34,240 nucleotides of DNA from Oscillospiraceae bacterium (lineage in GTDB: Bacteria; Bacillota; Clostridia; Oscillospirales; Oscillospiraceae): contig CACYXC010000043.1 in the NCBI GenBank assembly GCA_902778285.1, positions 15,242 through 49,481 of the forward strand, written 5' to 3'. The stretch's first letter is position 1. Every line of letters starts with the position of its first letter. Below are positions 1 through 34,240 of this stretch, piece by piece. The notes under the pieces were generated by a model that was not told the origin of the DNA, searched no databases, and worked only from the letters and a program-made list of their open reading frames with translations. The position numbers were made by a program, and so were the translations under genes.

Positions 1-101
1 TTGCAATGAATATATGGCAAAACAGCCGCGCTGTTTTGCTGCGCCGCAAAGCGGCGCGGCGAAAAGCTTTTTGGCTTTTCGCCATCCTATAGTCATTATG
101 A
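1..101 (+). repeat. Right-hand part of a multi-hairpin repeat, copy 1
   Basis: The window opens inside a structured repeat whose full copy lies at 31226-31434. It begins with the core TTGCAATGAATATATG, followed by three adjacent hairpins: CAAAACAGC/GCTGTTTTG, GCGCCGC/GCGGCGC and CGAAAAGC/GCTTTTCG. It ends in CCATC and an ATAGTCATTAT-like terminal sequence. Linkers match the other copy closely while the stems differ by paired changes. The left part lies outside the window. It ends about 24 bases before the start codon of the next gene. Confidence 0.75.
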
Positions 102-124
102 CCGGATTGCAGAGAAGGGAGGCC

Positions 125-424
125 ATGATGGTTTTTCAGTTTATCGCTGTAGGATCGCTGATTGCATATATGCTGTACCTGATCTATTACCACGTTTTGC
201 CCATGAGCTATTTCAGATTCCTGCTCTTCCGGGCGATCAAAAGAGGGGTCTGCATCGGCATCCAAAGCTGGGATGGGAAAATCACAGTCAGATACATGAA
301 AGATGGGCAGGAATGCCGCTATACCCGTCCGATCGATGAGGATATGCCCACTCGCTTCCTGACTTCCGCAGCATGCCAAACCCTGAAATCCCTCCTCTCC
401 GATATTGAAAACGGAGTCGTTTAG
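125..424 (+). CDS. Small membrane protein of unknown function
   Basis: This reads as a 99-residue protein. I chose the ATG at 125 because GAAGGGAGG lies just before it; an upstream ATG at 14 would translate through the repeat hairpins and has no ribosome binding site. Residues 1-25 or so form one strongly hydrophobic, probably membrane-spanning helix (FIAVGSLIAYMLYLIYY). A basic cytoplasmic-looking tail follows, with VCIGIQSWDGKITVRYM and GQECRYTRPID, which may be a small beta-rich domain. I recognise no family. It sits alone on the plus strand, convergent with the MATE gene, directly downstream of repeat copy 1. Confidence 0.6.
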   Translation: MMVFQFIAVGSLIAYMLYLIYYHVLPMSYFRFLLFRAIKRGVCIGIQSWDGKITVRYMKDGQECRYTRPIDEDMPTRFLTSAACQTLKSLLSDIENGVV

Positions 425-461
425 GAGGCCGGCGTCTGTACGAAACCAATATCAAAACTAC

Positions 462-489
462 AAGCCCGGAGGCGCGATCCTCCGGGCTT
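462..489. terminator. Hairpin between convergent genes
   Basis: An 11-bp perfect stem (AAGCCCGGAGG / CCTCCGGGCTT) with a 6-base loop lies between the stops of the small membrane protein and the MATE gene. Read on the minus strand it is followed by a T-rich stretch (GTAGTTTTGAT), so it probably terminates the MATE transcript. On the plus strand no T-run follows. Confidence 0.6.
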
Positions 490-540
490 CCTGTATGGAT
501 AAAGCCGCGTTGCGCAGACTCAGGTTTTCCGACCTGTCCC

Positions 541-1908
541 CTATCCGATGGCCTTTTCCATCTTCTGCAGCGAGCGGCGGAGAAAGAATGCGCTTGCGAG
601 CAGGGACATGACCTCGGCAATGGGAAAGCACCACCAGACGTTGTTCAGCTCCCCCGTCTGCGCCAGCAGCCAGGCCGCGGGGATCAGCACCACGACCTGA
701 CGCAGAATGGAGACGAGGAAGGAATACATGCTCTTGTCCAGCGCCTGACAGGTCGAGCCGGCGACGATGCAGAAGCCGGCGAAAAGGAAGCTCGGGCTGA
801 TGCGCCGCAGGGCGGGGACCCCGATGGCGAGCATGGCGTCCGAAGGACTGAAGATGCCGAGCAGTGTTTTGGGGAAAAGCTGGAACACCGTAAAGCCGAG
901 CAGCATGACGACGGAGGCATATAGCACGGCGTATCGAATCGTCCGGTAGATGCGGTCCTTCTTCCGGGCGCCGTAATTGTAGCCGATGATGGGGATCAGG
1001 CCGTTGTTCAGGCCGAAGATCGGCATGAAGAAAAAGCTCTGCACCTTGAAGTATACGCCGTAAACCGCGATCGCGGTGGAGGTGAAGCCGATCAGGATGA
1101 TGTTCATCAGATAGTTCGTAAGCGATCCGATGCACATCATGAGGATGGACGGAAACCCGATGCGGTAGATCTCACCGATGATGCGTCCGCGCGGGCGGAT
1201 CTCGGACAGCAGGATCGGCAGCTCGCGGTTGCGCCGCAGCTGGAACGTGAATCCGACGAGCGCGCCGACCGCCTGCCCGATCACGGTCGCGATGGCGGCG
1301 CCGGCCGTGCCCATGGCGGGAAGGCCGAACCAGCCGAAGATGAAGATCGGGTCGAGAATGATATTGGTCACGGCGCCGATCATCTGCGTCCACATGGACA
1401 GCTTCGTCTGCCCTGTAGACTGCAGGAAGCGCTCGGCGCTGATCTCCAGATAGACGAACAGCGAGCCCACGGTCACGATGCGCAGATAGGAGTCCGCGTA
1501 GGCGCGGATGCTCTCGATATCGGTCTGGGAGCGGATGAAGCGGTCGACGAAGAAGATGCCGAAGGCAGCCATAAACAGCCAGCAGCAGAAGCTGAGGAAG
1601 ATCGCCGTGCCCGCGACGCGGCCCGCGCGTTTTGGATCTCCGGCGCCGAGGCCGCGGGAGATGAGCGTGCTCACGCCGACGCCGGTTCCGGTGCCGAGAC
1701 CGATCATGATGTTCTGCGCGGGGAAGGCAAGGGACAGCGCCGAGAGGCAGTCCTCCGACACTCTGGCCACATAGATGCTGTCCACCACGTTATACAGCGC
1801 CTGGACCAGCATCGAGAGCATCATCGGGATCGCCATGGAGAGCAGCAGCCTGCCCTCTGGCATCTCCCCCATTTTGCTGGAATTGAGCCGATTTTGCGCC
1901 TGTGCCAT
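541..1908 (-). CDS. MATE family multidrug/Na+ efflux transporter
   Basis: The 455-residue product has the length and roughly twelve hydrophobic segments of a MATE exporter. Near the N-terminus are family-like stretches, PMMLSMLVQALYNVVDSIYV and GTGTGVGVSTLISRGLGAGD, repeated in degenerate form in the second half (GLNNGLIPIIGYNYGA). Such proteins export cationic drugs or metabolites in exchange for Na+ or H+; the substrate here cannot be told. The closest type is the MepA/NorM-like group common in Clostridia. The ATG at 1908 has an AAAAGGGG site. A perfect 7-bp GC hairpin (1923-1939) lies immediately upstream of that site and could affect ribosome access. Confidence 0.9.
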   Translation of the reverse strand: MAQAQNRLNSSKMGEMPEGRLLLSMAIPMMLSMLVQALYNVVDSIYVARVSEDCLSALSLAFPAQNIMIGLGTGTGVGVSTLISRGLGAGDPKRAGRVAGTAIFLSFCCWLFMAAFGIFFVDRFIRSQTDIESIRAYADSYLRIVTVGSLFVYLEISAERFLQSTGQTKLSMWTQMIGAVTNIILDPIFIFGWFGLPAMGTAGAAIATVIGQAVGALVGFTFQLRRNRELPILLSEIRPRGRIIGEIYRIGFPSILMMCIGSLTNYLMNIILIGFTSTAIAVYGVYFKVQSFFFMPIFGLNNGLIPIIGYNYGARKKDRIYRTIRYAVLYASVVMLLGFTVFQLFPKTLLGIFSPSDAMLAIGVPALRRISPSFLFAGFCIVAGSTCQALDKSMYSFLVSILRQVVVLIPAAWLLAQTGELNNVWWCFPIAEVMSLLASAFFLRRSLQKMEKAIG

Positions 1909-1922
1909 AAATGACCCCTTTT

Positions 1923-1939
1923 GCCGCCGGATCGGCGGC
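1923..1939 (-). promoter_or_regulatory. GC hairpin in the MATE leader
   Basis: GCCGCCG-GAT-CGGCGGC forms a perfect 7-bp stem with a 3-base loop, ending about ten bases before the ribosome binding site of the MATE gene. It could modulate translation. No clear promoter with both boxes was seen upstream. Confidence 0.35.
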
Positions 1940-2173
1940 GTATTGACTATGGTATAAAACGGAAAGGATTTGCTTGCGGAAAAAGAGCTCGCAATGTCAG
2001 ATAAGCGATATACCGCGCTGTTTCAGTCTCTGAATTACAAATAGTTTTCAGCTCTTGCGGGACGCGGGCAGAGCTGCCTTTTTTTCGGACAATGCGTGCC
2101 GAGCTGCTCCCTAAGGTTCCGAGAAACAGGGAACACAGGCCGGGCAGAAAACCGATCACAAGAAAAGAAACAG

Positions 2174-2350
2174 TTACATAATACGAAAAGATAAAATGAC
2201 TTCAAATAGTTATCAACATTTTCAACAGCTTTTTCAACACAAGAAAAAACCTGTATTTTCAATCATTCTGTCAAAAAATATGAGAAAAGGTCGAACCCGC
2301 TAATGGGGTTAGGTTACGAAAAGATAACAACTAAAAGTTTACATAATACG
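2174..2350. other. AT-rich intergenic region with DnaA-box-like nonamers and direct repeats
   Basis: The 440-base gap between radC and the MATE gene holds no convincing gene. Three nonamers in the same orientation are one or two bases from the DnaA box TTATCCACA: TTATCAACA (2210-2218), TTTTCAACA (2219-2227) and TTTTCAACA (2231-2239). Two 12-13 base direct repeats flank this part: TTACATAATACG at 2174 and 2339, and TACGAAAAGATAA at 2182 and 2315. A small AACCC/GGGTT hairpin near 2295-2311 may end the radC transcript. Function is unknown. No dnaA or dnaN gene is nearby, so I do not call an origin. Confidence 0.4.
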
Positions 2351-2351
2351 C

Positions 2352-3038
2352 TCAATAGCTGTACACACGCATCCCGCCGAGATCGTTGACGGAGCTGTAT
2401 TCATCGCCCGCCACGATGATATGGTCATAGAGACGGATGCCGACAAGCTCAAGCGCCTTGTACGCTCTGTTGGTCACCGCATCGTCCTCGCGGGACATGC
2501 GCGGGCTGCCGGCCGGATGGTTGTGCGCGAGAACCACATAGCTGGCCTTGCTCTTCATGGCTTGCTCCACCATGCGGCGGATACTGAAGTCCACCGCGTT
2601 GACCGTGCCGCGCGCGAGCTCCATGCAGTTGATGACCGCCATCTGCGAGTCCAGACAGATCATCAGCGCCACTTCTTCCTTCTCGGTATCCAGCCTCGGT
2701 CGAAGATACTCGGCGGCGTCCCGGCCGCAGCGGATATGTTTGATCTCATTGGCGGCCGTCACGCGGCTGCGCTTGAGAATCTGCGGTACCATAAGGATCA
2801 GCGCGGCTGTGCTCTTTCCTACGCCGGGCACCTCGCACAGCTCCCGCTCAGACGCGGAAAAGACGCCCTCCAGCGAGCCGAATTGATTCAGCAGCGCATG
2901 GGCCAGCGGATTGGTATCCCGGCGCGGGACGGCGTAGAACAGGAGCAGCTCCAGCGCCTGCACCTCATGAAAGCTGTCGAGCCCATGCGCAAGGAAGCTG
3001 TCGCGCAGACGCTCTCTGTGTCCCTCATGTACCGTCAT
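2352..3038 (-). CDS. radC: RadC family JAB/MPN-domain protein
   Basis: The 228-residue protein is full length for RadC/YeeS-type proteins. It has an N-terminal helical/helix-hairpin-helix region (LCEVPGVGKSTAALI, about residues 67-81) and a C-terminal JAB metalloprotease-like domain. The JAMM zinc motif is intact: LAHNHPAGSPRMSREDD supplies HxHP followed by Ser and Asp, and an upstream Glu lies in VAL-ICLDS context. RadC was named for DNA repair, but its biochemical role is unsettled. It starts at ATG 3038 after GGGAGGGAAAAGG. It follows tsaD on the same strand but is separated from it by a structured repeat, so it may be transcribed independently. Confidence 0.88.
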   Translation of the reverse strand: MTVHEGHRERLRDSFLAHGLDSFHEVQALELLLFYAVPRRDTNPLAHALLNQFGSLEGVFSASERELCEVPGVGKSTAALILMVPQILKRSRVTAANEIKHIRCGRDAAEYLRPRLDTEKEEVALMICLDSQMAVINCMELARGTVNAVDFSIRRMVEQAMKSKASYVVLAHNHPAGSPRMSREDDAVTNRAYKALELVGIRLYDHIIVAGDEYSSVNDLGGMRVYSY

Positions 3039-3114
3039 GCCTTTTCCCTCCCAATTAACACCCAGACATTTTGAAAGCCGGAATCAGACTTGGAGAAATG
3101 TCCCGAAGGCGATC

Positions 3115-3268
3115 TCTATCGTTTTTTCGGCAGCTTTGCCGCCGAAAAAACTCCTTAAGCCGAGCAATGCGAGGCCTCCGCTTCGATCAAGCGAGGCGCG
3201 TCGCCATGCGCCTCGTGCGATAAAAGCGAGTATATCCATTGCGAAACCGGAGTTTCGCGACGGAATTA
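3115..3268 (-). repeat. Structured multi-hairpin element downstream of tsaD
   Basis: Read on the minus strand, this stretch starts at the tsaD stop codon and contains successive hairpins: GCGAAAC/GTTTCGC (3241-3258), CGAGGCGC/GCGCCTCG (around 3192-3215), an imperfect GCCTCGCTT-type stem (around 3172-3200) and TTTTTTCGGC/GCCGAAAAAA (3122-3150). Between the first two lies TCGCAATGGATATACT (3244-3229), which resembles the core TTGCAATGAATATATG of the repeat at 1 and 31331. The terminal sequences are not clearly the same, so membership of that family is uncertain. It fills the 227-base tsaD-radC gap. Confidence 0.5.
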
Positions 3269-4267
3269 TAGGTCCATTGTCGCGTAAGCGTTGAGATCGC
3301 TGCCGGCGGTATGCCCCGCCAGATACTCGTAGTAGCCCTGCGCGCCGATCATGGCGCCGTTGTCGCCGCACAGGCGTAGGGGCGGGATGAACAGCTGAAA
3401 ACCGTTCTCCGCCGCGGCCTTCTGAAAGTCCGCGCGGATGCGGGAGTTGGCCGCCACGCCGCCAGCCACAACGACCTTGTCATAGCCGAGCTCTTTTGCC
3501 GCCCGCACCGTGCGCGGCACGAGACTGTCGCTGACGGCTTTCGTGAACGAGGCGGCGAGCCCCGCCCGGTCGATCTCCTCGCCCTTCTGCTCGGCGTTGT
3601 GCACGAGATTGATGACGGCGGTCTTCAGGCCGGAAAAGCTCATGTCATAGGGATTCCCGTCCACATGGGCGATGGGGAACTCATATCGCGTATCGTCCCC
3701 GCCCTGAGAGAGCAGGTCGATGGGCTTGCCGCCGGGATAGGGCAGGCCGAGCACGCGGGCCGTCTTGTCAAAGCACTCCCCTGCCGCGTCGTCTCTCGTC
3801 GCGCCGAGGATCTTCATATCGGTATAGTCGCGCACGTCGACAAGGATCGTGTTGCCGCCGGAGATCGCAAGGCAGAGGAAGGGCGGCGTAAGCTCCGGAT
3901 AGGCCAGGTAATTGGCGGCGATATGCCCGCGGATATGGTGCACCGGGATCAGCGGCACGCCGAGCGCAAGCGCGCAGGCCTTGGCGAAGTTGACCCCCAC
4001 AAGCACCGCGCCGATCAGGCCGGGCGCGTAGGAGACAGCCACCGCGTCGATGTCCTTACGCTCAATGCCGGCTGCGCGGATGGCCTTCTCCGCCAGCAGA
4101 GAGATGGACTCCACATGGCAGCGGGAGGCGATCTCCGGCACGACGCCGCCGTAGACGGCGTGCAGGTCCGCCTGCGAGAAGATCTGATCGGTCAGGATCG
4201 TTCTGCCGTCTTCCACGACAGCCGCCGCGGTCTCATCGCAGGTGGATTCAAAAGCAAGAATCTTCAA
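3266..4267 (-). CDS. tsaD: tRNA N6-adenosine threonylcarbamoyltransferase TsaD
   Basis: TsaD transfers the threonylcarbamoyl group from TC-AMP to A37 of ANN-reading tRNAs, giving t6A, and works with TsaB and TsaE. The 333-residue product has the ASKHA-fold signatures: N-terminal ILAFESTCDETAAAVV, the metal-binding HHIRGH (His111 and His115), the phosphate loop CLAISGGNT, and GGVAANSRIR near the C-terminus. Translation starts at TTG 4267, preceded by GAGGA. The gap to the rimI stop is 10 bases, so the genes are co-transcribed. The usual neighbour tsaB is absent and must lie elsewhere. The reading frame is complete. Confidence 0.95.
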   Translation of the reverse strand: MKILAFESTCDETAAAVVEDGRTILTDQIFSQADLHAVYGGVVPEIASRCHVESISLLAEKAIRAAGIERKDIDAVAVSYAPGLIGAVLVGVNFAKACALALGVPLIPVHHIRGHIAANYLAYPELTPPFLCLAISGGNTILVDVRDYTDMKILGATRDDAAGECFDKTARVLGLPYPGGKPIDLLSQGGDDTRYEFPIAHVDGNPYDMSFSGLKTAVINLVHNAEQKGEEIDRAGLAASFTKAVSDSLVPRTVRAAKELGYDKVVVAGGVAANSRIRADFQKAAAENGFQLFIPPLRLCGDNGAMIGAQGYYEYLAGHTAGSDLNAYATMDL

Positions 4268-4277
4268 ATCTCGTTCC

Positions 4278-4721
4278 TCACTTCAAATATCTTGTCATCA
4301 GAATCGCGTTCTCTTTCGGAGAATCGTAATAGTTTTTCCGCAGGCCGACCGGAGCGAAGCCCTGTCCGGCGTAGAGCGCGATGGCAGGCTCGTTGTGCTC
4401 TCTGACCTCCAGCGTCACAAAGCTGAGCGAGAGCTCCTCCGCGCGGCTGAGAAGCGCTGACACCAGCGCGCGGGCGATCCCCCGCCGCCGCGCCTCCGGG
4501 GCCACGGCCACGTTGGAGATATAGCCCTCGTCGAGGACGGTCATCATCCCCACATAGCCCAGCAAGCGCCCGTCCTCCTCGGCAGCGAGGAAGACATGCC
4601 GCGCGTCCGGCAGCTGGCTTTCCAGCTGCTCCCGCGTCCAGGGGACGGAGAAGCACTGCTGTTCCAGTTCCTCAAGCCGTTCCAGATCGCTCCGGGCCGC
4701 GTCGCGAATGCAAAGGCCCAT
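4278..4721 (-). CDS. rimI: Ribosomal protein S18 alanine N-acetyltransferase RimI
   Basis: This 147-residue GNAT-fold acetyltransferase matches RimI in length and order of motifs: an N-terminal CFSVPWTREQLESQL segment typical of RimI, the acetyl-CoA loop in VAPEARRRGIARALV (about residues 72-86), and C-terminal LEVREHNEPAIALYAGQGF. RimI acetylates the N-terminal alanine of S18. It sits between polA and tsaD; rimI beside tsa genes is a common arrangement in Firmicutes. The polA stop and the rimI ATG are one base apart, implying translational coupling. Confidence 0.92.
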   Translation of the reverse strand: MGLCIRDAARSDLERLEELEQQCFSVPWTREQLESQLPDARHVFLAAEEDGRLLGYVGMMTVLDEGYISNVAVAPEARRRGIARALVSALLSRAEELSLSFVTLEVREHNEPAIALYAGQGFAPVGLRKNYYDSPKENAILMTRYLK

Positions 4722-4722
4722 C

Positions 4723-7281
4723 TCAATGCGCCTCCGCCCAGCTATGCCCTGTATGCACCTCCGCCGTCAGCGGGACGGACAGCTGCACCGCGTTCTCCAT
4801 CTCCTCCTTCAGGAGGCGGCTGACCTGCTCCGCCTCCGCCTCCGGGCACTCGACGATCAGTTCGTCGTGCACCTGCAGAAGGAGCTGTGCCCGAAGCTTT
4901 TCCGCCTTCAGGCGGTCATAGACCCGCACCATGGCGATCTTGATGATATCCGCCGCCGTGCCCTGGATGGGCATGTTCAGCGCGACACGCTCGCCGAAGG
5001 AGCGGATGTTGAAATTGGAGCTCTTGAGCTCCGGCATCTCGCGGCGGCGGCCGTAAAGCGTGGTCACATAGCCGTCGGTCTTCGCCTGCCGCTTGATGTG
5101 CTCCATGTAGTCGCGCACACCGTGGTATTTACTCAGATAGGCCTCCATATAGGCCTTGGCCTCATTCGGGAAGACGCCAATATCCTGCGCCAGAGAAAAA
5201 GCCGAAATACCGTAGACGATGCCGAAGTTTACGGCCTTGGCCCGGCTGCGCAGGGTCGGCGTGACCTCGGGCAGCGGCGTGTCGAAGACCTGCGAGGCGG
5301 TGACCGCATGGAAGTCCTCCCCGCTGAGAAAAGCCGCCTGCATGGTCTTGTCATCCGAGATATGAGCCAGCAGCCGCAGCTCGATCTGACTGTAGTCCGC
5401 GTCGACGAGTACTTTCCCCGGGCTTGCGACAAACATGCCGCGGATCTGCGCGCCGAGTTTTTTGCGGATGGGGATGTTCTGCAGATTCGGCTCGCGTGAG
5501 GAGAGCCTGCCCGTGTCGGTAACGGTCATTTGAAAGCTCGTGTGGATGCGTCCGTCTTCGGAGATCACTTTCAGCAGGCCGTCGGCGTAAGTGGATTTGA
5601 GCTTCGTGAGCATGCGGTACTCGAGCACCTCATCTACGATGGGGTGCTTGCCGCGCAGTTTGTCGAGCACGTCCGCGTTGGTGCTCCAGCCGGTCTTGGT
5701 CTTTTTCCCGGAGGGCAGCATCAGGTCTTCAAAAAGGACTTCACCCAGCTGCTTGGGCGACTGGATATTGAATTCCCGCCCCGCGTGCTGCCAGATGCTC
5801 CGCTGCAGTCTGGCGATGTCCTCGTTCAGGCTCTCGCCGAAGTCGCAGAGCGCCTTGCGGTCCACGAGAAAGCCCGCCTGTTCCATCTCCGCCAGCACCC
5901 GGCAGAGCGGCAGCTCCGCCGTCTCATACAGCCTCGTCATGCCCAGTTCTTCCAGTTTTACCCGCAGCACCGGCTCCAGCAGCCAGACCGCCTCGGCGCC
6001 GCCGCAGTCACGCCCCAGATAGCGCGGCGTGATGCGCTCGAAGGAATAGTCGCTTCCCGTGGCGTCGAGCAGATAGGCGGCCAGTGCCGTATCGAAAGCA
6101 AAGCCGTCGATGGGCAGACCTTCCGCCAGAAGCAGCGTCATCAGCTCCTTCACATGATGAGAGCTTTTCTTTTTCCCGGGGCTGAAAATCTCACGCAGGA
6201 GTTCATTATAGTCCTCACCGCACATCGACCAGGCCAGCTCATAGACCCGCTGGCCGTCGCAGACTTCGATCCGCTCCAGACCTTCGAGCGGCATCACCGC
6301 AAGAGCTTCCGCCTTCTCGATCGCAGAACGCAGCGCCGCGACCTCGTCCGCGCTCTGCACCGCGGCGCGCTCCATGGCCGCGGCTTTACTCTCCGCAACA
6401 CTCTCCTCCGGCGGGGTCAGGCCCCATTTCTCGATAAACCTGTGGAAGCCGAGCCGCTTCATCATGCCGTAGAGCTCCGGCTTGTAGTCATGATCCCAAA
6501 GGTTGTCCGCGGGCCGGAAATCGAGCGGGACCTCCCGAAAGATCGTAGCGAGCCAGAAGGACTTTCTTGCGCTCTCCTCGCCGTCGGCAAGCTTTTTGCG
6601 GAGGCTGTCGCGGATATCGAGCGCGTTCAGATCGGCGTAGATCGCGTCGATCGTGTCATACTTTCGGATCAGCTCCAGCGCGGTCTTCTCGCCCACGCCG
6701 GGAACGCCCGGGATGTTATCGGAGCTGTCGCCCATCAGGGCCTTGAGGTCTATCATGCGGACTGGCGCGAAGCCGTATTCGGCGTGAAAGCTCTCCGGCG
6801 TATAGAGGATGGTCTCCGTCTGGCCCATGCGGGTTTTGACGTTGCATACCGTAGTCTTATCACTCACGAGCTGCAGGCTGTCCTTGTCGCCGGTGACGAT
6901 GACGCAGTTCCAGCCCTCGTTTTCACAGACCGAGGCGGCGGTGCCCAGGATATCGTCCGCCTCGTAGCCCTCGAGCTCGTAGCGGCGGATGCCCATGTCG
7001 TCGAGTATTTCCTTCAGGATCGGCATCTGTACAGCCAGCTCGTCCGGCATGGGCTTGCGCTGGGCCTTATATCCCTCATAGGCCTGATGCCGGAAGGTCG
7101 GCGCCTTCAGATCGAAGCTGACGCAGAGCGCGTCCGGCTTCTGCTCGTCCAGCAGGCGCTGCAGGATCGCCAGAAAGCCGTAAATCGCGTTGGTGGGCGT
7201 GCCGTCGGGCGCGTTGAGCTGCCGCACACCGAAAAAGGCGCGGTTGACGATGCTGTTGCCGTCCAGGATCATTAGCTTCAT
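4723..7281 (-). CDS. polA: DNA polymerase I
   Basis: The protein has about 852 residues in three parts: an N-terminal 5'-nuclease domain (about 1-290, with the HhH stretch IPGVPGVGEKTALELI near 189), a middle domain in the position of the 3'-5' exonuclease, and a family A polymerase domain. Polymerase motifs are present: A, DYSQIELRLLAH (about 628); B, RAKAVNFGIVYG (about 680); C, VHDELIVE (about 803). The middle domain shows MPLEG where active enzymes carry DxE, so proofreading is probably lost, as in many Firmicutes. I prefer ATG 7281 with an AGGAA site; a GTG at 7293 overlaps the uvrB stop and would add four residues. It fills Okazaki gaps and repair patches. Confidence 0.95.
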   Translation of the reverse strand: MKLMILDGNSIVNRAFFGVRQLNAPDGTPTNAIYGFLAILQRLLDEQKPDALCVSFDLKAPTFRHQAYEGYKAQRKPMPDELAVQMPILKEILDDMGIRRYELEGYEADDILGTAASVCENEGWNCVIVTGDKDSLQLVSDKTTVCNVKTRMGQTETILYTPESFHAEYGFAPVRMIDLKALMGDSSDNIPGVPGVGEKTALELIRKYDTIDAIYADLNALDIRDSLRKKLADGEESARKSFWLATIFREVPLDFRPADNLWDHDYKPELYGMMKRLGFHRFIEKWGLTPPEESVAESKAAAMERAAVQSADEVAALRSAIEKAEALAVMPLEGLERIEVCDGQRVYELAWSMCGEDYNELLREIFSPGKKKSSHHVKELMTLLLAEGLPIDGFAFDTALAAYLLDATGSDYSFERITPRYLGRDCGGAEAVWLLEPVLRVKLEELGMTRLYETAELPLCRVLAEMEQAGFLVDRKALCDFGESLNEDIARLQRSIWQHAGREFNIQSPKQLGEVLFEDLMLPSGKKTKTGWSTNADVLDKLRGKHPIVDEVLEYRMLTKLKSTYADGLLKVISEDGRIHTSFQMTVTDTGRLSSREPNLQNIPIRKKLGAQIRGMFVASPGKVLVDADYSQIELRLLAHISDDKTMQAAFLSGEDFHAVTASQVFDTPLPEVTPTLRSRAKAVNFGIVYGISAFSLAQDIGVFPNEAKAYMEAYLSKYHGVRDYMEHIKRQAKTDGYVTTLYGRRREMPELKSSNFNIRSFGERVALNMPIQGTAADIIKIAMVRVYDRLKAEKLRAQLLLQVHDELIVECPEAEAEQVSRLLKEEMENAVQLSVPLTAEVHTGHSWAEAH

Positions 7282-7289
7282 GGTATTCC

Positions 7290-9254
<1,965 letters not shown>

Positions 9255-9283
9255 AGCATGCTCCAGTTTTGTTAAATCAAGCC

Positions 9284-9312
9284 ATTATATCATTCTCCGC
9301 CGCAAATCACAA
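9284..9312 (-). promoter_or_regulatory. Promoter of the uvrB-polA-rimI-tsaD operon
   Basis: On the minus strand TTGTGA (9312-9307) and a perfect TATAAT (9289-9284) are separated by 17 bases. The predicted start lies about 23 bases before the uvrB ATG, which has a CTGGAG site. No SOS-box-like dyad overlaps it. Confidence 0.8.
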
Positions 9313-9385
9313 GGCATCCGTTAAGCTATCCAGTTTTTTTGCCTGCACAACGCGTTTTCTTTGATCATTTCGTCGAAAAATACAA

Positions 9386-9414
9386 TTGCAGTTTATCTAA
9401 ATAAATGTTAAAAT
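9386..9414 (+). promoter_or_regulatory. Promoter of the oxaloacetate decarboxylase operon
   Basis: TTGCAG (9386-9391) and TAAAAT (9409-9414) are 17 bases apart in AT-rich DNA. The leader to the oadA ATG is about 80 bases. It is divergent from the uvrB promoter about 75 bases away. Confidence 0.65.
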
Positions 9415-9498
9415 TGATAATTAGTAAACAAAGTCATTTTCCGCATGTTATATCCATATCTCTGCGGATGTTTACCATTACAACAAGAGGAGGACAGC

Positions 9499-10887
9499 AT
9501 GAAGAAAGTTCAATTCACCGAGACCGTGTTGCGAGACGCGAACCAGAGCCTCATCGCCACACGTCTGCCCTACGACAAGTTCGAGCCCATTCTGGAGACC
9601 ATCGACCAGGCGGGCTTCTACTCCGCCGAGGTTTGGGGCGGTGCTACCTTTGACGTGTGCCTGCGTTTTCTGGGCGAGGACCCCTGGGAGCGGCTGCGTA
9701 AGATCCGCGCCAAGATGCCCAACACCAAGCTGCAGATGCTGCTGCGCGGCCAGAATATCCTTGGCTACAAGCATTACAGTGACGACGTGGTGCGCCGCTT
9801 CGTGCGCGCCAGCGTCCGCAACGGCATCGACATCATCCGCATTTTCGACGCGCTTAACGACACCAACAACCTGAAGGTCGCCATCGAAGAGGCGGTCAAT
9901 TCCGGTGCCATGGCTTCCGGCGCCATCTCCTACACGACCTCCCCCGTCCACACGCTCGCCAAGTACGTCGAGATCGTCAAGGAACTCAAAGAGATGGGCG
10001 TGGCCTCCATCTGCATCAAGGATATGGCCGGTATCCTCTCCCCCAAGAGCGCGTACGATCTCGTCTCCGCCATCAAGGACGCCGTGGATCTGCCCGTCGT
10101 CATGCACACGCACTGCACCACGGGACTGGCCTTCATGACCTACCTGAAGTCCATCGAGGCCGGCGCCGACGTGATCGACACCGCCATCTCCCCCTTCTCC
10201 GGCGGTACCTCTCAGCCCGCCACCGAGACGCTCAACTACACGCTCAAGGAAATGGGCTACGAGACCGGTCTGGACGACAAGGCCCTGCTCAAGATGGCGG
10301 GCTTCTTCAAGCCTGTCCGCGCCGAATTCCTCGAAAAGGGCACGCTCAATCCCATCTCTCTGACCACCGATACCCAGTGCCTGACCTACCAGATCCCCGG
10401 CGGCATGCTCTCCAACCTCCTCAGCCAGCTCAAGACGCTCAACGCGCTCGACAGATTTGAGGAGACGCTGCTGGAGACCCCGCGGGTCCGCAAGGACATG
10501 GGTTATCCCCCGCTGGTCACGCCTACCAGCCAGCTGGTCGGCACCCAGGCCGTGCAGAACGTCCTGGCCGGCGAGCGCTACAAGAACGTCGGCGCAGAGA
10601 TCAAGGCCTACTGCCGCGGCGAGTACGGAAGAACGCCCGCCCCGATCGATCCCGAGGTACGCGCCAAGATTTTGGCCGGCGAGAAGCCCATCGAGGGCCG
10701 CTACGCCGACAGCCTGCCCGCCGATATCTACGAGAAGGCCGCCGAGCATCTGGGCGACACCGCCCGCTGCGAGGAGGACGTGCTCAGCTACATCGCCTTC
10801 CCCCAGGTCGCGGAGAAATTCTTTGAGGAGCGCAAGGCGAAGGAAGAGCAGGTCTGCAAGTACAGCATCGTCGCTGTGGAGGAATAA
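9499..10887 (+). CDS. oadA: Oxaloacetate decarboxylase alpha subunit (carboxyltransferase)
   Basis: This 462-residue protein belongs to the HMGL/pyruvate carboxylase carboxyltransferase family. It moves the carboxyl group from oxaloacetate to enzyme-bound biotin, yielding pyruvate. Visible features are TVLRDANQSL at the start of the TIM barrel (metal-ligand Asp), the carboxybiotin Lys context ICIKDMAG, the metal-binding HTHCTTG (about 210) and AISPFSGGTSQP. It lacks the C-terminal biotin domain; a separate biotin carrier lies two genes downstream. I chose ATG 9499, with AAGAGGAGGA before it, over an upstream in-frame start at 9445. It opens a four-gene operon for a membrane Na+ pump. Confidence 0.93.
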   Translation: MKKVQFTETVLRDANQSLIATRLPYDKFEPILETIDQAGFYSAEVWGGATFDVCLRFLGEDPWERLRKIRAKMPNTKLQMLLRGQNILGYKHYSDDVVRRFVRASVRNGIDIIRIFDALNDTNNLKVAIEEAVNSGAMASGAISYTTSPVHTLAKYVEIVKELKEMGVASICIKDMAGILSPKSAYDLVSAIKDAVDLPVVMHTHCTTGLAFMTYLKSIEAGADVIDTAISPFSGGTSQPATETLNYTLKEMGYETGLDDKALLKMAGFFKPVRAEFLEKGTLNPISLTTDTQCLTYQIPGGMLSNLLSQLKTLNALDRFEETLLETPRVRKDMGYPPLVTPTSQLVGTQAVQNVLAGERYKNVGAEIKAYCRGEYGRTPAPIDPEVRAKILAGEKPIEGRYADSLPADIYEKAAEHLGDTARCEEDVLSYIAFPQVAEKFFEERKAKEEQVCKYSIVAVEE

Positions 10888-10890
10888 GAC

Positions 10891-11253
10891 ATGAGTTTTG
10901 TAGACGCCTGTTTATACTCCGTGGCGGGTCTGCTGGTCGTCTTCTTCGCGCTGTTTTTGCTGATGATCATCATAAAACTGATGACGGTCTTCGGCGATGC
11001 CGCGGAGAAGCGCCAAAAAGCCGTCCCCGCCGCAGTGGGTCCCATCCCCGCGCCGGAGGCCGCTGCCGAGAGCTTTTCGCTCAGGCAGACCGGTCCCATG
11101 GCTCCCGGCAGCGCCGGCGAGCTGAAGCTCTATGACACCGAGCCGCGCGTGGCCGCCATGCTTATGGCCATCGTCGCCGACGAGCTGAAGACCCCGATCA
11201 ACGAGCTGCGCTTTCTTTCGATTAAGGAGATCAAGGAGGATACCGACAAATGA
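10891..11253 (+). CDS. oadG: Oxaloacetate decarboxylase gamma chain (OadG family)
   Basis: The 120-residue protein has one N-terminal membrane helix (LYSVAGLLVVFFALFLLMIIIKLM), a Pro/Ala-rich linker and a small soluble tail (DTEPRVAAMLMAIVADELK). This is the layout of OadG, the small subunit that holds the alpha and beta subunits together and binds Zn2+ in studied enzymes. It starts three bases after oadA, and its stop overlaps the start of the biotin carrier (ATGA), which indicates translational coupling. Sequence similarity in this family is low, so the call depends largely on topology and operon position. Confidence 0.82.
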   Translation: MSFVDACLYSVAGLLVVFFALFLLMIIIKLMTVFGDAAEKRQKAVPAAVGPIPAPEAAAESFSLRQTGPMAPGSAGELKLYDTEPRVAAMLMAIVADELKTPINELRFLSIKEIKEDTDK

Positions 11254-11651
11254 AGTATAAGATCACTCTGAAGGGCAAGACCTATGAGGTCGAAGTCGAG
11301 CGCGGCGAGGCCATGCTGCTGGACGAGTACGACGCTGTCGCCCCCATCCCGACCGCCGCTCCCGCACCCGCTCCGATTCCCGCGGCCGCTCCCGCGGCAG
11401 CCCCTGCGCCCGCTGCTCCCGCCGCCGGTGCCGTTGCCGCCGGCACGCCGGTGACCGCTCCCTTGCCCGGCAATGTGCTGCAGGTGAAGGTCTCCGTCGG
11501 CCAGGCTGTCAAGGCCGGTGACGTGCTCGTCATCATCGAGGCCATGAAGATGGAAAACGAAGTCGCCGCCCCCAGCGACGGCGTGGTCAAGCAGATCGTC
11601 GCCAACAAGGGCGCTGTCGTCGCCACCGGCGATACCCTGCTCGTGATCTGA
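11250..11651 (+). CDS. Biotin carrier protein of the Na+-pumping decarboxylase
   Basis: The 133-residue protein has an N-terminal segment (MKYKITLKGKTYEVEVE), a long Ala/Pro linker (about residues 34-68), and a C-terminal biotinyl domain with EAMKMENEV, whose Lys is the expected biotinylation site. It carries CO2 from the alpha subunit to the membrane beta subunit. The flexible linker fits a swinging-arm role. In some species this domain is fused to OadA; here it is separate, as in the MmdC/GcdC arrangement. The HMGL-type alpha subunit argues for oxaloacetate rather than methylmalonyl-CoA as substrate. Confidence 0.92.
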   Translation: MKYKITLKGKTYEVEVERGEAMLLDEYDAVAPIPTAAPAPAPIPAAAPAAAPAPAAPAAGAVAAGTPVTAPLPGNVLQVKVSVGQAVKAGDVLVIIEAMKMENEVAAPSDGVVKQIVANKGAVVATGDTLLVI

Positions 11652-11660
11652 GGGCCTGCC

Positions 11661-12929
11661 ATGAGTATACTGGAAACTTTGGGCCGTCTCGGTCAGACTT
11701 CCGGCTTCTACATGCTCTTCTCCGACTGGCGTCAGATCGTCATGATCATCATCGCATGTGTGCTGCTGTATCTTGGTCTGGTCAAGAAATTTGAGCCCCT
11801 GCTGCTGGTCGGCATCGCCTTCGGCATGCTGCTGACGAACCTGCCCGGCTCCAACATGTATCATCCCGAGCTCTGGGATCTGTATATCGCGAACGGTACT
11901 CCTGTCGCTGAGCTGACGGAGGAGCTGCAAAGCTACGTGGCCGCGCACGGCTACGTGTTTGCGAACGATATCGTCCACATGAGCTTTACCGAGATCATCC
12001 ATTCCGGCGGTCTGCTGGACATCCTCTATATCGGCGTCAAGTCCGGCCTCTACCCCTCCCTGATCTTCATGGGCGTGGGCGCCATGACGGACTTCGGTCC
12101 CCTGCTCGCCAACCCCAAGAGCCTGCTGCTCGGCGCCGCCGCCCAGTTCGGTATTTTCGCCGCTTTCCTGATGGCCATCGGCCTGTTCAAGTTCCCCGCC
12201 AACGTCGCCGCCTCCATCGGCATCATCGGCGGCGCGGACGGCCCCACCGCCATCTGGCTGACCTCGAAGCTCGCGCCGGATTATCTCGCCCCCATCGCCA
12301 TCGCGGCCTACTCCTACATGGCGCTGATCCCGCTGATCCAGCCGCCGGTCATGCGTCTGCTGACCACCAAGAAGGAGCGCGAGATCAAGATGGAGCAGCT
12401 GCGCCCCGTCTCGAAGAAGCAGAAGGTCCTCTTCCCGATCATCGTGACCATCTTCGTCTGCCTGCTGCTGCCCTCCGTCGCCCCCCTGCTGGGCTGCCTG
12501 ATGCTGGGCAACCTCTTCAAGGAGTGCGGCCTGACCGACCGCCTCAGCGACACCGCGCAGAACGCATTGATGAACATCGTGACGATCTTCCTGTCCACCT
12601 CCGTCGGCGCGACGGCAGTGTACTACCGCTTCCTGACCGCGCAGACCCTGTTCATCATCGTGCTCGGCCTGATCGCCTTTGAGTTTGCCACCGTCGGCGG
12701 CCTGCTGCTGGGCAAGCTGATGTGCAAGCTCTCCGGCGGCAAGATCAATCCTCTGATCGGCTCCGCCGGCGTTTCCGCCGTGCCGATGGCCGCCCGCGTC
12801 AGCCAGATGGAGGGCGCGCGCGCCAATCCCGCGAACTTCCTGCTGATGCACGCCATGGGCCCGAACGTGGCCGGCGTTATCGGCTCCGCTGTGGCCGCCG
12901 GCTTCCTGCTCGCCGTCTTTGGCGGCTGA
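11661..12929 (+). CDS. oadB: Na+-translocating decarboxylase beta subunit
   Basis: The 422-residue membrane protein decarboxylates carboxybiotin and exports Na+. It has many hydrophobic helices and the family stretch GIIGGADGPTAIWLTSKL, which contains the Asp known from OadB studies to be needed for Na+ transport. C-terminal SAGVSAVPMAARVSQ and NFLLMHAMGPNVAGVIGSAVAAG are also typical. The N-terminal LYLGLVKKFEPLLLVGIAFGMLLTNLP matches OadB/MmdB/GcdB proteins. It is the last gene of the operon, 9 bases after the biotin carrier stop, and is followed by repeats and a hairpin terminator. Confidence 0.94.
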   Translation: MSILETLGRLGQTSGFYMLFSDWRQIVMIIIACVLLYLGLVKKFEPLLLVGIAFGMLLTNLPGSNMYHPELWDLYIANGTPVAELTEELQSYVAAHGYVFANDIVHMSFTEIIHSGGLLDILYIGVKSGLYPSLIFMGVGAMTDFGPLLANPKSLLLGAAAQFGIFAAFLMAIGLFKFPANVAASIGIIGGADGPTAIWLTSKLAPDYLAPIAIAAYSYMALIPLIQPPVMRLLTTKKEREIKMEQLRPVSKKQKVLFPIIVTIFVCLLLPSVAPLLGCLMLGNLFKECGLTDRLSDTAQNALMNIVTIFLSTSVGATAVYYRFLTAQTLFIIVLGLIAFEFATVGGLLLGKLMCKLSGGKINPLIGSAGVSAVPMAARVSQMEGARANPANFLLMHAMGPNVAGVIGSAVAAGFLLAVFGG

Positions 12930-13006
12930 CGTCGGAACAAGCTCCGGATCATCTCGCTTCCGCCAAGCATGGCGAAAGCTTGCTCCCTCCGCTGTTCCTC
13001 CTCTTT

Positions 13007-13039
13007 CGCTCCGAACCCGCTGCGCTGGGCTTCGGAGCG
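13007..13039 (+). repeat. Palindromic repeat with conserved ACCCGCT-GCGCTGGGCT loop, copy 1
   Basis: Arms CGCTCCGA and TCGGAGCG enclose ACCCGCTGCGCTGGGCT. A second copy (21234-21267) keeps almost the same enclosed sequence but has wholly different complementary arms. Upstream CTCCCTCCGCT...TCCTCCTCTTTC is also related to the sequence before copy 2. It lies in the 400-base gap between oadB and pckA. Confidence 0.65.
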
Positions 13040-13083
13040 AGGAGGCGGGAAAATGGTCAAACTGAAACGGATATAAAAAACAT

Positions 13084-13106
13084 CCCCGCCTCCGAAGGAA
13101 GCGGGG
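13084..13106 (+). terminator. Terminator after the oad operon
   Basis: CCCCGC-CTCC / GGAAGCGGGG forms a ten-pair stem with one mismatch and a GAA loop, followed by ACTGTTTTAT. It lies about 150 bases past the oadB stop and probably ends that operon. Confidence 0.6.
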
Positions 13107-13138
13107 ACTGTTTTATCTGCAGGCACAGCTTTCAATCT

Positions 13139-13225
13139 GTCATCCTGAGTGCAGCGAAGGATCTCATGCTAAGCTTGAAGGACACACGAAAGAGCTTCTT
13201 CGTCACTTTGTTACTCAGAATGGCT
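13139..13225. repeat. Degenerate CATCCTGAG-type inverted repeat
   Basis: GTCATCCTGAGTGCAGCGAAG begins an imperfect inverted repeat closed by a TTCTTCG...CTCAGAATGGC arm. The same motif appears in cleaner form at 21353-21422. Repeats beginning this way are known from many bacterial genomes. Confidence 0.5.
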
Positions 13226-13261
13226 GTGTTTTGGGCGTGTGCAGCAGGAATCCGCAAAAGG

Positions 13262-13295
13262 CATCGCCCCTGCTTCAGTTGAAACAGGGGCGATG
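13262..13295 (-). terminator. Terminator of pckA
   Basis: CATCGCCCCTG...TTC and GAA...CAGGGGCGATG pair over about 15 positions with one mismatch and an AGTT loop. On the minus strand GCCTTTTGCG follows. It lies about 33 bases past the pckA stop and fits that gene. Confidence 0.7.
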
Positions 13296-13327
13296 ATTCA
13301 TTTGATCAGATGCTTGAGCTTGTTTTC

Positions 13328-14852
<1,525 letters not shown>

Positions 14853-14917
14853 TAGTGAACCCTCTTTCTCAAAATATGAAATATGAAGTCATGTTTCATG
14901 ATTCCACGTTCGTCAGA

Positions 14918-14923
14918 AGTATA
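14918..14923 (-). promoter_or_regulatory. Possible -10 box for pckA
   Basis: TATACT lies on the minus strand about 65 bases before the pckA ATG. No good -35 box is visible at 16-18 bases, so an activator may be needed. The surrounding stretch 14853-15074 holds no gene I can support. Confidence 0.35.
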
Positions 14924-15074
14924 ACACAATTACAGCGGAAATGCTATCGAAAAGCATGATTTTTCTGGATAAAAATAGCGCAGAATCATAAAATCGGCAC
15001 AATCACCAATTCTGGCCGCCGGCAGGCACAGTCAATCCCCCGCATAATCGCGAATCTGCACAAGCCTCGGAATC

Positions 15075-15122
15075 GAGTGCTGCCGCGAATTTACTTTTGA
15101 GTGCTGCCGCGCATATACTTTG
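15075..15122. repeat. Two 24-bp tandem units before the tRNA promoter
   Basis: Units 15075-15098 and 15099-15122 match at 21 of 24 positions and share GAGTGCTGCCGCG. They abut the -35 box of the tRNA-Pro promoter at 15126. They may be a regulator site or a simple duplication. Confidence 0.55.
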
Positions 15123-15125
15123 CTC

Positions 15126-15154
15126 TTGACATTCGGAGGAAGAGTCATTATAAT
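15126..15154 (+). promoter_or_regulatory. Consensus promoter of tRNA-Pro
   Basis: TTGACA (15126-15131) and TATAAT (15149-15154) are both perfect consensus with 17 bases between them. The predicted start is only a few bases before the tRNA 5' end. Confidence 0.92.
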
Positions 15155-15165
15155 AAGGAAGCTTT

Positions 15166-15241
15166 CGGGGTGTAGCGCAGCCGGTAGCGCGCTTGGTTCG
15201 GGACCAAGAGGCCGGGAGTTCAAGTCTCCCCACTCCGACCA
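15166..15241 (+). tRNA. tRNA-Pro (anticodon CGG)
   Basis: The 76-base sequence folds into a full cloverleaf. The acceptor stem is CGGGGTG/CACTCCG with one G-U pair, the D stem GCGC/GCGC, the anticodon stem CTTGG/CCAAG with loop TTCGGGA, and the T stem GGGAG/CTCCC with loop TTCAAGT. The anticodon CGG reads CCG proline codons. CCA is encoded. It is a single-gene transcript with its own promoter and terminator. Confidence 0.97.
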
Positions 15242-15245
15242 AAGT

Positions 15246-15280
15246 GAAATGGGCCGTCAAAAGACGGTCCATTTCCTTTT
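15246..15280 (+). terminator. Terminator of tRNA-Pro
   Basis: GAAATGGGCCGTC and GACGGTCCATTTC pair over 13 positions (one G-U) around an AAAA loop, followed by CTTTTG. It begins five bases after the tRNA CCA. Confidence 0.85.
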
Positions 15281-15365
15281 GCGAGGTACCGGAGGCTTCG
15301 ATCATAAACGCATATGACGCTGTTCATGTCAATTGGATTGAAATATGACGTCCCTCGTAACCCTG

Positions 15366-15395
15366 TTGACAAAGCCATGCGGTTTGCGCTATAGT
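15366..15395 (+). promoter_or_regulatory. Promoter of the metal-efflux gene
   Basis: TTGACA (15366-15371) and TATAGT (15390-15395) are separated by 18 bases. Transcription should begin near 15402, at the start of the structured leader. Confidence 0.75.
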
Positions 15396-15401
15396 TGCCC
15401 C

Positions 15402-15505
15402 GGTGCGAACCGGACAGGCGCGGGAAACTGTCCCGCAGCCGGGCCCGGGACAGCGGAGCATGATCCGCAGGACAGCAGTTACACATTCTGACTGCTGCCC
15501 TGCGG
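15402..15505 (+). promoter_or_regulatory. Probable NiCo (czcD-type) riboswitch with expression platform
   Basis: The leader carries, in order, the junction motifs I recall from the structurally studied NiCo aptamer: CAGGC (15414-15418), a P2 hairpin GCGGGA/TCCCGC, then GCAGCCGGGC (15435-15444), a P4 hairpin GCGGA/TCCGC, and GGACAG (15470-15475). Such RNAs bind Co2+ or Ni2+ and turn on CDF efflux genes. P1 and P3 are short or imperfect here, which is the weak point. A 15-pair hairpin with one mismatch (CCGCAGG...CCTGCGG, 15465-15505) would use the P4 and GGACAG strands, giving a mutually exclusive off state. No T-run follows it, so control may be by pausing or on translation. Confidence 0.65.
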
Positions 15506-15539
15506 CTTAACCATATTCCGCGGGAACGGAGGAGAAAAC

Positions 15540-16439
15540 TTGCCTACCGAATTATCATCCTTTGAGAAAGTCGCCTCGCGCGTTTCGGGCGTCAGCATCG
15601 TTGTCAATCTCCTGCTGGCGGCATTCAAATTCGTCGCCGGCGCGCTGGGGCATTCGGGCGCGATGATCAGCGACGCGGTGCACTCCTCGTCGGACGTGAT
15701 CGGGAGCCTGATCGTCATCATAGGCGTGAAGGTCTCGGAAAAAGCCTCGGACGAGGATCACCCCTACGGCCACGAGCGGATGGAGAATGTCGCTTCTCTG
15801 CTGCTGGCCGGAATCCTCGCCGCCGCGGGCATCTCGATCGGCAAGGAGGCCCTGCGCTCGGTCATCAGCGGCGTATATAAAACGGCCGCGGTCCCCGGGA
15901 TGCTGGCGCTTGTCGCCGCCCTCGTCTCCATCGCCGTAAAGGAGGCGCTTTTCTGGTATACCTGGGTCAATGCCAGACAGATCCGCTCCGGCGCGCTGAA
16001 AGCCGAGGCCTGGCACCACCGCTCCGACGCGCTGTCCTCTGTCGGCGCGCTGATCGGCATCGGCGGCGCGCGCTTCGGCGTCCTGGTTCTGGAGCCGATC
16101 GCAAGCATCGTGATCTGCCTGTTCATCCTCAAGGTCGCCCTCGACATCTTCCGCGAGGCGGTGGATAAAATGGTCGATCACGCCTGCGATATGGAGACCG
16201 AGGACGCGCTGTGCGCCTGCGCTGCAAGGCAGGAGGGCGTCGTGAAGGTCGACATGATCCGCACGCGGGAGTTTGGGCGCAAGATCTACGTCGATCTGGA
16301 GATCTCCGCCGACGGGCACCTGACGCTGCTCGAGGCGCACGATATCGCCCAGCGGGTTCACGACTGCATCGAGGGAGAGTTTCCCGAAGTCAAGCACATC
16401 ATGGTGCATGTGAACCCCGCGGAAGAACCGCATAGCTGA
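15540..16439 (+). CDS. Cation diffusion facilitator (metal efflux) protein
   Basis: The 299-residue protein exports divalent metal ions in exchange for protons. It has about six membrane helices and a cytoplasmic C-terminal domain. The metal sites are visible: SDAVHSSSD in helix 2 (about 42-50, Asp/His/Asp) and HHRSDALSS in helix 5. The C-terminal domain keeps VDLEISADGHLTLLEAHDIA and HIMVHVNP, typical of CDF dimerisation domains. I chose the TTG at 15540 because CGGAGGAG lies six bases upstream and no better start exists. The Ni/Co-type leader suggests cobalt or nickel export, but Zn2+, Mn2+ or Fe2+ cannot be excluded from the protein alone. Confidence 0.92.
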   Translation: MPTELSSFEKVASRVSGVSIVVNLLLAAFKFVAGALGHSGAMISDAVHSSSDVIGSLIVIIGVKVSEKASDEDHPYGHERMENVASLLLAGILAAAGISIGKEALRSVISGVYKTAAVPGMLALVAALVSIAVKEALFWYTWVNARQIRSGALKAEAWHHRSDALSSVGALIGIGGARFGVLVLEPIASIVICLFILKVALDIFREAVDKMVDHACDMETEDALCACAARQEGVVKVDMIRTREFGRKIYVDLEISADGHLTLLEAHDIAQRVHDCIEGEFPEVKHIMVHVNPAEEPHS

Positions 16440-16441
16440 GG

Positions 16442-16469
16442 AAAAGCCACCCCTGAGGGTGGCTTTTTT
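16442..16469 (+). terminator. Terminator of the CDF gene
   Basis: AAAAGCCACCC and GGGTGGCTTTT form an 11-bp stem with a CTGA loop, followed by further T residues. It begins three bases after the stop codon. Confidence 0.9.
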
Positions 16470-16491
16470 GTTATATTGTAATAGTTCTGAA

Positions 16492-16935
16492 TCAGGCTTC
16501 GCTTTTCGCGTCATAGAACGCTTTCATGATCGCCGCGACCTGATCCTCCGCGCCGCTCAGGATCACGCGGCACACGCCGTTATCCCAGTCGAATTTGAAA
16601 ACAACGTCGGCTGCTCTGCTCATCTGCTCGCAGAACAGATCGGAGATCGAACGCCCTGCGGATAAGGACGCGGGCAGATCCAGCATGACGCAGGCGCGGG
16701 CGCTTTTCCTGTTCCGATCCGCCAGATAATCGAACACGACGGCCGACTGCTTGATCCGAAGCCCCTCCTTCACAAAAGGCTCCGAGAAAAAGCGATCGAC
16801 TTCTTCCGCGCAGAAGCGCCATGCGCCGTCAGTTTTCTCTCCCTTCAGCAGGCCCTGGTTCAGATAGTTGCGCAGGGTCCTCGTCGTAAAGCCGCTCATC
16901 AGCGAAAGCTCGTTGAGATTGTAGTATCCTTCCAT
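16492..16935 (-). CDS. MerR-like helix-turn-helix protein
   Basis: The 147-residue protein begins at ATG 16935 after CAGGAGGA; an upstream start at 17010 would add 25 residues and overlap the promoter. Residues 1-55 are a winged helix-turn-helix of the MerR/HTH_17 type (YNLNELSLMSGFTTRTLRNYLNQGLL, then GAWRFCAEEVDRFFSEPFV). The C-terminal 90 residues are of no family I recognise; they look like a small alpha/beta domain (ARACVMLDLPASLS, CRVILSGAEDQVAAIMKAFYDA). It is single-gene and convergent with the CDF gene. The ligand and targets are unknown; the metal-efflux neighbour is not proof of a metal-sensing role, and I see no Cys/His cluster. Confidence 0.8.
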   Translation of the reverse strand: MEGYYNLNELSLMSGFTTRTLRNYLNQGLLKGEKTDGAWRFCAEEVDRFFSEPFVKEGLRIKQSAVVFDYLADRNRKSARACVMLDLPASLSAGRSISDLFCEQMSRAADVVFKFDWDNGVCRVILSGAEDQVAAIMKAFYDAKSEA

Positions 16936-16981
16936 TTCAGTTCCTCCTGTATATTTGGTGTAGGTTCTTTCCTCTGTCTGT

Positions 16982-17010
16982 ATCGTAGCATTTTCGCCGA
17001 CGCAGCGCAA
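16982..17010 (-). promoter_or_regulatory. Promoter of the MerR-like gene
   Basis: On the minus strand TTGCGC (17010-17005) and TACGAT (16987-16982) are 17 bases apart, about 47 bases before the ATG at 16935. It lies between the gene and the large hairpin struck by the insertion sequence. Confidence 0.6.
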
Positions 17011-17031
17011 TTTGAAATCCGGCGACTATTT

Positions 17032-17075
17032 CCTATCCGACGCAAAAGACCACCCGTTAAGGGTGGTCTTTTGCG
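17032..17075. terminator. Long hairpin interrupted by the insertion sequence
   Basis: The left arm (17032-17055) and GTTAA loop are followed by 15 bases of the right arm, ending in CTTTTGCG (17068-17075). The insertion sequence starts next. The remaining nine right-arm bases (TCGGATAGG) are at 18496-18504, after a second CTTTTGCG. Without the element this is a perfect 24-bp stem. It was probably the terminator of the ABC-exporter operon upstream. Confidence 0.85.
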
Positions 17076-17116
17076 GGCTCTATGTCAATAGTTGGGGTAG
17101 AGCAAAAAGAAGAAAT

Positions 17117-17162
17117 CTAACACAAAGGAGCATGTGGCGCGCCACACGCTCCTTTGTGTTAG
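17117..17162 (-). terminator. Terminator inside the insertion sequence
   Basis: CTAACACAAAGGAGC and GCTCCTTTGTGTTAG form a 15-bp stem with a further GTGGCGCGCCAC palindrome inside. It lies four bases past the transposase stop. On the minus strand AGATTTCTTCTTTTTG follows. Confidence 0.75.
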
Positions 17163-17165
17163 GTG

Positions 17166-18044
17166 CTATGCGGCAGAATGGAGGATTCTGTTGCGAAAGC
17201 GGGCGAAGTTGCGGACGCCATAAGAAACGCGTTTGAGAACCTTCGTTTTGTTGTTGCAGCCTTCGGTATAGCCGTTGGTATAGGGGACGTCAAAGGCATT
17301 GAGTATGTATTTGCTCCAGTTGTGAATAGCTCTTGTGCATTCGTAGAATTCGGGAAGACGTGCACTCTCCGCGCGTAAGATCCAGTAGGAGAGAAGTTCT
17401 TCAGCGACCTTAGAGTTTGGGGAGTGCATAAGGAAAAGAAAGTCATTTTTCAAGTAGTAGGCTTGTTCCAAGCGAGTAGACAGACCAAGAATAATCCGCA
17501 GCTTTCCCCGTTGTTCCTCTGTGAGTTTATGAGGAGGTTTGTTGAGTAGAGCCTTGGAATGCTTGCAGAACTTTCTCCATTCGGCAGGCAGATGTTTTTG
17601 CACTTCCTTCCGTACCCTTTCGAGTGCCCAGATCACTTGCCTGGTAACATGGTAACGGTCGATTACAATGGTGGCCTTTGGAAAACAAACTTCTGCAACG
17701 TCCCGGAAATGCGGGTTCATGTCCATGATGAAATATTTAACCTCTTTTCGGTTTTCAAATTGATGGAAATAGCGGATCAGATTGGATTCTTTGCGGTTGG
17801 GAAGAATGTCCATGATCTTTTTATTTTTTGCATCAGTCAGGATCGTCTGGTATTTCTCACCGTCTGCATTTCCTTTGAATTCATCTATGGAGAGAACCTC
17901 CGGCAACTTCTTGCAGGAATAGTCTACAAGATTAAAGTAACGGAGGGCCGTGCTGACTGAGATGTTGTGCTTTTTTGCTATGTAGGAGGCAGAAACGGTG
18001 TCCCGAAAGTCCTCAATGATTCGAGCGTTCTTGCGGCTCGTCAT
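17166..18044 (-). CDS. ISL3-type transposase, catalytic part
   Basis: The 292-residue frame holds the helix-turn-helix region (VSASYIAKKHNISVSTALRYF) and the ISL3 DDE domain. Likely catalytic acidic residues are in VLSIDEFKG and FIMDMNPHF, with the Glu in NGYTEGCNNKTKVLKRVSYG; IDRYHVTRQV is also typical. The ATG at 18044 overlaps the stop of the upstream frame (ATGA). ISL3 transposases are usually one protein of about 400 residues; together the two frames give about 394. The element may therefore be disabled by a frameshift, or this half may be made by reinitiation or frameshifting. Confidence 0.9.
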   Translation of the reverse strand: MTSRKNARIIEDFRDTVSASYIAKKHNISVSTALRYFNLVDYSCKKLPEVLSIDEFKGNADGEKYQTILTDAKNKKIMDILPNRKESNLIRYFHQFENRKEVKYFIMDMNPHFRDVAEVCFPKATIVIDRYHVTRQVIWALERVRKEVQKHLPAEWRKFCKHSKALLNKPPHKLTEEQRGKLRIILGLSTRLEQAYYLKNDFLFLMHSPNSKVAEELLSYWILRAESARLPEFYECTRAIHNWSKYILNAFDVPYTNGYTEGCNNKTKVLKRVSYGVRNFARFRNRILHSAA

Positions 18045-18349
18045 ACGGTGGGGTAGCGTGGGAGAAAGTTGTTTTTCTCATAGAACCGCTTACCGCAGCT
18101 GCAGCACACATATCTTCTCTTGCGAAGATGTAGGTAGACATTCTTTCCAAAGGATGCTATGTCCTTGATGCACTGCATCCGGTAGTCGTGGATCTGTTCC
18201 GTTTCTGCTCCGCAACAGGGACAGTTGTGCGTCTGGCGGCGCAACTCAATTTCTATGTGCTGTTCTTCTTCAGTCCCCCAGACCTTTTTTACAATTACAT
18301 CTTCCAATCCAAGCATTTTTGCGCTATTATCTTTCATAGAGCATAACAA
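18041..18349 (-). CDS. ISL3-type transposase, N-terminal zinc-ribbon part
   Basis: The 102-residue frame begins at ATG 18349 after GGAAAGGAA and carries two Cys pairs typical of the ISL3 N-terminal zinc finger: CPCCGAET and YVCCSCGKRF. It ends FLPRYPTV followed by TGA, where uninterrupted relatives continue with an RYxRMTS-like sequence. The next frame starts MTSRKNAR in the -1 register, so a change of one or two bases in the CTACCCCAC stretch would explain the break. The zinc ribbon is expected to help bind the terminal repeats. Confidence 0.85.
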   Translation of the reverse strand: MLCSMKDNSAKMLGLEDVIVKKVWGTEEEQHIEIELRRQTHNCPCCGAETEQIHDYRMQCIKDIASFGKNVYLHLRKRRYVCCSCGKRFYEKNNFLPRYPTV

Positions 18350-18509
18350 TTCCTTTCCAGTGGTGGTGTGGCAACTTCATTGTAAATGGAATTGACTTTA
18401 TGCTCTACTTTTATTTCTTCTTTATACAAAAATGTTGGGTGTAGCTCGGCCTCTCAGCCTCGCTACCCCAACATTTATTATAGAACCCTTTTGCGTCGGA
18501 TAGGCTTTA

Positions 18510-18968
18510 TTACCGGAAAGCGCCTTTTTCAGAACGATCCGCGTCGAAGTAGGCGGATTCCATCACTTTTTTCATGCCCGCCTCGAAGGTCTCCATCGGG
18601 ATCAGCGCGATGCCGACCTCATCCGCAGCGACGATCAGACGCGTTCCGCCTGTGATGCCGAATTTGTCCCGCGCGCCTTTTGGGATCACGATCTGACCCC
18701 GATCGTTGACCGTGACAGTCCCCCAGATGCTCTTGCCCGCGGGTGCCGGGGGTATGCTCCCGATCCCCTCCACTTTTTCGTCTTTGATCAGGCTGTCCAC
18801 CGTCACGCCGTAGACCTGGGCGAGCAGGCTGCATTTTTCGATGTCCGGGATGGTCGCTCCGCTCTCCCACTTGGCATAGGCCTGCCGGGAAATGTTGATC
18901 CGGCCCGCGATCTCTTCCTGCGAAAAGCCGTGGATGTTGCGGAGCATGATCAGGTTTTCTTTCAGCAT
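18510..18968 (-). CDS. XRE helix-turn-helix regulator with SpoVT/AbrB domain
   Basis: The 152-residue protein joins two DNA-binding modules. Residues 1-65 are an XRE/Cro-type HTH (NIHGFSQEEIAGRINISRQAYAKWESGATIPDIEKCSLLAQVYGV). Residues about 83-125 are a SpoVT/AbrB swapped-hairpin domain (GTVTVNDRGQIVIPKGARDKFGITGGTRLIVAADE). The ATG at 18968 follows a strong GGAGGG. It lies 35 bases after the permease stop on the same strand and is probably the last gene of the ABC operon, likely its regulator. This combination recurs next to ABC exporters in Clostridia, from memory rather than a search. Confidence 0.88.
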   Translation of the reverse strand: MLKENLIMLRNIHGFSQEEIAGRINISRQAYAKWESGATIPDIEKCSLLAQVYGVTVDSLIKDEKVEGIGSIPPAPAGKSIWGTVTVNDRGQIVIPKGARDKFGITGGTRLIVAADEVGIALIPMETFEAGMKKVMESAYFDADRSEKGAFR

Positions 18969-19003
18969 GGGAATCCCTCCATGAAAGATGATTTCAGCCG
19001 GGT

Positions 19004-19657
19004 TTACAGGTCTATCCGCTCAAAACGCCTGCATGCGCAGCGGTACGAAAGCAGGGTCAAGATGACGAAAGCGGCAAGACCGGCGAGAAGCAAAACGAGC
19101 TGCAGGCCGAAATGCTCAAAGCCGAAGGCGTTGACGGCTACCAGGCCAGGAACATGGTGCAGCGCCTCCAGCGCGAAGATCGCCAGAAAGGCCGCGATGC
19201 AGTAGATAACAAAGGGCTTGCCCAGCTTGTACGCCGTTTTGAAAAAGCCGCCGAGAAAGATCACATTGAACAGGCCGAAGACGAGCAGCGCACCGCCGAG
19301 GGCAAAGAGATTGGCGTTCATCATGGCGTTGGTTCTGTATACGACGGAGTCTGCAAGGACCGTCATGCGGATCAGCGCCGAGGCCAGCATCAGAAGCAGG
19401 CTGCAGGCTTCGATCAGGCAGGTGAAGAGATACTTTCCCTTGACCACGTCCCGCTTGCTGATCGGAAGCAGCGCCGAAAACACGATGTCGTTTGCCTCAC
19501 GGGCGTACTGGAAGCCCTGAAAGAGCCCCAGCGTCGTAAAGAAGGCGCCGCAGAGCACCGGATAGCCCGGCAGGAAAAACATGAACCCGAAGAGGATGAA
19601 CAGATAGCTGAGCGGCGAGGTGCTGAGCTTCATTTCCTTCCGCAGGATGTCACGCAT
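19004..19657 (-). CDS. ABC-2 type transporter permease
   Basis: The 217-residue integral membrane protein has about six hydrophobic helices (FILFGFMFFLPGYPVLCGAFF, ANLFALGGALLVFGLFNVIFLGGFF and others) and the ABC-2 permease stretch YAREANDIVFSALLPISKRDVVKGKYLF. That motif is familiar from two-component exporters of the YhaP/bacteriocin-resistance type. I chose ATG 19657, preceded by AAAGGAG; an upstream in-frame start at 19753 is buried in the ATPase gene. It overlaps the ATPase by eight bases. The substrate is unknown. Confidence 0.88.
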   Translation of the reverse strand: MRDILRKEMKLSTSPLSYLFILFGFMFFLPGYPVLCGAFFTTLGLFQGFQYAREANDIVFSALLPISKRDVVKGKYLFTCLIEACSLLLMLASALIRMTVLADSVVYRTNAMMNANLFALGGALLVFGLFNVIFLGGFFKTAYKLGKPFVIYCIAAFLAIFALEALHHVPGLVAVNAFGFEHFGLQLVLLLAGLAAFVILTLLSYRCACRRFERIDL

Positions 19658-20372
19658 GTTCCCAACTCCTTTCCATCCGCAGGATCGTGTCCTCAAGGCT
19701 CTCACCCTCCTGCGCGTATTCCGTCGCAAACCCACTCTTCGGCATGGCCGCAACGATCTTTCCGTGGGAGATGTATACGATATCGTCCGCGCATTTTTCC
19801 AGATCTGACGTGATATGTGTGGAGAAAAAAACGGCGACGCCGTGCTCCTTCAGCTCGGTGAAGACGCCAAGCAGTTCATCTCGGGAGAAGGGATCGAGCC
19901 CGCTGGTCGGCTCGTCGAGGATCAGGACCTCCGCCCCGTGTGACAGAGCGATCAGCAGATTGAATTTCACCTTCATGCCTTCCGAAAGCTCCAGCGGCGT
20001 TTTGTCCTCGTTCAGTTCAAACAGCCGGAGATACCTGCGGTAAGCTTCCTCGTCCCATGTCTCATAAAACTTGCTGACGATGCCCACGATGTCGCGGATC
20101 TTTTTCCTCGGATACCAGCTGACGGAGCCGGTCGAGTACCCGACCCGTTTCTTGATCTCCGCTTCGTGCCCCGCGAGCGGAAGGCCGAAATAGTTGATCT
20201 CGCCGCCGTCCGGGTGGACGAGGTTCAGGATGGACTTGATCGTCGTCGTCTTCCCGGCGCCGTTGCGGCCGATGAATCCGGTGATCCTCCCCCGCTCGAT
20301 GGAAAAGCTAACGTCCTGCAGCGTGAAGGCCGGATACTCTTTCCGCAGATTTCTGACTTCTGCAATGCTCAT
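19650..20372 (-). CDS. ABC transporter ATP-binding protein
   Basis: The 240-residue ATPase has Walker A GRNGAGKTT (about 34-42), the signature-like LSEGMKVKFNLLIAL in place of LSGGQ, Walker B VLILDEP and the switch His in FFSTHI. The LSEGM form is seen in small two-component exporters of the YtrB/CcmA-like type. It energises export through the overlapping permease. ATG 20372 follows GGGAGGA, with a good promoter 48-76 bases upstream. The operon is ATPase, permease, XRE-AbrB regulator. Confidence 0.93.
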   Translation of the reverse strand: MSIAEVRNLRKEYPAFTLQDVSFSIERGRITGFIGRNGAGKTTTIKSILNLVHPDGGEINYFGLPLAGHEAEIKKRVGYSTGSVSWYPRKKIRDIVGIVSKFYETWDEEAYRRYLRLFELNEDKTPLELSEGMKVKFNLLIALSHGAEVLILDEPTSGLDPFSRDELLGVFTELKEHGVAVFFSTHITSDLEKCADDIVYISHGKIVAAMPKSGFATEYAQEGESLEDTILRMERSWEHA

Positions 20373-20419
20373 TTGTTCCTCCCATTGCGAAATATATGAA
20401 TTGTTTGATTTCTGTGATT

Positions 20420-20448
20420 ATTGTAAAGTATGGTTGCCCTGATTTCAA
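20420..20448 (-). promoter_or_regulatory. Promoter of the ABC exporter operon
   Basis: On the minus strand TTGAAA (20448-20443) and TACAAT (20425-20420) are 17 bases apart. The leader is about 40 bases. The region from here to 20606 holds no gene I can support. Confidence 0.75.
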
Positions 20449-20606
20449 CCAACTGTTGCTAACGAATTTGAGTATTTCCTGTTATCTTTGGTTGCGGGAA
20501 GGGGCAGGGATATGTTGTTCATGCTGTTTGCGCCGCTCGATGCCCATGCCCCAGGCATGTGCCGGCATGATTCGTTCCTTCCGCCTTTTCTTCTCTGCAA
20601 AAAACA

Positions 20607-20788
20607 GAACTGACCATCCCGCAAAGGGGTGGTCAGTTCAAGCTGTCGACAAAGTGTCGACAGCTTGAAAAGCAAAAATGGGAACTTCCGAAAAAGTTCC
20701 CATTTTTGCACAGATTGTACCGCGAAAGGGGATTGTATGGGTTTGTCTACAGTCTGAACTGACCATCCCGCAAAGGGATGGTCAGTTC
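20607..20788 (-). terminator. Array of four hairpins downstream of ssrA
   Basis: Four perfect or near-perfect hairpins occur in 182 bases. The outer two (20607-20639 and 20756-20788) are almost identical: GAACTGACCATCCC, a GCAAA loop and the complementary arm. Inside are AAGCTGTCGACA/TGTCGACAGCTT (20640-20666) and CAAAAATGGGAACTT/AAGTTCCCATTTTTG (20673-20708). On the minus strand the last two structures met, at 20673 and 20607, are followed by TTTTGCTTTTC and TGTTTTTTGC, so they are good intrinsic terminators for tmRNA. Confidence 0.7.
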
Positions 20789-20793
20789 TTTAA

Positions 20794-21143
20794 TGGTGGA
20801 GATGGGGGGAATCGAACCCCCGTCCGAAAGCACTTTGACAGAAACTTCTCCGGGCGCAGGCGGTCGTTTGCATTCCCTCATCCCGGCGCAGGCCGCCATG
20901 CTCGGGGATTCGGTAGCTTCATGATGCGTGGCGCAGGCAAAGCTTACTGCACTCACGTTCCCCACTCATCGACGCTCCCTCCCGGGCCGTGGGCCTCCCG
21001 GGTGGAACGCTCGCTAATTAAGCAGCGAGAAGAACAGTGTTATCGTTGTTCTTTAATTTATAAAAGTCGCCTATTTTAAGGATGTTAGGCGCATCCGCCC
21101 GCTATTCCTGCCTCCACGCCCCCGTCGAAACCAGTACATCCCC
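20794..21143 (-). ncRNA. ssrA: Transfer-messenger RNA (tmRNA)
   Basis: Read on the minus strand, the 350-base RNA begins GGGGATGTACTGGTTTCGAC, the classic tmRNA 5' end, and finishes GGGTTCGATTCCCCCCATCT with CCACCA. The 5' GGGGATG pairs with 3' CATCTCC to form the tRNA-like acceptor. The message part ends in codons for NDNTVLLAA followed by TAA (21020-21018). If the resume codon is GAC at 21068-21066, about 11 bases after the first pseudoknot, the tag is DFYKLKNNDNTVLLAA; that start is inferred. With SmpB it rescues stalled ribosomes and tags the peptides for degradation. No clear promoter was seen just upstream. Confidence 0.95.
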
Positions 21144-21150
21144 ATGTCGT

Positions 21151-21297
21151 CAAAAGAAGCTCGCTCCGTTCCGTTTCCGCGGTTTCCGAAAGCGCCGCGA
21201 AAACTGCACATCCGCTCCCTCCTTTTTCCTCTCAAACACAAACCCGCTCGCGCTGGGCTTTGTGTTTGTTATTTAGAGTAAAAGAAACTCGCTCCGT
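21151..21297. repeat. Palindromic repeat unit, copy 2 of the ACCCGCT loop family
   Basis: The central hairpin (21234-21267) has arms AAACACAA/TTGTGTTT around ACCCGCTCGCGCTGGGCT, nearly the loop of copy 1 (13007-13039) with unrelated arms. A near-perfect direct repeat AAAAGAA(G/A)CTCGCTCCGTT lies at both sides (about 21151 and 21279). Another hairpin-prone stretch (TTCCGCGG...CCGCGAA) lies between. It fills much of the 315-base gap between ssrA and the cyclophilin gene. Confidence 0.6.
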
Positions 21298-21352
21298 TTT
21301 TCTGTGGGGGTATCCGCATCGTTTCAGACGCGGCAGACAGCTTGATTGTTCC

Positions 21353-21422
21353 GTCATCCTGAGCGCCAGCGAAGGATCTCATAAGCTTTTCCGCCGAGAT
21401 TCTTCGCTTCGCTCAGAATGAC
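21353..21422. repeat. CATCCTGAG-type inverted repeat
   Basis: GTCATCCTGAGCG...AGCGAAGGATCT is followed by AGATTCTTCGCTTCGCTCAG and AATGAC, forming a long imperfect hairpin of about 26 positions. It is related to the degraded copy at 13139-13225. It lies just downstream of the cyclophilin gene and may also act in termination. Confidence 0.65.
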
Positions 21423-21458
21423 AGCCTGGCGCTGGGCGCTAAATGCTAATGGCTTTTT

Positions 21459-21977
21459 TCAGCACTTCTCCGGTTCGGGATACTCGACGCCGAAGGTCTC
21501 GACCGTGACCTTCTTCATGACCTGCGGGATCCGGGGCCTGTCGTTGTAGTCGGTGCGCACGGCGCAGATATTGTCGACGGCTTCGATCCCCTCGATGACC
21601 TTGCCGAAGGCGGCATACTGGCCGTCAAGGTGCGGAGAATCCTCATGCATGATGAAGAACTGGCTGCCGGCTGAGTTGGGCGCCATGGTGCGGGCCATGG
21701 ACAGGACGCCGCGCGCATGCTTGAGGTTGTTGGGGAAACGGTTGGCGGTAAACTCACCCTTGATGCTGTAGCCGGGACCGCCGACGCCGGAGCCCTTGGG
21801 GTCGCCGCCCTGGATCATGAAGCCGGGGATGACCCGGTGGAAGATCAGGCCGTCGTAGAAGCCCTTGGAGACGAGGGAGATGAAGTTGTTGACCGTGTTC
21901 GGCGCGATCTCGGGGTAGAGCTCCGCCTTGATCACGTCGCCGTTTTCCATCTCAAAGGTCACAATGGGATTGCTCAT
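21459..21977 (-). CDS. Cyclophilin-type peptidyl-prolyl cis-trans isomerase
   Basis: The 172-residue protein is a compact cytoplasmic cyclophilin with no signal peptide. Active-site stretches are intact: [19 protein letters not shown], with the catalytic Arg, and [17 protein letters not shown], followed by [15 protein letters not shown]. It speeds proline isomerisation during folding. Its ATG overlaps the smpB stop (ATGA), so translation is coupled to that of the ribosome-rescue factor. It is probably the last gene of the smpB transcript. Confidence 0.95.
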
Positions 21978-22444
21978 TCGTAATTCCTCTCTTTCATCAT
22001 TCGATCGATATCGCGTCTGGACTGCCGCTCGGCGTCGCTGTCACGCTTGTCGTAGAGCTTTTTGCCCTTGCAGAGCCCCAGCTCCACCTTGACGCGGCTG
22101 TCCTTGAAATACAGGGAGAGCGGGATCAGCGCCACGCCGTCCTGCATCACGCGGGCGTTGAGCTTCAGAATCTCGCGCTTGTGCATCAGCAGTCGGCGCG
22201 GCCGCACGGGGTCCTTGTTGAAGATGTTCCCGTGCTCATAGGGGCTGATGTGCATCCCGCGCACAAACAGCTCCCCGTCCTTGACGGTGCAGAAGCAGTC
22301 CTTCAAATTCACCTGCCCCGCGCGGATGGACTTGACCTCCGTTCCGGCCAGCTCGATCCCGGCTTCAAAGCGCTCGAGCACGAAGTAGTCGTGAAAAGCC
22401 TTGCGGTTATCCGCGATTTTCTTGGTGCCCTTCTGTTTGGCCAT
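21974..22444 (-). CDS. smpB: SsrA-binding protein SmpB
   Basis: The 156-residue protein binds the tRNA-like end of tmRNA and places it in the empty A site of stalled ribosomes. Family stretches are clear: [32 protein letters not shown] (beta-barrel start), [25 protein letters not shown] and the C-terminal [21 protein letters not shown] tail that probes the mRNA channel. I chose ATG 22444 with AAGGAAGTGAG before it; an upstream start at 22633 would lie in the promoter and glycosidase gene. ssrA is 830 bases downstream on the same strand. Confidence 0.96.
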
Positions 22445-22469
22445 GGATCTCACTTCCTTTCGGGGCTGT

Positions 22470-22475
22470 ATTGTA
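22470..22475 (-). promoter_or_regulatory. Extended -10 promoter of smpB
   Basis: The minus strand reads TATGGTACAAT, an extended -10 element (TGN then TACAAT), about 25 bases before the smpB ATG. The -35 region is poor, as is common for extended -10 promoters. It lies in the 94-base gap after the GH13 gene. Confidence 0.65.
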
Positions 22476-22538
22476 CCATAATTCCCTTCAAAAAGGAAGA
22501 AGAATTTGTGAAGGCTCTGCGCAAAATACGGCTGCCGT

Positions 22539-24944
22539 TCAAAGCTTGCGGATCTCCGCCGTACAGGCGCCGATGCGCCCCCTGACGAAGCCCTTCCCCG
22601 CCTCAGAGCAGTCCGCCGAGTATGCGGCTTCACAGTCTCCTCGATTGATGACTGCGAGATAGGCGCCGTCCTCCGCCGGCTCTCCGAACACGTCTCTGCC
22701 GCCCTCGATCCAGCGCAGGATCAGCAGCACGTCGGCCGACGCCGCCATAAAGCGCGCGTGACCCGTGCTAAGCGCGGGGGCCGCGTTCCGCAGGGACGCG
22801 AGGGAAGCGTAGCAGTCGTGCAGATCCCTGTCGCCGAGGCGGAAGGGGGCGCGATTGAAGGGGTCGCAGACGCCGCACATGCCCTGCTCGTCGCCGTAAT
22901 AGACGCTCGGCACGCCCGGGATCGCGAACTGGATCGCGGCGCAGAGCTTCTCCAGCTTCAGCGCCCGCTCCAGCTTCTCCTGCGGGAAGCTCAGCAGCAG
23001 CTGCTCCTCCCGCTTCAGATCGCGGATCACCACGTCAGTGGCGAGCGCGCTGCGCAGGCGGTCCACATCATGGGAGCCGAGCAGGTTCATCAGCGAATAA
23101 TACAGCGGCTTCGGATAGTTCATCTGCTGACCACGCAGGAAATCGCGCAGGGCGTAGGCGTCGGTCCTGCGGTGGGCAAACTGCAGCACCGCCGTGCGGA
23201 AGGGGTAGTTCATCACGGAATCGAGCGAATTGCCCAGCGCATAGTCACGGCGGGTCCCGTAGCTCTCCTTGAGCACCGGGTCCTCCCAGACCTCGCCCAG
23301 GATCGGCGCGTCGGGCTTTTCCTCTCTGGCCGCCCTGCGGATCAGCGTCAGCACCTCATCCGGCAGTTCGTCCGCCACATCCAGCCGCCAGCCGGCGGCG
23401 CCCCGGCGCAGCCAGGTCCTGACCACGCTGTCCTGGCCCGTGACGATCTGCCTCTGCCAGTCGGGATTGGTCTCCTTCACCTCCGGAAGCTCCGAAAAGC
23501 CCCACCAGCTGCGATAGTCGTTGGGAAAAGAGCGGAACTCATACCAGTCGTAATAGGGCGAATCCTGTCCCTGACAGGCGCCTTTGACCGGGTAGCGATT
23601 GTAGCGGTTGAAGTAGATGCTGTCCGCGCCGGTGTGGGAAAACACGCCGTCGAGCATGATGCGGATCCCCATGCGCTGCGCCGTCTCGCACAGATGCCTG
23701 AAGTCCTCATTCGTGCCGAGGATCGGATCGACGCGCGTGTAGTCCGAGGTATCGTAGCGGTGGTTGGAGCGCGCCTCCACGATGGGGTTGAGGTAGAGGC
23801 AGCTGATCCCCAGCTCCCTGAGATAGGGCAGCTTCTGCTCGATGCCGCGCAGCGTCCCGCCATAGAAATCGTCCGGGATATAGTTCTGCTCAAAGGGGCG
23901 CGGCTGCCAGCGCACCGGCTCCTCAAGGCTCTGGTGCAGCTCCGGCGTCTGACCCAGGGCGGTGTGGTAGGCGATGCCGCGCTCCGCCGTCCCGTCATGG
24001 GAGAAGGCGAAGCGGTCCGGGAAGATCTGATACATGACCGAGCGGCGGAACCACGCCGGGGTCTCAAAATCCTTCCGGTAGACCGTCAGACGGAAGCCGT
24101 CCGCTTCATATCCGTACAGTCTCCCCTGATGGCCGCTGCCGTCCGGGCAGAGCCAGTGCGCGCTGCCCGGCGTCTCGATGCGGAAGCGATACCATAGCGC
24201 GGCAGCCTCCTCAGGCGCCGTGATCGAGACCGTAAAGCCGTCCTCCGCGGCGGCCATGGGATATTCCAGATGCAGCTTGTCGCCGTAGAGGATCAGGAAA
24301 GCGCGCTCGGCCCTGCCGGAGATCAGGTGCAGCGAAAGCGTCAGCTCCTCCCCCTCACGAACAGCGCCCAGCGGCCTGCGGCAGGCTTTGCTCCACGCGT
24401 CGTGCGAGACCATCAGGCTGCCGCCGCAGCTGCGCAGGATGCTGATCACGTGGGCGGTGCGGGGCTGGAGGCCGTACATCTGTGTCAGCTCCACGCCGGA
24501 GGCGTGCAGATCGCCGCAGCAGCGTGCCGTGAGCTGATAAGCGTCCTGCAGGGAAAAGCCGCAGTCGTCCATCAGCAGGCGCATCAGCTCCGGCGCGGCC
24601 AGAGGATTGTCCGGATCGTAGAAACGCTCCGGGAGCGCGCTGAGCTCCACGCCGCTCTCCACGCAGGAGCGGGCGGCCGCGTATACAGACGCAGCCGCCT
24701 GGAAATATTGCCGGATCAGGACGGGGCAGTGCGGCTCCCTGAGGATCTGCACCAACACGCGGTCGCCGTCGACGGGCTCCCAGCGTTCGCCGTCCCAGGC
24801 GGCCGTGACGGCGCGCCTGTCGTGGTAGACGATGGAGAGGGTATAATCCTCCGTCCAGTTCTCCTGATAGCTTCCGCCGAACCAGACGGTATAGGTCCCG
24901 GTATGTGAGCCTTTCCAGACAGGTCCAGTCATCACAGCATGCAT
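22539..24944 (-). CDS. GH13 alpha-amylase family glycosidase (neopullulanase/maltogenic type)
   Basis: The protein has about 801 residues. The GH13 barrel occupies roughly 300-720: the opening [26 protein letters not shown], region [11 protein letters not shown], the nucleophile in [10 protein letters not shown], the acid/base in ILGEVWEDP and the third acidic residue in LLGSHDVDR. It hydrolyses alpha-1,4 (perhaps alpha-1,6) glucan bonds. There is no signal peptide, so it is probably cytoplasmic and acts on glycogen or imported maltodextrin. About 200-300 is a likely beta-sandwich module. The first 190 residues are unusual (see findings). ATG 24944 overlaps glgA by 13 bases; ATG 24932 is an alternative start overlapping the glgA stop. 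Confidence 0.9.
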
Positions 24945-26410
24945 AGATAAAGCCTCGCGTATTCCTCGGCTGACAGTTCAAAGCCGAAATCTGCCTTCAT
25001 GGCGTTGGAGATCAGAGTATCCATCAGGTCCTTATTCTGCCAGCAGGCAAGGGCGGAACGGATCGCGTCGCCCATCTCCCAGGCGTCGTAATTGGCGAAG
25101 CTGAAGCCGGTGCCCTCGCCGGTGAACTGATTGAAGGGCATGACGGTATCGCGCAGACCGCCTGTCTCGCGCACGATGGGGATCGTGCCGTAGCGCATGG
25201 CGATCATCTGGCTCAGTCCGCAGGGCTCAAAGCGCGAGGGCATCAGATAGAAATCGCTGCCCGCGTAGATTTTGTGGGCCAGCTCCTCGTTATAGCCGAT
25301 GTAGGCGCAGACGCGGCCCTTGTAGCGGTATTCCGCGGCACGCATAAAGTTTTCAAAGCGCTCTTCCCCGCTTCCGAGGAGCATGAACTGCATATCCTCA
25401 CGGCCCATGAGCTCATCGAGCACGCAGGCAACGAGGTCAAGGCCCTTTTGTTCCGTCATGCGTGTGACCATGGCGAAGATGGGGACGTCGGGGCGGCGCT
25501 CCAGTCCCATCTGCTCCTGCAGCGCCGCCTTGCAGACGGCTTTCCCCTTCCGGTGCCCGCGGTCGAAGCGTGCCGGGATCAGCGGGTCGCTGTGCGGGTT
25601 GAAGACATCCTTGTCAATGCCGTTGACGATGCCCGAGACCTCGCCCGCCCGGGCGTTGAGGATGCCCTCAAGCCCCTCGCCGTAGTAGTCGGTCATGATC
25701 TCACGGGCATAGCTCGGGCTGACCGTGTTGATGCGGTCGGCAAAGACGCAGCCGCCCTTCATGAAATTGGCGCAGCCGTTGAGCTCCATGAATTCCGAAG
25801 TCAGGTAACGGTCCTCGATACCGAGCAGATCCTTTGCCAGAGCGAAGCTGCACTTGCCCTGAAAGGCGATGTTGTGGATGGTCAGGACATAGCGGAGCCT
25901 CTCCTGCATGCCGCCGGGATACTGGGTCTTGGCCAGCATGGGCATCATGGCCGTGTGCCAGTCGTTGCAGTGGATGATCTCCGGCGCAAAGTCCAGATTG
26001 GGCAGCGCGTCCATCACCGCGCGCGTGAAGAAGGCATACTGTTCGATCTCCCCCTCGCCGCCCCAGTAGATCCGGTCGCCGAAGTAGTGCTCGTTATCGA
26101 CAAGATATACGGTCACGCCGTCCAGCTCCAGCTTCTCGATGCCGGCGTATTCGCGCCGCCAGCCGAGCTGGACATAGAAATAGAACATGTGCTCCGCGCG
26201 CCCGGCATATTTGTTTTTGATACAGCGGTGGTAAGGCATGATGACGCGCGCGTCGATCCCCATGGCCCTGAAGGACTTGGACAGCGTGCTCACCACGTCG
26301 GCAAGGCCGCCGGTCTTGGCCAGAGGCGCGCACTCGGCGGAAGCGAGAAGGACGGCGGGAAAACGCGATCTGCCCTTGCTTTTGAGAAAATCGCGAAACT
26401 CTTTTTTCAT
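24932..26410 (-). CDS. glgA: Glycogen synthase (ADP-glucose, GT5)
   Basis: GlgA adds glucose from ADP-glucose to alpha-1,4 glucan ends. The 492-residue protein has the GT5 hallmarks: ADP-glucose-binding KTGGLADVVSTLSK (about 32-45), IHCNDWHTA, LTIHNIAFQGK, NGIDKDVFNP, and the C-terminal nucleotide-binding SRFEPCGLSQMIAMRYGTIPIVRETGGLRDTV, which holds the expected Glu. The first 18 residues are a basic extension. ATG 26410 follows GGAAGGAGA and overlaps the glgB stop (ATGA). No glgC (ADP-glucose pyrophosphorylase) gene is in the window. Confidence 0.96.
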   Translation of the reverse strand: MKKEFRDFLKSKGRSRFPAVLLASAECAPLAKTGGLADVVSTLSKSFRAMGIDARVIMPYHRCIKNKYAGRAEHMFYFYVQLGWRREYAGIEKLELDGVTVYLVDNEHYFGDRIYWGGEGEIEQYAFFTRAVMDALPNLDFAPEIIHCNDWHTAMMPMLAKTQYPGGMQERLRYVLTIHNIAFQGKCSFALAKDLLGIEDRYLTSEFMELNGCANFMKGGCVFADRINTVSPSYAREIMTDYYGEGLEGILNARAGEVSGIVNGIDKDVFNPHSDPLIPARFDRGHRKGKAVCKAALQEQMGLERRPDVPIFAMVTRMTEQKGLDLVACVLDELMGREDMQFMLLGSGEERFENFMRAAEYRYKGRVCAYIGYNEELAHKIYAGSDFYLMPSRFEPCGLSQMIAMRYGTIPIVRETGGLRDTVMPFNQFTGEGTGFSFANYDAWEMGDAIRSALACWQNKDLMDTLISNAMKADFGFELSAEEYARLYLCML

Positions 26411-28341
26411 GATCGTTCTCCTTCCTTTACCGCTTTTTTCCGGGGGCGGGAGACACGGGGTTTATATTCAAAGAAGACGGCCGACATCGCCGGCAGCGTG
26501 ATGGAAGCCGAGGCGGGCAGATCCAGAAAGCCCTCGTTCCGGCTGCGGATCGTACCCTCGTTCCTGACGCCTTCGCCGCCGTACTGCTCATCGTCGCTGC
26601 TGAGGATCTCCTTGAGCGTGCCCGGCGCGGGCAGGCCGAAGACGAAGCCCTCGTAGGTGACGGGCGTGAAGTTGCACACGCAGACCACGCCCTTTTTCTT
26701 ATCGGCGCTGGAGCGCAGGAAAGCAACAGAGCTGCGCCCGGCGTCGTCCACGTTCAGCCACTTGAAGCCCTCCCAGGAGCGGTCCACCTCATACATGGCG
26801 GGATATGAGGTGTACAGCTTGTTGAGGGCCTTCATGTACTGCTGCAGCTGGGCGTGCTTGAGGTAGCCGAGCAGGAGCCAGTCGAGCTCCTGCTGCCAGT
26901 TCCATTCTATGAACTGGCCGAACTCGCTGCCCATGAAGGTCAGCTTCTTGCCCGGGTGTGCGAACTGGAAGCCGTAGAGCGCGCGGAGAGAGGCAAACTT
27001 CTGCTCGTAGTCGCCGCTCATCTTGTTGATCATGGAGCACTTGCCGTGCACGACCTCATCATGGGAGTAAGCCAGCACATAGTTCTCCGAGAAGGCGTAC
27101 ATCATGGAGAAGGTCAGCTTGTTGTGGTTGAAGCTGCGGAAGAAGGCGTCGAGTGACATGTAGTCGATGGTGTCGTGCATGAAGCCCATGTCCCACTTGA
27201 GGCTGAAGCCCAGACCGCCCACATCCGGCGGCGCCGTGATCAGCGGGAAGGCCGTGGATTCCTCGGCGATGGTGACAGCGCCGGAGAACTCCGTCAGGAT
27301 GGCGGAATTGAGCTTGCGCAGGAAGCGCACGGCGTTGAGGTTCGTGGTGCCGCCCTCCTCGTTGGGCGTATATTCCCCTTCCCGGCGGCCGTAGTTTAAG
27401 TAAAGCATGGAGCTGACCGCGTCCACACGGATGCCGTCGATATGGAATACATCAAAAAACTTGCAGGCCGAGGAGACCAGGAAGCTCTGCACCTGGCTGC
27501 TCGCGTAGTCAAAGATCAGCGTCCCCCACTCCGGATGCTCGGCCATGCGGCGCTCCTTGCATTCATAGAGCGGCGTCCCGTCAAACATGGCCAGGCCGTG
27601 CTGGTCCTTCGGGAAATGGGCAGGGACCCAGTCCATGATCACGCCGATGCCCGCCTTATGCAGCGTATCGACAAAATATTTGAAGTCGTCCGGGTTGCCG
27701 TAGCGGGAGGTGGGGGCGTAATAGCCCGTGACCTGATAGCCCCAGGAGCCGTCGTAGGGATACTCGGTGACGGGCATCAGCTCCACATGCGTATAGCCCA
27801 TATCGCTGCAGTAGACGGCCAGCTCGTCGGCGATGCTGCGGTAGAGGTTGCTGCCCTCCATGTTCTTCCAGGAGCCCAGATGCACCTCATAGATGCTCAT
27901 GGGATTCGTCATGAAGTTCCATGAAGCGCGCCGCTTCAGGAATTTCTGATCGCCCCATGCGTAATCCTTCTCCGTCCAGACCAGGGAGGCGTTTTGGATG
28001 CCGTTCTGGGCCCAGGCGGCAAAAGGATCGGATTTGAGCACGCGTACGCCGTCAGGCCCCTCGATGCAGTACTTGTAGCTCTGGCTGTCCCAGACGTTGT
28101 CGAGGAAAACGACCCACACGCCGCCCTCCAGCCGCTCCAGAGGCGTCGCGTCCCAGGCCCAGCCGTTGAAGTCCCCGACCAGCGTCACGCTTCTCGCGTT
28201 CGGAGCCCAGACCAGAAAACGATGCATCTGCAGCTCGGGAATGAAAACGCAGCCGAAGCAGAGCCAGGCCTTGCGCGCCTCGCCGGTATTGAACAGATAG
28301 ATATCGTCGCGGGGGATATGTTTCAGATAGCGCTCCTCCAT
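26407..28341 (-). CDS. glgB: 1,4-alpha-glucan branching enzyme (GH13)
   Basis: GlgB cuts alpha-1,4 chains and rejoins them by alpha-1,6 bonds to branch glycogen. The 644-residue protein has an N-terminal CBM48 module (about 35-125, FLVWAPNARSVTLVGDFNGW), then the catalytic barrel starting SIYEVHLGSWK. The catalytic triad is visible: Asp in DGIRVDAVSSMLYLNYG, Glu in TIAEESTAFP and Asp in YSHDEVVHGKCSM. The long extra N-terminal domain of some GlgB proteins is absent. It is first in glgB-glgA-GH13, with a promoter close upstream. Confidence 0.96.
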   Translation of the reverse strand: MEERYLKHIPRDDIYLFNTGEARKAWLCFGCVFIPELQMHRFLVWAPNARSVTLVGDFNGWAWDATPLERLEGGVWVVFLDNVWDSQSYKYCIEGPDGVRVLKSDPFAAWAQNGIQNASLVWTEKDYAWGDQKFLKRRASWNFMTNPMSIYEVHLGSWKNMEGSNLYRSIADELAVYCSDMGYTHVELMPVTEYPYDGSWGYQVTGYYAPTSRYGNPDDFKYFVDTLHKAGIGVIMDWVPAHFPKDQHGLAMFDGTPLYECKERRMAEHPEWGTLIFDYASSQVQSFLVSSACKFFDVFHIDGIRVDAVSSMLYLNYGRREGEYTPNEEGGTTNLNAVRFLRKLNSAILTEFSGAVTIAEESTAFPLITAPPDVGGLGFSLKWDMGFMHDTIDYMSLDAFFRSFNHNKLTFSMMYAFSENYVLAYSHDEVVHGKCSMINKMSGDYEQKFASLRALYGFQFAHPGKKLTFMGSEFGQFIEWNWQQELDWLLLGYLKHAQLQQYMKALNKLYTSYPAMYEVDRSWEGFKWLNVDDAGRSSVAFLRSSADKKKGVVCVCNFTPVTYEGFVFGLPAPGTLKEILSSDDEQYGGEGVRNEGTIRSRNEGFLDLPASASITLPAMSAVFFEYKPRVSRPRKKAVKEGERS

Positions 28342-28381
28342 ATGGCATATCTCCTTTTCTCTGTTTTCCTATGATTCCTTT

Positions 28382-28409
28382 TTTATATTATAACGCTTTG
28401 TCGTGTCAA
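28382..28409 (-). promoter_or_regulatory. Promoter of the glgB-glgA-GH13 operon
   Basis: On the minus strand a perfect TTGACA (28409-28404) and TATAAA (28387-28382) are 16 bases apart. The leader is about 35 bases. A TATAAT overlaps the same area but with unsuitable spacing. Confidence 0.7.
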
Positions 28410-28495
28410 TTGGAAGTAATTTTTCGCTCCGATACAGATTCTACGCCCTTGTTCACAGATGCGGCCGCAGGTATCCGCTGCCCGGGGCATGGAAA

Positions 28496-28523
28496 ACCCG
28501 GGCGGGAATTATCCCGCCCGGGT
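28496..28523 (-). terminator. Terminator of the surface protein gene
   Basis: ACCCGGGCGGGA and TCCCGCCCGGGT form a perfect 12-bp stem with a 4-base loop. On the minus strand TTTTCC follows. It starts 30 bases after the stop codon of the SPKTG protein gene. Confidence 0.85.
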
Positions 28524-28552
28524 AATTGCATATTTCAGTTTATGTTTTCGGG

Positions 28553-31198
28553 TTACTGCTTTTTCTTCCTGGGGATCAGCGCCACGACTGCGGAGCCGGA
28601 GAGCAGCATCACCGCAAGCCACAGGACGAGGTTGTTCTCGTCGCCGGTCTTGGGGCTGGCAGAGCCGTAGTGCACGTCAAACTGCGCGGTGGCCTCGCCG
28701 TCCTTGAACAGCAGCGTCACAGGGTAGTTGCCCTTGGCCAGCGTGTTCAGATAGCCGGCATTGATGGTCACGACGGTCTGGCCGCCCTCGCCCATATAGA
28801 AGCCGTAGCTGCCGGCGGGGAGAACCTTGTCGCCGATCTTCACACCGGTGAACTTCTCATAGGGGCCGTCCGCATGGAGCTTCAGCGTCTTGCCGCTGTT
28901 GGTGTACCAGTCGACGGTGGCGAGGTTTGCGTCGGTGACGGAGACGTCGTTGATCTTGAAGACGCGGTAGTCGACCAGAACGCCGACCGTGCAGCGCAGA
29001 CGGTAGGTCTGGGAGCCCATCTTGTACTTGAAGAAGAAGTTGTGGTTGCCGCCGTCCAGCTTCTCAAAGAAGGAGCCGGGGATGGTGACCTTGCCGCCGG
29101 AGATGGTGTAATCGGTGCCGGACTTCAGCTTGGTGCCGGCGCTGGTGTCGGTGGTGTCCATGATGATCTCGATCGGAGTGTCGGTCACGTCAAAGACGAT
29201 GCTCGTGCCGCTGCCCTTGTAGTAGCGGGACGGGGTGAAGGTCACATTGGCCCAGACGTTCAGCGGGAACTCCACGTAACCGCCGCCGTCCAGCTCAAAG
29301 GCCAGGACCAGCGCGTCGGCAGGCAGGGTCTCGAGGAACGCGGCGAACTTGGAGATCTCCACCTTGCCGCCGGCGGCGTAGTAATTGTAGTCGGTGCCGT
29401 TGACCAGAGACTTGACGACAGCCTTGGTGCTCGCGTTCTTGACGCTCAGGGCAGTCAGACCGGGAGACACGCTGAAAGACAGGTTGTAATTCTTGCTGGC
29501 CTGCGCGGATCCCTTATAGTAGTCCGCGGAGGTCTTGCCGTTATTGTTCTTGACGCTGGCGGTGTACTTGCCGACGGTGTACTTGAAGATATCGTCCTTG
29601 GAGGCCGCGGGATAGGTGCCCTTGGCGCAGACGGCCGCGGGAACGGCAGACTTGAACAGGCCGCCGGTCACGCCGCCCACCACATTGGAGGCCACGCCGG
29701 AGAACTTGATGGCGCCGTACTTGCCGTCAGAGATGTTGGGGCTCACCTGGCCGCTGCTGGCATCCACATTCACATTGTTGGCATAAGTGTTGCCGGAGGC
29801 GTTCAGGATGGCCTGCGTGCCGGTGGAGGTGAGGTTGATGTCGCCCTCGACCATGACGCCGGAGAGCTCCAGCGCGCCGTTGACGGTAATGCTGCCCTTG
29901 ACGGTGCCGTTGACAAGACGCAGGGTCTTGCCGGCAGGAACGTAGATATTGCCGGTAATGGTGTAGGTGCACAGATCAATGCCGAAGTAGGAGGAGATGG
30001 CGCTCCAGTCGGTCACGTCCCAGTTGACGTGAGCGGTCAGCCAGTAGTTGCCGTCCTTGCTCTTGTTCAGGCACTCGCTGATCGTGGCATACGCCGCGGT
30101 ATCGTTCTGGATCGCGGTATCGTCCGGTTCATCCGCAACGATGTCGGGCTTCTGCTCCACAACGATCTCCTCACCCTCGGCAGGCTCCTCACCCTCAGCG
30201 GGCTCCTCACCCTCGGCAGGCTCCTCACCCTCGGCAGGCTCCTCACCCTCAGCGGGCTCCTCACCCTCGGCGGGCTCCTCACCCTCAGCGGGCTCCTCAC
30301 CCTCGGCGGGCTCTTCGCCTTCAGCAGGCTCCTCGCCTTCGGCGGGCTCTTCGCCTTCAGCGGGCTCCTCACCCTCGGCAGGCTCTTCGCCTTCAGCGGG
30401 TTCCTCACCCTCGGCAGGCTCTTCGCCCTCGACGGGCGCGGGCTCCTCAGCAGGCGCGGGCTCCTCGACAGGCGCGGGCTCCTCGGCGGGCGCGGGCTCC
30501 TCAGCAGGCGCGGGCTCCTCGACAGGCGCGGGCTGTTCAGCAGGCGCGGGCTCCTCGACTGCGGCTACAGCGGGATCAACGACCTTGTATACGCCCTCCA
30601 GGCCCTCCTGCGCGACCAGGTCATAGGCCGCGGCGCTGCCGCTGAGGAGGTAACCGCCGTCATTGGACAGCCACAGCATCTTCAGGCTGACAGAGCCTTC
30701 GCCCTTGATGACGCAGGCAAAGCTCAGAAAAGCATCCTGAGTGGCAGAAGTGCGCACAACGATCTCGCCGTTCTTGAGGGCGGAGCCGTTGGCCATGAAA
30801 ATGGCGGCCTCGTCGCTCACGGAAGGAACGAAGGTCATGGTCTTGCCGTTCAGACTCATGGAGACGTTCGCAGGGATGCTGATGCTGTTCGACAGCACAA
30901 CGTCCTGCGTAAGAATGACCATCTGGCCCTCCTGGGCAGCGGCAAGCGCGTCGGCAACCGTCGCATAGTACAGCGTCTCCTGATCGGAGACATTGATCTT
31001 CGCGACGCCGCCGCTCGTGCTGGAGGCAGCGGCACCGGGCTCGCCGGGATCGCTGGAAGCGATGATCACGCCGTCCACTACGGGCACAGCGCTCTGGGGA
31101 GCTTCCGCGCTCTCCTCTGCCGAAGCGCTCACGGCCATGAGGCCGAAGCACATGGCGATGACCAGAAGAATAGACAACAGCCTGATGTAAGCTTTCAT
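28553..31198 (-). CDS. Secreted cell-wall-anchored protein with Glu/Pro stalk and SPKTG sorting signal
   Basis: The 881-residue protein has a signal peptide (cleavage likely after ASA, residue 27). A beta-helix-like segment follows (about 60-190, SISIPANVSMSLNGKTMTF). Next is a Pro/Glu stalk (about 213-344): EEPAP(A/V) repeats, then 14 GEEPAE hexapeptides. A second beta-helix-like region lies at about 370-520 (ITGNIYVPAGKTLRLVNGTV). Three repeats resemble X2-like Ig modules (about 570-840; for example KLKSGTDYTISGGKVTIPGS). The C-terminus has SPKTG (848-852), a hydrophobic helix and RKKKQ, a sortase signal. ATG 31198 follows AAAGGAGAA. No catalytic motif is visible; binding or adhesion is inference. 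Confidence 0.88.
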   Translation of the reverse strand: MKAYIRLLSILLVIAMCFGLMAVSASAEESAEAPQSAVPVVDGVIIASSDPGEPGAAASSTSGGVAKINVSDQETLYYATVADALAAAQEGQMVILTQDVVLSNSISIPANVSMSLNGKTMTFVPSVSDEAAIFMANGSALKNGEIVVRTSATQDAFLSFACVIKGEGSVSLKMLWLSNDGGYLLSGSAAAYDLVAQEGLEGVYKVVDPAVAAVEEPAPAEQPAPVEEPAPAEEPAPAEEPAPVEEPAPAEEPAPVEGEEPAEGEEPAEGEEPAEGEEPAEGEEPAEGEEPAEGEEPAEGEEPAEGEEPAEGEEPAEGEEPAEGEEPAEGEEPAEGEEPAEGEEIVVEQKPDIVADEPDDTAIQNDTAAYATISECLNKSKDGNYWLTAHVNWDVTDWSAISSYFGIDLCTYTITGNIYVPAGKTLRLVNGTVKGSITVNGALELSGVMVEGDINLTSTGTQAILNASGNTYANNVNVDASSGQVSPNISDGKYGAIKFSGVASNVVGGVTGGLFKSAVPAAVCAKGTYPAASKDDIFKYTVGKYTASVKNNNGKTSADYYKGSAQASKNYNLSFSVSPGLTALSVKNASTKAVVKSLVNGTDYNYYAAGGKVEISKFAAFLETLPADALVLAFELDGGGYVEFPLNVWANVTFTPSRYYKGSGTSIVFDVTDTPIEIIMDTTDTSAGTKLKSGTDYTISGGKVTIPGSFFEKLDGGNHNFFFKYKMGSQTYRLRCTVGVLVDYRVFKINDVSVTDANLATVDWYTNSGKTLKLHADGPYEKFTGVKIGDKVLPAGSYGFYMGEGGQTVVTINAGYLNTLAKGNYPVTLLFKDGEATAQFDVHYGSASPKTGDENNLVLWLAVMLLSGSAVVALIPRKKKQ
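30167..30425 (-). repeat. Fourteen 18-bp units coding for GEEPAE
   Basis: Fourteen consecutive units encode the identical hexapeptide. Their DNA varies only at synonymous positions (for example CTCACCCTCGG versus CTTCGCCTTCAG in the plus strand). All six frames are open through this stretch, which explains the spurious long antisense frames here. A less regular EEPAP-type repeat continues to about 30560. Confidence 0.95.
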
Positions 31199-31225
31199 GT
31201 TGGTTCTCCTTTACTCTGCTTACTA

Positions 31226-31231
31226 TTATAA
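31226..31231 (-). promoter_or_regulatory. -10 box of the surface protein gene within the repeat end
   Basis: A perfect TATAAT on the minus strand lies inside the left terminal repeat, 27 bases before the SPKTG protein ATG. A convincing -35 box is not visible. The element may therefore supply, or have landed on, this gene's promoter. Confidence 0.4.
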
Positions 31232-31434
31232 TGATTATCGCATGGAGAAAACGATCGAGTTCTCGATTGTTTTCTCTGCCAAACGACACGCTTGGCAGCA
31301 AATGATGGATTCCATCATTTGCGCGATGCTCATTGCAATGAATATATGACAAAACAGCAGAGCTGTTTTGCTGAGCAGCTAAGCTGCTCGGCGGAACGCC
31401 TTGCGGCGTTTCGCCATCAGATAATCATTATAAA
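31226..31434. repeat. Full copy of the multi-hairpin repeat with terminal inverted repeats
   Basis: The 209-bp element is bounded by the 14-bp inverted repeat TTATAATGATTATC (31227-31240 and the complement 31420-31433). Inside are six hairpins: GAGAAAACGATCGAG with its complement (31246-31277), GCCAAACG/CGCTTGGC with one mismatch (31279-31297), GCAAATGATGG/CCATCATTTGC (31299-31323), CAAAACAGC/GCTGTTTTG (31348-31368), GAGCAGC/GCTGCTC (31371-31387) and CGGAACGCC/GGCGTTTCG (31390-31411). The core TTGCAATGAATATATG is at 31331-31346. Copy 1 at the window start matches the right half. No transposase is present, and no clear target duplication was found. Confidence 0.8.
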
Positions 31435-32004
31435 TCAAAAATTTATAATCGATTTCTCCCGCCTGCATTTGGGTACGCAAAATAGCGCCCTGTACAGGCT
31501 TATGGATACTGTACCACTTTATCGGGTCATTTGCAAGAGCTATTTGAAGTTTTTTGCTATATTTTTTTACCGCTTTGTAATTACTTCGTATGTATACAGT
31601 AACCAGCAGAGGAGAGGGTAAAAGCAGTTAGAAGCGTTGATAATTCAGGCCTTTTCTGTGATCATGCTGTATCGTCAGCACGGAATTGAATACAAAAAAG
31701 TTTCAACGCCCTCTCAATATTAAGAAAGATTAAGAACTGAAATTGACATGACCGGCTGCAGCAGCTCTGATCCCCACGCGGGCGAACAGCAGGATGTCTC
31801 CTTTTCAGTGCAAATTTATAACTGACCGTATCTGTTGATTTCAAATAACGGCGGTTTTTGTCGTTCATGCGCCGCCGCTGCATTTTACCGTGCAGATGCT
31901 TTCCTTTTTTTGTGCATTTTGACGCAAGGCTTTTCCGACAGTCCGGTCTTTTCAGCAATTTTAATAAAGTTGGTCATTTTGACCGAAATCTTTCGATTTT
32001 TTCC
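31435..32004. other. Long AT-rich intergenic region without a supported gene
   Basis: About 570 bases lie between the repeat and the hppA promoter. The only open frames are short and have no ribosome binding site. Small inverted repeats occur (CGGCGG/CCGCCG around 31847-31875 and CTGCA/TGCAG around 31879-31896). I see no terminator or RNA family that I recognise. Confidence 0.5.
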
Positions 32005-32033
32005 TTGTAGATCAAGATGAAATCGTGTAAAAT
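32005..32033 (+). promoter_or_regulatory. Promoter of hppA
   Basis: TTGTAG (32005-32010) and TAAAAT (32028-32033) are 17 bases apart, with a leader of about 38 bases to the hppA ATG. Confidence 0.7.
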
Positions 32034-32077
32034 ATACAAAGTAAAATGAATACCTTTCAGACGGGAGTGTGAAATCG

Positions 32078-34069
<1,992 letters not shown>

Positions 34070-34087
34070 GTTTTTCAGGACCGCATA

Positions 34088-34118
34088 CAGCTCCGGGTAT
34101 AACCCGGAGCTGTTTTTT
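34088..34118 (+). terminator. Terminator of hppA
   Basis: CAGCTCCGGGT and ACCCGGAGCTG form an 11-bp stem with an ATA loop, followed directly by TTTTTT. Confidence 0.95.
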
Positions 34119-34127
34119 ACACTCTCT

Positions 34128-34156
34128 TTGCAGGGGCTTCGATCTTAGTGTAAAAT
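34128..34156 (+). promoter_or_regulatory. Promoter reading off the right edge
   Basis: TTGCAG (34128-34133) and TAAAAT (34151-34156) are 17 bases apart. The transcript from about 34163 contains CACCTC/GAGGTG (34184-34189 and 34234-34239) enclosing GTGGT/ACCAC (34193-34197 and 34209-34213), a possible folded leader. An ATG at 34201 begins a frame MNSPQTISHKKEV that runs off the window. It lacks a good ribosome binding site and is not called as a gene. Confidence 0.5.
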
Positions 34157-34240
34157 AGATGTAGGAAAAATAAAGACAGAGGGCACCTCAAAGTGGTTTA
34201 ATGAATTCACCACAAACCATTAGCCACAAGAAAGAGGTGT

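Follow-up and report, generated by a model that had tools for sequence, protein, structure and literature searches.

Miniature inverted-repeat transposable elements (MITEs) are short, non-coding sequences with inverted ends and a high copy number. REP sequences and REPINs are marked by a GTAG or CGTC tag, and the double-hairpin elements and mobile palindromes of mitochondrial DNA are likewise small, but they reside in organelle DNA and their architecture is other than that of the six-hairpin element described here. Bacterial MITEs are described as preferring AT-rich intergenic sites and as folding into stable stem-loops, and the terms "compensatory", "covariation" and "hairpin" are absent from the passages on MITEs in the part of the review used here (PMC10969869). 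Compensatory changes are reported for REPINs in the portion of the literature cited (PMC3116915), and the GTAG/CGTC tag is named in the title of a further paper (PMC3733652). The pneumococcal BOX and RUP repeats are modular and short, fold strongly and can enter transcripts; in the sections consulted, their fold is discussed as that of the transcript (PMC3049150).

The element studied here is a repeat of 206 bp that contains six hairpins and lies at positions 31227-31432 of the window (the whole 34,240-nucleotide stretch of DNA that was analysed); a second, partial copy is located at the left edge of the window. Similar to MITEs, it is short and intergenic, occupies at least 63 places in its genome and carries terminal inverted repeats (ATAATGA...TCATTAT in 93 of 110 copies). 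Unlike MITEs, it has a body of two units and six hairpins, stem covariation at the DNA level and a bias towards the 5' regions of genes. With REPINs and REP-BIME repeats it shares the inverted doublet with a hairpin spacer and compensatory changes, but its ends lack the GTAG/CGTC tag (alignment of 25 copies) and its insertion results in a net AT gain at the site. Set side by side with BOX and RUP from their descriptions, it is similar in being a modular short repeat with a strong fold, in an unrelated host. The repeat is a new genus-restricted MITE-like family, which is REPIN-like in keeping DNA hairpins and departs from REPINs on two tests; no description of it was found in the open-access literature searched. 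Our main reading, to which we assign a probability of roughly 0.7, is that of a genus-restricted, non-autonomous, MITE-like mobile repeat moved by an enzyme that would act in trans and need folded DNA. The features of the two window copies and of the adjacent gene are as follows.

31228-31229 and 31430-31431: AT flanking the full copy.
31230-31429, plus strand: full copy, from AATGA to TCATT (sequence and covariance-model match; boundaries by analogy with empty and filled rpsT sites).
31230-31334, plus strand: unit L, closing stem AATGATTATCGC/GCGATGCTCATT with hairpins 1-3 (RNAalifold consensus, DNA fold, closing-stem covariation).
31243-31278, plus strand: hairpin 1 (RNA fold, consensus, pair counts).
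31279-31295, plus strand: hairpin 2 (RNA fold, pair counts).
31298-31322, plus strand: hairpin 3 (RNA fold, consensus, pair counts).
31330-31341, plus strand: unit junction TCATT-GC-AATGA (sequence, alignment of 25 copies).
31337-31429, plus strand: unit R, closing stem AATGA plus TAT on the left and ATA plus TCATT on the right, with hairpins 4-6 (consensus, covariation, DNA fold).
31348-31372, plus strand: hairpin 4 (RNA fold, consensus, pair counts).
31373-31389, plus strand: hairpin 5 (RNA fold, consensus, pair counts).
31390-31415, plus strand: hairpin 6 (RNA fold, consensus, pair counts).
5-97, plus strand: unit R of the second copy, whose left end lies upstream of the window beyond another repeat and a scaffold gap.
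28553-31198, minus strand: gene of 881 amino acids whose start codon and the 206-bp interval are 28 bp apart; the full copy thereby occupies the 5' region of this gene, reversed relative to it.

The paired stem changes between the two window copies, which prompted the preliminary description to propose selection on folding, are borne out by re-reading the sequence. Hairpin 5 of the left copy is GCGCCGC/GCGGCGC, that of the full copy GAGCAGC/GCTGCTC, and in hairpin 6 one A-T pair has been replaced by C-G and another by G.T. The left copy (1-101), described as partial, is indeed so within the window: the copy is cut by the start of the window, which coincides with a scaffold gap, and upstream in the contig lie its left end, then another repeat, then N. 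The RNAalifold consensus of 25 copies consists of two consecutive units, in each of which a closing stem surrounds three hairpins, and the minimum-energy DNA fold of the window copy has the same two-unit architecture. The full copy does have the 14-bp inverted ends reported earlier (TTATAATGATTATC/GATAATCATTATAA), but they are not the pairing that is conserved in the family. Across 110 copies this outer end-to-end pairing is Watson-Crick in 0.727 of cells (0.556 in its inner half) with 6 double-change cells, and the corresponding values are 0.861 and 32 for the closing stem of unit L and 0.954 and 14 for that of unit R. The RNA fold of 31216-31445 has an energy of -106.7 kcal/mol (z -13.0; 0 of 200 shuffles equally good), that of the other strand -103.5 (z -10.7), and the fold of 31227-31432 with DNA parameters -66.1 (z -10.8). 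Units are also found alone (R-like in L241 and L242, a shortened L-like one in L205), as are single-hairpin forms with similar ends (L207, L211, L236), and several copies carry internal deletions between retained ends (L221-L226). In the latter group, unit L is near-identical and the deletions between the units differ, as if hairpin-mediated deletions were frequent.

Copies were counted with a covariance model (R1) built from 25 copies and applied at a threshold of E 0.001 or better. Its count of at least 63 distinct places in the 2.4-Mb genome of origin, of which 22 are at least 190 bp long and which total 0.44% of the sequence, is a lower bound because 150 of 1242 candidates from this genome were scored. 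Of 61 genomes sampled from the genus, 34 carry the element, its own included. By blastn it is present in 20 of 37 genomes of the genus, and none of 23 from other families of the order has it (0 of 23). A 31-base core is matched exactly in 25 stretches of records named as Ruminococcaceae, Oscillospiraceae, Clostridia or Clostridiales. The many copies of the repeat are scattered over one group of rumen and gut bacteria. Two exact element patterns had no match in viral contigs, and one copy used as a blastn query had none in plasmids and phages. For the analyses below, the model was run on 119 loci, omitting mainly loci of the genome of origin with shorter copies. Repeats of the same locus (L129, L131, L041, L048, and L115, which repeats L095), lesser or cut matches (L013:1-185, L136:2692-2862, L150:797-1005, L049) and opposite-strand matches of the same places were left out. 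Half copies located at the ends of contigs were regarded as assembly breaks and put aside. Removal of L094 and L164 as duplicates resulted in 112 copies, and that of L052 and L053, which have degenerate ends, in 110; the set consists mainly of best-scoring matches, which favours well-paired copies.

The mobility of the element is seen in the leader of rpsT, where an empty-site search shows both filled and clean empty sites. The query of this search matched 97 of 102 genomes of the genus; among the 30 loci fetched, 2 are filled (L175, L181) and 28 are without the element, and a further genome (L108) is filled at the same nucleotide, making three. L176 and L181 have the leader AACTCAATTTTATAGGAGG in common, and in L181 the element splits it behind TTTTAT. 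An empty site xATx' corresponds to a filled site xAT-AATGA...TCATT-ATx', and the difference is the element plus a net AT (2 bp), which fits equally well with duplication of 2 bp (AT) and, for an element with TA at its ends, with no duplication at all. The flanks of the copies give no clear target-duplication signal; their consensus is about TTATAA, the target contains AT, and AT is kept at both ends in 101 of 110 copies. Palindromes of at least 8 bp flank 7 of 109 copies (4.5 expected) and are not a general target. The three rpsT carriers differ in both leader and element, so their copies look like separate insertions. A single inherited rpsT copy in L106 and L108 that underwent compensation in situ was considered and dropped, as the empty sites point to separate insertions. 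In genome G069, the two members of each of two pairs of copies are identical and yet differ in their flanks, and the family has therefore moved there recently. Together, the copy number and the empty rpsT sites support the earlier proposal of a non-autonomous mobile element. In L096 and L130, which by flank match are the same gene neighbourhood in two genomes, the element is found in opposite orientations.

Almost all copies (105 of 112) occupy a gap between two called genes and overlap neither; 4 overlap a gene and 3 are at a locus edge, with genes called by a home-made codon-usage gene finder. Gene context was analysed for 103 of the 112 copies, after dropping those at a locus edge (L020, L100, L107), with gene overlap (L009, L018, L054), with degenerate ends (L052, L053) or with distant genes (L141); L092 was kept despite its overlap with a very weak gene call, and slightly negative distances were taken as absolute values. 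The gaps are divergent in 49 cases, tandem in 50 and convergent in 4 (0.138 expected as a fraction, P 0.0015). About half of the copies (53 of 103) are located 15-45 nt upstream of a start codon; the fraction expected from element-free gaps under a home-made, approximate site null is 0.256 for target-weighted AT sites and 0.194 unweighted (P 2e-8). As to strand bias, both orientations to the nearest start occur (58 and 41). Judging from these short distances, transcription of the adjacent gene probably passes through the element. Through its 5'-region bias, the element may rewire leaders at many genes, including rpsT. The protein encoded at 28553-31198 (881 residues) has long proline/glutamate-rich repeats, a CBM_X2 match and a tail that we take to be sorting-signal-like.

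The stems of the element covary strongly across copies, in agreement with what two copies had suggested. On a tree of 110 copies, in which recombination is ignored, double changes occur at least once in 46 of 83 pairs and at least twice in 26. Internal branches carry 44 double versus 39 Watson-Crick-to-mismatch single steps, and terminal branches 57 versus 233. In a comparison of nearest neighbours, made without the variable target bases, those that differ by at most 2% show per-site differences of 0.0039 in stems, 0.0227 in loops and 0.0153 in linkers. The ratio of doubles to singles changes with rising distance from 0/9 (up to 2%) and 3/102 (2-5%) to 37/203, 43/77 and 11/8. These branch and neighbour counts indicate that lineages that spread keep complementarity, while single mismatches build up in individual copies.

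Covariation usually serves as the proof that an RNA is functional, and a structured RNA under selection (a leader element or a small RNA) would also suit the very stable fold, found on both strands, and the location in gene 5' regions. RNA selection would favour G.U pairs; DNA pairing would not. At pairs with a Watson-Crick consensus, however, G.T occupies 122 cells and A.C 106, and the two are near equal in each orientation class, whether by orientation to the downstream gene (36/36 in forward tandem, 14/14 in reverse tandem) or by nearest start (57/57 and 47/41). The control, RNase P RNA of the genus (28 of 30 fetched loci; L266 and L279, which match at another offset, were left out), has 68 G.T versus 8 A.C (Fisher P 4e-9 against the element). 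When the element is analysed as RNase P was, the counts are 63 to 47 (P 1e-6 against 68 to 8) and, for the other strand, 95 to 63. Since G.T is not clearly commoner than A.C, unlike in RNase P RNA, pairing appears to be kept at the DNA level, a conclusion that the base counts support. The preliminary description had left the choice between RNA and a DNA cruciform; RNA folding is not supported, and DNA-level pairing is, be it as a cruciform or as a single-stranded hairpin. The loops are the fastest-changing part, the element is found in both orientations to the nearest start, and no Rfam family reaches its gathering score for the element (a permissive scan gave sub-gathering matches only). An RNA function was rejected on the G.T and A.C counts, and we regard it as highly improbable. 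Strong covariation that fails the G.U versus A.C test is a concrete warning for RNA-discovery pipelines. The absent G.T preference also fits template switching at replicating hairpins, in which one arm is copied onto the other, so that mutation itself would keep the stems perfect in an element that is still mobile. Loop inversion is described as a footprint of this process in the part of the source used (PMC8794818). In hairpin 2, TTGTT and TCGTT replace AACAA/GACAA, and near-inverted loops exceed column shuffles in hairpins 2, 3 and 4 (0 of 500 shuffles give as many) and 5 (3 of 500). The excess is absent in hairpin 1 (147 of 500), and hairpin 6 has no such loops; column shuffles break the linkage within a loop and therefore overstate the excess. 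These footprints suggest that template switching also acts and fit real DNA hairpins, with repair staying a rival to selection. As the keeper of the stems, template switching has against it the nearest-neighbour counts up to 5% difference, where singles far outnumber doubles, and the surplus of singles on terminal branches, by which correction is slow at best. We consider it unlikely, yet a live rival; the more than 100 natural copies are well suited to telling selection from template switching as the process by which DNA hairpins stay perfect.

The enzyme that would move the element was sought in the same genomes. A parent transposon was not found: in 17 end-motif stretches outside known copies (G000, G069, G062), no transposon is seen that has these ends. 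In 355 loci, 13 pairs of ends are spaced 260-4500 bp apart, and these fit adjacent copies, a nested repeat or an end that arose by chance. As the genomes are incomplete assemblies, absence of a mobilising gene carries little weight. There is no excess in carriers versus non-carriers of DDE_3 (4/34 versus 7/27), DDE_Tnp_1 (11/34 versus 11/27), rve (7/12 versus 6/11) or ISL3 (2/12 versus 2/11). AATGA ends were not seen in eight stretches at rve loci, which include three near-equal matches in carriers (G032, G067, G069); these matches and the other rve loci read are presumably IS3-like. The sole excess among the transposase families compared is that of RAYT-like genes, a subset of the Y1_Tnp matches (14/34 carriers versus 3/27 others, P 0.011, uncorrected with several families compared). 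It would agree with a repeat of the REPIN/BIME type that is mobilised by a RAYT (REP-associated tyrosine transposase), as would the inverted end pairs that enclose hairpins with compensatory changes, known from REPINs (PMC3116915, as far as used here), and a RAYT-like gene about 2.4 kb from an element copy on the same contig (G021:C35). But, unlike in REPINs, no element copy is present in the 20 stretches read around RAYT-like genes; none is present in 52 stretches around other transposases either. Furthermore, several of the RAYT-like genes adjoin GTAG-type palindromes of another sequence, Y1_Tnp overall is found in 21/34 carriers versus 13/27 others, and a Y1_Tnp match is absent in the carriers G069 (73% complete, with identical copies), G067 and G023 (95% complete each). 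Movement by a RAYT is, in our judgement, improbable. The RAYT-like genes and the GTAG-type palindromes are a separate REP system of the genus. RAYT-like genes such as L324, L327 and L335 (also L316-L334) are frames of 162-308 residues with weak Y1_Tnp matches, and in L011 and L096 element copies lie inside apparent GTAG-type palindromes.

Transposition of folded DNA, which we infer, is the best-supported mechanism for the MITE-like repeat. An enzyme acting in trans would require the element DNA to be folded into hairpins or cruciforms, in one or both units, and only well-paired copies would leave progeny. Insertion into open or negatively supercoiled DNA near promoters would give the 5'-region bias, and many copies would join the leader mRNA as a by-product. 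A more specific form of this mechanism is tentative, and we lean against it: the enzyme would recognise extruded three-hairpin, cloverleaf-like units (four-way junctions) together with the AATGA ends, folding would be the selected trait, and 5' leaders would be reached via open promoter DNA.

A second structured repeat has its ends near CAAGCTGTCGACAAAG and TTTGTCTACAGTCTGAA. It has inserted within hairpin 1 of the element or next to it at L031:440-560 (upstream of window position 1) and L235:502-850, and in a short form of the element at L216:553-687. In L235, one hairpin stretch is present on both sides of the inserted repeat. The window also contains an ISL3-type insertion sequence at 17075-18488 (transposase at 17166-18044, PF01610; end repeats at 17075-17100 and 18463-18488), which has one match in the genome of origin and, within its ends, a near-perfect 23-bp palindrome without a loop at 17117-17162. 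At 13328-14852, an apparent single gene, which we take to encode PEP carboxykinase, is split over two overlapping frames by a frameshift or an assembly error.
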